This document shows positions 1-64,000 of a DNA stretch of 64,000 nucleotides, piece by piece. Position 1 is the first letter of the stretch. Each line of letters opens with the position of its first letter. The DNA lies in the NCBI RefSeq assembly GCF_007753265.1, contig NZ_CP036349.1, forward strand, positions 4,435,363 to 4,499,362. Direction: 5' to 3'. The position numbers and the translations under genes are program-made. The stretch is from Botrimarina mediterranea (GTDB lineage Bacteria; Planctomycetota; Planctomycetia; Pirellulales; Lacipirellulaceae). The notes beneath the pieces are model-generated. The model made no database searches and was not told the origin of the DNA. It saw only the letters and a program-made list of their open reading frames with translations.

Positions 1-511
1 CCAGAGGGCTGAAGAAGTCCACCAGCGGGGCGCCGATCTCGACGGCGACGCGGCGAACAGTCGGCCGCACCTCGTCCCGTAGAGCGTCAAAATCGATCTC
101 CGCCACGGGCGGAAACGCCGGCGGCGGGTCGGCCGCCAGCACCTCGGCGCCCAGGCCCCGGAAGTGCTCGACGAGGTCCGCCAAGTCGCGGGCGAGCGTC
201 CGTCGGGCCGAAACGTTCGCAAACTGGGCGTCGTTCGTTCCCAGCATCAGCGGCACGAAGTGCGGCTCGAACCGCGTCGCCGCCGTGAAGCTGGGCGTCT
301 GCCAGTACGGCTCGTTCGACACCCGCGCCGCCGTGGCGCCGCTGTAGCCGAAGTTGCGGACCTCGCACCCGCCGGCGCCGTACCGCTCGTCCAATAGCCG
401 CTGCAACACGGCCGGGTAGCACTGCTCTCGCCGATTCGGCAACCCGCGCCCAAAGGTGACGCTCGCCCCCACGCAAGCGATCCGGCAGGGTTCAGTGGAA
501 GACATCGACAT
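1..511 (-). CDS. SGNH/GDSL-type hydrolase, partial
   Basis: The gene is read on the minus strand from ATG 511 (a second in-frame ATG lies at 505) and runs off the window at base 1, so only about the first 170 residues are present. Block I of the SGNH family is visible as GASVTFG (residues about 15-21, Ser nucleophile), block II as NFGYSGAT (about 53-60) and block III as LGTND (about 90-94). The catalytic Asp-x-x-His block near the C-terminus lies outside the window. Members are esterases or lipases acting on carbohydrate esters or lipids; the substrate cannot be told from this fragment. There is no signal peptide at the chosen start, so it is probably cytoplasmic. No clear ribosome binding site is seen. 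The family call is firm, the exact activity unknown. Confidence 0.8.
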   Translation of the reverse strand, partial: MSMSSTEPCRIACVGASVTFGRGLPNRREQCYPAVLQRLLDERYGAGGCEVRNFGYSGATAARVSNEPYWQTPSFTAATRFEPHFVPLMLGTNDAQFANVSARRTLARDLADLVEHFRGLGAEVLAADPPPAFPPVAEIDFDALRDEVRPTVRRVAVEIGAPLVDFFSPL

Positions 512-812
512 ACGGCGGGGGGATGTCTGGGACGCGGGCTGACGAACGATTGTTGCGCTCCGAGCCGATCCGGCCAAGAAGCTCCTTCGGTGATTCACTC
601 ACGGCGCTGGTGGTTAGGGCTCTCCTTCGTTGTGGCGGCAACGCCGAAAAAGGGAGCCCCAAGCGCCAGCGCCGGGAGTGCGTCATGCAAACGATAACCA
701 CCCAGTCGGACTCTCAAACCAAGTGCGATGAAAGCCACTTGCCTCAGTTGTCGCCAAGGGTACAATCGGTCGCATCGCTAATTTAGCCTTGGTTACAATT
801 TCCACGCGAGCC
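512..812. other. Intergenic region between divergent genes
   Basis: About 300 bases lie between the start of the SGNH hydrolase (minus) and the DUF1559 gene (plus). Short open frames on both strands show no recognisable protein features. The promoters of both neighbours presumably lie here, but I cannot point to convincing -35/-10 boxes. No hairpin or repeat stands out. Confidence 0.5.
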
Positions 813-1868
813 ATGAGACGTCAAACCACCTTCCGCGCATTCACGCTGATCGAGCTCCTGGTCGTTATCGCCATCATCGGCCTCTTGGTGGCGCTGCTGC
901 TCCCGGCCGTTCAAGCGGCCCGCGAAGCGGCGCGGCGGTCGCAGTGCACCAACAACCTCAAGCAGATCGGCCTGGCGACGCATAACTACGAGAGCGCCAA
1001 GCGGCTCTTGCCGCCGGGTTACTCGGTGGACACCACCGCCCCAGACCGTGACGCGACGACCGGCGACGCGGGCCCCGGCTGGGCATGGGGCGCCTACTTG
1101 CTACAGCAGCTCGAAGAGACCGCCGTCGCCGACGCGATCGACTTCGACGTGCCCGTCTGGGCCCCCGCGCACGCGGTTCCGCGGCGAGCGACCGTCACCT
1201 CCTACCTATGCCCCAGCGTGGGCGAGGAGACGACGCCGTTCGCGGTCGCCGACGCCTCGGGCAGCCACGTCGATCTCGGCGCTGGGCCGATCGAAGTGGG
1301 TCGCTCGCACTACGTCGCCAGCCACGGCCAAGAATCCTGCTGGGGCCCCTGCGGCGGCGCGGCGGACGCCACGATCTTCACCGACATCTACGCCGAAACC
1401 ACGGGGATCGTCCCCCACAACGGCGACGTCGCCAAAGTCGCTGATGGGCCGTTCTATCGCAACTCGCAAACGCGCTTCGCCGATGTCACCGATGGGCTCT
1501 CCAAGACGATCTTCTTCGGTGAACACTCGGCGCGGCTCAGCGACAAGACTTGGGCCGGTGTCGTTCCCCAAGCCACGACGCTCCCCAAACTCATCACGCC
1601 CGACAACGGCGACGACGCGGCGGCCACACTGGTGCTCGTCCATGGCGGCCCATCCGGGGGCGAGTTTGACGTCTTTGATCAAATCATCATCCACCCGGTC
1701 AACTTCCCGACGCTGCACGTCGGGCAGATGTTTGCCGAGCACCCCGGCGGCGGCAACGTCGCGCTGGGTGACGCGTCGGTGCGGTTCGTATCCGAAGACG
1801 TCAACCTAATCCTATGGGCCGAGTACAGCAGCATCGGCGAGGGGGAGGCTTCGAATGCAGAACTGTGA
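813..1868 (+). CDS. DUF1559 family prepilin-like secreted protein
   Basis: This 351-residue protein starts at ATG 813; a TTG at 789 is in frame but less likely. It opens with a class III (type IV pilin-like) leader: a basic stretch, then FTLIELLVVIAIIGLLVALL, with Ala rather than Gly before the presumed cleavage site. The following region (QAAREAARRSQCTNNLKQIG) is the DUF1559 hallmark. The C-terminal part holds the family signature around HPGGGNVALGDASVRF. DUF1559 proteins are greatly expanded in planctomycetes; their role is not established, and a pseudopilin or surface function is inferred from the leader. The stop overlaps the start of the small lipoprotein gene, so the two are translationally coupled. 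Confidence 0.95.
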   Translation: MRRQTTFRAFTLIELLVVIAIIGLLVALLLPAVQAAREAARRSQCTNNLKQIGLATHNYESAKRLLPPGYSVDTTAPDRDATTGDAGPGWAWGAYLLQQLEETAVADAIDFDVPVWAPAHAVPRRATVTSYLCPSVGEETTPFAVADASGSHVDLGAGPIEVGRSHYVASHGQESCWGPCGGAADATIFTDIYAETTGIVPHNGDVAKVADGPFYRNSQTRFADVTDGLSKTIFFGEHSARLSDKTWAGVVPQATTLPKLITPDNGDDAAATLVLVHGGPSGGEFDVFDQIIIHPVNFPTLHVGQMFAEHPGGGNVALGDASVRFVSEDVNLILWAEYSSIGEGEASNAEL

Positions 1869-2178
1869 GAAAGGGGCTCTCGGCCGTCGGCTGTCGGCTG
1901 TCGGCTTGATACTCTTGGTGATGGCAGGTTGCGGATACGGCGAAGTAAGCCCAATGGCGTACGAGTTCGCCCACGCGCTCTACACACTCAGCAATCGGCA
2001 GTCGGCCGACCGCATCGACGAAGTCACCACCAAGATCGACGCGGCCGTCGCTGCCGGCGAAATCACCGAACGTGAGGCCGGCTGGCTGAACGACATCTGC
2101 CAGCAGTGCCGCAACGGCGATTGGTCCGACGCGCAACAAGCCGCTAAACGGATGATGCGCGATCAAGTGAAGCGATAG
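1855..2178 (+). CDS. Small lipoprotein coupled to DUF1559 gene
   Basis: The protein has 107 residues, and its ATG lies 14 bases inside the end of the DUF1559 gene. It has a hydrophobic leader ending in a lipobox (VMAGC), so it should be lipid-anchored in the cell envelope. The mature part is a short helical domain (SADRIDEVTTKIDAAVAAGEI and onward, with CQQC near residue 82) with no enzyme motif. Small lipoproteins of this kind commonly follow DUF1559 genes in planctomycetes, which suggests that they act together; the function is unknown. The signal-peptide coding region contains a 7-base tandem repeat at 1881-1906. Confidence 0.8.
   Translation: MQNCEKGALGRRLSAVGLILLVMAGCGYGEVSPMAYEFAHALYTLSNRQSADRIDEVTTKIDAAVAAGEITEREAGWLNDICQQCRNGDWSDAQQAAKRMMRDQVKR
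1881..1906 (+). repeat. Heptanucleotide tandem repeat inside a CDS
   Basis: The motif cggctgt and near variants recur with a 7-base period (CGGCCGT, CGGCTGT, CGGCTGT, CGGCTT). It lies inside the signal-peptide coding region of the small lipoprotein and encodes roughly RRLSAVG. Similar period-7 tracts appear at 23119, 23744 and 46912. Confidence 0.6.
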
Positions 2179-2191
2179 CGTCACGACCAGA

Positions 2192-2267
2192 GGCGAGCCG
2201 GCGACGTGAGTCGTCGGTGGGAAGCTGGTACGTACGGTCCACCGACGACTCACGTCGCCGGCTCGCC
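2192..2267. repeat. Palindromic repeat family A, copy 1
   Basis: A perfect 29-base inverted repeat (2192-2220 with 2239-2267) encloses an 18-base loop. The arms begin GGCGAGCCGGCGACGT. A second copy with equal arm and loop lengths lies at 50528-50603. This copy sits between convergent genes, where it could act as a bidirectional terminator, although it has no T-tract. The recurrence marks it as a dispersed REP/MITE-like element. Confidence 0.9.
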
Positions 2268-2268
2268 G

Positions 2269-3300
2269 TCAATTATCAACCACCTGCGGTTCGTACACAC
2301 CACCCCACGGGTAGTTGTTCAGGTCGTTGTCGCGCACGCGGATCATCGACTTCTGCTTCTTATGGTCTCGCGGTAGGCGGTAGTAGACGTGCCCCGAGTA
2401 GTACAACCGGTCGTGCAGCCCGTGCTGAGTGACCTTCACGCCATCGACGAGGACGCGTGTCTGGTTCGTGGCGCGGCTTGCATCGACGATCACCGGCGGC
2501 GTGTCCTCTTTCTTGCGGTCGCTGTACAGATGGGTGATCCGGCAGGGCATCAGGTTCGAGCCGCCGCCACTCAGCGTTAGCCACGTGCCGACATCAAAGC
2601 CCGTGCAGTTCTCCAGGTGCGAGAAGCCGCCCTCGTTAAACACCACCGCCCGATCAACGTGACCGAAGAAACACATCCCATCGAACAGGTAGTTCACGCC
2701 TTGCAGGTGATTGACTTCCAGACCCGTACCGCAGCGATAAAACTGGCACCCGTTGAATGTCACGTCGGCGGCGTTGTGATCCGTGGACTTTTCACCCGCT
2801 TTGAACGCAATTCCACAACCGTGAAAGGCGACGCGGTGCAGGTAAGCATTCGCATTGCCCCAGCCCGGGACTTGCTTGTACGCCACCCCGACCCCCGTGG
2901 TCTCGACGCTGAAGTTGCGTAGCTCTGTGTTGATTGCCGCTTCGAGGACGATCGCTGGCTGTGTCGGGTCGGTCGCGACGATCAGCGTCGAGGCCTGAAT
3001 CGTCTCGGGGTGCGACCGCCAACCGTTCCTGGATTCTGCCGGAGCATAAGCGGGGCCAGCCCCTTCGATGACGCCCCCGTGGAGCCGTTTAAGCACCACC
3101 GGCGTGTCGGTCTTAATGACGCCTACCGGCAGCACGCATCGCCCCGTCGTCGTGAGCGACTCCGTCACGTAAGCGGCCAGCGCCCCGGGCTCACTGAGCG
3201 CCTCCGCGGTTGGGACTTCGACCGGCGCGCCCTGTCGCTCCACCGCAAGTGCGGCGGATGCCATCAATCCGAGGCACATCGCTAGCAACTGAAAAAGCAT
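2269..3300 (-). CDS. Secreted right-handed beta-helix protein
   Basis: The protein has 343 residues from ATG 3300; an upstream in-frame ATG (3324) would put extra residues before the signal peptide. MLFQLLAMCLGLMASAALA is a typical Sec signal with cleavage after ALA. The body has the repeating short-strand pattern of parallel beta-helix proteins: IEGAG near the start, then ELRNFSV, LHRVAFHGC, VTFNGCQFYRC and LENCTGF. Such folds occur in pectate lyases and other polysaccharide-active proteins, but no catalytic signature is visible and the substrate is unknown. It appears to be a single-gene unit convergent with the lipoprotein gene. Confidence 0.75.
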   Translation of the reverse strand: MLFQLLAMCLGLMASAALAVERQGAPVEVPTAEALSEPGALAAYVTESLTTTGRCVLPVGVIKTDTPVVLKRLHGGVIEGAGPAYAPAESRNGWRSHPETIQASTLIVATDPTQPAIVLEAAINTELRNFSVETTGVGVAYKQVPGWGNANAYLHRVAFHGCGIAFKAGEKSTDHNAADVTFNGCQFYRCGTGLEVNHLQGVNYLFDGMCFFGHVDRAVVFNEGGFSHLENCTGFDVGTWLTLSGGGSNLMPCRITHLYSDRKKEDTPPVIVDASRATNQTRVLVDGVKVTQHGLHDRLYYSGHVYYRLPRDHKKQKSMIRVRDNDLNNYPWGGVYEPQVVDN

Positions 3301-3329
3301 CCGATCTCCAGAGTCGTGCAACAACTAAC

Positions 3330-3353
3330 CTCAGCCTCAGCCTCAGCCTCAGC
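3330..3353 (+). repeat. Hexanucleotide tandem repeat (CTCAGC)x4
   Basis: Four perfect copies of CTCAGC lie just upstream of the beta-helix gene (minus strand). They are a possible slipped-strand variable site; no function is shown. Confidence 0.7.
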
Positions 3354-3557
3354 CCCGTGCCGCGGCAACATCAGCCCGTGCAACGCCCGCGACCGCGTTA
3401 AGGGCCTATTTTAAACGATCTCGTCACGCCCTCCGAATGGTTTTAGCCACTATTCGACGTTTCTTGCCGACAACCCGTTCCCGCTTACTTGCAGGCTCGG
3501 AGAGTTTCGCGTTTCAATGCCGTGGCTTCTGTTTTGCTCACCGAATCATCGCAACCA

Positions 3558-3827
3558 ATGTCGACCGTTGCCTTCACCGATCACCTGCGTGACCACGCCC
3601 CCGACGAGCCTGTCGAGGTCGCCGGCGCCACCGTCGCCGAAGCCCTCTCCGCCGCGCTCGCCGGCCGCGACCGGTTGCGTAGCTACGTCTTCGACGAGCA
3701 AGGCCGCCTGCGCCGCCACGTCGCCGTGTTCGTCGATGGCAAACTGATCGCCGACCGCGTCGCTTTGAGCGACCCGATCACGCCCGCCTCCGAACTCTTC
3801 GTCATGCAAGCCCTGTCGGGCGGTTGA
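3558..3827 (+). CDS. MoaD/ThiS-like ubiquitin-fold protein
   Basis: The protein has 89 residues from ATG 3558. It has the beta-grasp pattern of MoaD/ThiS sulfur carriers: an N-terminal strand, the helix VAEALSAALAG, a VFVDGK turn, the hydrophobic segment ELFVMQAL and a C-terminal Gly-Gly. In true sulfur carriers the terminal Gly is adenylated and thiocarboxylated. No moaE, thiG or E1-like gene is nearby. The gene is followed 28 bases later by the six-Asp-box protein. As I recall, this pairing recurs in unrelated bacteria, so a shared unknown function is more likely than molybdopterin or thiamine synthesis. Confidence 0.8.
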   Translation: MSTVAFTDHLRDHAPDEPVEVAGATVAEALSAALAGRDRLRSYVFDEQGRLRRHVAVFVDGKLIADRVALSDPITPASELFVMQALSGG

Positions 3828-3855
3828 CCCCTTCAATCCTCATCGCGATCTCCTC

Positions 3856-4980
3856 ATGTCCGATCGATTTGACGTTGCGACTCGCAAGGGCCTCTTCACG
3901 TTCCGCCGCGCGCCGAGCGGTTGGGAGATCGCCAACGTCGCGTTCCTCGGCAAGAACCTCTCGATGTCGCTCGTTGATCCCCGGGACGGCGTCGCCTACG
4001 CCTCGGTGGACGAAGGACACTTCGGCTGCCACCTGCACCGCAGCCGCGACGGCGGCGTGACCTGGGAAGAGATCGCGGCGCCGACGTACCCCGCCGGCGA
4101 AACGGTCCCCAATCGCATGCCCGACACGGGCGAAGCCATCGAGGGCGCGCAGCGCAAGCCCGCGTCGCTGTCCGAAATCTGGTCGCTCGAACCCGCCGGC
4201 GCTGACGAGCCCGGCTCGCTCTGGTGCGGCACGATCCCCGGCGGCCTCTTCCGTTCGGACGACTATGGCGATTCGTGGCGCTTGGTCGAGTCGCTGTGGA
4301 ATATGCCGCAACGCGACAACTGGTTCGGCGGCGGCAAGGACGACGCCGGGCTGCACTCGATCGTCGTCGATCCCCGCGACAAGAACCGCTTGGCGGTCGC
4401 CCTCTCCTGCGGCGGCGTCTGGACCACCACCGACGGCGGCGCCACTTGGACCAACGACAACCAGGGCCTCCGCGCCGAGTACATGCCGCCCGAGATGGCG
4501 TACGACCCGGTCTCGCAAGACCCGCACCGCATGGTCGGCTGCCGCGCCAACCCCGACCGTCTCTGGATCCAACACCACAACGGCGTCTTCCGCAGCAACG
4601 ACCGCGGCGCCAACTGGGACGAAATGACAAACGTCGATCCGTCGGTCTTCGGCTTTGCCGTCGCCGTCCACCCGCACGACCCCGACACGGCGTGGTTCGT
4701 CCCCGCCGTGAAGGACGAGTTCCGCTACCCGGTCAACGCTGCGCTAGCCGTATCAAAAACCTCCGACGGCGGCGCCACCTTCACCGCGAAACGCGACGGC
4801 CTCCCGCAAACGCACGCCTACGACATCGTCTTCCGCCACGCCCTCGACGTGGACGACGCCGGCGAACGCCTAGCGATGGGCTCCTCCACCGGCGGCCTCT
4901 GGATCAGCGAAGACGGCGGCGAGAGCTGGACGCTGTTGTCGGCGCACTTGCCGCCGATCTATTCTGTCCGGTTCGCGTAG
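3856..4980 (+). CDS. Asp-box (BNR/VPS10-like) beta-propeller protein
   Basis: The protein has 374 residues from ATG 3856 and no signal peptide, so it is probably cytoplasmic. Six Asp-box motifs of the S-x-D-x-G-x-T-W type are visible: SRDGGVTWEE, SDDYGDSWRL, TTDGGATWTN, SNDRGANWDE, TSDGGATFTA and SEDGGESWTL. They are spread over the whole length, as in sialidase-like or sortilin-like propellers. Sialidase catalytic residues (an Arg triad and a FRIP motif) are not apparent, so automatic naming as an exo-alpha-sialidase would be unsafe. It is probably co-transcribed with the MoaD/ThiS-like gene. Confidence 0.85.
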   Translation: MSDRFDVATRKGLFTFRRAPSGWEIANVAFLGKNLSMSLVDPRDGVAYASVDEGHFGCHLHRSRDGGVTWEEIAAPTYPAGETVPNRMPDTGEAIEGAQRKPASLSEIWSLEPAGADEPGSLWCGTIPGGLFRSDDYGDSWRLVESLWNMPQRDNWFGGGKDDAGLHSIVVDPRDKNRLAVALSCGGVWTTTDGGATWTNDNQGLRAEYMPPEMAYDPVSQDPHRMVGCRANPDRLWIQHHNGVFRSNDRGANWDEMTNVDPSVFGFAVAVHPHDPDTAWFVPAVKDEFRYPVNAALAVSKTSDGGATFTAKRDGLPQTHAYDIVFRHALDVDDAGERLAMGSSTGGLWISEDGGESWTLLSAHLPPIYSVRFA

Positions 4981-5041
4981 CTCGCTTGGTTTGCCTGAAT
5001 CGAAGGGCGACGGCGAGCCGCGTCCTCCGGACCCCGCTACG

Positions 5042-6898
5042 ATGAACGCCTGGTCCACCGCTGTCGCCGCTTGGCTCGACTGCCGCACTCGCTGGCGGGC
5101 CTTGCTGGGCGTTGGGGTTGTTTGGTGGTTCGCCTCGACGCTGCTGCTCGCGCCGCTCTACGCCGCGACGCTGCGGCTGGCGATGCTGGGCTCTGGCCAA
5201 TCGGTCCTCGCCGACCAGGACCTGCTCTACTTCGTCACCTCGCCGATCGGTGTGGCGGGCCTCGTGGTGGTGAGCGTCATCGCTACTGCGATCGTGGCGC
5301 TCGAGTTCGGCGCGCTGCTCACCATCTTGTCACAACCGCCGCAGTCGCCGAATCTCCTCGCCGCGTTGCAACTGCTTCTTTCGCACTCGGCACGGCTGCT
5401 CGGCGTCGCGGCGAAGATCGTCTTGCAAACAATCCTCTGGCTCGCCCCGGCCGTCGCCATCACGGCGGCGACCTACGCCCTGCTGCTGACCAAGTACGAC
5501 ATCAACTACTACCTGTCGCAGCGTCCACCCGCCTTCTGGGCGGCGGCGGTCGTCGTTGTCGGCCTCACGGCGTACATTGCGGTCGTGGCCGTTAAGCTGG
5601 CGTCGGACTGGTTCTTGGTCTTGCCAATCACGCTCTTCGAAGACGAAGCCTACTGGCGCGTCGGAAGCCTCAGCCGGCGCCGCACGGCGCCCCACCGCTG
5701 GGAAGTCCGCGCGTGGATCGCCGGCTGGGCGGTGGGCTCGTTCTTGCTGTCGATGACGACGACGCTAGTGATCGGGGCCGCCGCGTGGCGGATCGCGCCG
5801 CACTGGCCGCAGTCGCTTACCACTGTCTCTATCGGCGTCGGCCTGGGCCTGACGCTTGCCGTGACAGCCGGGGCGGTTGCCCACCTCGTCGAGATCGTTG
5901 CGCTGGCGGCGATCGTGCGGCGGCTTCACCTGCGACTGGGGGGCGTCATCCCCGAGACGCTCACTCGTGACGGCGGCCTCGGTAACGGGGCGTCGTTCGT
6001 CACTCGCAAGCGACTGGCGGTCGGCATGCCTGTCGCGCTACTCGGCGCCGTGACGCTGGGCTTCGTCACGCTCAGCAGCGTGCCGGTCGAAGATCGCGTG
6101 CTCGTCATCGCCCACCGCGGCTCGCCCTTCTCGGCGCCCGACAACACCCTTGCCGCGGTCCGCGCCGCGATCGCCGAGGGCGCCGACTGGATCGAGATCG
6201 ACGTTCAAGAAACGGTCGACGGGGAGGTGGTCGTCTTCCACGACAGCGACTTCATGAAAGCCGCCGGCCTCAATCTCAAGATCTGGGACGCCACGGCTTC
6301 GCAGCTGGCGGACATCGACATCGGCAGCTCGTTCGGCGCCGACTTCGCCACGGAAAGAGTCCCGACGCTCCGCGCCGTGCTCGACGAGTGCCGCGGCAAG
6401 GCGGGCGTGCTCGTCGAGCTCAAGTACTTCGGCCACGACGTGCGGCTCGAGGAGCGCGTCGTCGAGATCGTCGAAGCGGCCGGCATGGTGGACCAAACGA
6501 AGTTCATGTCCCTCCATCGGAACGGCGTCGCCAAACTCAAGGCGCTACGGCCCGAGTGGCGCGTCGGGCAACTGCTCTCGGTCACGGCGGGCTCGTCACG
6601 GCGTCTCGAAGGGGACTTCTTGGCGGTGAACGCATCGTTCGCCACACGTGAGCTGATCCGAAAGACGCACCACGGCGGCCGCGAGCTTTACGTGTGGACC
6701 GTCGATGACCCAATGACGATGTCGGCGCTCATCAGTCGCGGCGTTGATGGCCTGATCACCAACGTGCCGGCCAAGGCGCGTTCGGTGCTGGCGGAGCGCG
6801 ATGACATGCCTCCCGTTTCACGCCTGCTAGTGGACCTGGCGGACCGATTCCGTATTCCCCCGCCGTACCAACCCAACGCCCTCATCGACTCGCCATGA
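5042..6898 (+). CDS. Membrane-anchored glycerophosphodiester phosphodiesterase
   Basis: The protein has 618 residues from ATG 5042; a TTG at 4991 is in frame. The first 330 or so residues hold several membrane segments (VGVVWWFASTLLLAPLYAA, VVVSVIATAIVALEFGALL, FLLSMTTTLVIGAAAW and others), matching the GDPD membrane domain. The C-terminal half is a GDPD TIM barrel with the catalytic HRG at about residue 358 (IAHRGSPFSAPDNTLAAV), WIEIDVQ with metal-binding acids and VVFHDSDF with the second His. It hydrolyses glycerophosphodiesters to glycerol-3-phosphate and an alcohol. It lies 61 bases behind the Asp-box gene and may share its transcript. Confidence 0.92.
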   Translation: MNAWSTAVAAWLDCRTRWRALLGVGVVWWFASTLLLAPLYAATLRLAMLGSGQSVLADQDLLYFVTSPIGVAGLVVVSVIATAIVALEFGALLTILSQPPQSPNLLAALQLLLSHSARLLGVAAKIVLQTILWLAPAVAITAATYALLLTKYDINYYLSQRPPAFWAAAVVVVGLTAYIAVVAVKLASDWFLVLPITLFEDEAYWRVGSLSRRRTAPHRWEVRAWIAGWAVGSFLLSMTTTLVIGAAAWRIAPHWPQSLTTVSIGVGLGLTLAVTAGAVAHLVEIVALAAIVRRLHLRLGGVIPETLTRDGGLGNGASFVTRKRLAVGMPVALLGAVTLGFVTLSSVPVEDRVLVIAHRGSPFSAPDNTLAAVRAAIAEGADWIEIDVQETVDGEVVVFHDSDFMKAAGLNLKIWDATASQLADIDIGSSFGADFATERVPTLRAVLDECRGKAGVLVELKYFGHDVRLEERVVEIVEAAGMVDQTKFMSLHRNGVAKLKALRPEWRVGQLLSVTAGSSRRLEGDFLAVNASFATRELIRKTHHGGRELYVWTVDDPMTMSALISRGVDGLITNVPAKARSVLAERDDMPPVSRLLVDLADRFRIPPPYQPNALIDSP

Positions 6899-6927
6899 AC
6901 GTTGATCCACGAAGCCAAGTGGAGGGA

Positions 6928-7109
6928 GTTTCGCGCAGAGACGCGGAGACGCAGAGTGAGAGACTTTTGATAAGACTCACGCAAAGGCGCCAAGTTGCGA
7001 AGGATGTGCCTCTACGCGGGTGCGATCTTGCTTCAAAAGACTTTTCCTTAGCGCCTTTGCGTGAGTCTTCCCCACCTACCCTCTGCGTCTCAGCGTCTCT
7101 GCGCGAGAC
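6928..7109. repeat. Long palindromic repeat family C, copy 1
   Basis: A nested imperfect palindrome of about 182 bases. The outer arms (6928-6956 with 7081-7109) carry the motif CGCAGAGACGCGGAGACGC. The inner arms (6973-6990 with 7051-7068) carry AGACTCACGCAAAGGCGC and its exact complement. Related long copies lie at 42902-43098 and 63844-64000. It fills the gap between two convergent genes and shows no coding evidence. Confidence 0.85.
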
Positions 7110-7163
7110 TCAATGGTGAATCGAAGAACGCGATAACGCACCTTGAAGGGTAAAGCCCATCCG

Positions 7164-7706
7164 TCAAACGCCGCGCGGCATCCCCGTGTAGCTCCCTTCG
7201 CGGTACGCGGCGACGTAACGCGCGTAGTTGTCGGGCGACTCGAGGACGTTGCGTAGCTCATCCTCGGTTAGCGGCCTCTTCACCGCGGCGGGGACGCCCG
7301 CTACGAGCATCCCCGACGGCGCCACGAAACCCTGCCGCACCAGCGACCCCGCCGCTACAAGCGTCCGCGACTCGATCACGCAGCCGTCAAGCAAGATGGC
7401 GCCCATGCCGATGAGCGTCTCGTCCTGCACCGTGCAGGCGTGCAGCACTGCGTTGTGGCCGATCGTGACGCGGCTGCCGATGTTGAGCGGTCCCGTGTCG
7501 TGCGTCACGTGCAGCGTGACGTTGTCCTGCACGTTGGTCCGCTCACCGATGCGAATCGGACAAACATCCCCACGTACGACCGCGTTGAACCAGACGCTCG
7601 AATCGGCGCCGATCTCGACGTCGCCAATGATGCGGGCGCCGTCGGCGATAAAGACCGACTCGTGAAGCCGGGGCCAAACGCCGCGGAAAGAAAGGATCGT
7701 GGGCAT
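7164..7706 (-). CDS. Gamma-carbonic anhydrase family protein
   Basis: The protein has 180 residues from ATG 7706, the usual length for YrdA/PaaY-type proteins. It shows left-handed beta-helix hexapeptide repeats (IGDVEIGADSSVWFNAVVRG, VQDNVTLH, IGSRVTIGHNAVLH, IGMGAILLDGCVI). The three metal-ligand histidines of the family are plausibly those in HVTHD and GHNAVLH. It would act as a cytoplasmic trimer with zinc or iron, with reversible CO2 hydration as the parent activity; many members lack strong carbonic anhydrase activity. It is transcribed divergently from the 1051-residue lipoprotein. Confidence 0.9.
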   Translation of the reverse strand: MPTILSFRGVWPRLHESVFIADGARIIGDVEIGADSSVWFNAVVRGDVCPIRIGERTNVQDNVTLHVTHDTGPLNIGSRVTIGHNAVLHACTVQDETLIGMGAILLDGCVIESRTLVAAGSLVRQGFVAPSGMLVAGVPAAVKRPLTEDELRNVLESPDNYARYVAAYREGSYTGMPRGV

Positions 7707-7878
7707 GGTCGCAGTGTAGCGAGTGGCAAGGGTGGCGGCTCGAAACTTTCCTCAGTGAGACATACGACTGGAATAAACGCAACCGACTCCGCGAAAGCTT
7801 ATCCTGCCGCCGGCATGCAGCTACAATCACCGCGTCCGAGGTTTGCAAAATCACCTGAGGTGATCTCACTAGCAAGAA

Positions 7879-10800
7879 ATGATGATGCCCCAGTGTTTCC
7901 AAGGCAGACCGTACCGAACTAGGTGTCGGAATAGCAGCCTGCTGTTACTGATCTGTGTATTGTGCCACGTCGGCTGCTCTGAGCAAGCAACGCCGCCGGT
8001 CGGGCAATCGCCAGCGCAGGCGACGCCGCTTGAACCGCCACGGAAGGTGGTGGGGTCCGTCCTTTGCTTAACAACGGAGACCTACCCCGCGGATGGCGTC
8101 TTCGCCGACCGACTTCTCCGTGAGATCGTCAGGCAAGGCGTGCTGATTGCAGCGCGTGACGAGCTGAGGATGATCACCCGCGACGAAGCGCTCGGGGAAC
8201 GATTCCCCGAGTTTGGGGGATCGGAGGGGGAGCCGGCCCACCAAGCCAAGCACGCCATAGGATTGAAATCGCAGTTCAATGATGACGGCGGTTGGAACGC
8301 TCGACTCTACGTAGAAGACGGCCCTCAGTACGCGCCGATTTGGGAAGCCGAAGCGGGCGGCGGTGGCGGGGACGTTCGGTCGCGCTATCCCCGACTCGTC
8401 GCCGAGGTGACGAACGCAACCGACCTCATCGCCAAGAGCTTATCTGCCGCCGGCGGCTCCGAATCGCTTGCCACAACGGAGTCGGGTTCAAGTCCTTCGG
8501 CTGAGATCGAGTCCTGGTTGGGAGAGATGAACTTCGCGTCTCAATTTGCTGCGATAAGGGCCGGTCATCAAGCGATCCGCCGTGATGGCGACTCGGTCGA
8601 GTGGCTTGGAGTGTTATCGCGGTCCTACGCTCATTTGTCGGCGCTGACCAACCACACCTGGTCGAGTCAGAGCGATGTCTTCGCCGCGCGATCGCTTCTT
8701 TACGCCGAGAGGATGTTCAAGCTCGCCGAAGGCGAGCCACTGCCGCATTGGAATCGCGCGTACGTCTACGCGATTCTTGGGCTGCATGCGCTGGCGCTGG
8801 AAGAGTTCGAGGCGGCCTCTGCCTTACCGGGCGATGGCGACGATCCACCCGAGTGGGCTTCGCTTATTGCGCCGATCGCGAAGTACGATCACGAAGCGCT
8901 CGCTCAATGCGCCGAACATCGCCCCGATCTTGCCGAGACCGCGGCGTTCGCGCAGTGGAATCTCTACTACTCCTACTTGCATGGCCGATGGGTCTATGAG
9001 AAGGGCAGCGCGGCTATGGCGGAATGCCCGGAAGCCTACGGCGTTTACGCGGCGATGGCGAATTGGAACGCCTTAGCGATTAAGCGGATTGGCTCGGGCG
9101 CCGGTGCGCAGGCGTTTGGAGAGTTGCTGCCAAGGCGGTTGGCGTCGCTCGGCTCCTTGCCCAAGCGGGTCCGGCCATTGCTGGTCAAGAAGTTGGACCT
9201 GATCGGGGGGGTATTCGGCCGGACAACGTCTTCATACCTTAGCCCGCGCCCGATGGAAATCGCCCACGCATTGCGAGAGGCCTCGCTCGAAGGTCCGGTC
9301 GAAGAGTTCTCCTGGCCGGTCCTGGCCGAACTCATCGCCCAAGAGCAGTTCACCCAAGCGGCGAATCTGCTACGGGTGTCAGGGGACGCGGTCGAACACT
9401 CCAAAGAAAGCCTAGTAGCGCAGCTCCGACCACTGGTCGAGGGGCATCGCTACGCGCCCTTCGTAGAGAGCCACACATTCTCTCCGCGCCAACAAGACGA
9501 GTCCAAGGCGACGCTCCGTAAGCTCACGATCGTTGACCCCCGCGGCGTGATGGTGAACATGCTCTCCAGCGTCTGGGACGTGCCGGTCGCAGGATTGAAA
9601 TGCGGCACGGAACTGGGCGTCAACGCTGTGGCGTATCGTTCGCGCACCGTTCCCGCTCTGCTGGAAGCCGACCACGGCCTGGTGTTGCGTTGGCGCAAAC
9701 ATTTCTCGGACGAGGATCACCAGAGCATCCTCGCCGATATCGCCACGGTCAGCCCGTACGCGCCCCAGGCCCAGCGTCTGAAGTTCGCCGAGGCAGACAA
9801 TCCCGACAGGGAGACAGTCAAGAGCTGGGAAGCAGAACTACGCGACGACCCGCTCGGTTGGATGGCGGCGGCTTGGCAGTACAAGCGTCTGGGGGACGAC
9901 GAGAACGCGATCCGTTGCTATCGGCGTTCGATCGACATCAGCCCCTGCATGGACTCGGTCCGCGCGTTGTCCGAAATCTACTATCGGAAAGGAGACAAAG
10001 ACCGGTGGGAGCAGACCCTCAAGAGTTACTTGAAGCTCGAAGACTTGGGCCTCGCACACGCCCAGATTCACCGGGAGATCGCTAACGAGCACCTATCGCT
10101 TCGTGCGTGGAAGCAAGCGGAGCCTCACGCTTTGGAAGCAGCCCAGACCTACTCATCCTGGGGGCTCTTGCTAGCCTCGCGCGTCTACGAAGGGATGCAG
10201 GACCAGAAGTCCTCCGAGCACTTCGCCGCAGAAGCGTCGCGGAGCTATCCGTCTGGCTACACAGGCACCGAGTGGTATTTCTGGACGCAACGCAACGGCA
10301 AAGGCGACCGAGAAGGCGCCCGCGCTATCGCGGCAAAGAGCATCGCCGTCGCTGAACAGCACAGATACTATGACTCACAGCTCCGTGTAGCCATCTACCG
10401 CTGGCTGGAGGGCGATCTCGTCGCCGCCTTGTCCCAAGTCGAGGGACCGCTCCAGTCGTTGCCCGATTCCAACGATCCATGGACCCGCGCCTACAATCTG
10501 TTCCTTGCGGCATCGATCGCCGCCGAACTCAAAGATGCTGACGCGGTCCAAAGATCGATCGTTAAGGTGCGATCCCTGGTCGAAGCCAAGGAGATTCAGG
10601 ATTACCCCAACTGGATTGTTGTGTTGGATGTCATGTCCGACGCCTTCTCGGGCAAACAGCCCGCCGATGAGTTCTATGCAATCTTCGAGAAGGCCGTCGC
10701 TGAGTCGACCGATGGCTACCGTTGCGACTACTACTACTTCCTGGGAGCGGCTCTGGAACACACCGGACAAACAGAGTTGTCGAATAAGTACTATGGTCTG

Positions 10801-11034
10801 GCGGCGTTCCAGTCCCCTTTTGACCGCTACTCGGCGACTCTAGCAGGGCGTCGTTTGGTTTCGCGGCGCGGAACCGACCGGGGCGGACTGCCAGTGGCGT
10901 ACGCCGCAATGGAGAAGGTGGCCGAGGCAAAGCAGCAAACCGCTTCGGAGGAAGACGTCCAGGAAGCAGGGGCCGAAACTGAGGCGTCGAGCGCGGACGG
11001 TGGCCGTTCCGAGAAGTCTATGTCCGAGGGGTGA
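7879..11034 (+). CDS. Large TPR-like lipoprotein
   Basis: The protein has 1051 residues from ATG 7879. A basic N-terminus and the hydrophobic stretch SLLLLICVLCHVGC end in a lipobox, so it should be lipid-anchored. Much of the length is helical with tetratricopeptide-like units; the clearest run is near residues 660-780 (DPLGWMAAAWQYKRLGDDE, then NAIRCYRRSIDISP and SEIYYRKGDKDRW), with further units towards the C-terminus. Residues about 55-150 form a separate non-repeat domain. The last 50 residues are low-complexity and acidic. TPR scaffolds mediate protein-protein contacts; no partner is indicated by the neighbours. It stands alone as a transcript convergent with the oxidase operon. Confidence 0.75.
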   Translation: MMMPQCFQGRPYRTRCRNSSLLLLICVLCHVGCSEQATPPVGQSPAQATPLEPPRKVVGSVLCLTTETYPADGVFADRLLREIVRQGVLIAARDELRMITRDEALGERFPEFGGSEGEPAHQAKHAIGLKSQFNDDGGWNARLYVEDGPQYAPIWEAEAGGGGGDVRSRYPRLVAEVTNATDLIAKSLSAAGGSESLATTESGSSPSAEIESWLGEMNFASQFAAIRAGHQAIRRDGDSVEWLGVLSRSYAHLSALTNHTWSSQSDVFAARSLLYAERMFKLAEGEPLPHWNRAYVYAILGLHALALEEFEAASALPGDGDDPPEWASLIAPIAKYDHEALAQCAEHRPDLAETAAFAQWNLYYSYLHGRWVYEKGSAAMAECPEAYGVYAAMANWNALAIKRIGSGAGAQAFGELLPRRLASLGSLPKRVRPLLVKKLDLIGGVFGRTTSSYLSPRPMEIAHALREASLEGPVEEFSWPVLAELIAQEQFTQAANLLRVSGDAVEHSKESLVAQLRPLVEGHRYAPFVESHTFSPRQQDESKATLRKLTIVDPRGVMVNMLSSVWDVPVAGLKCGTELGVNAVAYRSRTVPALLEADHGLVLRWRKHFSDEDHQSILADIATVSPYAPQAQRLKFAEADNPDRETVKSWEAELRDDPLGWMAAAWQYKRLGDDENAIRCYRRSIDISPCMDSVRALSEIYYRKGDKDRWEQTLKSYLKLEDLGLAHAQIHREIANEHLSLRAWKQAEPHALEAAQTYSSWGLLLASRVYEGMQDQKSSEHFAAEASRSYPSGYTGTEWYFWTQRNGKGDREGARAIAAKSIAVAEQHRYYDSQLRVAIYRWLEGDLVAALSQVEGPLQSLPDSNDPWTRAYNLFLAASIAAELKDADAVQRSIVKVRSLVEAKEIQDYPNWIVVLDVMSDAFSGKQPADEFYAIFEKAVAESTDGYRCDYYYFLGAALEHTGQTELSNKYYGLAAFQSPFDRYSATLAGRRLVSRRGTDRGGLPVAYAAMEKVAEAKQQTASEEDVQEAGAETEASSADGGRSEKSMSEG

Positions 11035-11122
11035 CACGCGACGGCGCCGGATAGGAACGACGAGCCCTCTCTGGCGATGAGGCCAGACCAAGCGATGATT
11101 CTCGGAATGCGATGAAGCTTCC

Positions 11123-12229
11123 CTAGTCGGCCGCGAGAGACGAGTAATAGAGAGCCACATCGCGGTACATTGCTTCAGGCAGGCCAGCGGCGATGGGGTC
11201 CATCAGACGCGCGTTTGTGCCGCCACGGTGGCCGGTGTGGAAAAGGCGGAGTTGCCGCTCGAGATACCAAGCCGGCTGGCCCGCCAGCCGTGGATATTCA
11301 TCCGCAATCGGTAGTTCACCCGGTCCGTGGCAGTCGATACACGACGGCACATTGGCGTCGGGTAGGCCGTGCTCGGCAATCTGACGCCCGCGAGCGATCG
11401 CGTCCCTATCCTCTTGAAACCCTGACAGGGCCGTGGCGTCGGTGCTCGACGCCGACATCTCGCCGAAGTGGTTCGCGAAGGCGCGGCGTTCCTCGTCCGT
11501 GAGCACCGCCGCGACGGTTTGCATGACACCGCTATGGCGCTCGCCGGCGGTGTAGGCCTCCAACGATTCGAGCAAGTACTGGGCGGGCTGGCCCACCAAG
11601 CGCGGAAACGCCCCACCGGGACCGCCACGTCCGTCGGCGCCGTGGCAACGCGTACAAGTTGCGAGCGGCGCCGTGGCGACTCCATCGGCAGTGGGAAGCG
11701 GCGTCAGTCCATTCTCTTGTGAAATCAGGCGGGCGTACTCATCGCGGTCGATCTGCGGCAATCGGACAAGAAACGCGACGACATCCCACACCTCGTCGGG
11801 CCGCTGCTGAGTGGGCCAAGCAGGCATACCCGCGAAGAGGATGCCGTGCTGGACCACGTAATAGAGTTCGCGGGCTTTGCGACGCTCGACGAGCGGCGAA
11901 AGCAAGGGTGGCGTCGGCGTCATCGCCAGAGCGACGGGCGATCGCGCGCGCAAGGGGCTGCCGTGGCAGTTGGCGCACGCGGTCTCGTAGTGGCCCGCGC
12001 CCCGCCGCACACGCCCCGGGTCATCGAGTTCGGGGGCCTCGATTCCCAGGCTGTGCGTGGCGACCGAGCGATTTTTCGAGAACGCCAAGAACCACTTCGT
12101 AATTGCCCAATGGCCCGAGCTCGCCCGGATCGGAGCGACCCCGGTCACCACGACGATCGAACCGAGCATCGCCAGCAATCCGAGGAAGACGGCGAGCGTC
12201 GTCGCGCGTTGCTTGAGACGAAGTTTCAT
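11123..12229 (-). CDS. Membrane-anchored triheme cytochrome c
   Basis: The protein has 368 residues. An N-terminal hydrophobic segment (residues about 11-33) anchors or exports it. Three class I heme sites follow: CANCH (85-89), CTRCH (193-197) and CIDCH (298-302). The second and third lie in similar modules that share FPRLVGQPAQYLLESL and YPRLAGQPAWYLERQL, like tandem c4/c553-type domains. Its ATG overlaps the ctaG stop as ATGA. As the last gene of the oxidase operon it probably delivers electrons to the caa3-type oxidase. Confidence 0.92.
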   Translation of the reverse strand: MKLRLKQRATTLAVFLGLLAMLGSIVVVTGVAPIRASSGHWAITKWFLAFSKNRSVATHSLGIEAPELDDPGRVRRGAGHYETACANCHGSPLRARSPVALAMTPTPPLLSPLVERRKARELYYVVQHGILFAGMPAWPTQQRPDEVWDVVAFLVRLPQIDRDEYARLISQENGLTPLPTADGVATAPLATCTRCHGADGRGGPGGAFPRLVGQPAQYLLESLEAYTAGERHSGVMQTVAAVLTDEERRAFANHFGEMSASSTDATALSGFQEDRDAIARGRQIAEHGLPDANVPSCIDCHGPGELPIADEYPRLAGQPAWYLERQLRLFHTGHRGGTNARLMDPIAAGLPEAMYRDVALYYSSLAAD

Positions 12230-12858
12230 GGCGCCGCCTCAGCTACGTCGTGTCGGCTCCGAAGCAATTCCCACGTTAACCACAAGCCGCCGCTCAGGTA
12301 GGCGACTCCGCCGACGACGATCATGACAACGCCACCCAGCTGCTGATCGGCGAGAGCCGACATCGTCTCATGGCCCGTGTTATGCGAGTAAAGCGGTCGG
12401 GGCGCTAGCGCGAGCAGGGCGCCGAGCAGCGTCATGTGCATGGACGTGAGCAGAAGACCAATCACCCCCGCGGCGCGGCGCCCATGGTCGCGGCGGGGGT
12501 CTCCGCCAAAGGCGGAAAGCCACACCCACAGGCCGGCGAGCAGGAATGAACCTTGCTCGGCAATCAATCCCCAAGTGCTTTCCCGGGCGAGGTGATGCGG
12601 CGCCGGGGCGTGCCACGCCCAGACCAGCACGAGTTCGCCCACCGAGGCGGGGATCGGCGCAAACAACGCGGGCGCTCGCTGGGTCGGGTCGAAGCGGCTT
12701 CCCGCCGCTGCAAAAGCCAGCAGGGGCGCCGCGACGGCAACCACGAGCATGTGCATCAGCATGTGTCCGAAGAACGCGTAGTGGGCGAGTTCGCGAAACG
12801 GCCCCAACCAAGCAACGGCGAGTGCTGCGATTCCGGCGATGAGCAGTCCCATTCGCAT
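12226..12858 (-). CDS. ctaG: CtaG-family cytochrome c oxidase assembly protein
   Basis: The protein has 210 residues from ATG 12858; a TTG at 12867 is also in frame. It is a polytopic membrane protein of the CtaG_Cox (caa3_CtaG) family. Conserved features include the His-rich helix FFGHMLMHMLVVAVAAPLLA, WAWHAP and a second His/Met-rich helix with TSMHMTLLGALL. These helices are thought to help copper loading or assembly of caa3 oxidase. Its start overlaps the upstream stop as TGATG and its stop overlaps the cytochrome c start as ATGA. It is unrelated to the Cox11-type protein also called CtaG. Confidence 0.92.
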   Translation of the reverse strand: MRMGLLIAGIAALAVAWLGPFRELAHYAFFGHMLMHMLVVAVAAPLLAFAAAGSRFDPTQRAPALFAPIPASVGELVLVWAWHAPAPHHLARESTWGLIAEQGSFLLAGLWVWLSAFGGDPRRDHGRRAAGVIGLLLTSMHMTLLGALLALAPRPLYSHNTGHETMSALADQQLGGVVMIVVGGVAYLSGGLWLTWELLRSRHDVAEAAP

Positions 12859-13262
12859 CAGTGACAAGTCTCCACGAAAAGAGCGACCGCCGCGACGAAC
12901 AGAGTCGCGACGAGGCTAAGGCCCGCCAGAAGGGTGGTCGCGTATCCAAGGAAGCGGTGACGGTCCTCTGCACTGTCGGTGTCGTAGCCGTAGCCTTCGG
13001 GGGCTCCGCGGATGCGGCGGTATCCGAACCACCCGTTCACCACGATAAGAGCGACGGCCAGGAGGGTGTAGACGGCAAAGGCAACACGCACGGGCGCTAG
13101 CGAAAGTGAGTCGCCGGCAAACTTCTCACACCAAACCGCAGCCGTGATGTAACAGGCCATGAAATGCGCGGCCCAGACCGCCGGCGAGACAAAGATCGCC
13201 AGCAGCGATTCGTCGCTTTCATTAGCGGTCGGTACGGCGTTGGGAGGGGGCGCGTCCATCAT
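12858..13262 (-). CDS. Three-helix membrane protein of the oxidase operon
   Basis: The protein has 134 residues; its ATG (13262) overlaps the stop of the subunit I/III gene as ATGA. Three hydrophobic segments are visible: AIFVSPAVWAAHFMACYITA, VAFAVYTLLAVALIVVNGWF and TTLLAGLSLVATLFVAAVAL. No cofactor motif is seen, although there are isolated His and Cys residues in the first and last helices. Its place between the catalytic subunit and ctaG suggests an assembly factor or an accessory subunit comparable to small subunit IV. I recognise the operon position more than the sequence. Confidence 0.75.
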   Translation of the reverse strand: MMDAPPPNAVPTANESDESLLAIFVSPAVWAAHFMACYITAAVWCEKFAGDSLSLAPVRVAFAVYTLLAVALIVVNGWFGYRRIRGAPEGYGYDTDSAEDRHRFLGYATTLLAGLSLVATLFVAAVALFVETCH

Positions 13263-15787
13263 TTGGAAAGCAAGGGGAAGCCGGCGATAACGCCGACCGT
13301 CAGCGCCACGGTTAGCGCGAGGAAGTGCCAGTACAGCGTTACATTGGTAATGTCGGCGTCGTGTCGCGCGGTCATAAGGCCGGCGCTGCGGCGGGCTAGG
13401 CAATAGAGTTGCATCAACACGCCCACCAACGCGTGCAGGACCGTCCAGCCGACTAGTAGCCAAACGATCGCGTCGTAGGAGTGTCTGGTGGGATCGAGAC
13501 CGGTGACCCAGGGCGCCGCGTAGAGCGCCGCGGCGCCCCCCACGGTCAGCAGGGCGGCGGTCCCCAGCGTGAAGTAGAAGACGCCGCTTCGATCGGCCCG
13601 GTTAAGGCGCCATGCGGCGATCGTCATCCCGTAGGCCAGCAACATCAGCAGCCCCCCAGCCACGGGCCACATGACGCCGGGACCCGCCGACGTTTCGGGC
13701 GGGAAGTCGTCGTGGATTGTCCAGTAGAAGAAGTAGCCGAACACGAGCGAGATGAACGCCGTCGCGTCGCCGAGCATGGTGATGAACATGGCCCACCAAC
13801 CCACGGACGAGGGCCCCGAAATATAAATCGGGAGCTCTAGGCCAAGGCCGACGTTCTTCGTTTCCTTTTCCGGTGCTCGCGCTGTGCCGGTCCACAGCCA
13901 GATGAGGATCGTCGCCACCGCGCCAGCGCCGCTCAGCAACGAGGGCGTCCACCAGTGGTAGGTGCCGAAGATGAAGACGCCGCCGGTGAACGCCGCGCTT
14001 ATCATGGGCAAGAACGTCGGCCCCGGCACGCGTAGGCACTGTTCTGGGCGGGCGTCGATCACCGACGTGACGAGCGTCTCGCGTAGCCCTTCCTCAGCGT
14101 CGGGCAGATAGAACCGCCCGTCGTCGATGTCACGGACCAAATCCTCCTGATCCCAGAGGGGGTAGCGGCTCTTGATGATCGGGACCGAGCGGATGCCCCA
14201 CGGTTTGAGGGGCATCTCAGCCAGCCACTCGAGCGTCCCGGCGTCCCACGGGTTGCGGGGGGCATAGGGCTCTTTGCCCTTCGGTCGAACGATGTCCCAC
14301 AGCACCACCAGAAAGCCCAAGGCCAGCACGAAGGCGCCGACCGTTGAGATCAAGTTTAGTGTTTCGAAGCCCATTCCTGCCGGATAGGTATAGACCCGCC
14401 GGGGCATCCCCAGCAGACCGGTCCAGTGCATCGGTAGAAACGTGATGTTGAACCCAACTAGCAGCAGCCAGAACGCGATCTTTCCCAAGCGCGGTGAGAG
14501 TTGCTTCGCAGTAGCCAAGGGGTAGTAGTAGTAGGCGCCGCCAATCAGGGGGAAGATCGTCCCGCCAACCAGTACATAGTGCAGATGGCCAACGACGAAG
14601 TAAGTGTCGTGAGCCTGGAGATCGAAGGGAGCGACCGCGACCATCACCCCAGTCAGGCCGCCGAAGACAAACGTCGCGAGGCTGGCGAAGATGAAGAGCA
14701 GCGGCACTGACACAACCACCCTGCCCGCCACGAGCGTTGCGAGGAAGCAAAACAGTTGGATACCCGTGGGGATCGCCACGGCCTGTGAAGCCGCAGAGAA
14801 AACGCCCAGTGTCACCGCGGGCAGTCCCGTGGTGAACATGTGGTGCACCCACAGGCCGAAGCTCAAGAAGCCGGTGCCGACCGCGGCGAGCACCACCCAG
14901 CCGTAGCCCACGATCGGCGTGCGGGCGAACGTAGGCACAATCATCGCCATCAACGCGACGGACGGCAGGAACACGATGTAGACCTCCGGGTGGCCGAAGA
15001 TCCAGAACAAGTGCTGCCACAGCATTGGATCGCCGCCCCGACTGGGGTCGAAGAAAGGCCAGTCGAAGGCGCGTTCCATCTCTAGCAGAATGTCACCGGC
15101 GATCAGCGGCGGGAACGCGAACAGAATCATTCCGGCAACCACCAGGATGTACCACCCGTACAGCGGGATCAGATTGATCCGCATCCCCGGCGGGCGGCAC
15201 TTGAGCACGCCGACGATGAGCTCCACCGCCGCGGCGATCGAAGCGATCTCGATGAACGACAAACCCAATAGCCAGATATCGGCCCCGATCCCCGGCTGAT
15301 AGTCGGTGGTCATCGGCGGGTACATGAACCAGCCGCCCTTGGGGGCGGCGTCGAAAAACAGCGAGCCGCAAACGAACACCCCACCGATCAAGAAGCTGTA
15401 ATAGCCGTAAGCCGAAAGCCGCGGAAAGGGCAGGTCGCGCGCGCCCATCATCTGGGGCAGCAGGAGGATTGAGATCGCTTCGAAGATCGGCACGGCAAAC
15501 AAGAACATCATCACCGAGCCGTGCATGGTGAAGATCTGATTGTACCGGTCCGCCGACAAGAACTCGGCGCCCGGCGTCGCGAGTTGCACCCGCATCAAGA
15601 GTGCAAGCACCCCCGCAAACAGAAAGAAGCAGCCCGAAGTGACCGTGTACCAAAGACCGACTTCGGTGTTGTTCACCGCGGACCAATAACGCCAACCGCG
15701 CGGCGTACGCCACGTTTCCAGGAGCCGTTGCTCTTGGACGTTCTTCGGTGCGCCCTCGGGGGCGTCGTTATCGGCGGGGCTGTTCAC
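13259..15787 (-). CDS. ctaD: Cytochrome c oxidase subunit I-III fusion
   Basis: The protein has 842 residues, far longer than subunit I alone (about 550), because subunit III is fused at the C-terminus. In the subunit I part, H89 (QIFTMHG) is a low-spin heme ligand. GHPEVY (265-270) carries the Cu_B His, the D-channel Glu and the Tyr crosslinked to that His. HH at 315-316 completes Cu_B, and VVGHLHYV (H401, H403) supplies the heme a3 and heme a ligands. Glu in HPEV fits an A1-type heme-copper oxidase. Residues from about 640 onward (SSVGWWAMFITMLGDATAF) resemble subunit III. ATGA overlaps couple it to both neighbours. It reduces O2 to water and pumps protons. Confidence 0.95.
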   Translation of the reverse strand: MNSPADNDAPEGAPKNVQEQRLLETWRTPRGWRYWSAVNNTEVGLWYTVTSGCFFLFAGVLALLMRVQLATPGAEFLSADRYNQIFTMHGSVMMFLFAVPIFEAISILLLPQMMGARDLPFPRLSAYGYYSFLIGGVFVCGSLFFDAAPKGGWFMYPPMTTDYQPGIGADIWLLGLSFIEIASIAAAVELIVGVLKCRPPGMRINLIPLYGWYILVVAGMILFAFPPLIAGDILLEMERAFDWPFFDPSRGGDPMLWQHLFWIFGHPEVYIVFLPSVALMAMIVPTFARTPIVGYGWVVLAAVGTGFLSFGLWVHHMFTTGLPAVTLGVFSAASQAVAIPTGIQLFCFLATLVAGRVVVSVPLLFIFASLATFVFGGLTGVMVAVAPFDLQAHDTYFVVGHLHYVLVGGTIFPLIGGAYYYYPLATAKQLSPRLGKIAFWLLLVGFNITFLPMHWTGLLGMPRRVYTYPAGMGFETLNLISTVGAFVLALGFLVVLWDIVRPKGKEPYAPRNPWDAGTLEWLAEMPLKPWGIRSVPIIKSRYPLWDQEDLVRDIDDGRFYLPDAEEGLRETLVTSVIDARPEQCLRVPGPTFLPMISAAFTGGVFIFGTYHWWTPSLLSGAGAVATILIWLWTGTARAPEKETKNVGLGLELPIYISGPSSVGWWAMFITMLGDATAFISLVFGYFFYWTIHDDFPPETSAGPGVMWPVAGGLLMLLAYGMTIAAWRLNRADRSGVFYFTLGTAALLTVGGAAALYAAPWVTGLDPTRHSYDAIVWLLVGWTVLHALVGVLMQLYCLARRSAGLMTARHDADITNVTLYWHFLALTVALTVGVIAGFPLLSK

Positions 15788-16836
15788 TCCAGTCCTTGCA
15801 GGTAGGCGATCAGACTTGCTAAATCGGCGTCCGATAGCGTGTGAAAGCCGGGCATCACCGCCATCGGCTTGATGCTTTGCGGATCGGTGATCCAGCGTCG
15901 GAGATTATCGGGTGAATTCTCAAGGCTTCCCGCGGCGAGGCTCCTCCGGCTGCCAAGGTGCGTGAGGTCCGGCGCGATCGAACCGTCGGCGGGCGTGCCC
16001 CGGACCGAATGGCAGGCGCCGCAGCCGCTCTTAAGGAACACCTCACTTCCGCGGCGTGCCTCCGATCCCGACGGATCGACGGCGTCTTGGGCTTGTTGTC
16101 GCAACCAAGTGTCGAACTCCGCTCGTGGCATCACGACAACATCGAAAGCCATCTTCGCATGCGACGCGCCACAGTACTCGGCACAGACTCCCCGGTAGGT
16201 CCCGACGGTCGTGGGCCAGAGCGTCAGTCGTGTCTGACGACCGGGGATCATGTCTACCTTTCCGCCTAGCGAGGGGATCCAGAACCCGTGAATCACATCC
16301 GCGCTACGCAAATCAAACTGTACCGGCTCGCCAGCCGGCAACCGCACTTCGTTGGCCAGCTCAAACGAGCCGCCATCGGGCGTGGGATAAATGATTCGCC
16401 ACCACCAGCGGACGCCGACGGCTTCAACGTGCAGGCTCCCCCCAGGCGCGGGCCGCACCAGCGCCGGCAAAATCGCCAGGCCGAACATCAGCAGGATGGT
16501 TAGCAGAAGGGTCGGTACGACCACACCGCCACCGATCACCCATTGTCGTGAAGACCGCGTGTCGTGCGGGTAGGGAGCGATCCGCAGCACGTAGACGGCC
16601 AATCCAATGACGATCAGCCAGATCATTCCGGCGCCGATCGCCATCGCCCAGAATAGGGCGGCGATCTGCTCGGCGCCCTCGCCCGCCGGTGATAGAGCGG
16701 ACTGGGGCCCTTGGCACCCTCCGCATACCACAACTGCCGGCAGGACCAATCGTGCGATCGAACTGCGACCCCACCTACAAGTGGCTCGTCGCAGCCGATC
16801 TGTCATCGGTCCGAGCGACTGAATGGCGGCGCGCAT
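15784..16836 (-). CDS. ctaC: Cytochrome c oxidase subunit II with fused cytochrome c (caa3)
   Basis: The protein has 350 residues from ATG 16836, two bases after the exchanger stop. Longer upstream reading is possible but would overlap that gene. A lipobox (VVVCGGC, Cys41) suggests lipid anchoring, followed by two membrane helices (about 58-86 and 101-126). The Cu_A site is complete: H183, then C218, E220, C222, H226 and M229 in VCAEYCGASHAKM. A cytochrome c domain follows with CGACH (272-276) and a likely axial Met at about 328. This layout defines a caa3-type oxidase that accepts electrons through its own heme c. Confidence 0.94.
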   Translation of the reverse strand: MRAAIQSLGPMTDRLRRATCRWGRSSIARLVLPAVVVCGGCQGPQSALSPAGEGAEQIAALFWAMAIGAGMIWLIVIGLAVYVLRIAPYPHDTRSSRQWVIGGGVVVPTLLLTILLMFGLAILPALVRPAPGGSLHVEAVGVRWWWRIIYPTPDGGSFELANEVRLPAGEPVQFDLRSADVIHGFWIPSLGGKVDMIPGRQTRLTLWPTTVGTYRGVCAEYCGASHAKMAFDVVVMPRAEFDTWLRQQAQDAVDPSGSEARRGSEVFLKSGCGACHSVRGTPADGSIAPDLTHLGSRRSLAAGSLENSPDNLRRWITDPQSIKPMAVMPGFHTLSDADLASLIAYLQGLE

Positions 16837-16838
16837 GA

Positions 16839-17930
16839 TCACCCGGGCGCTCCCGATTGCCCAGCCGCTCCCGACTGGAAGTACAAGACTCCTAGGCCCG
16901 CCAGGTAGGTCAACAGCACGCACCATGAATCGACCCCCATCCGAAGGATCGATCGATCCCGCCGTTCCAGCAACCCCCACAAGTAGAGCGCGGTCATGAC
17001 GATACTCAAACCGGCCATCAACAGAGCCGAGTTATCCACAGCGTTCATCACGGGGCCATCGCGGTAGGCAAGATCGGCCGGAAACAGCAAAGCAATCTCC
17101 AGCGTGTTGGTGCCCAAGATGTTGGCGATCGCCATCGAGTAGGCGCCGAGCCGAATGGCGCCTGCGGTCGTGCTGATCTCCGGCAACGAGGTCGCTACGG
17201 CGACCAGTGTCGCCCCGATAAATCCACTGCCGATGCCGGTTTGGGCCGAAAATGCGTCGGCCGACGTGGAGACGGAGGCGCCGCCGATCAGGACGAGGAC
17301 GCAATTGAAGGCGAACAACGCCATCAACCACGCCAAAGAGGCGTCGGTACTTTCTTTCTGATCGTCTCCTGGAGCGTCAGCTTGCAAGACTTTCTCTGGC
17401 AACCGGGCGGCGGTCCATGTCTCAAGCGATGCGAAGTTCTCGATGTAGTACAGCGACATGCCGTAGATCACGACCAGCAATAAGGGCCAAAAGCCGATGT
17501 GTGCAAGAATCGCCACATCTCCCGCTGAGACGGCGATGATTGCTAATGCGACCTGCAGCACCAGCAACACGCCAGCGAGCAGCAAGACCGGGTCGGGAGA
17601 GAAGAAAGTTAGCGGGCCGTCGCGGACGCTCCAGAAGTCGATCAAAGCCAGTACCGCCAGTTGCATGGCGACGCCACCAAACAGATTGTTCACCGCCAGC
17701 GGCGCGTTCCCCAGGGCGCCGGCGGTCACCGTCGTGGCGATCTCGGGCAACGATGTCGCCACCCCCAAAAGCATCGCGCCGGCCAGCACCCGGCTCATAC
17801 CCGTGCGCAAGGCAATCGATTCCGCAAGACGGGCGAGCTGCAATCCCGCCACCCAGACCACGGATCCCCCGATTGCCAGGATCGCGAGATTTCCCCAAAC
17901 AGGAAGCGATTTGAAATCCAAATCAAGCAT
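16839..17930 (-). CDS. CaCA-family sodium/calcium exchanger
   Basis: The protein has 363 residues from ATG 17930; a GTG at 17942 is also in frame. The two alpha-repeats of the Na+/Ca2+ exchanger family are visible: [20 protein letters not shown] in the first half and [20 protein letters not shown] in the second, each with the ion-binding Glu. About ten membrane segments are predicted by eye. It catalyses cation antiport across the cytoplasmic membrane. It is the first gene of the oxidase operon, only two bases before the subunit II start, an unusual partner whose link to respiration is unexplained. A second family member lies at 50625-51722. Confidence 0.9.
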
Positions 17931-18440
17931 AGAGGCCTGCACCCAGGGCTGGCGTGAACGACTCTACGGGGTGGTGCCGGGAGATCGACCCCACCTGATC
18001 GTCACCCGAACACGACTCGGCGGGGGCACAATCTGCGCCACCTGAAATCGCCACCGTTCCACGCAGGTAGTAACTCCCCAGAGGTGCGGGCCCATACATG
18101 CCCAGCCAACTCCAGCGGTCGGGTCGTTACACCAGCGCCACCACAGCAGTTGGCTCCCTATCACCCCACTGTGTTGCTTGGTAGCCAAGGTGATCGCGTT
18201 CGCGCCAGCCTCGTGGGCGGAAGCTTTTCACACCTTGCATTCAGAGAGCGGCACAGCGTTCGCTGCTCACGATCTACACCAAGTTGCATCGTCTCACGCC
18301 GTCGTCACGCGCGTAAGGGATTGATAGCTCCCGTCTTAAGAGCCGACTTCAACAATCTGGGTCGGTACGAGCGACTCGCGGCGTGTTGACGCCCTGCAAG
18401 CTTCGTCATCTGTAGCCTGCAAGTCTGAAGGAGGTAAGCC
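17931..18440. other. Intergenic region between divergent operons
   Basis: About 510 bases separate the oxidase operon (minus) from transketolase (plus). No long coding frame shows recognisable features. A 75-residue minus frame around 17964-18188 has an odd Trp-rich composition and no start context. Promoters for both directions should lie here. The only firm signal is the Shine-Dalgarno site at its right end. Confidence 0.5.
18428..18435 (+). promoter_or_regulatory. Strong Shine-Dalgarno site of transketolase
   Basis: AAGGAGGT lies five bases before ATG 18441, a near-perfect match to the 16S rRNA tail. Most genes in this window lack any such site, so this gene is probably efficiently translated, and the start is fixed. 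Confidence 0.85.
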
Positions 18441-20306
18441 ATGACTCAGGATGAACGACAGCAGCTTGAAGAAGTATGCCGGTTGATGCGGGTCTGGATA
18501 CTCGAGTCCTCGCACGCGGCAGGCTCAGGGCACCCGACCTCATCGTTATCGGCGTTGGAACTGATGGCCGGGCTATTCTTCACGGGCCAACTACACTACG
18601 ACGCCTCCGATCCCGGTTACGTGAACAACGACCGTGTGATCTTCTCGAAAGGGCACGCCTCCCCGCTCCTCTACGCCCTGTGGGCCGCCGCCGGCGAGAT
18701 CGCCGAGGATGATTTGCTCACCTACCGAGACTACGACAGTTCGCTCGAAGGGCACGCCACCAAGCGATTCGAGTTCGCCGAGGCCGCCACCGGTTCGCTC
18801 GGCCAAGGATTGTCGATCGGGGTCGGCATGGCCCTGTCGGCAAAGCAGATCGACCGGGTCCCTTACCGGACCTACGTCTTGCTCGGTGACAGCGAAATGA
18901 CCGAGGGTTCGCAATGGGAAGCGATCCAAATCGCGGCCCACTACGAACTCGATAACCTCGTTGGCATGCTTGATGTCAACCGGCTCGGCCAGCGAGGCCC
19001 GACGCAATTTGGCCACGACCTCTCGGCCTACCAACAACGACTCGAAGCTTTTGGCTGGCATGTTGAAATTGTTGAGGACGGGCACGACCTCGACCAAGTT
19101 GAAACGGCCCTCGCTTTTGCCCAGAAGGTAAGCGGCAAGCCAATGATGATCATCGCCAAAACGATCAAAGGACACGGCGTCTCTTTTCTTGAGGATGAGG
19201 AAGGGTTCCATGGCAAAGCGCTCGACGACGACCAATTGAAGCGAGCGCTTGATGAAATCGGCGAGGTGGACCGCTCGGTGCGAGGTCGCATCGCTCCGCC
19301 GAAGCGCGTCGAACTCCCCCCTTTGAAGCCGCTTCCGGCGGGTCCGCTGGAGTACGCGGTCGGAGATTCGCACGCCACGCGCGACGGCTACGGTTCAGCC
19401 CTGAAAAGGCTAGCGCCGGTGCTGCCCCACCTAGTTGCGCTGGACGGAGAGGTGAGCAACTCCACCCGCGCCGATGTGCTCCGCGACGCGTACCCCGAGC
19501 GCTTCTTCGAGATGTTCATCGCCGAGCAGAACATGGCCGGCGTCGCGTTGGGCATGGCTCTGCGCGGCAAGACACCGTTCGTCTCGACGTTTGCGGCATT
19601 CCTCACTCGGGCGTTTGATCAGATCCGCATGAGCGTCCACTCGGGCGCCGGGATCAACTTTGTCGGCTCGCACGCCGGCGTGTCGATCGGTCAGGACGGT
19701 CCTTCACAAATGGGCCTGGAAGACTTGGCGATGTTCCGGACCCTGCCGGGCTCGACGGTGCTGTACCCCTGCGACGCCGTCTCGACCGAGCGGCTGGTCG
19801 AAGCGATGGCCCATGAGCCGGGCGCCTGTTATCTCCGGACCACCCGCGGTAAGACACCGGTGATCTACGGCAACGACGAGGAGTTTCCGATCGGCGGATG
19901 CAAAGTGCTGCGGCACTCCGACCGGGATGTCGGCGTCGTCGTTGCCGCTGGGGTCACGCTCCATGAGGCTCTTGCCGCTTACGACAAGCTCCACGAGTGG
20001 GACATCCCGATCCGTGTGATCGACTTGTACAGCGTCAAGCCGCTTGACGCAGAGACACTACATCGCGTCGCCGAGGCGACAGGCTTCGTGGTGACGGTCG
20101 AAGACCACTACCTCGCAGGCGGCCTGGGTGAAGCCGTCGCGTCAGCCCTGGCCGACCGCCCCGTCCCGGTCTTCCAGATGGCGGTCGATCAACGACCACG
20201 CAGCGGGGAGCCAGCTCGTCTCCGCAAGGCCGAGGGAATCTCTGCCGATGCAATTGTCGGCTTCGTCTCAAACGTCGCCAATTCAATGCAACCGACACTT
20301 CATTAG
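18441..20306 (+). CDS. tkt: Transketolase
   Basis: The protein has 621 residues, the length of the shorter animal-like transketolase class. Thiamine-diphosphate features are complete: AAGSGHPTSSLS and SKGHASPLLYALW near the N-terminus, then GDSEMTEGSQWEA as the TPP/Mg motif with DVNRLGQ. AEQNMAGVALGMALRG carries the catalytic Glu of the pyrimidine domain. The C-terminal transketolase domain runs from about 490 (GGCKVLRHSDRDVGVVVAAG). It transfers two-carbon ketol units in the pentose phosphate pathway, in the cytoplasm. It has its own strong ribosome site and a gap of over 400 bases after it, so it is probably monocistronic. Confidence 0.95.
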   Translation: MTQDERQQLEEVCRLMRVWILESSHAAGSGHPTSSLSALELMAGLFFTGQLHYDASDPGYVNNDRVIFSKGHASPLLYALWAAAGEIAEDDLLTYRDYDSSLEGHATKRFEFAEAATGSLGQGLSIGVGMALSAKQIDRVPYRTYVLLGDSEMTEGSQWEAIQIAAHYELDNLVGMLDVNRLGQRGPTQFGHDLSAYQQRLEAFGWHVEIVEDGHDLDQVETALAFAQKVSGKPMMIIAKTIKGHGVSFLEDEEGFHGKALDDDQLKRALDEIGEVDRSVRGRIAPPKRVELPPLKPLPAGPLEYAVGDSHATRDGYGSALKRLAPVLPHLVALDGEVSNSTRADVLRDAYPERFFEMFIAEQNMAGVALGMALRGKTPFVSTFAAFLTRAFDQIRMSVHSGAGINFVGSHAGVSIGQDGPSQMGLEDLAMFRTLPGSTVLYPCDAVSTERLVEAMAHEPGACYLRTTRGKTPVIYGNDEEFPIGGCKVLRHSDRDVGVVVAAGVTLHEALAAYDKLHEWDIPIRVIDLYSVKPLDAETLHRVAEATGFVVTVEDHYLAGGLGEAVASALADRPVPVFQMAVDQRPRSGEPARLRKAEGISADAIVGFVSNVANSMQPTLH

Positions 20307-20330
20307 GCCTAGGAATCTCCTGAGGCCTAA
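20303..20330 (+). terminator. Possible hairpin at transketolase stop
   Basis: An 8-base inverted repeat (TTAGGCCT at 20303-20310 with AGGCCTAA at 20323-20330) encloses a short inner AGGA/TCCT pairing. It overlaps the stop codon. There is no T-tract, so a rho-independent terminator is not certain. Confidence 0.45.
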
Positions 20331-20740
20331 GAGGTCGCTCTTAGCATCAGGTACCTAGACGAAAAGCGAAGGGATGTTCTCCGTGTCACACTGCGAAGTG
20401 AACTCACGCTCGTGCCCTTCCGCAGTAACCCCCCTCACTCTTCCCCACCCGTGTCGTACTATCCACTCCAGCGTCGACCTCAATCGGAGGTCTGTCACTA
20501 GAATGAAGTAACAACACTGAAGAATTCAATCTCAGCAACCTCGCCACTTGGAATTCCATTCGCGAGGCGTACTCACATGCAATTCTCGCGCCAGCCCACT
20601 AGGGCACTCGATACCGCGGAATAGAGTAGTTTGCCGTAAGTTCCTCAGAGCACTCCCTAGGAGCACGATGCAATGCCGGAAAAACGCCAACGACCAGAGA
20701 GACTCGGTGCCGTCTGCCATTAACCGAGAGCACGGGAATC
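20331..20740. other. Intergenic region, apparently lower G+C
   Basis: About 410 bases lie between transketolase and the DUF421 gene. Base composition appears lower in G+C than the flanks. No protein-like frame, tRNA or inverted repeat is recognised. The promoter of the DUF421 gene is presumably here. Confidence 0.5.
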
Positions 20741-21277
20741 GTGGAGGACGCATTCTTTGACAGCTGGGACGGGTTACTACGCACGCTTGCCGTCGGCGTG
20801 CTGGCTTACATTGCGCTCGTTGCACTCCTGCGTCTTTCGGGCAAGCGGACACTAACCAAGCTCAATGCGTTCGATCTTGTCGTGACGGTGGCCCTGGGAT
20901 CAACTCTCGCAACGATGCTTCTCTCGAAAGATGTAGCGTTGACGGAAGGGGCGCTGGCATTAGCGCTGCTTATCGGGCTGCAGTACCTCGTAACCTGGAC
21001 CAGCATTCGCCTGAGGTGGTTTCGGGCGCTAATCCGCTCAGAACCGACCCTGCTGTTGCATCATGGTAGAATGATGTCGCGGGCAATGCAGCGAGAACGG
21101 ATCACCGAGGGAGAAGTCCTCGCTGCCCTCCGAGCAGCGGGCGTAGCTTCGGTTGATGGGGTTGAGGCGGTGATTCTGGAGACCGACGGATCGCTGAGTG
21201 TGGTGCAGGGGCCGGTCGCAAACGTAGCAACGAGCCTCCGTGACGTTCGCTCCATCGGCAACCGCTCGGCAGGTTGA
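20741..21277 (+). CDS. DUF421 (YetF-like) membrane protein
   Basis: The protein has 178 residues from a GTG start. Hydrophobic helices occupy the first half (VGVLAYIALVALLRLSG, FDLVVTVALGSTLATML, ALALALLIGLQYLVTW). The soluble C-terminal domain has the typical RITEGEVLAALRAAGVASVD followed by VEAVILETDGSLSVV. The pattern GKRTLTKLNAFDLVVTVALG is diagnostic of DUF421/YetF. The biochemical role is unknown; relatives are envelope proteins, some linked to sporulation or stress. It is slightly shorter than typical members (about 220). Confidence 0.88.
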   Translation: MEDAFFDSWDGLLRTLAVGVLAYIALVALLRLSGKRTLTKLNAFDLVVTVALGSTLATMLLSKDVALTEGALALALLIGLQYLVTWTSIRLRWFRALIRSEPTLLLHHGRMMSRAMQRERITEGEVLAALRAAGVASVDGVEAVILETDGSLSVVQGPVANVATSLRDVRSIGNRSAG

Positions 21278-21628
21278 ACACTGAACCGCAAGCCGATGAA
21301 CGCCGCTCGGCAAGGCATACTTCTCTGATCCGCTTGGGCGATCTTGATCGCAACACATCTCGCCGCAATTGCTCGAGATGCGGCCGGTACGTCAAGAGTC
21401 GTGAACAATCGGAGACTCTCTGCAAAGCGCCGAGCCAGTCAAAAAAGTCGCTATACGAAGGGAGTTCATGCTTCGTTTCTGACCAACAACGGACGTAGCG
21501 AACGGGATCAGCCCCGAGAGACCATACTCTAGGAAGCAAACGCTCTAGACGCCCCGCTATCTCGTTGGGGGCTGCTCGATCATCGAGCCGCTAATCCTTT
21601 CGAGTAGATTCGCTGAGGAGATAAGTCG
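21278..21628. other. Intergenic region
   Basis: About 350 bases. Weak open frames on the two strands oppose each other and show no family features. GAGGAG at 21615-21620, eight bases before the next ATG, is a likely ribosome binding site for the HMA/MauE-like gene. Nothing else is recognised. Confidence 0.5.
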
Positions 21629-22381
21629 ATGCAGCAGACCTACGAGACCAACCTACGATGCCAGAAGTGCTTGACAACGATCGGGCCTCTGCTTGACGCC
21701 GAAGAAGGAGTGCTCAATTGGTCGGTCGATCTCGACGATCCCAAGAGGCCACTCACCGTCGACCTAGCCGATAAGGCAGACAGTGATCGCGTCGTCAAGC
21801 TGATGGGAGAGGCCGGCTATCAGGCGACCCCGGTAAGTTCACCGCCGAGTAAGCAGGGCGCCTCGACGCAGAGCACCGAGCCATCGACCGGTTTTTCCCT
21901 CTCGAACTACAAGCCTCTACTGTTGGTGGTCGCCTATGTGCTTGGTGCGACTGCAATTGCAGAGTCAATTCACGGCGAGGTCGTTTGGCCGCGGGCGATG
22001 AGTTACTTCATGGGCTTTTTCTTCCTCGGCTTCGCCTTCTTCAAGCTCTTGGATATCCCGGCGTTCGCTGATGCCTTCTCAAGCTACGACATTGTGGCGA
22101 AGCGTAATCGTGCGTACGCCTTGGCGTACCCATGGATCGAACTCGCACTTGGGATCTTATTCGTCAGCCGCACTCTGCCGATCCTCGCCAACTGCCTAAC
22201 AGCGATCGTCATGGCGGTAGGGCTCGTGGGCGTCGCCGGCGCTGTCCTCCGCAAACAAACCATCCAATGCGCCTGCCTCGGAACAGTCTTCAACTTGCCG
22301 ATGTCAGTCGTCACGATCGTCGAGAACAGCGTCATGTTGGCGATGGCGATCTTTATGCTCATGAGGCATCTCACGTCTTGA
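21629..22381 (+). CDS. HMA-like domain plus MauE-like membrane protein
   Basis: The protein has 250 residues with a GAGGAG ribosome site. Residues 1-70 form a heavy-metal-associated-like ferredoxin fold, with the metal motif written CQKC (about residues 10-13) and the later GEAGYQATPV typical of HMA ends. After a linker, residues from about 90 contain four membrane helices (LLLVVAYVLGATAIAES, YFMGFFFLGFAFFKLLDI and onward) and a CACLG motif resembling MauE/DoxX-type proteins. It may bind or move a soft metal or thiols at the membrane; this is inferred from domains only. No metal efflux ATPase lies next to it. Confidence 0.75.
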   Translation: MQQTYETNLRCQKCLTTIGPLLDAEEGVLNWSVDLDDPKRPLTVDLADKADSDRVVKLMGEAGYQATPVSSPPSKQGASTQSTEPSTGFSLSNYKPLLLVVAYVLGATAIAESIHGEVVWPRAMSYFMGFFFLGFAFFKLLDIPAFADAFSSYDIVAKRNRAYALAYPWIELALGILFVSRTLPILANCLTAIVMAVGLVGVAGAVLRKQTIQCACLGTVFNLPMSVVTIVENSVMLAMAIFMLMRHLTS

Positions 22382-22505
22382 TCGGTCGGTAGACGTTCAA
22401 TCGAGCGAAGCCCGCCTGAACACCAAACTCTGACGGATAGTGTTGGCTGGTGTTCCCCGGCGGAACGGTGTCATCGAAATTTAAGGACACCATTGCGGCC
22501 CCCCG

Positions 22506-22799
22506 GTCGCTCTGCTGTCGGCCGGCAAGGTCGCCCCGCGCACCGCACAGGCCGCGATGCGTCACTCGACGATCGATCTGACGATGAACACTTACACCGA
22601 TCCTAGGGTGCTCGACGTTGCTGGCGCCCTCGACTCGCTCCCCGCGCTTTCTCTGAATAGCGGGCCCCTCGACGGCGCGACTCAGGATCGGCAGCTGGCA
22701 CGGGCTACTGGAACGGATGACCGCCGGCCAGCCGAGCGGGCCGCCGAGGTTTCGTGGCGCCAAAGGTGGCGCCAAATCCAGGTAAGCAGAGCAAACTAG
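22506..22799 (+). pseudogene. Tyrosine recombinase/integrase C-terminal remnant
   Basis: The frame reads LLSAGKVAPRTAQAAMRHST (from about 22519), directly followed by IDLTMNTYTDP. This is the C-terminal end of a phage-type tyrosine integrase, with the His/Arg box (MRHS) and the catalytic Tyr in MNTYTDP. The rest of the enzyme, including the N-terminal domains and the first catalytic Arg, is absent upstream. It lies about 90-380 bases from tRNA-Cys, a classic integration target, so it is probably the relic of an integrated element. The frame runs on to 22799 without recognisable sequence after about 22680. Confidence 0.7.
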
Positions 22800-22837
22800 A
22801 GGGGTCTGCTGACAATTCGCCCGCCGCGGACGGTCGC

Positions 22838-22882
22838 CGCGAAAACGAAAAACCCCGGGAAACACAGCGGTTTCACGGGGTT
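22838..22882 (-). terminator. Rho-independent terminator of tRNA-Cys
   Basis: On the minus strand, directly downstream of tRNA-Cys, a hairpin with arms AACCCCG/CGGGGTT (22851-22857 with 22876-22882) and an inner GAAAC/GTTTC pairing is followed by a T-rich tract (A-rich 22841-22850 on the plus strand). Confidence 0.8.
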
Positions 22883-22890
22883 CATCGGAG

Positions 22891-22962
22891 AGGCGTCGGT
22901 GGGAGTCGAACCCACGATGTCGGATTTGCAATCCGATGCCTTAGCCACTTGGCTACGACGCC
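22891..22962 (-). tRNA. tRNA-Cys (GCA)
   Basis: The cloverleaf reads on the minus strand. The acceptor stem is GGCGTCG with CGACGCC and a U discriminator. The anticodon arm is TCGGATTGCAAATCCGA with anticodon GCA, and the T arm contains GGGTTCGACTCCC. CCA is not encoded. It is followed by a clear terminator and an integrase remnant. Confidence 0.95.
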
Positions 22963-23369
22963 TTGGTTCTAGCGGGACACGGGTCCAGTGGACCGGGTTC
23001 GCTAGCACGTCGGAGCTGCAGTCCGACGCGGTTGTGAGAGTTGTATCGGCTTTGCCGCCCCCTCACTGAAGTCGAAACTACGAAACTGGCGGGACATGGT
23101 CAAGGTGTGACGATTGTAGTGGGCAGTCGGCAGAGGGCGGTGAGCGGGAAAACAGCGTCGGCAAAGCCGTCGACCCCTTCTGACAGCCGAATGCCCACTA
23201 CCGGTTCTACCGGTCGTAACGGCCCGCTGAGGCCGTTTGGACGGGCGGCGCTGTGCGCGACGATTCTCAGGGCAGCCGAAAGGATTCGGCGTTGCTTGCC
23301 TAAACTGGGCTTGCCCAAACGGGGCTCGCTCAACCTGACGCCGGAGCCGTCGCCATGCGTATTCGTCTT
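22963..23369. other. Intergenic region with two short palindromes
   Basis: It contains GGTCCAGTGGACC (22982-22994) and a near-palindrome CGTCGGAGCTGCAGTCCGAC(G) at 23008-23028, just upstream of tRNA-Cys on the minus strand. A period-7 repeat lies at 23119-23146 (GTGGGCA, GTCGGCA, GAGGGCG, GTGAGCG). Open frames here show no recognisable protein. The promoters of tRNA-Cys and the next secreted protein should lie here. Confidence 0.5.
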
Positions 23370-23735
23370 GCATCGCCCAGCCGCCTCGCCTCGCTGTCAC
23401 TCGCCGCCGTGGCGGCTGCCGCGTTTGCCAACACCGCGTCGGCCCAGGTGACGCTCGATCCGGGCCCGGTGGGCGCCCCGGCCGTCGAGCGGCCCGAGTA
23501 CGCCGGTCGCATCGGCAAGATGACGCCAACCGAGATCATCCAGGCGAAGGCCCAGGCGAAGGCCGCCCAGCGCGCCGCCCGTATCGCCAGCCGCGAATGG
23601 TACGGCTACTCGCAGGCCCGCCCCTCGACGCCCGCCACGCCGTTCAGCGGCATGTACGGCGCTCAGTTCAACGGCTACACGCTCGGCCGTCCTGAAGCGC
23701 ATCATGTGGCGCGGCCGATTCTGATTCTTCGCTAG
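23355..23735 (+). CDS. Small secreted protein
   Basis: The protein has 126 residues from ATG 23355. The N-terminus has a Sec signal (basic start, then LASLSLAAVAAAAFANTASAQ, with likely cleavage after ASA). The mature part of about 96 residues has an Ala/Lys/Gln-rich helix (EIIQAKAQAKAAQRAARIAS) and a C-terminal region rich in Pro, Gly and aromatics. No domain is recognised. Small exported proteins of this style are common in related planctomycetes. It ends just before a palindromic repeat that separates it from the convergent aldehyde dehydrogenase gene. Confidence 0.7.
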   Translation: MRIRLASPSRLASLSLAAVAAAAFANTASAQVTLDPGPVGAPAVERPEYAGRIGKMTPTEIIQAKAQAKAAQRAARIASREWYGYSQARPSTPATPFSGMYGAQFNGYTLGRPEAHHVARPILILR

Positions 23736-23764
23736 CGCGAAGAGTGGGCAGTTGGCAGTAGTCT

Positions 23765-23851
23765 TGTAGGAGGCGTCTCCAGACGCCGATTACGGTCAAT
23801 TAGCCGATACGGCGTGGTGCGCGTAATCGGCGTCTGGAGACGCCTCCTACA
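23765..23851. repeat. Palindromic repeat family B, copy 1
   Basis: A perfect 30-base inverted repeat (23765-23794 with 23822-23851) contains GGAGGCGTCTCCAGACGCC. Each arm is itself palindromic (GGCGTCTCCAGACGCC), so alternative cruciform foldings are possible. It lies between convergent genes. Other copies are at 25741, 37576, 39879 and 48780. Confidence 0.9.
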
Positions 23852-23862
23852 GATGTTTAGTC

Positions 23863-25296
<1,434 letters not shown>

Positions 25297-25302
25297 TTTG
25301 GA

Positions 25303-25331
25303 TTCACCGCGGAGACGCGGAGGACGCGGAG
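25303..25331. repeat. Left inverted repeat of a small-gene cassette
   Basis: This 29-base sequence beginning TTCACCGCGGAGACGCGG is matched in inverted orientation at 25691-25730, apart from about 9 extra bases in the right copy. The two enclose the 114-residue gene at 25345-25689. It resembles the CGCGGAGACG core of repeat family C. Confidence 0.75.
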
Positions 25332-25344
25332 TTAGTTTGATTAT

Positions 25345-25689
25345 TTAGCGGGGGCCCCAGCATGTGCCCCATTCTACAGAAGGATACGGTCGTACTTGAA
25401 ATCTAAGTGGACGGATGCAGTCCTTCTCGAATGTGAATACCAAAGCGGTAGAGCCTTTTTTATGGGTCTCAGCCACGATGCCTCGAACCCACTGCAATTC
25501 GAGACGCCCTAAAACCTCTTTACCCTTCCACCACGCAAGCTTGGCTTCCATTTCTTGAGGCCAGCATTCGAAGACAACTCTATACCCATTGACTTCGCTG
25601 CCGTACCTCTTGAACACCTGTTCTGATTCTTGAGGTTCGCACTCGAACACCCAAAGTAGCTGCCAATCTTCTGGAAATGGACTCATCAT
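25345..25689 (-). CDS. Hypothetical protein in an inverted-repeat cassette
   Basis: The protein has 114 residues from ATG 25689 (Met-Met start). It is rich in Trp and Glu (WQLLWVFECEPQESEQVF, FECWPQEMEAKLAWWKGKEV) with two FECxPQE-like segments, suggesting an internal duplication. No known domain is recognised and there is no signal peptide. Its G+C content appears clearly lower than its neighbours, and it fills almost exactly the space between two inverted repeats. Both features suggest a transferred or mobile single-gene cassette. That it is a real gene is inferred from its amino-acid composition and framing. Confidence 0.55.
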   Translation of the reverse strand: MMSPFPEDWQLLWVFECEPQESEQVFKRYGSEVNGYRVVFECWPQEMEAKLAWWKGKEVLGRLELQWVRGIVAETHKKGSTALVFTFEKDCIRPLRFQVRPYPSVEWGTCWGPR

Positions 25690-25690
25690 T

Positions 25691-25730
25691 ACTCCGCGTC
25701 CTCCGCGCACTCTGCACACTCCGCGGTGAA
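25691..25730. repeat. Right inverted repeat of a small-gene cassette
   Basis: Inverted partner of 25303-25331. It reads CTCCGCGTCCTCCGCGCACT onward and ends in CCGCGGTGAA. It carries an insertion of about 9 bases relative to the left copy and begins two bases from the gene start. Confidence 0.75.
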
Positions 25731-25740
25731 ATCTAAAAAA

Positions 25741-25807
25741 CGCCGACTACGCGCACCATGCCGTTTCGGAATGGAGGCCGTAATCGGGGTCTGGAGACCC
25801 CTCCTAC
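25741..25807. repeat. Palindromic repeat family B, partial copy
   Basis: Only the loop and right arm of family B are well kept (CGTAATCGGGGTCTGGAGACC and onward at the right end). The left arm is reduced to CGCCGACTACGCGCACC. It directly abuts the right repeat of the small-gene cassette, so insertion of one element may have truncated the other. Confidence 0.7.
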
Positions 25808-25851
25808 AGTCGCTTCGCTTCTTTGTTCCTTCGTTCCTTTGTGGTGAATTT

Positions 25852-27492
<1,641 letters not shown>

Positions 27493-27603
27493 CGCAGTTC
27501 CTTTGCAGTGGTGGACTCTAAGCGTCACGCAAAGCCGCGGAGGCGCAAAGGGGGACCGGTTGCAGAGAGAATGATCTTCTTGCGAGCCCCAAGACCGACT
27601 CGG

Positions 27604-27678
27604 GCGAGCCCCGCGACGTCAGTCCGGGGAGGAAAGTGGGCGCCAACACACTCCCCGGACTGACGTCGCGGGGCTCGC
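27604..27678. repeat. Palindromic repeat family E
   Basis: A perfect 28-base inverted repeat (27604-27631 with 27651-27678) has a 19-base loop and arms starting GCGAGCCCCGCGACGTCAGT. Its design matches family A (GCGAGCC, GACGT core), so it is probably a relative. It lies between divergently transcribed genes, where a terminator role is unlikely. Confidence 0.88.
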
Positions 27679-27773
27679 ATGACACTTAATTTGGGGGCTC
27701 TCAGACCAACTCGAGGCGGGGTAACCTAAGTGGCCTACTGCATTCTCCCTACACCGCCCTCCCCCGCTGCTGA

Positions 27774-28430
27774 ATGCCCCGACTCATCGCGATCGGCGAC
27801 ATTCACGGCTGCAGCGCCGCGCTGCGGGCAATCCTGGAGGCGATCGAGTTGGGCGATGACGACCATGTCGTGACGCTTGGCGACTATGTCGATCGCGGGC
27901 CCGATTCACGGGGCGTGATCGATCAGCTGCTGGAGCTCGACGCGTCGGGGCGGCTCACTTCGCTCCTCGGCAATCATGAAGAGATGATGCTCGGCGCGCT
28001 ACGCGGGTCGTACCCGCGGACCTGGTGGTTCCAGCACGGCGGCGTCGCCACGCTCGACTCCTACGGCTTTGTCGGTGACCTGTCGGTGATCCCCCAGCAG
28101 CACCTCGACTTCATCGACCGCTGCTTGCCGTACTACGAGACCGACGACTTCATCTTCACGCACGCCAACTACGTCGCCGACGAGCCGATGGACCGCCAAC
28201 CGGCCGAGGCGCTGCGTTGGCAAAGCTTGCAGGAGCATACGCCGAAGGAGCACTTCTCGGGCAAGCGTGTCATCGTCGGACACACGGCACAGAAACGCGG
28301 CGAGGTTCAAGACCTCGGCTACTTGGTGTGCCTCGACACCTACTGCCACGGCGGCGGCTGGCTCACCGCTCGTGATGTTGAGACGGGACAGACTTGGCAG
28401 GTCTCAGCAGACGGAGCTCTGCGGGTATAG
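27774..28430 (+). CDS. PPP-type serine/threonine or symmetrical-tetraphosphatase-like metallophosphatase
   Basis: The protein has 218 residues from ATG 27774. All calcineurin-like motifs are present: GDIHGCSAAL, GDYVDRGPDS, LGNHEEMML, FTHANY and VGHTAQKRG, followed by a terminal GGGWL. This set and the short length fit bacterial PPP phosphatases (PrpA/PrpB type) that use two metal ions. It may dephosphorylate proteins or dinucleoside polyphosphates, in the cytoplasm. The gene appears to be monocistronic, and a strong palindrome lies about 80 bases after it. Confidence 0.9.
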   Translation: MPRLIAIGDIHGCSAALRAILEAIELGDDDHVVTLGDYVDRGPDSRGVIDQLLELDASGRLTSLLGNHEEMMLGALRGSYPRTWWFQHGGVATLDSYGFVGDLSVIPQQHLDFIDRCLPYYETDDFIFTHANYVADEPMDRQPAEALRWQSLQEHTPKEHFSGKRVIVGHTAQKRGEVQDLGYLVCLDTYCHGGGWLTARDVETGQTWQVSADGALRV

Positions 28431-28510
28431 TCGCACGGCTGCAATCGTTTTCAGTACGCCGATGCGGTGAGTAATTCCCACACTCGCCCGGCCCTTCGCT
28501 ACAGTTTTCC

Positions 28511-28536
28511 CGCGGCGCCATACGCATGGCGCCGCG
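28511..28536. terminator. Perfect 11-bp hairpin after phosphatase gene
   Basis: CGCGGCGCCAT (28511-28521) pairs with ATGGCGCCGCG (28526-28536) around a 4-base loop. There is no T-tract. It may terminate the phosphatase transcript or act as an operator or leader structure for the ABC permease gene about 160 bases downstream. Confidence 0.5.
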
Positions 28537-28693
28537 AACGTGATTCCTACACTGGATTCGGAACGACCAGCCGCCGATGAACTAGTCGGGGCAGGCGTCG
28601 ACCCGTCGATCTCGCCGTGAAGTCGCGACGGATCGGCGGGTCACGCATTTCAGGGACGTTGTTGTCTCGATTCGGCGCGCCTAGACTGCGGGC

Positions 28694-29518
28694 GTGGCCA
28701 TCGCCGACCCCTCATCATCGATCCGCGAACGCCGGACGTCGGCACGGCGCCCAATGTGGGTGCGGGTCGCGGCGCCAGCTCTGGTCGCTGTCTTATTCTT
28801 GGCGGCTTGGGAGACGCTAATTCGCTGGAAGGAAGTCCAGCCGTACGTCGCGCCGGCGCCCTCGGCGGTGTCGGCAACTCTCGTCGATCAGTGGGGCGCG
28901 CTCGGACCCGCTTGGTTAGTGACCGTACGTACGATGCTGCTGGCGTTAATGCTGGCCGTTGCGGGAGGTCTACTGCTGGCGGTGCTCTTCGCTATCTCCC
29001 CGGCGATTGAGCTAAGCCTTTTCCCCTACGCCGTGATGCTGCAAGTAACGCCATTGGTGGCGACGGCGCCGTTGCTGACGATCTGGATCGAGCAGACGCA
29101 AGTGGTGCTCCTGGTCTGCGCATGGATCGTCGCGTTCTTCCCCATCCTCGCAAGCACAACGGTCGGCCTCCGCAGCGCCGATCCCGGCTTGCGCGACCTC
29201 TTCGATCTCTATGGCGCCAGCCGCTGGCAGCGACTACGCCTGCTCTTGGCTCCGACCGCCCTCCCCTACTTCCTGTCCGGACTGCGGACGGCGGTCAACC
29301 TGAGCCTCGTCGGCACCGTCGTCGCCGAATTCGCCACGGGCGCGACTGGCAAGCAGTCGGGCCTTGCCGCCGCCGTCTTCGAGGGCCAGTACCGCCTCGA
29401 CACGCCGCTGATGTTCGCCGCCCTGGCCCTGATCGCGCTGACGGGGATCATCGGCTACTTCGCGACGCACCTCCTGAGCCGCTGGCTGCTCGCCGGTTGG
29501 CACGAGTCAACGCTGTAG
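28694..29518 (+). CDS. ABC transporter permease (NitT/TauT/SsuC class)
   Basis: The protein has 274 residues from GTG 28694. Six hydrophobic segments are visible, beginning with VAAPALVAVLFLAAWETLI. The EAA-like loop contact with the ATPase reads DLFDLYGASRWQRLRLLLAP. It fits the permease family of sulfonate, nitrate, taurine and pyrimidine importers. The binding protein follows after 53 bases. No ATP-binding subunit gene lies in this cluster, so the ATPase must be supplied from elsewhere. Confidence 0.9.
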   Translation: MAIADPSSSIRERRTSARRPMWVRVAAPALVAVLFLAAWETLIRWKEVQPYVAPAPSAVSATLVDQWGALGPAWLVTVRTMLLALMLAVAGGLLLAVLFAISPAIELSLFPYAVMLQVTPLVATAPLLTIWIEQTQVVLLVCAWIVAFFPILASTTVGLRSADPGLRDLFDLYGASRWQRLRLLLAPTALPYFLSGLRTAVNLSLVGTVVAEFATGATGKQSGLAAAVFEGQYRLDTPLMFAALALIALTGIIGYFATHLLSRWLLAGWHESTL

Positions 29519-29571
29519 TGAGGCGATACGCTTAGGGCTCCCAGCCAATCCCTGGGGAAACTGTTAGACTT

Positions 29572-30627
29572 ATGGCGACACCCGCCCTGCTCTGCCCCCG
29601 CGTCGCCGTGCTTCGAATCGCTTTACTACTTCTGCTGATCGCCTGCCCGCAACCTGCTAGCAGCGCGGAGAAAGTGACGCTTGCCCTTAACTGGAAGGCG
29701 CAGCCCGAACTGGGCGGCTTCTATCAAGCGCTCGCCGCAGGGCACTACAAGGACCGCGGTCTTGATGTGACGATCCGCGTCGGCGGGCCGATGATCAACA
29801 ACCGCCCGCTGCTGCCCGTTGGTAAAGCGGACTTCCTGATCGGGACCAATCTGATCCCGGCCTTCGATGTGGTGAAGCAGAAGATCCCAACGCGTTTCGT
29901 CGCCGCATTCTTCCAGCGCGACCCGCAGTGCCTGATCGCCCACGCCGACGGGCCCGTCAAAGAATGGGCCGACCTGAAGAAGGCGCCACTGATGCTCGGC
30001 GCGCCGGGACGGCACAGCTTCTTCCTATGGCTCGAGTCGGCCCACGGGTTCGATCGGTCGCTCATCCGGCCGTACAACCACAACCTGGCGCCGTTTCTCG
30101 TGAACAAAGGCTGGGCGGTTCAGGGGTACGCCACCGCCGAGCCGCAACGTGTCCGCGAAGCCAGCGGCGCCGAGCCGCGCGTCTTCCTGCTCGCCGACAA
30201 CGGCTGGCAGAGCTACTCGACCGTGCTCGAGACGCGTCAAGACTTGATCGATGAGAAGCCCGAACTGGTGCAGGCTTTCGTCGATGCGTCGATCGTCGGC
30301 TGGTACGAGTACCTCTACGGCGACGCCGCCACGGCCAACGAGTTGATCCTTGCCGAGAACGCCGACATGACACCCAGCCAGATCGATTACTCGATCGAGA
30401 TGATGCGCAAGTGGGGCCTCGTCGACTCGGGCGACACGCTCGAAAAGGGCCTCGGCGCGATCGACGGCCACCGCGTCGCTTCGTTCGTCAAGACGATGAC
30501 CAAGGCCGGCCTCTACAAGGAAGGCGAGATCGACCCGACAGATTCTTACGACGACCGATTCGTCAACAAGGGCGTCGGCCTCGACCGACGCGACGAACTC
30601 TTGCTTGAGGCTCCAACCGGGCCGTAG
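29572..30627 (+). CDS. NMT1/THI5-like ABC substrate-binding protein
   Basis: The protein has 351 residues. A signal peptide (VLRIALLLLLIACPQPASSA) exports it to the periplasm. The start of the mature chain (LALNWKAQPELGGFYQALAA and the following GHYKDRGLDVTIR) has the typical NMT1/ThiY pattern. Such proteins bind pyrimidine precursors of thiamine, sulfonates, nitrate or riboflavin. The sequence does not decide the ligand, and no TPP or FMN riboswitch was recognised before the operon. It pairs with the permease just upstream. Confidence 0.88.
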   Translation: MATPALLCPRVAVLRIALLLLLIACPQPASSAEKVTLALNWKAQPELGGFYQALAAGHYKDRGLDVTIRVGGPMINNRPLLPVGKADFLIGTNLIPAFDVVKQKIPTRFVAAFFQRDPQCLIAHADGPVKEWADLKKAPLMLGAPGRHSFFLWLESAHGFDRSLIRPYNHNLAPFLVNKGWAVQGYATAEPQRVREASGAEPRVFLLADNGWQSYSTVLETRQDLIDEKPELVQAFVDASIVGWYEYLYGDAATANELILAENADMTPSQIDYSIEMMRKWGLVDSGDTLEKGLGAIDGHRVASFVKTMTKAGLYKEGEIDPTDSYDDRFVNKGVGLDRRDELLLEAPTGP

Positions 30628-30673
30628 CCTACATCTCCTTCCCTCTAACTCCACACTCTTGGAGAACTCTGCT

Positions 30674-32506
30674 ATGCGACCCCCGTTCCTCGCCGCCGCA
30701 CTCTCGGCGGTGGCGTTTTCAATCGGCTGCGGCCCCACGGGGCCGGAATTGGACCCCGCCCAGTTCCCGAAGGCGTTGATCACGCTTGAGTCGTTGACCG
30801 AAGAGATCATCGCCGCGTTCGAGGCGGGCAATCCGCAAGCCGCCGACAGGCCGATGCACCAGCTCGGCAAGTCGTTCAGCACGATTCAACAGCTGGCGGG
30901 CGTTGCCGGGCTGAGTGACCAACAACTGACGAAGCTCGACGACGCTAAAGATTCGCTGCTCGAAACGTTTGCCGTACTCCACGAACCGTTGCACGAGGAT
31001 GAGCTGCCGGAGGACTTCAAGTTCGAACCGCTCAAGCAGCAGTTGCTCGACGGACTCGCCGAACTCCGCGCCGCGTTGCCGCCGGAGATCGTCGCGAAGA
31101 TGGACGAGGCCGCGGCCGAGCGAGCCGCGTCGCCAACTTCTCCCTCCAGCGATGATGCCCACGACCACGACGCGCACGATCATGAAGGGCACAGCGATCA
31201 CGATCATGCCGATCACGACGATGAGGAGCATGCCGATCACGATCACGATGACCATACGGACGAGCCTGCGGCCGACATGCCGGCCGACAACACGGGGGCG
31301 GCGCTGCCGCCCCCGTCGGGCCGTTTCCGGCTCGCCTCGTTGCACAAGACCGGTCGGGCGCCGATCGGTCCAACCGTGATGATGTACGACGCCACCTCGC
31401 TCGACACGGCGCCTGAGCACGTCAGCCGAGCCGCCGATCTCATGGCTTCCGCTCCGTCGGCCGACCGCTGGGTGCAACTCGTGCCAACACTCCATGCACG
31501 CCTCAAGCCCGATCTGACGATCGACGCCTACGGCCTGCAAGGATCGCGGGGAGCGTCCTGGACGTCGCCCGACAACTTCACGGTCGCCACGGACGACCTG
31601 GCCGACCGCTTTCGCGACGCGTTCGCGAAGGCGATCGGCCAGGCCGTCCGCCGCGGCCTCCACGTCTCGCTGCTGCCGCACCTAGACCCGGCCGGCGGTC
31701 GCGTCAACGAGTGGCGGAACCTGTACCGTTTCACGCCTTCCAAGACGATCGGCGCCGGCTCGTACGAGTCGCTGCTCATCAAACCACTCGCCGACGCCAT
31801 CGAAGCCGAAGCGACTTCGGACACAAGGTTCGATCTGGCCCTGTCGGGCGAGATGGGCCGCTCGCTCTTCCAGCATCCCCAGGCGTATCGGGCGATCGTC
31901 CTGCGATTGCGCGAACGGTTCGCAGCCAATCCCCGCACCAAGGGCGTGCAGATCGGCGTCGCCCTCAACTGGAGCGGCCTAGCGGGTGAGGCGGAGGAAG
32001 CCGCGATCGACCACGCCGCCGTCGCCGAGCTGTTCGCCGAACTCGATTTCATCGGCGTCTCTTGCTACGCGCCGGTCAGCGTGCCGCCCACCGCCGAAGA
32101 CTTTTTGGCCGCGACGCAGAACTTCGTCGAAGAACTGCGCAGCCTCGGGGGAGACCTGTCGCCAAACGCTCGGCTCGTCTACAGCGAGGTCGGCATCGGC
32201 GGCGGCTACCCCGAGTTCGGGATCGATGGCCTCCGCTACCCTACACCCGCCCAAGTCGCCGCTAAGCCCTACGAAGGCCGCGGGCACGGCCGGAACAACC
32301 CGTGGGACGACCCCGCGCTGGCGAAGCTACGGAGCGGGTACTACGGGGCGTTGTGCGACTACCTGAGCAATGACGCAAACGCTTCGCCACCAATCGACAA
32401 GGCCTTTCTGTGGAGCGAAGGCCCCTGGGACCCGCAGGGCGTGGCGTCGCGGTCGTTCCGCGACGAGGCGATCGCCGCTTCGATCGACCGGCACAACGCC
32501 GGCTAG
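30674..32506 (+). CDS. Lipoprotein with His/Asp-rich linker and glycosidase-like domain
   Basis: The protein has 610 residues from ATG 30674, which places a signal and lipobox (AFSIGC) at the N-terminus; a reading from 30605 would bury this signal. Residues about 25-150 are helical. Residues about 160-196 are a His/Asp-rich run (DAHDHDAHDHEGHSDHDH and continuing) likely to bind Zn, Ni or Co. From about 215 to the end the pattern (VMMYDATSLD, GLHVSLLPHLDP, IGVALNWSG, FIGVSCYAPVS, VYSEVGIGGG, AFLWSEGPWDP) resembles a glycoside-hydrolase TIM barrel of the GH113 or related type, with Glu in YSEVG a possible nucleophile. The combination is unusual and the substrate unknown. Confidence 0.7.
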   Translation: MRPPFLAAALSAVAFSIGCGPTGPELDPAQFPKALITLESLTEEIIAAFEAGNPQAADRPMHQLGKSFSTIQQLAGVAGLSDQQLTKLDDAKDSLLETFAVLHEPLHEDELPEDFKFEPLKQQLLDGLAELRAALPPEIVAKMDEAAAERAASPTSPSSDDAHDHDAHDHEGHSDHDHADHDDEEHADHDHDDHTDEPAADMPADNTGAALPPPSGRFRLASLHKTGRAPIGPTVMMYDATSLDTAPEHVSRAADLMASAPSADRWVQLVPTLHARLKPDLTIDAYGLQGSRGASWTSPDNFTVATDDLADRFRDAFAKAIGQAVRRGLHVSLLPHLDPAGGRVNEWRNLYRFTPSKTIGAGSYESLLIKPLADAIEAEATSDTRFDLALSGEMGRSLFQHPQAYRAIVLRLRERFAANPRTKGVQIGVALNWSGLAGEAEEAAIDHAAVAELFAELDFIGVSCYAPVSVPPTAEDFLAATQNFVEELRSLGGDLSPNARLVYSEVGIGGGYPEFGIDGLRYPTPAQVAAKPYEGRGHGRNNPWDDPALAKLRSGYYGALCDYLSNDANASPPIDKAFLWSEGPWDPQGVASRSFRDEAIAASIDRHNAG

Positions 32507-32797
32507 CTCGCGACGGTACACAGGGTGGCGGGTAATAATCCCGCGCCGACAACGGCTGGTCTGCTATTCGATGGCTACTCCGTGGGGCAAGTCTTGTTTT
32601 GGGGCTAACCGCACGCCAGAATACGGCGCAGCCGACCATCGTTCGGCGATTTCTCACGACCGATTTAGTCCGCGCCCATTAAGATCGTTGTCGAGTCGAT
32701 TGGAACGCACCGATCGAAATCGAAAACTGTCGACATTCCAACGTTCTGGCAGCCAAAGATGGCGGACTCTCTTTTCGGTCCTTCAGGCCCTCATTTG

Positions 32798-34042
32798 ATG
32801 CATGGGCTTCTAAAGGCGGTAGTTCTCGATGGTACGTCACGACGCCGGGGCGCCTCACTCTGTGTAATCGCGGCGCTCGTGCTTTCGACGTTCAGCCTAG
32901 GGTGCAACAGCGATACGCCGACGACTTCTGAGCAACCCGTTCCGCGAGTGACCGTCGCCAGCGTCGTCGAACAGGTGGTCACCGACTCCGACGAGTACAC
33001 CGGTCGGACGGAAGCCTCCGCGATTGTGGAGGTCCGGGCCCGTGTATACGGTTACTTGAAGTCAACCGAGTTTCGGGACGGCGACTACGTCGAAGAAGGG
33101 CAGACTCTCTTCACGATCGAACCGGACGAGTACCAAGCCATTCATGCCCAATCTTTGTCGCGCATCGCGTTGACGTCGGCCAACTATGAGCTGGCGAAAG
33201 CGAACCTCGGTCGGAGCGAGAAATTGGTCCCTTCCGGGGCCATTTCGCAGGAGGAGTACGAAGAATCCGTGGCCGCGATGAAGTCGGCCGAGGCGACCGT
33301 CGTCGCGGCCAAGGCAGACGCCGATCGAACCGCTCTGGATCTGAAGTATACGGAGATCAAAGCGCCGATTAGCGGCCGCATCGATCGCGCACTTGTCTCC
33401 GACGGCAATCTGCTCACCGGCGGACGGACCGATGGAACGCTGCTGACGACGATCGTCGCTGAGGCGCCGATGTACGTGTACTTCGACGTCGATGAGCGTT
33501 CGCTGCTCGGGTACATGCGGCGACGGAGCGGGAATGAATTGGAAAAGACCCCCGGCAATTTACGAGACCAAGAGGTTCCGTGTTACGTGCAGTTGGCGGA
33601 TGAAAAGGATTTTTCGCACGTCGGCAAGCTCGACTTCGCTTCGGCCGAGGTTAGCACCACTACGGGCACCGCCCGTCTCAGAGGCGTGTTCGAGAACGAA
33701 GATCGTGGTCTGGTAAGCGGACTCTTCGTACGAATCCGTGTCCCGGTCAGCAAACCGTACCAAGCGTTGCTGATTCCGGAGCGAGCCCTAGCCACCGACC
33801 AAAGCGTCCGGTTCGTCTATGTCGTCACGGAGGAGCAGAAGACGGAGCGGCGCAACGTCGAGATCGGCGGACAGCGCGGCGATTGGCGGATTGTGAAGTC
33901 GGGGTTGACGGCCGGTGATCGGGTGATCGTCAAGGGACTCCAGCGTGTCCGCCCGGGGCAGCTGGTGGAGGCCGAAACGGAGCCCGCTGCCGAGATGGAG
34001 CCCGCTGCCGAAGCCGCTTCTGGGACTCCGTCCGATTCGTAG
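32798..34042 (+). CDS. RND efflux periplasmic adaptor (MFP)
   Basis: The protein has 414 residues from ATG 32798; ATG 32759 is an alternative that adds 13 residues. A lipobox (TFSLGC) follows a hydrophobic leader, as in AcrA-type adaptors. The biotinyl-lipoyl half-motif (ARVYGYLKSTEFRDGDYVEE) and its partner (IKAPISGRIDRALVSDGNLL) flank a helical hairpin. The beta-barrel and membrane-proximal domains follow (YVVTEEQKTERRNVEIG and LTAGDRVIVKGLQRVRPGQL). It links the inner membrane RND pump to an outer membrane channel; no TolC-like gene is present here. It is in an operon with the pump 90 bases downstream. Confidence 0.93.
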   Translation: MHGLLKAVVLDGTSRRRGASLCVIAALVLSTFSLGCNSDTPTTSEQPVPRVTVASVVEQVVTDSDEYTGRTEASAIVEVRARVYGYLKSTEFRDGDYVEEGQTLFTIEPDEYQAIHAQSLSRIALTSANYELAKANLGRSEKLVPSGAISQEEYEESVAAMKSAEATVVAAKADADRTALDLKYTEIKAPISGRIDRALVSDGNLLTGGRTDGTLLTTIVAEAPMYVYFDVDERSLLGYMRRRSGNELEKTPGNLRDQEVPCYVQLADEKDFSHVGKLDFASAEVSTTTGTARLRGVFENEDRGLVSGLFVRIRVPVSKPYQALLIPERALATDQSVRFVYVVTEEQKTERRNVEIGGQRGDWRIVKSGLTAGDRVIVKGLQRVRPGQLVEAETEPAAEMEPAAEAASGTPSDS

Positions 34043-34132
34043 CCGCCTGCTGGCAGCGGCCCGAATCGTGAGAGTCGAAATTACGCAACGCGCCTCATCG
34101 CCAAAATAGTCCGGTTCCTAGGCGTCAACGCA

Positions 34133-37100
34133 ATGGCCAGTTTCTTCATCAACCGCCCGATCTTTGCGGCGGTGATCTCGGTCATCGTCACGCTGGCGGG
34201 AGCGCTCGCCGTGAGGACGCTGCCGGTAGCGCAGTACCCCGAGATAACGCCGCCGACCGTGCAGGTTAGCTGCACCTATCCCGGGGCGAGCTCCAAGGTC
34301 GTAGCCGACACCGTCGCCGCGCCGATCGAGCAGCAGGTGATCGGTGTCGAGAACATGCTGTACATGTCGTCGCAGAGCACCAACGACGGCGGCTACAACT
34401 TGACGGTGACGTTCGAGGTAGGCGCCGACTTAGACATGGCGCAAGTGCTCGTCCAGAATCGAGTCAATCTAGCGTTCCCATCCCTCCCGAGTGAAGTTAA
34501 GCAAACGGGCGTCAGCGTAAAGAAGAAGTCGCCGAGCATTCTCTTGGTCGTCAACCTCGTGTCTCCCAAGGGGACGTACGACCAGCTCTATCTGAGCAAT
34601 TACGCAACGATCAATCTGCGCGACGAACTGGCCCAGATCAAAGGCGTCGGCGACGTTTCTTATCTCGGGCAGCTCGACTACAGCATGCGAGTTTGGATCG
34701 ACCCCGATCGGATGGCGGCGCGCAACTTGTCGGCTAGCGATGTCGTGGCGGCGCTGCGCGAGCAGAACGTCCAAGTCGCCGCCGGATCGCTCGGACGTCC
34801 TCCCGTGCCAACGGGGCGGGCGTTTCAGTACACCCTCAGCACACTCGGACGACTGACCTCGCCCCAGCAGTTCGGCGAGATCGTCGTAAAGACTGGGGAC
34901 AACGGCGAGATCACGCGCCTGCGCGACCTGGTGACGGACGAGCGCAGCGACGAAGACGGCGCCCGATTTGGCGGCATCCAGCTGGGCGCGAAGACCGAGG
35001 ACACGACGTGTAGTCTCGACGGGCGACCGTCGATCGGCCTGGGCATCTTCCAGCAGCCGGGATCGAACGCGCTCGCGACCGCGGAGGCGATCCGGACACG
35101 GATGGAGGAACTCAAGCTCGAGTTTCCGCCCGACGTGGACTACGCCATCGTCTACGACACGACCCCCTTCATCGACGAATCAATCCACGAGGTCTTCAAG
35201 GCGTTGCGGGACGCCATCGTCCTCGTCGCGATTGTGGTGCTCGTGTTCTTGCAGTCGTGGCGGGCCACGTTGATCCCGCTGATCGCTGTGCCCGTGGCGA
35301 TCATCGGCACGTTCGCCGTGATGTCAGGCATGGGCTTCAGCCTCAACAATCTCTCGCTCTTCGGCCTCGTGCTTGCGATTGGCATTGTCGTGGACGACGC
35401 GATCGTCGTGGTTGAGGCGGTTGAACATCATCTCGACCACGGGATGTCTCCCAAGGCCGCCGCTGAGAAGGCGATGAGCGAAGTTACCGGGCCCATCATC
35501 GCGATCTCTCTCGTGCTGATGTGCGTGTTCATCCCCTGCGCTTTTATCACGGGGATCACGGGCCAGTTCTTCCGGCAATTCGCGCTGACGATCGCCGTCT
35601 CCACCTTTTTCTCCGCGGTCAACTCACTGACCCTCAGTCCCGCGCTGTGCGCGCTGCTGCTGAAGCCGAAGGAGCAGCAGAGAGACCTACTTTCGCGATT
35701 GATGCAGTTCGGCCTGGGTTGGTTCTTCCGGCTCTTTAACCGCGGGTTCACCCAGGGCTCCGATCTGTACGCGTCGATCGTTCGCGGCCTGTTGCGGGTC
35801 AGCGCGCTCGTATTGTTGGTCTATGTCGGATTGCTAGCGCTCACCTACTTCAGTTTTACACGGGTCCCCATCGGCTTCATTCCCTCGCAAGATAAAGGCT
35901 ACCTGCTGGTCGATGTGCGGTTGCCAGACTCGTCGTCGCTGGAGCGCACCAAGGCAGTGATGGAGCAGATCGAGAAGATCGCTCTGGGAAGCGACGATGA
36001 CGCTCTTGGGGACTCCGGAGACGGTCACGGAGATGGCGTCCCGGGCATTGCGCACACGATCACCATCGCCGGTCAGTCGATCGTGCAAAACGCGATCGGG
36101 TCCAACTACGGAACCGTGTACGTGGTGCTCGACGAGTTCCACCATCGCCACGGCGATGACTTGGGCGCCGACGCAATCGCTTCGAAGCTGCGGGCCGCCT
36201 GCTATCGCGACGTGCAAGAAGCGTCGGTCTCGGTTTTTGGAGCGCCGCCCGTCGACGGTCTCGGCAGCGCGGGTGGCTTTAAGCTGATGGTCCGCGATCT
36301 CACCGGGCTTGGACTCGACGCCCTCCAGGAGGCGGCGGACGATCTCGCCGCCGAAGGCAATGAGCAACCTGGGATCATCGGGATGTTCAGCGCGTTCCGG
36401 GCGCAAACGCCGCAGATGTACGTCGATGTCGACCGCGCTCGCTGCAAATCGATGGGCGTCCCCCTCGACGAGGTCTTCCTCACGTTGCAGCTCTACCTGG
36501 GGGGATACTACACCAACGACTTCAACCAGTTCGGGCGCACGTGGCAGGTCAATCTTCAGGGCGATCCGCAGTTCCGGCTGACGCCCGAGCAGGTGACGAG
36601 GCTGAAGGTTCGCAACTCGGCTGGCGAGATGGTTCCGCTGGGCAGCGTGGCGCAGGTAAACGAAATCGGTGGCCCAGCCCTCGTGCTCCGCTACAACGGC
36701 AAAACGGCGGCGTCGGTCAACGGTGGATCGCTGCCCGGCGTGAGCTCGGGCACGGTGATCAGTACGGTCGATCAACTGGGCAAGAGGGTTCTGCCGCAGG
36801 GCATGGATTTTCAATGGACCGAATTGACGTTGTTACAGATCCTGGCGGGGAATACGGCGATCATTGTGTTCGGGGTTGCGGTTGTATTGGTGTTCCTCGT
36901 GCTGGCGGCCCAGTACGAAAGCCTGACCTTGCCGCTCGCCGTCATCCTCGTCGTTCCGATGTGCCTGCTCAGCTCGGTGATCGGCGTCTGGCTGGCAGGG
37001 ATGGACATCAACATTTTCGTGCAGATCGGCTTCGTTGTGCTCGTGGGCCTTGCGAGCAAGAACGCCATTCTGATCGTTGAATTCGCCAAGGAGAAATCGG

Positions 37101-37384
37101 CTCAAGGGGCGTCGCCGGAAGAGGCCACGGTCGAGGCGTGCCGTCTACGGCTGCGGCCCATCATCATGACGTCGCTCGCCTTTATTCTCGGCGTCTTGCC
37201 GCTCGCGCTGGCCGTGGGCGCCGGTGCGGAGATGCGGAGCACGCTTGGCATCGCGGTTTTCTCCGGAATGCTGGGCGTGACGCTGTTCGGCATCTTCCTG
37301 ACGCCGGTGTTCTATTACGTGATTGTGCGGCTGACTCGCGGCTCGACGCCCCTCACCGCAAATGACAGCGTCAGCTCCAGCTAG
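34133..37384 (+). CDS. RND multidrug efflux pump (HAE1/AcrB-like)
   Basis: The protein has 1083 residues, slightly longer than AcrB (1049). The N-terminus (MASFFINRPIFAAVISVIVT) is typical of the HAE1 group. The proton relay is complete: the Asp pair in GIVVDDAIVVVE and the Lys in LVGLASKNAILIVE. Two large periplasmic loops hold the porter domains. Extra length includes an acidic Gly/Asp-rich insert near residue 625 (SDDDALGDSGDGHGDG). It exports hydrophobic drugs or related compounds by proton antiport across the inner membrane, with the adaptor encoded just upstream. Confidence 0.95.
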   Translation: MASFFINRPIFAAVISVIVTLAGALAVRTLPVAQYPEITPPTVQVSCTYPGASSKVVADTVAAPIEQQVIGVENMLYMSSQSTNDGGYNLTVTFEVGADLDMAQVLVQNRVNLAFPSLPSEVKQTGVSVKKKSPSILLVVNLVSPKGTYDQLYLSNYATINLRDELAQIKGVGDVSYLGQLDYSMRVWIDPDRMAARNLSASDVVAALREQNVQVAAGSLGRPPVPTGRAFQYTLSTLGRLTSPQQFGEIVVKTGDNGEITRLRDLVTDERSDEDGARFGGIQLGAKTEDTTCSLDGRPSIGLGIFQQPGSNALATAEAIRTRMEELKLEFPPDVDYAIVYDTTPFIDESIHEVFKALRDAIVLVAIVVLVFLQSWRATLIPLIAVPVAIIGTFAVMSGMGFSLNNLSLFGLVLAIGIVVDDAIVVVEAVEHHLDHGMSPKAAAEKAMSEVTGPIIAISLVLMCVFIPCAFITGITGQFFRQFALTIAVSTFFSAVNSLTLSPALCALLLKPKEQQRDLLSRLMQFGLGWFFRLFNRGFTQGSDLYASIVRGLLRVSALVLLVYVGLLALTYFSFTRVPIGFIPSQDKGYLLVDVRLPDSSSLERTKAVMEQIEKIALGSDDDALGDSGDGHGDGVPGIAHTITIAGQSIVQNAIGSNYGTVYVVLDEFHHRHGDDLGADAIASKLRAACYRDVQEASVSVFGAPPVDGLGSAGGFKLMVRDLTGLGLDALQEAADDLAAEGNEQPGIIGMFSAFRAQTPQMYVDVDRARCKSMGVPLDEVFLTLQLYLGGYYTNDFNQFGRTWQVNLQGDPQFRLTPEQVTRLKVRNSAGEMVPLGSVAQVNEIGGPALVLRYNGKTAASVNGGSLPGVSSGTVISTVDQLGKRVLPQGMDFQWTELTLLQILAGNTAIIVFGVAVVLVFLVLAAQYESLTLPLAVILVVPMCLLSSVIGVWLAGMDINIFVQIGFVVLVGLASKNAILIVEFAKEKSAQGASPEEATVEACRLRLRPIIMTSLAFILGVLPLALAVGAGAEMRSTLGIAVFSGMLGVTLFGIFLTPVFYYVIVRLTRGSTPLTANDSVSSS

Positions 37385-37575
37385 ACGCACGCAGAGGCCG
37401 ACCGGTCACCCCGAGGGTCGACTATGGCTTCCCAAAATGAGAACCCGAATGTAGTTCGCCCCTGATCTCTTGGGTCTTTGAGCGTCTGCAAGTTCGCCCT
37501 ACCCATGAAGAGCTGGGAGAACTACGCGTTCTTCATGAGCGGCCTCGACGCAGTGCATTGATCCAACAAAGGGAC

Positions 37576-37660
37576 TGCAGGAGGCGTCTCCGACGCCGAT
37601 TGCGGCGTCCACTCCGCAACGGCATCGTACGCGAAATCGGCGTTGGAGACGCCTCCTACA
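37576..37660. repeat. Palindromic repeat family B, copy 2
   Basis: Arms 37576-37601 and 37635-37660 carry the GGAGGCGTCTCC core but lack the symmetric CCAGACGCC extension (CGTCTCCGACGCC instead). It lies between the convergent RND pump and M24 peptidase genes. Confidence 0.85.
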
Positions 37661-37665
37661 TTTTG

Positions 37666-38865
37666 TTAACCGAACGGCTTGTCGATCGATTCGCTTGGCT
37701 TCGTCAGCCACTCGGCGCCGCTTTCGGTGACGAGGAAGTGGTCTTCGAGGCGGACGCCCATCTCGCCGTAGACGCAGAGGGTGGGCTCGATGCTGGCGAT
37801 GTTGCCGGGCGTTAGCGGCGTGTCGTTGCGGCGGACCAGGTAGGGCCGCTCGTGGCACTCGAGGCCGAGGCCGTGCCCCGTGCGGTGCGGCAGGCCGGGC
37901 GTTTTGTAGTCGGGACCGAAGCCATGCTTGGCGATCACGGCCCGCGCCGCCTCGTCAACGTCGCTGCACGGCGCGCCGGGCTTCGCTGCGTCGAACGCCG
38001 CTTGCTGCGCTTCGTGTTCGACCGCCCAGAGTTGGCGTTGTCGTTCGGTCGGCTCGCCGAAGACATACGTCCGCGTCAGGTCGGACTGGTATCCGTGTAC
38101 TGCACAACCGATGTCCACCAGCACCGTATCCCCGTCGCGGAGCGTCTGCTCCCCCTCGGGCCCGTGCGGGTAGGCGGTCTGGTCGGCGAAGGCGACGATC
38201 GAAAACGTGTTGCCGCCATCGGCGCCCCCCTCACGGTGCATCCGGTCGGCGGCGGCGGCGATCTCGGTGTTCGTCATGCCGGGCCGGAGCATCTCGTGGA
38301 CGCGGCGGTGCACGTCGAGCGTCAGCCCCATCGCCCAGCGGATGATGGCGATCTCGGCGGGGCTCTTCACGGCCCGGCAAGCGGCGACGGTGCCCACCGG
38401 GTCAACTAGCTCGATGCTCGGCGCCTCGCTACGTATCCCCGCGACGAACGCCCACGGCGTCGCCTCGTCGAACGCCAGCTTCTCGGCCCGCCACTCACTG
38501 AGCAGCTGCGCGACCAACCGATAGGGCGACTCTTCCTCCTGCCAGACACGGACCGCGTCGCCCACCCGCAAGAGCTGACGAACCTTCGGCTCCTCGAACG
38601 CCGGCGCCACATAGACCGGGTCTCCCTCTCGCCCAATCATCGCGCCCAGAAGCCGTTCGCTGATCCCCCAACCCACGCCCGTGAAGTACCGCAAGCTCGC
38701 CCCGCCGGGGAGCAGCACTGCGTCGACGTTCTGTTCCGCCATCCGTCGCTGCAAACAATCGATCCGCTGGCGATGGTCTTCGGCGGTTATCGCAGGCGGT
38801 TGAGGCGGCACAGGTCGGCTCGGCAGTAAACAGGCTATGATTGAGATAGGACCATCGAAACCCAT
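37666..38865 (-). CDS. M24 family Xaa-Pro peptidase
   Basis: The protein has 399 residues from ATG 38865; the first 25 residues before the creatinase N domain are Pro-rich and may be overcalled. The C-terminal pita-bread fold shows the five metal ligands: Asp in VDIG, Asp in SDLTRTY, His in HRTGHGLGLECHE, Glu in SIEPTLC and Glu in RLEDHF. It is typical of aminopeptidase P or prolidase and cleaves peptide bonds next to proline using two Mn or Co ions. No export signal is clear. Palindromic repeat B2 lies at its 3' end. Confidence 0.92.
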   Translation of the reverse strand: MGFDGPISIIACLLPSRPVPPQPPAITAEDHRQRIDCLQRRMAEQNVDAVLLPGGASLRYFTGVGWGISERLLGAMIGREGDPVYVAPAFEEPKVRQLLRVGDAVRVWQEEESPYRLVAQLLSEWRAEKLAFDEATPWAFVAGIRSEAPSIELVDPVGTVAACRAVKSPAEIAIIRWAMGLTLDVHRRVHEMLRPGMTNTEIAAAADRMHREGGADGGNTFSIVAFADQTAYPHGPEGEQTLRDGDTVLVDIGCAVHGYQSDLTRTYVFGEPTERQRQLWAVEHEAQQAAFDAAKPGAPCSDVDEAARAVIAKHGFGPDYKTPGLPHRTGHGLGLECHERPYLVRRNDTPLTPGNIASIEPTLCVYGEMGVRLEDHFLVTESGAEWLTKPSESIDKPFG

Positions 38866-38939
38866 CTCACCGATCCTGTAAACCTCTCCGCCCTTGGCGC
38901 TCTTGGCGCCTTGGCGGTTCCAACATCACCGATTGAACC

Positions 38940-39863
38940 ATGAAGGTCTCCATCATCGGCGCCGGCCGCGTCGGCTCGACGCTCGCCTACACGCTCGTCG
39001 TCAAGGAAGTCGTGGACGAGATCGTGATTGTCGGTCGCAATCGAGACGCCGCCGAGGGGGACGCGCTCGACCTCCAGCACGCCCACCTCTTCGTCGATCG
39101 CAACATCGACATCCGCGCGGGCGAGATCGCCGACACGGCCGGCTCGGAGGTGCTCGTCATCTGCGCGTCGGCGCCGTGGAAGGAGAACTTCACCGACCGC
39201 TTGAAGGCCGCCGCCGATAATACGCGGCTGATGGAAGAGCTGATCCCGCCGCTGGCGGCAGCCTCTCCCGACGCAAAGATCGTGATGATCTCGAACCCCG
39301 TCGATGTGCTGACCTGGCACGCCATCCGGCTGTCGGGCTTCAGTCCCGACCGCGTCATGGGGACCGGGACGCTCGTCGACTCGGCCCGCTTCCGCGACAT
39401 GGTGAGCGAAGAGGTCGGCATCCACCCCGCCGACATCCGGGTGTACTCGATGGGCGAACACGGCGACAGCCAGTTCCTCGCCTTCAGCTGCGCCGAGGCG
39501 GGCGGCGAGCCGCTCGAAGACCGCCCCGACCGCCGGGAGATGTTCGCCCGCGCCGTCGGCGCCGGTTACGAGGTCTTCAACAAGAAGGGCTGCACGAACT
39601 ACGCGATCGCGATGGCGGCGACCTACCTCATCGAAGCGATCGTCACCGACGCCCGCCACACGATGCCCCTCTCGGTGCTGATCGATGGCTACCAGGGCGT
39701 CAGCGGCGTCTGCCTGAGCGTGCCGGTGGTGGTCGGAAAGAAAGGGATTGTGCGTTGGATGAAGCCGGAGTTGAACGAAGAGGAAGCCGAGGCGTTTCGC
39801 GCCAGTGCTAGCGTGATCCGCAAGGTGATCGTCGGCACGCTGCGCGAAGACAAGGACGTTTAG
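38940..39863 (+). CDS. Lactate/malate dehydrogenase family protein
   Basis: The protein has 307 residues with the Rossmann start KVSIIGAGRVGSTLAYTL. Catalytic residues of the superfamily are present: Asp/Arg in VDSARFRD and His in GEHGDSQF. The mobile loop reads ICASAPWKENFTDRLK. If aligned on its Arg (LDH number 109), the residue at specificity position 102 is Trp, where lactate enzymes have Gln and malate enzymes Arg. This places the enzyme outside the two standard groups, so the substrate should be left open. It uses NAD(H) in the cytoplasm. It is the sole gene between a divergent peptidase gene and repeat B3. Confidence 0.85.
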   Translation: MKVSIIGAGRVGSTLAYTLVVKEVVDEIVIVGRNRDAAEGDALDLQHAHLFVDRNIDIRAGEIADTAGSEVLVICASAPWKENFTDRLKAAADNTRLMEELIPPLAAASPDAKIVMISNPVDVLTWHAIRLSGFSPDRVMGTGTLVDSARFRDMVSEEVGIHPADIRVYSMGEHGDSQFLAFSCAEAGGEPLEDRPDRREMFARAVGAGYEVFNKKGCTNYAIAMAATYLIEAIVTDARHTMPLSVLIDGYQGVSGVCLSVPVVVGKKGIVRWMKPELNEEEAEAFRASASVIRKVIVGTLREDKDV

Positions 39864-39878
39864 CTAGCAAATCCACTA

Positions 39879-39961
39879 TGGGAGGGGTCTCCAGACCCCG
39901 ATTACGGTGTCCATGCCGTAACGGCGTGGTGCGCGTAATCGGGGTCTGGAGACCCCTCCCA
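39879..39961. repeat. Palindromic repeat family B, copy 3 (GGGG subtype)
   Basis: A perfect 28-base inverted repeat (39879-39906 with 39934-39961) uses the GGAGGGGTCTCCAGACCCC form instead of the GGAGGCGTCTCC form. The loop holds GTCCATGCCGTAACGGCGTG. It lies between two plus-strand genes. Confidence 0.9.
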
Positions 39962-40034
39962 CAATCGTTCCATTCTTTATCCTGCCACGATTCGCCTTGC
40001 CATCGTTGGCAGCCGCTAGTACGGTCCACGGCCA

Positions 40035-41399
40035 ATGTCTTCATTTTGGCGCACGGAGTCGGTCATGGGCGACGCAAAACGACTTGAAGCGGCGAAGCGG
40101 CTCTTTGGGATGATCGGCCAGAAGCTCGGCGCCGAGATCTCGGTGCGGCTGTGGGATGGGTCGGTCGTGCCCCTGGGTCCCAACGCCGACCCGAACATCG
40201 GCCTCTCGATCCGCGGCCCCGGGGTCATCGGCGCGCTGTTGCGGCGGCCTTCGCTCGAGACCGTCATCCGCCAGTACGCCACCGGCGGCGTCGACTTCTA
40301 CGGCGCCGACTTCATCGACTTCGCCGACAAGGCCCGCGTCAAGAACTCGCGCCGCCGCGTCGGCAAGGTGAGCAAGCTCGCCGTCGCACGGAATCTGTTG
40401 CCGTTCCTCTTTGCACGGGATGAGCCGGTCCAAGACAAGAACGGCTTTAACGGCGATGACGCTGGCTTTGATCGCGAGCAGTCCGCCAACAAAGATTACA
40501 TCCAGTTCCACTACGACATCGGCAACGACTTCTACAAGTTGTTCCTCGATCGGAACATGGTCTACACCTGCGGGTACTTCACCGACTGGAACAACTCGCT
40601 CGAGCAGGCGCAGCTCGACAAGCTCGACATGATCTGCCGCAAGCTACAACTCAAGCCGGGCGAGCGGATGCTCGATATCGGCTGTGGCTGGGGCGCGCTG
40701 ATCTGCCACGCTGCCGAGCACTACGGCGTTTACGCCCACGGCGTGACGCTCGCCGAAGAACAGGTCGAGTACACGCAGCAGCTGATCCGTGAGCGTGGCC
40801 TCGAGGGCCGGGCGAGCATCGAGCTCAAGGACTACAACGACGTCGAGGGGTCGTTCGACAAGGTCTCGTCGATCGGCATGGTCGAGCACGTCGGCATCGC
40901 CAACATGCCCCTCTATCTGAACAAGATCAACTCGCTGCTGCCCGACCGGGGCATCTTCCTCAACCACGGCATTACCCGGCCGGCGAAGAAGTCGGCCCGC
41001 AAGTTCCGCAAGCTGCGGCCCGAGCAGAAGGCCCTCCGCAAGTACATCTTCCCGGGCGGCGAGCTCGATCACATCGGCCACAGCCTCGAGCTGATGGAGT
41101 CGCACGGCTTCCGCGTCAGCGACGTCGAGGGCTGGCGCGACCACTACGCCCAGACCTGCCGGCACTGGTGCCGCAACTTGTACCGCAACCGGGACGAGGC
41201 GATCCGGCTGGTGGGCGCGGAGAAGTACCGGCTGTGGCTGGCTTACTTGGGAGGCGTGAGCTACTCGCTCGGCGACGGTTCGGCGTGCATCTTCCAGACG
41301 GTAGCGACCAAGCACGCCTCGAAGGGCGTCAGCGGCATGCCGCCGACGCGCCAGCATCTCTACGAGCCGCGTCCGGCAGGCGCTCGGGCGGCGGCGTAA
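40035..41399 (+). CDS. cfa: Cyclopropane-fatty-acyl-phospholipid synthase family
   Basis: The protein has 454 residues from ATG 40035; ATG 40065 is an alternative and would remove ten residues. The N-terminal lipid-binding region precedes the SAM methyltransferase fold. The family signature YIQFHYDIGNDFYKLFLD is clear, as are YTCGYF and the SAM-binding LDIGCGWGALICHAAEHYG. The enzyme transfers a methylene from SAM to unsaturated acyl chains of membrane lipids, a change linked to stress and stationary phase. It appears to be expressed alone. Confidence 0.93.
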   Translation: MSSFWRTESVMGDAKRLEAAKRLFGMIGQKLGAEISVRLWDGSVVPLGPNADPNIGLSIRGPGVIGALLRRPSLETVIRQYATGGVDFYGADFIDFADKARVKNSRRRVGKVSKLAVARNLLPFLFARDEPVQDKNGFNGDDAGFDREQSANKDYIQFHYDIGNDFYKLFLDRNMVYTCGYFTDWNNSLEQAQLDKLDMICRKLQLKPGERMLDIGCGWGALICHAAEHYGVYAHGVTLAEEQVEYTQQLIRERGLEGRASIELKDYNDVEGSFDKVSSIGMVEHVGIANMPLYLNKINSLLPDRGIFLNHGITRPAKKSARKFRKLRPEQKALRKYIFPGGELDHIGHSLELMESHGFRVSDVEGWRDHYAQTCRHWCRNLYRNRDEAIRLVGAEKYRLWLAYLGGVSYSLGDGSACIFQTVATKHASKGVSGMPPTRQHLYEPRPAGARAAA

Positions 41400-41780
41400 C
41401 GTTGCGGCGACCTTTGGACCGCCATCATTGCTGCCGTTGATCGACCGGCAGGTGCGTTGCGCGTCGCCATTGCAGAATGCTCTGCGACAGACCACAAGCA
41501 CGTGAACGTTGTGGATGCTTTGGCGCTGCCCCACCTAGCGATTTAGCGAAGATCGTGTTTATCTCGGCGCGCCTTTGCCGCTCAGGACGCCTCTTTTTGA
41601 AGGCGCTCGCAAGAGATTGTCGCCGATTGTGACGGCGAGGCATGTCGTTTGCCTAGCTGACGTGCCAGTCGCATCGCCTCGACGCCCTTAGCGCTGACCG
41701 GTGATTTTGCGCCTTCGCAACCGCCGGTTGTGTTTCTCATGCGGGGCCGCCCCGCCCTCCCCTCTATCGGAGATGTCAAG
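41400..41780. other. Intergenic region
   Basis: About 380 bases lie between CFA synthase and the DUF4142 gene. A 72-residue minus-strand frame (41425-41643) is basic and Gln/Arg-rich and shows no family. GGAG at about 41769 is the likely ribosome site of the next gene. No repeat or RNA gene is recognised. Confidence 0.5.
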
Positions 41781-42476
41781 ATGAAGTGTCTGTTAACCGT
41801 TGCCCTGTGTGTCGCCATGACGTCCGTCGTATCGGCACAGGTCGTTCAGACGTCGGGCCAACAGAACATTCAGTCGTCGACGCGCGCCAACAGCTCGCAG
41901 ATCGACAACCGCGTCGCGTCCTGCCTGATCCTCGCCAACCTGGGCGAGATCGAGATCGCCAAGTTCGCCGAAGAGAACCTCGACGACGGCGACGTCAAGA
42001 AGTTCGCCAAGACGCTGGCCGAAGACCACAAGAAGCTCAACAAAGAACTAGAACGCTTCGCGCCGCAGGCCGCTTCGACCAAGCTCTCCAGCGACAGCAG
42101 CTCGTGGGATCGCGATCAGCAGCGTTCGCAGCAGGCCGGCACTAACATTACGCCGGGCTTTGATAATCCCAGTGCGTCGCAACAGACGGCCGCACAGAAC
42201 CCGACCGACAAGAAGCTCTTCCAGATCGAGAAAGAAGCCACGCAGAACTGCGTCGCTATGACCAAGGAAGAACTGCAAGAGACCAGTGGTAAGGAGATGG
42301 AGCAGGCGTTCCTGGGTTGCCAGGTCGCCACGCACATTCAGATGGTCGCCCACCTGAAGGCGGCCGAGAATGCGGTCTCGCCCGAACTGAAGCAGGTGGT
42401 CGCCGACGCGAAGGAGAAGGTCCAGTCGCACCTCGACAAGGCCAAGAAGCTGATGAAGGAGCAGAAGAATAGCTAA
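41781..42476 (+). CDS. Secreted DUF4142 protein
   Basis: The protein has 231 residues from ATG 41781, chosen because it gives a clean signal peptide (MKCLLTVALCVAMTSVVSAQ) and has GGAG about nine bases upstream. The body is a ferritin-like helical bundle of the DUF4142 type: ILANLGEIEIAKFAEENLDD then VKKFAKTLAEDHKKLNKELE, and later FLGCQVATHIQMVAHLKAAE and a Lys-rich tail. It has a longer linker (about residues 95-150, Ser/Gln-rich) than most relatives. Function is unknown; relatives are often induced by stress. A clear terminator follows. Confidence 0.88.
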   Translation: MKCLLTVALCVAMTSVVSAQVVQTSGQQNIQSSTRANSSQIDNRVASCLILANLGEIEIAKFAEENLDDGDVKKFAKTLAEDHKKLNKELERFAPQAASTKLSSDSSSWDRDQQRSQQAGTNITPGFDNPSASQQTAAQNPTDKKLFQIEKEATQNCVAMTKEELQETSGKEMEQAFLGCQVATHIQMVAHLKAAENAVSPELKQVVADAKEKVQSHLDKAKKLMKEQKNS

Positions 42477-42503
42477 CCTGAGACTGCAACCGCTCTGAAG
42501 TGA

Positions 42504-42540
42504 GCCCGCCGCCATCCCGAGATGGCGGCGGGCTTTTTTT
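42504..42540 (+). terminator. Rho-independent terminator
   Basis: A 13-base stem (GCCCGCCGCCATC with GATGGCGGCGGGC, 42504-42516 with 42521-42533) has a 4-base loop and is followed by seven T. It lies 28 bases after the DUF4142 stop and is the clearest terminator in the window. Confidence 0.95.
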
Positions 42541-42901
42541 GTTGAAGCGGTCCGACGATCGTTCGGCGATCGGGGCTGACGGGACGCCTTTTGGAGCCGC
42601 GGCTGCCGCCCGACCCGGCGGTGGTCATGAACACCCGTCTACAGGCCCCACAGAGGCCCGTAGAAGGCCTCAAACACCTCGGGGCGACAGAACCTCACCT
42701 CGCCCTCGCAACGCCCTAACGTGCGTCCTAGAGGCTCAGGAGGGCGCCCCCCAAAGGGGCTGCCTTACCTGGGGATCGACCACCGCACGTCGGCCCAAAG
42801 TCCGCCGCCCTGTCGAACTTCCCGCCACGACCCGCGGAGGTCGGTCCCGGAGGTGTCGTTAAAGCGTGCTCCACATATAGCGTACTTCATTCCTCCGTAG
42901 C
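42541..42901. other. Intergenic region before repeat C2
   Basis: About 360 bases with no protein-like frame on either strand. The long palindromic repeat C2 follows at once, so the whole gap from DUF4142 to the PEP-CTERM gene is non-coding by eye. Confidence 0.5.
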
Positions 42902-43098
42902 GTCGCGTGCAGAAACGCGGAGACGCAGAGGCTAGGCAGCGAAGACTCACGCCAAGCCGCCAAGGCGCAAAGACAAAGTCGTTGAGAAATGAGCGTAGCC
43001 ACAAACGATCGCAGAGCAACGCGTTCTTTGCGGCTTAGCGCCTTTGCGTGAGTCTTCAAGTCATCCAACTCTGCTGTCTCAGCGCCTCTGCGCGAGAC
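42902..43098. repeat. Long palindromic repeat family C, copy 2
   Basis: A nested palindrome of about 197 bases. Its left arm and core (42902 to about 43055) match 63844-64000 with only scattered differences. The central part contains AAGTCGTTGAGAAATGAGCG. The inner arms use GACTCACGCCAAGCCGCCAA with TTTGCGGCTTAGCGCCTTTG. A frame across it on the minus strand recurs in the other copy, which reflects the shared repeat rather than a gene. Confidence 0.88.
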
Positions 43099-43162
43099 GT
43101 GATGGCAAATTGAAGAACGCTCTAGCTACCCCTCGGTCACAAAGGTCCCCTCGACGCGATCG

Positions 43163-43960
43163 TCAAGCACGGTTGCGCTGCCGACAACCCGTAGCGGAAC
43201 CAACTCCCAAAGTGGCGACCATCGCCCACACGAACAGACTGGCAGGCTCGGGGACTTCGCCGTCCGTGGGGGGTGGCGGCGGAGTCATCGTAATCGTGGG
43301 GTCCGTCAGCTTGTCACTTCCTTCGCCGGCGTTGACCTGCTGGAACCTGACGAACGACGTCAGTTTGTAGGAATCGTCGCCCGGGTCCGTGAGGGCGGAG
43401 AGGAACGCCGCTTCCAAGACGGCTGCCGTGCCCCCACTCAGCTTGATCGATACTTTGTCGCTCGAGCCAGCGGGGAGTGCGCCGTTCGCATTCCCGCCCT
43501 GAAAGTTGGCGTTGTCCGCGACCCCAAAATCGACGCTGCCAAACGGCGGCAAGCTTGCATTGACCAGCAAGGTGTCGAAGTACGCCACCGTGTCGCCGTC
43601 GAGGTCGGTCATCAGGCTGTTGGCGACGAGCGACACACCGATCGGAAGATCGATCGCAAAGCCGGTGAGCATCGACGCCGTGGCGCCGCTGCCGAAAACG
43701 GGACTGCCCGTGGTGTTGCTGATCAACAGTTCGAGATCGACCTCACCCGGCAGCAGCGAGTCGATGAAGCTCATCACGACCTTCGCCGACGCGCCCGTCG
43801 CGGTCGGGTTCGAGGACGTACTGTCGGCGCCAAAATTGAGTTCGATGCTCGCCTCCGCCGGCGCGGTCGCGACGAGCGACAACGCTCCGACGAGAAGACC
43901 AACCCCGTAGAAGCGTCCCCGTGCGGCGCCACCGATTCGAATCAAGTGTTGAGCATTCAT
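43163..43960 (-). CDS. PEP-CTERM sorting-signal protein
   Basis: The protein has 265 residues from ATG 43960. A Sec signal spans about residues 10-36 (YGVGLLVGALSLVATAPAEA). The body is beta-rich, Ser/Gly/Thr-rich and resembles choice-of-anchor-type domains. The C-terminus carries the VPEPAS motif, a membrane span (LFVWAMVATLGVG) and a basic tail (RQRNRA), which together form the PEP-CTERM sorting signal. An exosortase (not in this window) would cleave it, so the protein ends up in the envelope or exopolysaccharide matrix. The ligand is unknown. Confidence 0.88.
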   Translation of the reverse strand: MNAQHLIRIGGAARGRFYGVGLLVGALSLVATAPAEASIELNFGADSTSSNPTATGASAKVVMSFIDSLLPGEVDLELLISNTTGSPVFGSGATASMLTGFAIDLPIGVSLVANSLMTDLDGDTVAYFDTLLVNASLPPFGSVDFGVADNANFQGGNANGALPAGSSDKVSIKLSGGTAAVLEAAFLSALTDPGDDSYKLTSFVRFQQVNAGEGSDKLTDPTITMTPPPPPTDGEVPEPASLFVWAMVATLGVGSATGCRQRNRA

Positions 43961-44305
43961 GGTTGCAAACGAATAGGGTGGAAAAGACCCTTGCCAATCG
44001 CCCCCGGCGATCGACCTCAGAGAATCAAGCGACGACACAAGACCGCAGAGAGGAGAAACCCGCCCCGAGTTAAGGAGCGTGCTAGCTGCCGCAGCTGATC
44101 TCATTAACCGGATCTGCGGGCCGTTTGCAAGGAAAATCCCATTTTATTCGGTCAATACTCACCTGAGCCGGCCATCGGCGCCAGGCTATCGACCTCGTAA
44201 GAGGGCCCAACGTCGGGGCAAAGAGTCGGCATTTCAACCTGCCAACGAGAACCTGCACGCAGCCCGGCACTACAGATAAGGCTGAGCCGGGGGCGGCAGC
44301 CCGTA
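43961..44305. other. Intergenic region
   Basis: About 345 bases separate the PEP-CTERM start from the NagB/PIG-L stop, both on the minus strand. Open frames extend into it but show no conserved protein. The PEP-CTERM promoter is presumably here. No repeat was recognised. Confidence 0.5.
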
Positions 44306-46291
44306 CTAGACCACGCCTTCCAGCTCTCCCTTCCAGCGAACGAAACCCTCGATCGCTTCGAACTCCGACAGGCCCAGCTTGTCGTAGAGTTGCGCGCAGC
44401 CGCGGTTGCGGTCTTCGGCGCGTTGCCAGAACTCGCGCGGGTCGCTCCCCGGGAACAGGGCCCGGTCCTTCTGTGACTGGTGCTTAAAGATTGCGTTCCG
44501 CTTCCGCATCACCTCTTGCGGGCTCAGCGGGACGGCCATCTCGATTTGGTGCGGCTCCCACTCGTGCCACGCGCCGCGGTACAGCCAGACGACGCAGTGC
44601 TGGTACCAGTCGCGGTCCTTGATGCGGTCGCACGCCGTGAGGATCGCGCGGAGGCAAGTGCGGTGCGTGCCGTGCGGGTCCGACAGGTCGCCGGCGCAGT
44701 AGATCTGGTGCGGCTTAATCCGCTCGAGAAAATCGATGACGAGTTGGATGTCGTCTTCGCCGAGCGGGTTCTTGCGCACGCGGCCCGTCTGGTAGAAGGG
44801 CATGTCCATGAACGTGCAGCGTTCTTCCGGCACGCCCGCGACACGCGCGCCGGCGCGGGCCTCGGCGCGGCGGATGAGGCCTTTGATGGTTTGAACCTCG
44901 GGGCTATCCACCTGGCCGGGCTGCTTGTGACGGAGGAAGGTCTCGACGTGCTCTTCGAGCTTCGCGGTCTGCTCGGGGTTGATGCCAAACTGCTTGTTGA
45001 ACTCCGCCATGAACTCGGCGTAGCGGATCGCGTCGTCGTCGAACACAGCGACGTTGCCCGACGTCTGGTAGGCGATGTGGACCTCGTGGCCCTGATCGCA
45101 GAGGCGGATCAGCGTGCCGCCCATGCTGATGACGTCGTCGTCCGGGTGCGGCGAGAAGCAGATCACCCGCTTCGGGAAGATCTCGTCGTGCGGGCGGCGG
45201 CGGTCGCCGGGCTGTTGGCGCTCGAGCGGCTTGCCGCCGGGCCAGCCGGTGACGGTGGCCTGCAACTGGCGGAAGACTTGCAGGTTGATGTCGTAGGCGC
45301 GGCCCTTCTTGGCGAGCAGCTCTTGCAGGCCGTCCTCGTTGTAGTCCTCTTCGGTGAGCTTGAGGATCGGCTTGTTGAGCTTCCGTGCCAGCCAGATGAC
45401 GGCCTTGCGGGTCCAGTAGTCGTTCCACTCGAAGACGCCGCCGGGGCCCGAGGAGAGCGGCCCCAGCAGCCACGGCGCTTGGTAGCGTGTTAGCCGGTCG
45501 GCAGCGGCTTCGTCGAGGACCGCCACCGCGTTGTCGTGCTCTTGCAGGAAGCTCGCCGCGACGATCGGCGTCACGGGACCTTCGATCGCCTCGGCGACGA
45601 CCTTCGCCTTCCCTTCACCGAAGGCGAGCATGTAGACCTGCCGCGCTTCGAGGATCGTGCCAACGCCCATCGTGATCGCACGACGCGGCACGTAGTCCTC
45701 GCCAAAGAAGTCGCTCGCCGCGTCTTGGCGAGTCTTCTTGTCGAGCGTGATCATACGGGTGCGGCTCTCACGGCCGGAACCCGGCTCGTTGAAACCGATG
45801 TGGCCCGTGCGGCCGATGCCGAGGACCTGTATATCGACGCCGCCGAGATCCACGATCTTCTGCTCGTACGCCGCGCAGTGGGCGAGCACCTCTTCTTCGG
45901 GGAGCGTACCGTCGGGGATGTTGACGTTCGCTTGATCGATATCGATGTGGTCGAAGAGGTTCTCGTTCATGAACCGGACGTAGCTCTGCAGCTCGTTGGG
46001 CTGCATCGGGTAGTACTCGTCCAGGTTGAACGTGTGGACGCCGGCGAACGACAGGCCCTCTTCGCGGTGCAGCCGCACCAGCTCGGCGTAGACGGTCGTC
46101 GGCGTGCTGCCGGTCGCCAAGCCAAGGACGCAAGGCCGGCCCTCGGCGGCGCGCTCGCGGATCAGCTCGGCGATCTGGGCGGCGACGTACTCGCTGGCGC
46201 TCTTGGCGTGCTTGAACACGCAACAAGGGATCCGCTCGATCTGATTGCGGGGGTCGAGGTCCTTGAGGGTGGCGGGCTTCAAGGCGGCCAT
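44306..46291 (-). CDS. nagB: NagB-like / PIG-L (LmbE) deacetylase fusion
   Basis: The protein has 661 residues, more than twice NagB (about 265), because two enzymes are joined. Residues about 30-290 form a glucosamine-6-phosphate deaminase domain (LGLATGSTPTTVYAELVRL, FNLDEYYPM, GIGRTGHIGFNEPGS, then KKTRQDAA). From about 375 a PIG-L family domain follows (FSPHPDDDVISMGGTLI with the metal ligands, and later DLSDPHGTHRTC). This arrangement is known in Bacteroidetes and planctomycetes as a glucosamine-6-phosphate-deaminase-like protein. The two domains could deacetylate and deaminate amino sugars in sequence, which is inference. Repeat D lies between this gene and the next. Confidence 0.92.
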   Translation of the reverse strand: MAALKPATLKDLDPRNQIERIPCCVFKHAKSASEYVAAQIAELIRERAAEGRPCVLGLATGSTPTTVYAELVRLHREEGLSFAGVHTFNLDEYYPMQPNELQSYVRFMNENLFDHIDIDQANVNIPDGTLPEEEVLAHCAAYEQKIVDLGGVDIQVLGIGRTGHIGFNEPGSGRESRTRMITLDKKTRQDAASDFFGEDYVPRRAITMGVGTILEARQVYMLAFGEGKAKVVAEAIEGPVTPIVAASFLQEHDNAVAVLDEAAADRLTRYQAPWLLGPLSSGPGGVFEWNDYWTRKAVIWLARKLNKPILKLTEEDYNEDGLQELLAKKGRAYDINLQVFRQLQATVTGWPGGKPLERQQPGDRRRPHDEIFPKRVICFSPHPDDDVISMGGTLIRLCDQGHEVHIAYQTSGNVAVFDDDAIRYAEFMAEFNKQFGINPEQTAKLEEHVETFLRHKQPGQVDSPEVQTIKGLIRRAEARAGARVAGVPEERCTFMDMPFYQTGRVRKNPLGEDDIQLVIDFLERIKPHQIYCAGDLSDPHGTHRTCLRAILTACDRIKDRDWYQHCVVWLYRGAWHEWEPHQIEMAVPLSPQEVMRKRNAIFKHQSQKDRALFPGSDPREFWQRAEDRNRGCAQLYDKLGLSEFEAIEGFVRWKGELEGVV

Positions 46292-46448
46292 GGGCGTGCG
46301 CGAAAGTTTGGGTGGGGTGTGGCTAGAAACGTCAGTTTAACCGCAATCGCGGTCGGCGGTGCGGCGGATTGAGTAGTGAAGTCTCGAAAATGCGCAGAGA
46401 CTGGGGTTTGGGGAGTCGATCGGTAGGGGGGAGCGGGTTGGTGGTTCC

Positions 46449-46515
46449 CTCCGGTCGCTGACGCTCCCGGCTCGCCATCGTTCTGCTGGCGAGCCGGGAG
46501 CGTCAGCGACCGGAG
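46449..46515. repeat. Palindromic repeat family D
   Basis: A perfect 28-base inverted repeat (46449-46476 with 46488-46515) has an 11-base loop. The left arm begins CTCCGGTCGCTGACGCTCCC. A single arm of the same sequence lies at 53746-53773, and a partial second arm at 54075-54094. Confidence 0.9.
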
Positions 46516-46543
46516 CGTGCCACGCCCGAACTCACCACCCCAT

Positions 46544-47620
46544 TCAAACCCGTACCCGCTTCCCACTCTCCAAACTCTTCGCCTGCGCCTGGCAGAGCAC
46601 AATCGCGTCGCGGGCCAACTCGGCGCTGAGCACCGCGGAGGGTTTGTCCTCCTTCACACACCGAACCACTTCGCGGAGCTCGGTCTCGAAGGCGTCCATC
46701 GGGTCGCCGCCGGCAAGCTTGGGCCGCTTCGCCTTGCCGTCGTGCGTCAGCACTGTCGGCGGGCAAAGGTAAGCCCCCTCGCCGCCGATCACCGCGAAGT
46801 CGAAGACCAGCGTCGCGCGCTCGAGATGAATCTCAAAGGCATGCTGGAACGACCGCCCCTGCTGATTAATCGTTCCGCTAGTAGCGAGCACCGTAGGCAG
46901 TGCTTTCCCTTCCTGCCCACTGCCCACTGCGGACTGCCCACTAAACTCAAACTGCGTATTCCAATACTCCGGCAGACCGTTCCGCATCCGGCCGCTGGTC
47001 GACACCGCCATCGGCTTGCCAAAGACCAAGCGGATGAAGTGCGCGTCGTGGACGTGGAGGTCGAGCATCGGGCCGCCGACACGGTCGGGGTCCCAGAACG
47101 TGGTGAGCCAAGCCGGGTCGGAGATGACGCGCTTGAACGATCCGCCAACAAGCGCGCCGTGCTTGCCGCTCTGGATCTCTTTCAGCGCCCAGGCGTATTC
47201 GGGGAAGTACGGCAGCACGTGGCCGATGTAGAGCTGCTTCTTCGCCTTAGCGGCGGCCTTCACCATCCGGTCGCAGTCGGCCGGCCGCATCGCCATCGGC
47301 TTCTCGCAGAAGACGTGCTTCCCCGCGGCGAGCGCCCGGCAAGCGATGTCGGCGTGCAGCGCCGGCGGCAGCGTGATGTCGATGACGTCGAGAGACGCGT
47401 CGGCGATCATCTCATCGACCGACTCGTACGTCGCGACGCCCGCCAGGTCCATCTTCGCCCCCGGCGGGCCGAAGTTCCCCTTGATCGACCGCCAATCGCC
47501 CCCGCGCTTCTTCGCGTCTGGATCGGCGATCGCGGCGACCTTCACGCCGCGCAGCTTCGCATAGGAGAGGTGGTGAACCATCCCCATAAACCCAAGGCCA
47601 GCGATGCCAACTCGAAGCAT
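46544..47620 (-). CDS. Gfo/Idh/MocA family oxidoreductase
   Basis: The protein has 358 residues. The N-terminal Rossmann part is standard (RVGIAGLGFMGMVHHLSYAK, VCEKP-type motif in HVFCEKPMAM). The C-terminal domain has GGPMLDLHVHDAHFIRLVFG, the usual D-x-x-x-H site. The protein carries an unusual 25-residue segment, SGQSAVGSGQEGKALPTV and following, encoded by a period-7 repeat at 46912-46939 that has been accommodated in frame. These enzymes oxidise or epimerise sugars with NAD(P). The neighbours (isomerase-like, MFS, NagB fusion) suggest sugar catabolism. Confidence 0.92.
   Translation of the reverse strand: MLRVGIAGLGFMGMVHHLSYAKLRGVKVAAIADPDAKKRGGDWRSIKGNFGPPGAKMDLAGVATYESVDEMIADASLDVIDITLPPALHADIACRALAAGKHVFCEKPMAMRPADCDRMVKAAAKAKKQLYIGHVLPYFPEYAWALKEIQSGKHGALVGGSFKRVISDPAWLTTFWDPDRVGGPMLDLHVHDAHFIRLVFGKPMAVSTSGRMRNGLPEYWNTQFEFSGQSAVGSGQEGKALPTVLATSGTINQQGRSFQHAFEIHLERATLVFDFAVIGGEGAYLCPPTVLTHDGKAKRPKLAGGDPMDAFETELREVVRCVKEDKPSAVLSAELARDAIVLCQAQAKSLESGKRVRV
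46912..46939. repeat. Heptanucleotide tandem repeat inside a CDS
   Basis: CTGCCCA and near variants occur four times with a 7-base period. They lie inside the Gfo/Idh/MocA gene without breaking the frame, encoding parts of SGQSAVGSGQ on the minus strand. It resembles the short tandem repeats at 23119 and 23744 (GTGGGCA units). Confidence 0.7.
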
Positions 47621-47663
47621 GTGCGAACTAACGGTGCGGTCTGACTGAGGAAGGGTTAATTCA

Positions 47664-47852
47664 GGAAAGGAGATAGGGGGATGGTTGGAGATGAGGGGGA
47701 CGGTCGTTCGACCGCGGGAAATCTAGCCGCCAAAAAACTCTATCTAAGAAAAGGAATGGCTTTGTGGGTGCTAAAAAATCTTCCACACCAAAGGCGTCCC
47801 CCGCGGCGGCCACGATCCCCCTTATCTCCAATTATCCCCCTATCTCCCTTCC
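47664..47852. repeat. 37-base imperfect inverted repeat pair
   Basis: Arm 47664-47700 (GGAAAGGAGATAGGGGGATG and onward) is the near-complement of 47816-47852 (ending CCCCCTATCTCCCTTCC). The 115 bases between contain no gene. It lies between the Gfo/Idh/MocA start and the isomerase stop, both on the minus strand, and looks like a small MITE-like element of its own family. Confidence 0.7.
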
Positions 47853-47862
47853 TTCGCGTCGC

Positions 47863-48720
47863 CTACTTATCGAGTGAGCGAAGCAGTTCCAGAGCGGCGC
47901 CGATCTCGGCTTTTTGGCGTTCGGGCTCTTGGGGGATCTCGCGCTCGATCGTTAGCGGGCCGTTGTAGCCGATCTTGTCGAGCAAGCCGATGAACGCGGC
48001 GAAGTTTACGTCGCCTTTGCCCAGAGCGGTCTCCTCGCCCCAGGTCTCGCCGGGGTCAGCGTTCCACTTGGCGTCCTTGCAGTGGACGCTGCGGACGTGC
48101 CTGCCGAGCTGCTCCAGCGCCGGCAGCGGCTCGCCACAGCCGTAGAGGATCATGTTGGCGGGGTCGAAGTTCACGCCGAGATTCTGGCGATCCACCGCTG
48201 CGAGGAACTCCAGCAGCACGCCAGCGGCCTCTTGCCCGGTCTCCAAGTGGACCGCTTGGCCGTGGGGCAAGCAGTGGTCGCAGATCGCGTGCGTCGCGGC
48301 GACCACGTCGGCGAACTCCTTGCTGGACGCGTCGTGCGGAACGAAGCCGACGTGCAGGCCCACGGGGATCGGGCCGCCCGTGTAGCTCGTCTCGGGCGAC
48401 GAGAGGAGACGGGCGAAGTCGGCGATCTCTTTTAGCTCAGCCAGCCGCTCGGCGCGCGTCTCAGCCGGTGCTAGCCCGATGGTGCGCTGTGTCGTCGGGA
48501 TGTCGGCGTAGGACTCACCATCAAAACCGGCGAAGACGACGGAGATCTTGATGCCCAGCTCTTGCAAGCGAGCGCGGAACGCCGCGGCGTTCGCCTCGGT
48601 CCGCGACGCCTTGTGCGGCGTGTGGAGGTGGACCGTGGGGACGCCGAGTTCGTGGGCGACATCCAGGTGCACGCCGAGGCCGGCGTCGATGCTGGCGAAA
48701 ACTCCGAGGGGGCGAGGCAT
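47863..48720 (-). CDS. Sugar phosphate isomerase/epimerase-like TIM barrel
   Basis: The protein has 285 residues from ATG 48720. It has the xylose isomerase-like fold pattern: VPTVHLHTP, KISVVFAGFDG, PVGLHVGFVP, AVHLETGQE, LGVNFDPANM, SVHCKDA and the last metal Glu in LTIEREIP. These residues fit metal-dependent sugar epimerases, isomerases or dehydratases acting on keto sugars or myo-inositol derivatives. Lying beside a Gfo/Idh/MocA enzyme and an MFS transporter on the same strand, it probably belongs to a small sugar-use locus. Exact chemistry unknown. Confidence 0.88.
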   Translation of the reverse strand: MPRPLGVFASIDAGLGVHLDVAHELGVPTVHLHTPHKASRTEANAAAFRARLQELGIKISVVFAGFDGESYADIPTTQRTIGLAPAETRAERLAELKEIADFARLLSSPETSYTGGPIPVGLHVGFVPHDASSKEFADVVAATHAICDHCLPHGQAVHLETGQEAAGVLLEFLAAVDRQNLGVNFDPANMILYGCGEPLPALEQLGRHVRSVHCKDAKWNADPGETWGEETALGKGDVNFAAFIGLLDKIGYNGPLTIEREIPQEPERQKAEIGAALELLRSLDK

Positions 48721-48779
48721 TGCGAAGGGGGAAGGCGGAAAGGGGAAGGCGGAAGTCAGCCCTTGCGGGATCAGCTTCT

Positions 48780-48866
48780 TGTGGGAGGGGTCTCCAGACC
48801 CCGATTACGCACACCATGCCGATTCGGAAGGGATACCGTAATCGGCGTCTGGAGACGCCTCCCACA
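48780..48866. repeat. Palindromic repeat family B, copy 4 (mixed arms)
   Basis: The left arm (48780-48809) is the GGGG subtype (GGAGGGGTCTCCAGACCCC), while the right arm (48837-48866) is the GGCG subtype (GGCGTCTGGAGACGCC). The arms are therefore imperfect partners, and the copy looks like a hybrid of two subfamilies. Confidence 0.85.
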
Positions 48867-48981
48867 AGCGACTTCGTCGCCCGCTAGGCTCCGATGGCTT
48901 AGCCCGGTGCTATGCCACTCGTGCCGCGATCCTTACACGCATGGCCGCCAAATGCCAGAGTCCGTCGCATCGGGCAGCGAG

Positions 48982-50364
48982 TCAGGCCGGCGCGTTCTCG
49001 GGCCCTGCGGTTGCCGACTCGTCGCCGCTCTGGCCGAGGGCGCCCTCACCTAGAGCCTTGTCGCGATCGACGCGGTCCCAGAACGCCACCGCGAACAGCA
49101 CCATGATCGCCAGGGCCATGTAAGCAGGGATCAGCCAGAACTCCTTCCACTGCAGCATCGTCTGGTTCACCAGTTCGCCATCGAGGTTCTCCGGCAACGC
49201 CCGGCTGAACATCTTGCCGAAGCGTTCGAAGAAGCCGAGCGTCGACTCGGGGCGGGCTTCGGCGATCGCCGCGCTGAGGCTGTCGTGGCTGGGCATCTGG
49301 GTCTTGAACAGACGACCGGCGACCTCATAGCCGATAAACATGCCGACGCCCTGCGTGAAGAACACCAGCATGCTCTGCGCCTGACCGCGGACGCTCGCCG
49401 GCGCCTTCTGGTCGGTGTACATGAACCCCGTGACGAAGAAGAAGTCGTAGCAGATGCCGTGCAGCGCGACGCCTAAGAGCAGCATCCAAGTCGAGAGCTC
49501 GGACGCGCCGAAGGCGAACAGCACGTAACGGGCGAACCACGCCCCCATCCCGACGATGATCATCCACTTCACGCCCAAGCGGCGGAAGAAGAACGGGATC
49601 AGCAGCATGAAGACGATCTCGCTCATCTGCCCTAGCGACATCGTCGCCGCGGGCTCTTCAAAACCGGTCTGCGACAACAGGCCCGACGCGTACTGGTAGT
49701 AGTAAGCCAGCGGGATACAGATCAGCGTTGAGCAGAGGATAAACACCGCGAACGGCACGCTCTTCATCAACCCGAAAGCGTCGCGCATCAACAGGCTGCC
49801 GATGTCGAGCGGCTTGCCCTTCGCCGGCGGCGGCGTGTGCGGGAGCGTGAAGCTGTAGAACCCAAACACGGCCGACGCCGCCGCGCCGAGGTAGAGGATC
49901 TTGGTGCTCGCCGACCACCCGAGGCCGCCCACCACCAAGCCCGCGACGATCCAGCCGATCGTGCCCCAGACACGGATCGCCGGGAACTTGTTCTGGTCGT
50001 CGATGTTCGCGAACGCGATCGAGTTGCCCAGGCCGAGCGTCGGCATGTAGCAGAGCATGTGGCCGATGAAGAGCCACACCGCCAGCGAGCCGTTGCCCGC
50101 CTCCACCGCCCCGGCGGCGCCGTACATCAGGCCGGCGCCGATCAGCATCAGCACACCCTGCACCATCTGTGAAGGGAACAAGCGGTCGGCGATCAGCCCT
50201 AAGAACAGCGGCGCGATGATCGCGGCGATCGGCGCGCTCTGATACGCCCGCGGCGTGAAGTCGCCCAGCCCGGCGCTCCCCATGCAGAGGAACAGCGTCA
50301 CGAACCAAGCCCCCCAAGTGAAGAACTGGAGGAACATCATCACCGACAACCGGGTCGTTACCAT
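48982..50364 (-). CDS. MFS transporter, nucleoside/sugar:H+ symporter-like
   Basis: The protein has 460 residues with about twelve hydrophobic helices. The start (MVTTRLSVMMFLQFFTWGAW and the following FVTLFLCMGSAGLGDF) and the mid-protein AYYYQYASGLLSQTGF resemble the NupG/XapB nucleoside:H+ symporter family of the MFS. A periplasmic or cytoplasmic loop near residue 390 (ARPESTLGFFERFGKMFSRA) is specific to this planctomycete-type group. It imports a nucleoside or sugar across the inner membrane by proton symport. The adjacent isomerase-like and Gfo/Idh/MocA genes suggest a common catabolic task. Confidence 0.9.
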   Translation of the reverse strand: MVTTRLSVMMFLQFFTWGAWFVTLFLCMGSAGLGDFTPRAYQSAPIAAIIAPLFLGLIADRLFPSQMVQGVLMLIGAGLMYGAAGAVEAGNGSLAVWLFIGHMLCYMPTLGLGNSIAFANIDDQNKFPAIRVWGTIGWIVAGLVVGGLGWSASTKILYLGAAASAVFGFYSFTLPHTPPPAKGKPLDIGSLLMRDAFGLMKSVPFAVFILCSTLICIPLAYYYQYASGLLSQTGFEEPAATMSLGQMSEIVFMLLIPFFFRRLGVKWMIIVGMGAWFARYVLFAFGASELSTWMLLLGVALHGICYDFFFVTGFMYTDQKAPASVRGQAQSMLVFFTQGVGMFIGYEVAGRLFKTQMPSHDSLSAAIAEARPESTLGFFERFGKMFSRALPENLDGELVNQTMLQWKEFWLIPAYMALAIMVLFAVAFWDRVDRDKALGEGALGQSGDESATAGPENAPA

Positions 50365-50427
50365 GCGTAGCTGCTCGCTCGGGATTTTTGCATTGGGAGA
50401 GGAGAGGCGTCACTATCGCTACGGCGC

Positions 50428-50452
50428 GTGAGCCGTCGGCGCTAGCCGCGGG
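50428..50452. repeat. Single arm of the GAGCCG palindromic family
   Basis: This sequence (TGAGCCGTCGGCGCTAGCCG and onward) matches the left arm of the complete palindrome at 57082-57160, but no partner arm is found here. It is probably a decayed copy. Confidence 0.65.
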
Positions 50453-50527
50453 TTTGCGATGGTAACGACCCCGCCCCCTCGGAGGCTAGCAGGGCTTGTG
50501 AAAAAAGCCCGCTTTGCATGGCGAAAC

Positions 50528-50603
50528 GGCGAGCCGGCGACGTTAGTCGTCGGTGGATAGCGGGTACATGGATTCCACCGACGACTAACGTCGCCGGCTC
50601 GCC
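50528..50603. repeat. Palindromic repeat family A, copy 2
   Basis: A perfect 29-base inverted repeat (50528-50556 with 50575-50603) with an 18-base loop. It matches the copy at 2192-2267 apart from one compensated change in each arm (GACGTTAG versus GACGTGAG, with the partner base also changed). This covariation shows that pairing has been kept. Confidence 0.92.
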
Positions 50604-50624
50604 AATCAATCTCGCCACACGCCG

Positions 50625-51722
50625 TTAGCTGGGCAGCTTCCCCCAGGGTTGTCGCCGCCAGCGTGTCACCGCCAACAGCCCAATCACTACCGCCAGCGGC
50701 GCCAAGAAGGCCACGAGCGACCCGCGGCCCGGCGGTTGGCCGATCACCGCGGCCGAGTACGCCAGCCACGCCGTGTAGGCGACGTAGAAGAGCAGCATCA
50801 GCGCCCCTTCGAGCCGCGTCACACTCATCCCCGAAAAGAAGATCGGGTAGCAGCAAATCGACACCGCGACCATCAGCGGGATGTCGAACGCCAGCGAGTC
50901 GGCGCTCACCGCGACGCCCGCCGGGGCGACCGTCGCCCCCATTCCAAGCACCGCCACGACGTTGAGGATGTTGCTGCCGATGACGTTACCGACCGCCAGG
51001 TCACGCTTGCCACGCATCGCGGCGACGACCGACACGACGAGCTCGGGAAGCGAAGTGCCGATCGCCACGATCGTCAGGCCGATCACCAGCTCGCTGACAC
51101 CAAACCGTTTGGCGAGCTCGACGCAGCCATTCACCGTGTAGTCGGCGCCGTAGACGAGCAGCGCCAGGCCGGCGAGCCCGATGATGGTGTTGACGACGAA
51201 CGTTTTCGGCGTGGCGGGCACGTCGTGCGGCGCCACGTCTTCGAGTTCGCGCTCGAGCTTGCGAGTCTCGCGCCGGGCCTCGCGCATCGTCCAGCCGAGG
51301 TACATCACCATCGCCACCACCAGCGCGATCCCCTCGCCGCGCGAGACCGAGCCGTCTGACCCCAGGGCGAACAACGCGATCGCCGCGCCGATCATCACCG
51401 GGATATCGAGCCGGAAGAGCTGCGAGCTAACCGTCAGCGGCGCGACGGTCGCGGCGAGCCCGAGGATCAGCAGCAGGTTCGCCAAGTTGCTGCCGACGAT
51501 GTTCCCCACCGCCAGGTCCGCCTCGCCGGCGTAGCAAGACTTCACCGTAACCGCGAGCTCCGGCGCGCTTGTCCCTAGCGCCACTACGGTCAGCCCAATC
51601 ACCAGCGCCGGCACCTTCAGCGCCGCCGCCAGATTCGAAGCCCCGCGCACGAGCAACTCACCACCAACAATCAACCCGACAAACCCGCCGAGGATGAAGA
51701 GCGCGATCGTGAAGAGGTCCAT
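50625..51722 (-). CDS. Calcium/sodium antiporter (CaCA, YrbG-like)
   Basis: The protein has 365 residues with about ten helices. Both alpha-repeats are visible: VVALGTSAPELAVTVKSCYA in the first half and VAIGTSLPELVVSVVAAMRG in the second, each followed by a conserved GNIVGSN or GNVIGSN element. This is the standard bacterial YrbG-type exchanger that expels Ca2+ in exchange for Na+ or H+. It is the second exchanger of this family in the window (the first is 16839-17930) and is more canonical. It appears to be transcribed alone. Confidence 0.95.
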   Translation of the reverse strand: MDLFTIALFILGGFVGLIVGGELLVRGASNLAAALKVPALVIGLTVVALGTSAPELAVTVKSCYAGEADLAVGNIVGSNLANLLLILGLAATVAPLTVSSQLFRLDIPVMIGAAIALFALGSDGSVSRGEGIALVVAMVMYLGWTMREARRETRKLERELEDVAPHDVPATPKTFVVNTIIGLAGLALLVYGADYTVNGCVELAKRFGVSELVIGLTIVAIGTSLPELVVSVVAAMRGKRDLAVGNVIGSNILNVVAVLGMGATVAPAGVAVSADSLAFDIPLMVAVSICCYPIFFSGMSVTRLEGALMLLFYVAYTAWLAYSAAVIGQPPGRGSLVAFLAPLAVVIGLLAVTRWRRQPWGKLPS

Positions 51723-51747
51723 TTAAGTTGCTTCTTTGAAAAAAAAG

Positions 51748-51848
51748 AATGGGACGCGGATGAACGCGGATGACGGGGATTTCCGCGGATCAGAATCGAA
51801 AGAATATCCGCGTCAATCCTTTCAATCCCAGTAAATCCGCGTCCCATT
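51748..51848. repeat. Imperfect inverted repeat of GACGCGGAT type
   Basis: AATGGGACGCGGA (51748-51760) is matched by the complementary end at 51836-51848. Inside, GAACGCGGAT and ATCCGCGTCAA form further arms. The 101-base element lies between the leuA stop and the exchanger start. Confidence 0.75.
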
Positions 51849-51858
51849 CGTCAGCCCA

Positions 51859-53412
51859 TCAAACCGCGTTGCGGCGGATGTTGGCGGGGGGGCCGCCGCC
51901 GGCTTGGGCGCTGTTCACGGCGGCGACGAACGCCTTGGTGCTCGCTTCCACGGTGTCGGTCGAGACACCGCGGCCGCGGTAGAGGCGGCCGTCGCTGATC
52001 GCCTCGATGTTGGCCTCGCCCTGCGCGTCCTTGCCCTTGGAGACGCTGTTAACGCGATAGTCGGTCACTTCGAGCTGGATGCCGGCGACCTTCTCGACCG
52101 CGCGGAACAGCGCGTCGAGCGGGCCGTCGCCGCCGAAGAACGTCTCGGTCGTTTCTTCGCCCTTCTCTTTGGGCCCACGACGGAGCGTCACGGTAGCCGA
52201 GGCCGGTTCGTCGGTGTGCGTCTTCACGTCGTACGAGACGAGCGACCAGTCGCGCTCGCTCGGCGGTCGCTTGTCCACCAGCGCGATGAGGTCGGAGTCG
52301 TAGACCTCCTTCTTCTTGTCGGCGAGCCGCTTGAACGCCTCGAAGACTATGTCGAGCTTGTCGCCTTCGACCGGGTAGCCCAATGCCTTCAGGCGATCCG
52401 ACAAAGCCGCCCTACCAGAATGCTTGCCGAGCACGAGGTCGGTCTTGGTGAAGCCGACGTCCTCGGGCCGCATAATCTCGTAGGTCGTCGGTTCCTTGAG
52501 CATGCCGTCTTGGTGGATGCCCGACTCGTGGGCGAACGCGTTGCGGCCGACGATCGCCTTGTTACGCTGCACCTCCATGCCGGTGATGCTCGAGAGCAAG
52601 CGGCTGGTGGGAACGAGGCGCGTCGTGTCGATGCGGGTGTCGGCCTGGTAGTAGTCGTTGCGAGTGCGGAGCGCCATGACGATCTCTTCGAGCGAGCAGT
52701 TGCCGGCTCGCTCGCCGATGCCGTTGATGGTGCACTCGATCTGCCCAGCGCCCGCCTCGATGCCGGCAAGGCTGTTGGCGACCGCCATCCCCAGGTCGTC
52801 GTGGCAGTGCATGCTGATGACGGCCTTGTCGATGTTCGGCACCCGATCGACGAGCGTCTTGATGTGGTTGAACATGTGCGTCGGCGTGGCGTAGCCCACG
52901 GTGTCTGGAATATTGACGGTGGTGGCGCCCGCGTTGATGGCGGCCTCCACCACTTCACAGAGGAAATCCAGCTCGGTCCGCGCCGCGTCCTCGGGCGAGA
53001 ACTCGATGTTGTCGCACAGGTTACGGGCCCGCTTCACGCCCTCGACGGCGCGGCGGACGATCTCGGCCTTGTCCATCCGCAGCTTGAACTCGCGGTGGAT
53101 CGCACTGGTGGCGAGGAAGACGTGGATCCGCGGGTGCTCGGCGCCGCGGACCGCCTCTCCCGCGCGGTCGATGTCCTTGTCGTTGCAGCGGGCGAGGCCG
53201 CAGACCTGCACCCCCTTCACGGTCTCGGCGATCGACTTGACGCTCTCGAAGTCGCCTGGCGACGCGATCGGGAAGCCCGCCTCGATCACGTCGACGCGCA
53301 GGTCCGCGAGCGCCTGGGCCATCTCGAGCTTCTCAGCCAGGTTCATGCTGCAGCCGGGCGATTGCTCGCCGTCGCGGAGCGTGGTGTCGAAGATCGTGAT
53401 TGGGCGTGACAT
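51859..53412 (-). CDS. leuA: 2-isopropylmalate synthase
   Basis: The protein has 517 residues from ATG 53412, the usual length for type I LeuA. The catalytic barrel opens with [38 protein letters not shown] supplies metal ligands, and [17 protein letters not shown] is the second HCS-family signature. The C-terminal LeuA regulatory domain (from about residue 385, [17 protein letters not shown]) should give feedback inhibition by leucine. It condenses acetyl-CoA with 2-oxoisovalerate in the first step of leucine synthesis. The region upstream contains a leucine-rich leader peptide and a terminator, so transcription attenuation is likely. Confidence 0.96.
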
Positions 53413-53466
53413 AGTCTTAAGTGCTTGGCGCCTGCGAAAAGGGTTCAAAGAAATGGTAAGGATACG

Positions 53467-53499
53467 AAAAAACCCCGCGGCCGCAGGGGCCCCGGGGTC
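53467..53499 (-). terminator. leuA attenuator terminator
   Basis: On the minus strand the hairpin with arms ACCCCG/CGGGGT (53493-53498 with 53472-53477) and G+C-rich inner pairing is followed by six T (A run 53467-53472). It lies between the leader peptide and leuA, 55 bases before the leuA start. Confidence 0.85.
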
Positions 53500-53538
53500 T
53501 GGCGTTTTCAGTAGTGCAGCTCGGACTGCGCGCCGTCC

Positions 53539-53595
53539 CTAGGACCCCGTTGGGGCTAGTAGGAGGAGCGGCAGTAGGAGGCTGGCAGTCGACAT
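53539..53595 (-). CDS. leuA leader peptide (attenuation)
   Basis: The reading frame from ATG 53595 to TAG 53539 encodes 18 residues: MSTASLLLPLLLLAPTGS. Seven of its codons are Leu within an eight-codon run (CTC CTA CTG, then CTC CTC CTA CTA), including three of the usually rarer CTA. It sits about 127 bases upstream of leuA and is followed by the terminator at 53467-53499. The pattern matches classical leu leader peptides. The bases around the stop (minus CGGGGTC, 53549-53543) can pair either with CCCC just before them or with the terminator arm, as expected for a ribosome-controlled switch. Ribosome site weak. Confidence 0.8.
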   Translation of the reverse strand: MSTASLLLPLLLLAPTGS

Positions 53596-53745
53596 GATTG
53601 GTGCTCGGCTTCGAGTATAGCCCCCAGACCCCCGCTAGGGCGACCGGGTTCGCCGAAAAAAGCCGGGCCGATGGCAATCCAAGAGCGAGCCGGGGCGTCC
53701 CCGACCCCGGCTGAATCAACTACACGCTTCCCCACAACGAGCGAA

Positions 53746-53773
53746 GGCGAGCCGGGAGCGTCAGCGACCGGAG
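53746..53773. repeat. Single arm of palindromic family D
   Basis: GGCGAGCCGGGAGCGTCAGC and the following eight bases match the right arm of the D element at 46488-46515. A damaged partner (TGACTCTCCCGGCTCGCTGG) lies at 54075-54094 on the other side of the 53808-54074 element, so the two may once have formed one palindrome. Confidence 0.75.
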
Positions 53774-53807
53774 GAGACTACGCGCCCACTCCACTCCGGG
53801 CGCTAAC

Positions 53808-54074
53808 CAGGATTATGCAAGGGCTAGCAGTTCAAAGTCGGGTGTATTGAAGAAGCGTTAGCGCGATAGGTCCCCCTCCTTCTTCAGAGGGAGGCCGCTT
53901 TCTCTGGTAAACGGGGGGAGGGTGCTGAAGCGGGTACCAGGGTTCCACCCCCTCCCCCCGTTTCGTGGATAAAGCGGCCTCCCCCGAAAGCGGTGGAGGG
54001 GAAAAAACGCGCCAACGCTTCATGGACGTAACCACCTAAACCCACTTCACACCGCTAGCCTTTGCATAATCCTG
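53808..54074. mobile_element. MITE-like 267-bp palindromic element
   Basis: Terminal inverted repeats of 21 bases match with one mismatch (CAGGATTATGCAAGGGCTAGC at 53808-53828, and 54054-54074). Inside, longer imperfect arms contain GAGGGAGGCCGCTTTCTC and its near complement. A minus frame of 67 residues crosses it but is a product of the palindrome. No transposase is present, so any movement would need one encoded elsewhere. It separates leuA from the DUF1399-like gene. Confidence 0.7.
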
Positions 54075-54111
54075 TGACTCTCCCGGCTCGCTGGCAAATC
54101 GAACGAAAGAG

Positions 54112-54900
54112 TTACCCGCCGCACCCTCCGCATCCTCCGCAGCCACCACCTCCGCAACCACTGTCGCCGCCCCCGCTGTCACTCCCGCATCCACTGCCGA
54201 AAAAAAGGCCCGTTCCACCGCAGCCGGAGTCACCACCGCGATGCCGTTTGCGATTGCCAGGCTTTCGACGACTCGCCACGGCAATATTGTAAACGATGGA
54301 TAAAACGATAGACGCACCGATCACCCACAAGAGCCAATGGGTCTGACCGAACAGTATCGGAGGCACGGCAGCGATGCCGCAGAAGACGACGCCTGCACTG
54401 GACGACGATCGACACCAAGGCTTCGGCACGAGCCACATCCGCTGCCGGTTCACCCGTACAAAATCCTTCGCCTCGCCGAATCGCACCACGCTCGGAGGCC
54501 AGACATCGGCGGGCGGCTCTTCGCTGAACACGTCGCGATAACTTGCGAGCGTTTCTTCGTACTGATCTTCAAAGCGCTGGCCCTCCGAGGCGCCCCCTTT
54601 CGTTGGGCCGTGATGCAATGGCCGGCCGAGGACTTCGCCACACAACTCACCCCAGTAGCTGCGGGTGTACGTAAGGTGGAGGTGCCACGCTTGATCGACC
54701 TCGTCGGAGGGCGTCACCTCGTGACCGGCGGTCATCGCTAGGAAGACGAACCGTTTGTATTCCTCGACGACACGGGCGGCATAGGGAACATCCCAACCGT
54801 TCTCCCTCGCCAATCGGCGGGTGAAGGTGAGCGACGCCGCCGGGTCGTCGAACTCGAAAGTCTCGAGCCTGCGCCACAGTTCGCGGTCGGTTGTTCTCAT
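54112..54900 (-). CDS. Glycine-rich domain (GRDP/DUF1399-like) membrane protein
   Basis: The protein has 262 residues from ATG 54900. Residues about 1-130 fit the glycine-rich-domain-containing family: the key motif DEVDQAWHLHLTYTRSYW (about residues 64-81) with its His pair, and the preceding MTAGHEVTPS. Two membrane segments follow (AGVVFCGIAAVPPILFG, LLWVIGASIVLSIVYNIAVA). The C-terminal tail of about 40 residues is made of Gly, Cys and Ser (GCGGTGLFFGSGCGSDSGGG and onward). Function is unknown. The tail may form disulfides or bind metal, which is inference. Confidence 0.8.
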   Translation of the reverse strand: MRTTDRELWRRLETFEFDDPAASLTFTRRLARENGWDVPYAARVVEEYKRFVFLAMTAGHEVTPSDEVDQAWHLHLTYTRSYWGELCGEVLGRPLHHGPTKGGASEGQRFEDQYEETLASYRDVFSEEPPADVWPPSVVRFGEAKDFVRVNRQRMWLVPKPWCRSSSSAGVVFCGIAAVPPILFGQTHWLLWVIGASIVLSIVYNIAVASRRKPGNRKRHRGGDSGCGGTGLFFGSGCGSDSGGGDSGCGGGGCGGCGGCGG

Positions 54901-55019
54901 CACGCCCCCTTCTAGGGTGAGGAACGTCGAGTAGGAGGGCGGCGCCAAACTTCATCTTGCCCAGCGCCCCGCAGTTGTGGTTAAGCTTACCCGAAATCCC
55001 TCGCCACGCCGCTAGCACG

Positions 55020-55259
55020 ATGGACGACCCCGGCAGCCATCTCGACCTCTCCAGCGACGCCACGCCCACCAAGGGGCCGGGCCAGGACCGCCGTGGTCGC
55101 TTCTTGGGAGTTACCTTCGAGTGCTGCGGCATCTACGCCCGGATCTACCAGAACCGGGCCGGAGACGCGTACGAGGGCCGCTGTCCCCGTTGCATGGGGA
55201 GGATCCGGATCGGCATTGGGCCGGACGGCGGCAATACGCGGTTCTTCGTGGCGCGTTAG
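55020..55259 (+). CDS. Small cysteine-pair (zinc-ribbon-like) protein
   Basis: The protein has 79 residues from ATG 55020. ECCGIYARIYQN is followed by YEGRCPRCMGRIRIGIG, giving a Cys-Cys and a CxxC pair that could form a zinc site. The end (GPDGGNTRFFVAR) is conserved-looking. Similar short proteins are frequent in planctomycetes, and none has a known role to my knowledge. It is followed by palindromic repeat F. Confidence 0.7.
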   Translation: MDDPGSHLDLSSDATPTKGPGQDRRGRFLGVTFECCGIYARIYQNRAGDAYEGRCPRCMGRIRIGIGPDGGNTRFFVAR

Positions 55260-55262
55260 GTC

Positions 55263-55326
55263 TGGCGCCGCTAAGCCGCAAGCGGCGTGTCCTGAACCGT
55301 CAGCCGCTTGCGGCTTAGCGGCGCCA
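55263..55326. repeat. Palindromic repeat family F
   Basis: A perfect 24-base inverted repeat (55263-55286 with 55303-55326) with TGGCGCCGCTAAGCCGCAAG in the arm and a 16-base loop. It starts four bases after the stop of the small zinc-ribbon-like gene. It is possibly a terminator, although no T-tract follows. Confidence 0.88.
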
Positions 55327-55413
55327 TCACCGGCTCCCTCCGCGCGCTCTTGCGTCGCCAGCACGGTTTTTCCTACGGTCCGCGGCCCGAACTCCGCGCC
55401 CCCCTGGAACCCC

Positions 55414-55920
55414 ATGGCGATCGACTATCAAGTCCGCCGCTGTACGCGCCGCTGCGCCGCCGCCGACCGTGAGCTGACGGCTGGGGAGTCGTTCGTGTCG
55501 GTGCTGGTAGACGAGGGCGCCGAAGTAGTGCGCCGCGATTACTCGGCGGTCGCTTGGAACGGTCCGCCCGAGGGGACGATCGCTTGGTGGCGATCGACGA
55601 TGCCCGGCAATGGCGAAGCGAAGCCCGCGCCGCGCGAAGCGTTACTCGCCCTGCTCGACGAGTGGGCCGACAAGCCCGAAGAGGCGCCCGCGCGCTATCT
55701 GCTTGCGCTGCTGCTCGTGCGTCGCCGGGTGCTACGGCTGCAAGGCGAGGGCTTCCTCGATGGCCTGCACGGCAAAGAAACCAAGCAAGGCGACGTCGAA
55801 ACGCTCACGCTCGTGTGCCGCGAGCGCGACGATCCGATCGAGATCGCCATCACGCCGCCTAGCGCCGAAGAGGCGCCGCGGCTGCAAGAGCGCCTGAGCG
55901 AACTACTCGGCGCCGCTTGA
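55414..55920 (+). CDS. Conserved hypothetical protein
   Basis: The protein has 168 residues from ATG 55414. The N-terminus has closely spaced cysteines (RRCTRRCAAADREL) followed by GESFVSVLVDEG. The middle has HxM-free helices (EALLALLDEWADKPEEAPARYLLALLLVRRRVL), and LTLVCRERDDPIEIAITPP is near the end. I do not recognise a named family. Its stop lies 17 bases before the start of the next lipoprotein gene, so the two are probably co-transcribed. Confidence 0.7.
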   Translation: MAIDYQVRRCTRRCAAADRELTAGESFVSVLVDEGAEVVRRDYSAVAWNGPPEGTIAWWRSTMPGNGEAKPAPREALLALLDEWADKPEEAPARYLLALLLVRRRVLRLQGEGFLDGLHGKETKQGDVETLTLVCRERDDPIEIAITPPSAEEAPRLQERLSELLGAA

Positions 55921-55937
55921 CCCCCAATCGACCTAAC

Positions 55938-57086
55938 ATGCGAACCGACCAATCACTGCTCGCTCGACTCGTCGCGACTTGCGCTGCGCTGGTCGTGATC
56001 GTGTCGTCGATGGGCGCGAGCTGCTCGCCGCGGTTGGGATCGCCATTCGGTATCTCCGGCCCGCCGGCGCCGGTGGTGCTCTCGCCTACCTCGAGCGCCG
56101 CGGAGGTCGTCGCCGCGATCAACGCCAACGCTTCGCGGATCCAAACCTACCAAGCGCCGTCGGCGTCGATCTCGATGCCCCAGTCGGCCGGCCTGCCGCT
56201 GGTGTCGGCGAGCATCGCGGTGGAGCGCCCGCAGCGGTTCCGCATGCGGGCCACGACCGGCGTCTCCGGCCCTGAACTCGACCTCGGCAGCAACGACGAA
56301 CGCTTCTGGATCTGGGCCCGCCGTAATGACCCGCCCGCGCTCTACACGGCGCGGCACGACCAGTGGGCCACGAGCCCGATGAAGGGCCAAGTCCCGATCG
56401 AGCCGGCGTGGCTGATCGACGCCTTGGGACTCGTCCAGCTCGACCCCACCGCGGCGTACGTCGGCCCCCTGCCCCGCGACAACAACACGATCGAGCTTCG
56501 CGCGCAAACTGCCAACGGCGTGCGGGTGTTGATCGTCGACGCTCAGACCGCCTGGGTGCGCGAACAACACGTCTACGATAACGCCGGCGCGCTGACGGCG
56601 AGCGTCGTCGCCGACAACTTCCGCTACGACCAGACGACGCAGACCTCGCTCCCCGAGCGCGTCCGGGTGAACGTCCCCGCGGCAGGACTCGACCTCACGA
56701 TCAACGCGGGCCAAATCGTCATCAACGCCCCCGTAGGCGACGGCGGTCAGCTCTGGAGCCTGCCGCAGTTGGGGTCGTACCCCGTGGTGGACCTGATCGC
56801 CCCCGGCGGCGTGCAAGGCGCCACGAAGGGCCCCTGGGACCTCTCAGGAACCGGCTCGGTGTACGGCCAGCCCGGCTCGCTTGTCGAGTCGTACGCGTCA
56901 ACGACGCCCGTCGCATCACAAGCAACGGCGCCAATCACGACGGCGCCGACCACACGCGCGCCGAACACGCCCAGTCAAAGGCCGAGCGTTTATCCTTCGC
57001 CGGCGACCGCACAGGTGGCGCCCGTAACGTTGCCGCAAGCAAGCGGCTTCGTCGGCCTACCAGCGGGCGGCCGAGCGCTAGAATGA
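55938..57086 (+). CDS. Lipoprotein with LolA-like features
   Basis: The protein has 382 residues from ATG 55938; a TTG at 55917 overlaps the preceding gene by four bases and would add seven residues. The lipobox is SSMGASC. The mature part has the pattern of outer-membrane lipoprotein sorting proteins (helix AAEVVAAINANASRIQTYQA, then ISMPQSAGLPLVSASIAVER and PQRFRMRATTG). The last 80 residues are Pro/Thr/Ser/Ala-rich low complexity. A true LolA is periplasmic and soluble, so this could be a planctomycete-type relative. Its stop overlaps the left arm of the GAGCCG repeat. Confidence 0.7.
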   Translation: MRTDQSLLARLVATCAALVVIVSSMGASCSPRLGSPFGISGPPAPVVLSPTSSAAEVVAAINANASRIQTYQAPSASISMPQSAGLPLVSASIAVERPQRFRMRATTGVSGPELDLGSNDERFWIWARRNDPPALYTARHDQWATSPMKGQVPIEPAWLIDALGLVQLDPTAAYVGPLPRDNNTIELRAQTANGVRVLIVDAQTAWVREQHVYDNAGALTASVVADNFRYDQTTQTSLPERVRVNVPAAGLDLTINAGQIVINAPVGDGGQLWSLPQLGSYPVVDLIAPGGVQGATKGPWDLSGTGSVYGQPGSLVESYASTTPVASQATAPITTAPTTRAPNTPSQRPSVYPSPATAQVAPVTLPQASGFVGLPAGGRALE

Positions 57087-57160
57087 GCCGTCGGCGCTAG
57101 CCGCGGGTGCGCCACGGACCGTGTTCCACCACAACCCGCGGCTAGCGCCAACGGCTCATT
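57082..57160. repeat. Palindromic GAGCCG-GCTAGCCGCGGGT repeat
   Basis: Arms of 27 bases (57082-57108 and 57134-57160) pair with only a small mismatch (GTCGGC versus GCCAAC). The left arm contains the stop codon of the LolA-like gene. It lies between two convergent genes. A single related arm lies at 50428-50452. Confidence 0.85.
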
Positions 57161-57166
57161 GACGGA

Positions 57167-57742
57167 TCAATGCGAGCCGCCGCTTTGGCGCATCCGCATC
57201 CGGGCGCGGCTCAGCACAGGGCCGATCGTGTTGACCGGCAGGCCCACGGCGTGGCTGATCTCGTTGTACGAGCGGCCTTCGAGGTGGTACATGCGGACTA
57301 CCTGGGCGTCGGGCTCGGGCAAGCCGCCGAGCATGTGATCGACCTCTTCGCGATCGGCGACACGCTGTTCGACCGGCGCTTCGCCGTTGGGGATGTCGGC
57401 CGGGTAGCCCGGGGCGTACATCGCGACAGGGGTCTGCCCGGCCTTCTGCATCAGCCGCCGGACCACGACGCGGCGCGCGATCACCGAGAGATACACGTGC
57501 AACGCGCTGCGGCGTTGGAAACGACGGAGCACGGCCTTATCGCGCTCCAGCAGCGTGACGAAGACCTCGGCGATGAGGTCCTCACGATCCGCCGGCGTGA
57601 TCCGCACGCCGCGGCAGTCGGCCGCGTGGCTGACGACGTGTGAGATCAGGCCGATAAAGCGATCGACGAACAACGGCCAAGCATTGGCGTCTCCGCCAAG
57701 CAGGGAGTCGAGTAGATCACGGTCGTTCGGTAAGAGAGGCAC
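57167..57742 (-). CDS. RNA polymerase sigma factor, ECF-like
   Basis: The protein has 191 residues from ATG 57742. Region 2 is seen in DREDLIAEVFVTLLERDKA and the following VLRRFQRRSALHVYLSVIAR, with the DNA-melting part near RRVVVRRLM. Region 4 is seen in LPEPDAQVVRMYHLEGRSYN and EISHAVGLPVNTIGPVLSRA. The spacing matches planctomycete ECF-type sigma factors rather than housekeeping sigma70. No anti-sigma factor or kinase gene is adjacent, so the activating signal is not visible. It is divergent from the ferredoxin gene. Confidence 0.88.
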   Translation of the reverse strand: MPLLPNDRDLLDSLLGGDANAWPLFVDRFIGLISHVVSHAADCRGVRITPADREDLIAEVFVTLLERDKAVLRRFQRRSALHVYLSVIARRVVVRRLMQKAGQTPVAMYAPGYPADIPNGEAPVEQRVADREEVDHMLGGLPEPDAQVVRMYHLEGRSYNEISHAVGLPVNTIGPVLSRARMRMRQSGGSH

Positions 57743-58354
57743 TTACGGTCCCCTGCAGTCAGCGGATCGAGACCACGGTCCGTCGCGGTGTTGCGGCGGC
57801 CGCGGTTGGCGCCCCTTCGTTCTGTCCCGGTTCGTGTTTCCGGTAGCTTTCTTGGATGGAACGCCTCTTCCGACGATCCATCGCAAGCGCCTTTTCAACT
57901 GAGTGATGATCAATCGAATGGCGGCGTTCGCTAGCCCCGCGTTCGCCTACGCCAGCGGAACCGACTTGGTTCGACGGACGCTACCAAAAGGTTCGGCTGT
58001 TGGACGGGGGCTTATCGCACGCAAAACCTTGTCGCGGCATGCTTTCCCGCTGCAAAGTTAGGCAGGCAACGCCTCCACCAATCGTACGCAGCGCCGGCGC
58101 CGCAAGCAACCAGTTCGCGGGGCGTTGACATTGCTGCGCAGTGGTCCTAGCTTGCCCAATCAGAGCGACCGGCTACGATGCGTAAGCGGTTACCCAGCAA
58201 CGACTTGCCGCCGCTCTATTGATACCCAGTCGCAACAAGCCACCCCGGCTCAAGGCGCCCCGGCCCCAAGGCCGATGGCTCCAAAACGGCCGCAAAGCCA
58301 TCCAAGACCAATCCACCGCCAAAGCGGTCAATATCTAGCAGGAGAAACTCCCCG
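57743..58354. other. Long intergenic region between divergent genes
   Basis: About 610 bases lie between the sigma factor (minus) and ferredoxin (plus). No frame has recognisable content. AGGAGA at about 58340 is the likely ribosome site of fdxA. Both promoters should lie here, and the region is long enough for several regulatory sites that I cannot identify. Confidence 0.5.
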
Positions 58355-58633
58355 ATGCCGCACGTCGTCACCCAGCCCTGCTTCAACTGCAAGTACACCG
58401 ACTGCGTGGTCGTCTGCCCGGTGGAGTGCTTCTACGAGGGCGAGAAGATGCTCTACATCCACCCGGACGAGTGCATCGACTGCGAGGCATGCGTGCCCGA
58501 GTGCCCCGTCGAGGCGATCTACCACGAGGACAACGTCCCCGACGAGTGGAAGGACTTCATCGCCCTGAACGCCGAGATGTCGCCGCAAAGCGAAGTCATC
58601 ACCGAAAAGAAGGAACCCCTCGCCGACAATTAA
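58355..58633 (+). CDS. fdxA: 7Fe ferredoxin
   Basis: The protein has 92 residues with AGGAGA upstream. The N-terminal cluster site reads CFNCKYTDCVVVCPVECFYE and the second CIDCEACVPECPVEAI, the arrangement of FdxA-type ferredoxins with one [3Fe-4S] and one [4Fe-4S] cluster. YHEDNVPDEWKDFIALNAEM and the acidic tail are typical of the family. It carries electrons in the cytoplasm. It is convergent with the HNH gene, with a strong bidirectional hairpin between them. Confidence 0.95.
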   Translation: MPHVVTQPCFNCKYTDCVVVCPVECFYEGEKMLYIHPDECIDCEACVPECPVEAIYHEDNVPDEWKDFIALNAEMSPQSEVITEKKEPLADN

Positions 58634-58683
58634 GCCGGCGAAGGGTTTTCGAGATCGAATACGCGTTTGATACGCGATACGCA

Positions 58684-58714
58684 TTTAGCCCCCGGTCATT
58701 GACCGGGGGCTAAA
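58684..58714. terminator. Bidirectional hairpin between convergent genes
   Basis: A 15-base perfect palindrome (58684-58698 with 58700-58714, arm TTTAGCCCCCGGTCA). T-rich and A-rich flanks occur on both sides, so it can end transcripts from both fdxA and the HNH gene. Confidence 0.85.
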
Positions 58715-58722
58715 TTTATGCC

Positions 58723-59403
58723 TCAACGCAGATCCACCGACCAATACGCCGCGTCGACAAACGTCCGCCAGCTGACGTACTTCGGGTTCCCCAGCTTGAT
58801 CGCCAGCAGGGGGCTGCGCTTGGGACGGACCGGCTTCTTCGCCAGCTTCATGCCGGCTTCGTCGGGGGTGCGGCCCCCCTTGCGGACGTTGCAGCGCACG
58901 CAAGCGCAGACCACGTTCTCCCAGGTGGTCTCGCCGCCACGGCAGCTCGGCACCACATGGTCGATCGACAGCTCACTGGTCGGGAACGTCTTGTTGCAAT
59001 ACTGGCACTTGCCGCCGTCGCGGGCGAACAGGTTCCGGCGGTTGAGGCGCACCCGCTGGCGGGGAACGCGATCGTAGTGCAGTAGACGCAGGATCCGTGG
59101 CGCCTGGATCTGGAAGTTGATCGACCGCACCCAGTCGGCGTGCGGGTCGGGCTCCATGTCTTCCGGGAACTGCGCGCGGAGAGCGCTGAGGTCACGCCAC
59201 GAGTCGAAGTCGTAGTTGGCGTACTGGCCATCCTCGATGTGAATGACCTCGGCCAACTCGCGCAGCAGCAGCGTGAACGCCCGGCGCACATCGATCACGT
59301 GAATCGCCATGTACTGGCGGTTCAGGACCAGAACGCTCGCATGGAGCGCCGACATGCCGTTGTTCGGCGTCGGGTGGGTCGGCAGATAGGCAGCGGTCGC
59401 CAT
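58723..59403 (-). CDS. HNH endonuclease family protein
   Basis: The protein has 226 residues. The HNH motif is complete: KCQYCNKTFP, then ELSIDHVVPSCRGGETTWEN with the catalytic His, and VVCACVRCNVRKGGRTP as the second zinc pair. The first 100 residues form a separate domain (LVLNRQYMAIHVIDVRRAF and onward) that defines a widespread chromosomal HNH family. These stand-alone proteins are common in planctomycetes and cyanobacteria and are not restriction enzymes with a partner methylase; no methylase gene is nearby. The role is unknown, perhaps in DNA repair. Confidence 0.9.
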   Translation of the reverse strand: MATAAYLPTHPTPNNGMSALHASVLVLNRQYMAIHVIDVRRAFTLLLRELAEVIHIEDGQYANYDFDSWRDLSALRAQFPEDMEPDPHADWVRSINFQIQAPRILRLLHYDRVPRQRVRLNRRNLFARDGGKCQYCNKTFPTSELSIDHVVPSCRGGETTWENVVCACVRCNVRKGGRTPDEAGMKLAKKPVRPKRSPLLAIKLGNPKYVSWRTFVDAAYWSVDLR

Positions 59404-59907
59404 AGAGACTCGTCACTCCCAAATCCGTGTTTTAGGGGCCGCGCTTAGCGGGCCTGAAAACTACGCCTACAAACGGGGCATACGAAAACAGGCGCCGCTC
59501 CGCGACGCCTACGAACGTCTACCGGACTCGTCGTGACGGGGACATGTTCGCGCACAGGGCGCGTCCATCGGCTGCCGAGCTGAATTGCGAGAATCTCAGT
59601 GTTGCAAGAATCCCAACCCACTCGGCGATCGACGGATTGTCCACCGGATACCCCCATCGTAATCCAGCGGTAGCAGGGGGACTAGTCGGAACAGGGGCTC
59701 TCCGGGGGCGTCTTCACCAACTTCCGTTCGCCGCTTCGCCAAATCTTCAAACAAGGCCGCTCTTCGGCTTGATGGGCGGCTGCGCTTGTCCTTAGGATGA
59801 TCACCAGAGGCGCAGAGATGTGGCTCGGAGCAATTCCTACCGTCACGGATTGGCGGAACCCTTGGCGGCAAAGCCATTTCGACGCCATTTCGATAAGGCG
59901 CTTACCG
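59404..59907. other. Intergenic region
   Basis: About 500 bases. A minus frame at 59445-59657 ends in VCPVCRRS with one CxxC pair, but without other support. A second minus frame at 59596-59877 shows nothing. The promoters of the HNH gene and of the 99-residue protein presumably lie here. Confidence 0.45.
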
Positions 59908-60207
59908 ATGATTCACTTCACCTGCGATTGTTGCGGCCGGGCGATCAACCAGACGAGCGAGACCCGCTACGTCGTCCGTATGGAGGTCTACGCCGCCCTC
60001 GACGATGAGGCCGGCAACACCGCCGAAGAGGCCGATCACCTTGGAGAGATCGAGGACCTGCTTGAGCGGATGGACGACATCGACGCCGACCTCGACGAGG
60101 CCCTCTACCGTCATGTCCGCTACGACCTCTGCCCCGACTGCCGCGAGCGGTTCCTCCGCAACCCGCTGGGCCGCGTCGCCTCGCGCACGAGCTACAGCGA
60201 AAATTAG
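59908..60207 (+). CDS. Small zinc-ribbon-like protein with acidic middle
   Basis: The protein has 99 residues from ATG 59908. Metal-type Cys pairs are at the ends: TCDCCGRAI (residues 5-13) and LCPDCRERF (about 77-85). The middle is strongly acidic (EADHLGEIEDLLERMDDIDA). No known family; small proteins of this form recur in planctomycetes. It is followed by a tandem repeat and the GspF-like gene on the same strand. Confidence 0.72.
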   Translation: MIHFTCDCCGRAINQTSETRYVVRMEVYAALDDEAGNTAEEADHLGEIEDLLERMDDIDADLDEALYRHVRYDLCPDCRERFLRNPLGRVASRTSYSEN

Positions 60208-60237
60208 GGGCGAGTCTTGAGACTGTAGACGACAGGG

Positions 60238-60279
60238 TTGGAGTACTTACTCTTTCATTTGGAGTACTTACTCTTTCAT
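60238..60279 (+). repeat. 21-bp tandem direct repeat
   Basis: Two perfect copies of a 21-base unit (TTGGAGTACTTACTCTTTCA plus T) lie side by side, about 80 bases before the GspF-like start. It appears lower in G+C than its surroundings and could be a recent duplication or a paired protein binding site. Confidence 0.85.
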
Positions 60280-60357
60280 GTAGTAAAGCCCTCTGCGGCT
60301 CGCTTGCGAGCCGCCCTGCTTCCTCAAGTCTCAAGCCTGCAGCCTCCCCCCTCCCAC

Positions 60358-61401
60358 ATGCTCACCGCCGGCGTCCCCGCATCGGCGAAGACGCTCGCCG
60401 CACTCTGCGACCGTGTCGCGATCTCGCTCGACGCCGGCATCGACCTCCGCCGTATCTGGCGCAGCGAAGGCGAGCGGCTATCGGGGCGCGGCGCTAAGGC
60501 TTGTTCGGAAGTCGCCGACGCAATCCAGCGCGGCGACTCGATCGACAAGGCGATCGCCGAGGCCGGGCCGTTCTTCCCGCCGCTGATGGTCGAGCTGGTC
60601 CGCGTCGGCGACCAAACCGGCACGGCCGACGAAGTCTTCCATCGCCTCGCGCAGCACTACCAGCGCCAAGTCAGTCGCGCGCGCGAGTTCCGCGGCGCCA
60701 TACTCTGGCCGGTCATCCAACTAGTCCTCGCCCTTGGGATCGTCGGCGTGCTGATCGCCATCGGCGGCATCCTCAAGGACGGCAAAGGTCAACCGATCGA
60801 CATGGTCGGCTTCGGCATGACGGGCGCCAGCGGACTCGTGACGTACGTAGGTCTGCTGATCGGGACCGCCCTGGTAGCAGCCCTCACTTGGCTCGCGGTG
60901 CGCCGCCGACCCGAGTGGGGCGCCAAGGTCCGCGGCTGGGCGAGTTCGATCCCCGTCATCGGCGACGCGCTGCAGAAGATCGCGCTGGCGCGGATCGCCT
61001 GGGCCTTGCGGCTGACGATGAACGTCGCCATGGACCTACGCAAAGTCGGCCCCGTGGTGCTTCGCGCGTCGGACAACGACCGCTACTCCCGCCACGCCGC
61101 CAACGTCTCCGCGATGGTGGGCCGCGGCGAGCCGCTCTCAAAGTGCTTCGCCGCAACAAAGGCGTTCCCGCAGCCTTTCCTCGATCACCTCGACGTGGCC
61201 GAACAAACCGGCACGATCGTCGAATCGATGGACCGCCTCTCGAAACGCTACGACGAAGAAGCCGAGCACGCCGTCGCGATGCTGACGCGCGTCGCCGCGT
61301 TCCTCGTGTGGGCCGCGATCGCAACGCTGATCATCGTGCTGATCTTCCGCGTGTTTGGGATGTATACGGGGATGATCAATGATGCGCTGAAGGAGATTTG
61401 A
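60358..61401 (+). CDS. Type II secretion/type IV pilus inner membrane protein (GspF/PilC-like)
   Basis: The protein has 347 residues from ATG 60358; an upstream in-frame start at 60238 falls in the tandem repeat. Two copies of the T2SSF domain are visible, each with the cytoplasmic helical part and its G-[DE]-x-T-G-like segment (VGDQTGTADEVFHRLAQHYQ and VAEQTGTIVESMDRLSKRYD). Membrane segments are at about 118-145, 160-185 and near the C-terminus (AAIATLIIVLIFRVF). It is the platform protein of a pilus or secretion machine, but no GspE, PilD or pilin genes are next to it, so it is a stand-alone copy. Confidence 0.88.
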   Translation: MLTAGVPASAKTLAALCDRVAISLDAGIDLRRIWRSEGERLSGRGAKACSEVADAIQRGDSIDKAIAEAGPFFPPLMVELVRVGDQTGTADEVFHRLAQHYQRQVSRAREFRGAILWPVIQLVLALGIVGVLIAIGGILKDGKGQPIDMVGFGMTGASGLVTYVGLLIGTALVAALTWLAVRRRPEWGAKVRGWASSIPVIGDALQKIALARIAWALRLTMNVAMDLRKVGPVVLRASDNDRYSRHAANVSAMVGRGEPLSKCFAATKAFPQPFLDHLDVAEQTGTIVESMDRLSKRYDEEAEHAVAMLTRVAAFLVWAAIATLIIVLIFRVFGMYTGMINDALKEI

Positions 61402-61475
61402 GGGACCGGGCGTCTCAACAAATCACGCGCACAAGTCACGCCCTCCGCGGAGACTTCGCGGTACCTTGCCGCACC

Positions 61476-61919
61476 TTAGGCAAGGATGATTTCGAGGAGC
61501 GTGTCGCCGTCGTCTAGGTTTCCAATCGTCTTGAAACCTAGACCACTGTACAAGGCAGAGGCCGCTCTGTTACTTGGTTTGTGCATGGTTCTGATACGTG
61601 TTCCACCTCGTTGTCGGATCTCTTCCAGGGCAAGCAACATCGCTTGAGCCGCATGGCCTTGACGTTGGTGGTCTTTATCGATCAGCAGCCGGAAGATCCA
61701 ATACAGATCTACGTCCTCCGGGTCATCTTCGTGGCAGTATGCCAGCATTCCCACCACCCTCTCGCTGTTGCAGATTGCGCGAAGTTGATGGTGTGGCTCA
61801 AACTTGGATTCGGCGATTGTTGAGACGTTGCTCGCAACGTAGCCTTGCTGGTGATCGTGCACCGAGAGTTTGGCGCAGGCGACCCAGTTCTCACGGGTTA
61901 CTTTTCGGAGCGTGACCAT
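61476..61919 (-). CDS. GNAT family N-acetyltransferase
   Basis: The protein has 147 residues. The acetyl-CoA site is LLIDKDHQRQGHAAQAMLLA (R/Q-x-x-G-x-G/A motif with one Ala substitution), followed by ASALYSGLGFKTIG, the usual final helix-strand motif. The early VGMLAYCHEDDPEDVDLYWI is consistent with spermine/spermidine or aminoglycoside acetyltransferase-like members. It transfers acetyl to an amine. The substrate is unknown. A single-gene unit convergent with the GspF gene. Confidence 0.9.
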   Translation of the reverse strand: MVTLRKVTRENWVACAKLSVHDHQQGYVASNVSTIAESKFEPHHQLRAICNSERVVGMLAYCHEDDPEDVDLYWIFRLLIDKDHQRQGHAAQAMLLALEEIRQRGGTRIRTMHKPSNRAASALYSGLGFKTIGNLDDGDTLLEIILA

Positions 61920-62200
61920 CCGCCTAGCTTACCAGAGAGGGCAAGTTGTCCCAGATATTCCGATGGTCTCCCGCTAAGTACAAATGAGTGAAACGCCGAA
62001 CGCACGAAGCTTGCCCGCATCGAGGGAGGGTAACTGAGCAGGCCGCCAGAATGGCGTTCGAACCCTGAGTCGACGACGAAGCGCCGTCGGCGACAAAAAT
62101 AGCCTGTCGCCTGCCCGCCACGTCGAGGCCGTGCATCAATACTCGTAACGCAGCGTGGCGAGATCATGGCGAAGCCATGTCGAGACCGCCCAAAAACCAG

Positions 62201-62283
62201 TACCGGAGGTGGGAGTCGAACCCACACGCCCTTGCGGGCAGCGGATTTTGAGTCCGCCGCGTCTGCCATTCCGCCACTCCGGC
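62201..62283 (-). tRNA. tRNA-Leu (CAA)
   Basis: It is read on the minus strand. The acceptor stem is GCCGGAG with CTCCGGT and discriminator A. The anticodon loop CTCAAAA gives anticodon CAA. A long variable arm (CTGCCCGCAAGGGCGT) marks it as class II, as expected for Leu. The T arm holds GGGTTCGACTCCC. CCA is not encoded. It sits in a gap between the GNAT and GH28 genes. Confidence 0.95.
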
Positions 62284-62505
62284 AAGGCTCGTCGGCCAAA
62301 CCCTGTTTGGGCAACGAGTTAGGCCATTATGCATCACGTTCTGGCGACGGCAAGCCGTCCCGCACACAGTGGTGACTACAGCGTGAGAGAGTGAGTTTGC
62401 GGTGAAAGTCGTTGCCCATTGACTCCAGGTGGCCGACAACGGGGTTTAGCGGTCGTAGCCGCGGCACTCCTCGCTCTCCTCCCCCTCCTCGACCGGCTAG
62501 TCGTC

Positions 62506-63756
62506 ATGCACTTCCTCATATTGCCCGCTTTATTCCTCGGCTCGCTAGCCCTAACGACGCCGGCGGTGGGGCAACAGGTCTTCAACGTCCGCGACGCAGG
62601 CGCGACAGGCGACGGCGAGACGCTCGATACAACCGCGATCCAGAAGTGCCTCAATGACTGTGGCCAGGCGGGCGGCGGCGTTGTGCTGCTGCCCGCAGGA
62701 ACCTACTTGAGCGAACCGATCAAGATCCGCACGAAGACAACGCTGCGACTGGAACGCGGCGCCATCCTGCTGGCGACCGGTGATCGGTCGGCGTTTGAGC
62801 GTGACAACGAGCCCGGCAAGTTCGATCACTTCCTCACCGGAAAGGACCTCGAGGACGTGACCATTGAGGGCGAGGGGACCATCGACGGCGGCGGGCAGGC
62901 GTGGTGGGTGGCGGCCGAGGCGGCACGGCAAGCGAAGTCGGGCTACACCCTGCCGCGCCCGAACCTGATCGTGCTGACGCGGGTGAAGAACCTCACCGTC
63001 CGCGGCGTGACGATCCAGAACGCGCCCAAGTTCCATTTCGTGCCGACCGAATGCGACGGCGTGCTGGTCGAGGACGCGACGTTCCTCGCGCCCGAACGGG
63101 CGCCGAACACCGACGCGATCGACCCCAGCATGTGCGTCGATGTCGTGGTGCGGCGCTGCGTCATCGATGTGGGGGATGACAACATCGCCGTGAAGTCGGG
63201 CAAGCGCGCTGACGGCCGCGAGTTTGCCGCCCACGGGCTCACGGTGACCGACTGCACGTTCAAGCACGGCCACGGCATGTCGATCGGCAGCGAGACCGTC
63301 GGCGGCGTCAAGGATGTCGTTGTCCGCGACTGCACGTTCGAGAACACCGTCAACGGCATTCGCATCAAGAGCGACCGCAAGCGTGGCGGCACGGTCGAGA
63401 ACCTCACGTGTGAGAACATCACGATGAAGAACGTCGCCGGCGCCATCACCATCACCAGCTACTACCCAAAGATCCCCGCGACCGACGAGCCGCAACCGGT
63501 CACAAAGACAACGCCCAAGTACCGCAACATCACGATCCGCAACCTCACCGCCACGAGCACCAAGGACGCGGGCTTCCTCGTCGGCTTGCCCGAAAGCCCA
63601 ATCGAGAACGTGCTGCTAGAGAATGTGACGATCGATTCGCAGCGGGCCGGCCTTGAAATCCGCCACGTGCGGGGCGTCGTGCTACGGAACGTGAACGTCA
63701 CAGCGGCGAAGGGTGAGCCGCTGGTCGTGGGCGACGCCGAGCCGGTTATCGACTGA
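62506..63756 (+). CDS. Secreted glycoside hydrolase family 28-like (polygalacturonase-type)
   Basis: The protein has 416 residues from ATG 62506, which gives a clean signal peptide (MHFLILPALFLGSLALTTPA). The beta-helix of GH28 follows, starting with FNVRDAGATGDGETLDT. The four family motifs are visible: NTDAID (for NTDGxD), GDDNIAVKSG, GHGMSIGSE and IRIKS, so the catalytic Asp residues and His are all present. It should hydrolyse galacturonan or a related polysaccharide outside the cytoplasm. It is a polysaccharide-use gene like the beta-helix protein at 2269-3300, but is not linked to a sugar transporter here. Confidence 0.93.
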   Translation: MHFLILPALFLGSLALTTPAVGQQVFNVRDAGATGDGETLDTTAIQKCLNDCGQAGGGVVLLPAGTYLSEPIKIRTKTTLRLERGAILLATGDRSAFERDNEPGKFDHFLTGKDLEDVTIEGEGTIDGGGQAWWVAAEAARQAKSGYTLPRPNLIVLTRVKNLTVRGVTIQNAPKFHFVPTECDGVLVEDATFLAPERAPNTDAIDPSMCVDVVVRRCVIDVGDDNIAVKSGKRADGREFAAHGLTVTDCTFKHGHGMSIGSETVGGVKDVVVRDCTFENTVNGIRIKSDRKRGGTVENLTCENITMKNVAGAITITSYYPKIPATDEPQPVTKTTPKYRNITIRNLTATSTKDAGFLVGLPESPIENVLLENVTIDSQRAGLEIRHVRGVVLRNVNVTAAKGEPLVVGDAEPVID

Positions 63757-63843
63757 GCTGCCAGAAGAATTCACCACGAAGGGCGCGACGAGTCATTTGG
63801 CGGGGCAAAGTTCTTTCTAGAGCGGACTTCATTTTTCCGTAGC

Positions 63844-64000
63844 GTCTCGCGCAGAGACGCGGAGACGCCGAGGCTAGGCAGCGAAGACTCACGCCAAGCC
63901 GCCAAGGCGCATAGACAAAGTCGTTGAGAAATGAGCGTAGCCGCAAACGATCGCACAGCAACGCGTTCTTTGCGGCTTAGCGCCTTTGCGTGAGTCTTGG
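63844..64000. repeat. Long palindromic repeat family C, copy 3 (cut by window end)
   Basis: It matches copy 2 at 42902-43055 nearly base for base: GCAGAGACGCGGAGACGC, then CGAAGACTCACGCCAAGCCG and AAGTCGTTGAGAAATGAGCG. The right outer arm lies beyond the window. It is at the 3' side of the GH28-like gene. Confidence 0.88.

Follow-up and report, generated by a model that had tools for sequence, protein, structure and literature searches.

Ribosome-mediated attenuation is well known in other bacteria. The enteric trp, his and leuABCD leaders consist of a short open reading frame rich in codons for the end product, three alternative helices and an intrinsic terminator, followed by a gene of the same pathway, and the locus described here is built from the same parts. 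In the ilv-leu operon of Staphylococcus aureus, a Leu-rich leader peptide is followed by a terminator 52 nt after its stop codon, and Leu-dependent read-through has been proposed on the basis of mutant and promoter-activity evidence (PMC5794164). At leuA itself, the actinobacterial LEU element is described as forming either a pseudoknot or an alternative fold; the other elements of an attenuator are missing, and attenuation is thought unlikely (PMC1262725).

For the Planctomycetota, the original prediction, which was made from the DNA sequence alone, stated that no description was known. This agrees with the searchable literature, which leaves subscription journals mostly outside: among the matches listed, no title or abstract opening describes planctomycete attenuation or a leader of leuA or DAHP synthase. 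One paper counts upstream open reading frames in Planctomycetes, and leuA is absent from its main text (PMC4833913); the strings Planctom- and Pirellula do not occur in PMC8632094. The 'Rhodopirellula-1' motif is listed for Proteobacteria and Planctomycetes with the entries '?', 'y' and '?' (PMC2864571). This motif may be linked to the leuA leader.

The window analysed here is a 64,000-nt stretch of the 5.87 Mb genome of Botrimarina mediterranea, whose closest two named LeuA relatives are both labelled Pirellulales bacterium. The features of the locus are collected in Table 1. The leuA product scores 714.9 bits against TIGR00973 (cut-off 598.7). The leader frame MSTASLLLPLLLLAPTGS has 18 codons, seven of them for Leu and three of these CTA, and reads ATG TCG ACT GCC AGC CTC CTA CTG CCG CTC CTC CTA CTA GCC CCA ACG GGG TCC TAG. 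The original prediction of this minus-strand frame at 53595-53539, with its Leu and CTA counts, is exact on direct reading, and the motifs CCCC (53555-53552), CGGGGTC (53549-53543) and GACCCCG (53499-53493) all lie where it had placed them. The hairpin and T-run that it described ahead of leuA are also found, as a terminator (53500-53467) with the TIGR00973 match behind it; on folding, the stem pairs 53500-53488 with 53482-53470, and the six-T run is at 53472-53467 (minus).

Table 1 Features of the leuA leader region, with positions in the window and the basis of each assignment
Feature	Position	Strand	Basis
-10-like element TATACT, 18 nt before leader ATG	53614..53619	-	Direct reading
Leader ORF MSTASLLLPLLLLAPTGS, stop TAG	53539..53595	-	Direct reading; Leu-rich ORF kept in relatives; third codon positions free
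Leu run CTC CTA CTG (CCG) CTC CTC CTA CTA, putative sensor codons	53557..53580	-	Direct reading and CTA bias
Segment 1, predicted anti-antiterminator, pairs with stop region 53541-53525	53560..53575	-	Minimum free energy (MFE) fold of truncated free RNA; 1:2 own-versus-swapped test
Small hairpin in helix 1:2, GCCCC AAC GGGGU	53544..53556	-	Folding
Segment 2, predicted antiterminator strand across stop codon	53531..53548	-	MFE of truncated RNA, ribosome masked on Leu codon
Segment 3, predicted antiterminator partner and terminator 5' arm	53486..53504	-	Folding; flank-only pairing test
Intrinsic terminator hairpin (segments 3:4) with six T	53467..53500	-	Folding; helix covaries in relatives
leuA, 2-isopropylmalate synthase, proposed controlled gene	51859..53412	-	TIGR00973

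The 146-nt leader region folds 2.6 sd better than its own shuffles (1 of 200 as good), and a generic terminator scan of 713 nt gives one terminator-like site against a shuffle mean of 1.1, which is no excess. Such single-sequence statistics are not decisive for the leader by themselves; on the sequence evidence, it is conservation that is decisive.

A total of 110 LeuA loci was assembled, from 30 genomes found by a kinship search (58 of 59 genomes matched) and 80 named contigs. Loci of Rhodopirellula maiorica (L076), Stieleria tagensis (L099) and Roseiconus nitratireducens (L110) are in this set. The scan upstream of leuA looked for frames 8-45 codons long that have five or more Leu within nine codons and a T-run behind them. 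The comparison of relatives, which had been suggested with the original prediction, shows the Leu-rich frame to be conserved: frame and T-run are present at 84 of the 110 loci (80 distinct, four genomes occurring twice) and in 31 of 53 upstream regions fetched from other orders of the class. The scan finds no such leader at the remaining 26 loci, among them L016 from the window's own family, with none in 531 nt upstream of leuA. The other orders belong to a second sample of 100 further upstream regions, drawn from the same family, the same order, other orders and other classes. All five same-family loci have a leader (4/4 when loci repeating a named contig are left out), as do 23 of 31 from the same order (20/27 on the same basis). 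Pooled, these give 24 of 31 loci new to the first sample, or 28 of 36 counting five repeats. The other-order groups range from complete (f22 15/15, f24 2/2, f26 2/2, f25 1/1) to partial (f21 6/18, f23 5/15). In other classes the scan is positive in 4 of 11 genomes, at least one of them spurious: L204 has no stable hairpin (-0.5 kcal/mol) and was rejected, while the candidate leaders of L198 and L200 look good. As a control, 316 overlapping tiles of the window were scanned on both strands, and the sole match is the leuA leader itself, in two tiles. A chance origin of the Leu-rich leader was rejected on the strength of this conservation.

A covariance model, R1, was built including the window's own leader, which it therefore matches by construction. 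It recovers L125, L051, L145 and L144, all missed by the Leu criterion (E below 1e-9), and L070 in part; among the 26 loci that are negative by the scan, the gain is L051 and part of L070 only. Relaxed criteria applied to 35 loci (34 without a leader and L134, already loosely positive) find five, which count for little by themselves because the relaxed control also gave 5, in 158 tiles.

The RNA can form three alternative helices. In the window, the stalled state is predicted to have an antiterminator of 16 pairs, slightly interrupted, between 53548-53531 and 53504-53486, the masked fold as a whole amounting to -32.0 kcal/mol. The 7-bp pairing CGGGGTC:GACCCCG, which the original prediction took to be the antiterminator, does exist, but as a lesser alternative to these 16 pairs across the stop codon, which are preferred by MFE. 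Its CCCC:GGGG hairpin is likewise present, but is only the inner part of a larger helix 1:2, formed by Leu codons (53575-53560) with the stop region (53541-53525). Similar pairings are found in relatives, where segment 2 commonly starts near -5 to -7 and ends near +5 to +10 of the stop. In typical relatives a sequence such as CCUUAGGGUUCG spans the stop codon and the terminator 5' arm contains CGAACCCUGAGG; L067, for example, has 13 contiguous antiterminator pairs. Alternatively, the stop region can pair with a segment lying earlier in the frame, in many cases AACCUG where the Leu run begins. The window's genus has other letters in all of these segments (GGGGUCCUAGGGACGGCG for the stop region and CGCCAGACCCCGGGGCC for the arm in the window itself), and the pairings persist.

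The dependence of these pairings on the ribosome was computed by cutting the RNA just after segment 3 and masking 28 nt for the ribosome, the mask size and the equilibrium folding both being simplifications. The score averages, over the first nine bases of the arm, the probability of pairing with the stop region. For the window it is 0.00 in free RNA, 0.00 with the ribosome at the stop, and 0.53-0.71 with the ribosome on each of the seven Leu codons, so that the antiterminator appears only with the ribosome on a Leu codon, in line with the original prediction that a stalled ribosome prevents the terminator. Across 80 leaders the free, stop and Leu means are 0.42/0.02/0.63, and Leu exceeds stop in 75 of them; the 35 leaders from other orders and classes give 0.33/0.04/0.65, and controls with codons and spacer shuffled give 0.08/0.03/0.14. 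Switching, defined as a score above 0.5 on stalling and below 0.1 at the stop, is seen in 71% of leaders against 5.8% of 640 shuffled controls. When a free score below 0.25 is added, the full three-state pattern is seen in 22.5% and 2.0%, respectively. The model thus separates the stalled and finished states well, while the state with no ribosome varies between species. Predicted sequestration by helix 1:2 is clear in the window yet not universal in the family, because in many cases the antiterminator is already preferred in the free RNA (family mean 0.42).

The complementarity of the segments was measured by comparing each leader's own duplexes with duplexes swapped between leaders. This test is register-free, was run before column covariation, and ignores shared descent. 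For 80 sequences the own 2:3 duplex energy is -15.94 against -13.53 kcal/mol swapped, and the own 1:2 energy is -14.06 against -12.51 kcal/mol, with 0/5000 swaps as good in both cases; the same is true of the 64 sequences below 90% LeuA identity. With 19 representatives below 80% identity, 2:3 gives 21/5000 and 1:2 gives 727/5000, which is not significant, and with five below 75% the values are 45/5000 for 2:3, 859/5000 for 1:2 and 157/20000 for the flanks. This flank-only version of the 2:3 test excludes bases of the terminator stem, and gives 0/20000 for 75 of the 80 sequences and 43/20000 for 17 distant representatives.

Shared descent was taken into account by edge-disjoint tree contrasts. 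These give 16 better, 12 worse and 12 ties for 2:3 (sign test 0.29, Wilcoxon 0.074), and 21/14/5 for 1:2 (0.16 and 0.075), so that neither helix is significant by this test. Four controls of the test give Wilcoxon p values of 0.10 to 0.59, and in a control that pairs downstream sequence with the stop region the mean effect is as large (-1.07, Wilcoxon 0.10). The flank-only contrasts are 16/13/8 (sign test 0.36, Wilcoxon 0.032), this being a narrower test that was chosen after the full result had been seen. Column covariation was calculated on a MAFFT alignment of 53 of the 80 leaders, those judged alignable by eye. The terminator helix clearly covaries: 92.6% of cells are paired, 9 of 12 pairs have two-sided changes, and 0/500 shuffles score as high. 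Column covariation is modest for 2:3 (30/500 shuffles do as well, and sliding by +1 gives a slightly better value) and for 1:2 (23/500), likely due to a register shift between GGG and GGGG forms. The covariation that the original prediction put forward as a check is borne out to the extent that pairings match better within than between species, but the tree-corrected version is only marginal.

Taken together, the computations show that the parts of the sequence are present and conserved, and that the pairings are mutually exclusive and depend on the position of the ribosome. A frame rich in codons for the end product lies before a pathway gene, a terminator lies between them, and a computed, stall-dependent antiterminator excludes the terminator. 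Judged by these features of sequence and model, the leuA leader is a leader-peptide attenuator. It is highly likely that leuA is under classical ribosome-mediated transcription attenuation, and that this control is widespread in this planctomycete class.

We infer translation of the leader, charged Leu-tRNA as the signal, the transcription start site and the timing of RNA polymerase. The polymerase would start just upstream of the leader frame with a ribosome behind it. When charged Leu-tRNA is ample, the ribosome would advance to the stop codon and cover segment 2, of which that codon is part, so that the 3:4 terminator forms and transcription stops before leuA. When it is scarce, the ribosome would stall on the CTA/CTC run and cover segment 1; segments 2 and 3 would then pair across the stop codon, the terminator would not form and leuA would be transcribed. 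With no ribosome, helix 1:2 would form and, in the window's species, the terminator would win again.

In the window the -35 position has diverged, with no match to the TTGACC that is common in relatives, many of which have GAACCTTGACC followed by a TANNNT element. A promoter-like pair, TTGA(C/A) and TANNNT separated by 15-19 nt, precedes 58 of 80 leaders but not that of the window. In 17 of the 58 (L006, L008, L009, L047, L059, L074-L076, L079, L080, L089, L097, L099, L100, L105, L109 and L110), only 6-9 nt separate the end of the -10-like element from the leader ATG, which suggests that these leader mRNAs are nearly leaderless. A strict sigma-70 scan finds no promoter upstream of the window's leuA, and this, together with the single terminator-like site that is no more than shuffles give, is what would be expected if the hairpin were a constitutive terminator or the end of an upstream transcript, with the Leu frame a chance by-product of GC-rich DNA and the leuA promoter downstream. 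We consider this very unlikely. The class repeatedly shows the frame, its spacing and a complement across the stop codon, the scan has no second match in the window, shuffled controls rarely switch, and the promoter-like pair precedes a large part of the leaders.

Codon use in the frame carries putative signs of translation. When leaders are aligned on the stop codon, bits per base average 0.41/0.53/0.16 at positions 1/2/3 of codons -16 to -6, in a set preselected for Leu richness. The last 16 codons hold 544 Leu of 1280 in frame 0, while the other two frames have 46 and 71, a count that is biased because the loci were selected for Leu-rich frames. CTA accounts for 66 of the 188 Leu codons of 25 family leaders, against 8 of 875 in their leuA genes; in 32 long non-overlapping open reading frames of the window, some possibly spurious, it makes up 92 of 1533. 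Sensing is sharper with a rare codon. Because CTA is also able to pair with UAG, part of the CTA bias may serve RNA pairing. Leaders such as MPTQNLLLPLLLLALMGS, MTRTNLNGLLLLLLARSEA and MNKNLSSLLPLLLLALSGPRP vary at both ends and retain the Leu run.

Conservation at the level of the peptide, itself biased by the choice of Leu-rich frames, would also fit a functional micropeptide or an upstream frame acting on translation by reinitiation, with no transcription attenuator, and upstream frames that raise initiation at the following gene have been proposed for many bacteria including Planctomycetes (PMC4833913). This reading is slightly less probable again. The gap from leader to leuA measures 126 nt in the window and, counted to the LeuA match, about 85 to 590 nt in relatives, whereas the spacing peak in that source is only at 10-11 bp; a covarying intrinsic terminator sits in the gap; and the ends of the peptide vary while the Leu runs stay.

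The leader region was also compared with known RNA families. In the window's leader region no Rfam 15 family reaches its gathering score; a permissive scan yields 20.8 bits for sX11 (gathering 70) and, on the other strand, 12 bits for a lncRNA family (gathering 45). The T-box model matches nothing in the window at gathering and nothing in 53380-53700 up to E 10. Across 13 related loci, three tRNAs are all that the Rfam scan finds, and RF01743 has no match there or in the window. The identity of the leader as a T-box, a riboswitch or a known leader family was thus rejected for want of an Rfam match in the window or the 13 relatives. The least probable of the three alternatives is that another Leu-sensing RNA (T-box or riboswitch) or a protein-bound element is responsible, with the frame incidental, for although leuA has elsewhere been assigned a non-attenuator RNA, the LEU element (PMC1262725), no Rfam family is found at gathering score in the leader region and the spacer from stop to terminator is not conserved, unlike a ligand pocket.

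Searching the genome with R1 gives one further match below E 0.01 (2.9e-4), before a DAHP synthase gene. A leader MLTWRSDYRFTYFFGFFYGAKGPGVVRNAA with a terminator is found there (G000:C1:4655671-4655832 minus; L219, leader ORF about 2835-2743 minus). The sample of DAHP synthase loci comprised 30 out of 43 genomes with the gene, and a Phe/Tyr/Trp-rich leader with a T-run precedes DAHP synthase at all 30 loci fetched, own genome included (relatives L221-L250). A control scan for Phe/Tyr/Trp leaders finds none in 316 window tiles. These leaders do not fit the switch model if segment 2 is placed at the stop (0.03/0.02/0.08), and allowing it anywhere in the frame gives 0.36/0.42/0.60; the geometry differs from that of leuA. 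On this evidence the Phe/Tyr/Trp-rich frame is a candidate second leader of the genome. The host genome also has a second, more distant DAHP synthase.

No comparable leader is found within 1.5 kb upstream of trpE, hisG or ilvB (22 loci each, some being fragments or paralogues). Weak Trp- or Ile-counted matches occur at 6 of these 66 loci, against 3 of 83 control tiles (those of the leuA leader excluded). Three of the ilvB loci among these six, L301, L308 and L310, share a related frame of 43-45 residues with PP(D/E)WAPW and a T-run behind, about 270-350 nt ahead of their ilvB match; this frame does not resemble a leader. The window itself contains an acetolactate synthase large-subunit homologue (25897-27492 minus; 365.6 bits, below the cut-off of 538.35), which is separate from the genome's ilvB at C1:5604947.

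At no fewer than 25 of the 110 loci, leuA is followed on its own strand by a tRNA-Leu(UAA) gene (at least 23 distinct loci; L018, L022, L026, L039, L042, L045-L050, L054, L057, L059, L067, L084, L088 and eight others), 17 of these genes being 1.5-2.0 kb after the leuA start. The window has no tRNA-Leu(UAA) behind leuA; its tRNA-Leu(CAA), at 62200-62283 minus, is unlinked to leuA. Where a tRNA-Leu(UAA) does follow leuA, read-through of the attenuator might also supply leucine tRNA. It is possible, though we hold it as a tentative and rather doubtful idea, that these elements form an old attenuation regulon of the Planctomycetia, in which CUA-rich, often leaderless leaders would gate leuA (and tRNA-Leu(UAA) where it lies behind) and an aromatic leader would gate DAHP synthase. 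If so, leucine shortage would raise both the enzyme and the leucine tRNA, and ribosome sensing would be placed at the entry enzymes of pathways.

Planctomycetes have complex internal membranes and a condensed nucleoid. If the attenuation proposed here is correct, coupled transcription and translation with sensing of ribosome position operates in these bacteria, and since a working attenuator would need ribosomes close behind RNA polymerase at these genes, the leader would provide a direct, testable handle on coupling. The leuA leaders would also add an RNA family that is widespread and unmatched in Rfam 15, with a second candidate before DAHP synthase.

The control is very probably of a known type, in a phylum without a described case in the literature searched. 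Compared with the enteric leaders, the planctomycete leader occurs in another phylum, lacks an Rfam match and has its antiterminator strand running through the leader stop codon; the 17 of 58 leaders with a short distance from the promoter-like pair further suggest that some are leaderless. The S. aureus ilv-leu system differs in that its operon is led by ilvD and its peptide contains three Ile codons, and its antiterminator is said to pair with the poly-U tail, unlike the planctomycete one (PMC5794164). The Leu/phe leader RF01743 of Lactococcus (PMC2864571) is alike as a Leu leader by name only. The actinobacterial ilvB and trp attenuators are similar in having leader peptides before branched-chain genes in high-GC bacteria, and unlike the actinobacterial LEU element, planctomycete leuA has a conserved terminator and a predicted switch (PMC1262725).
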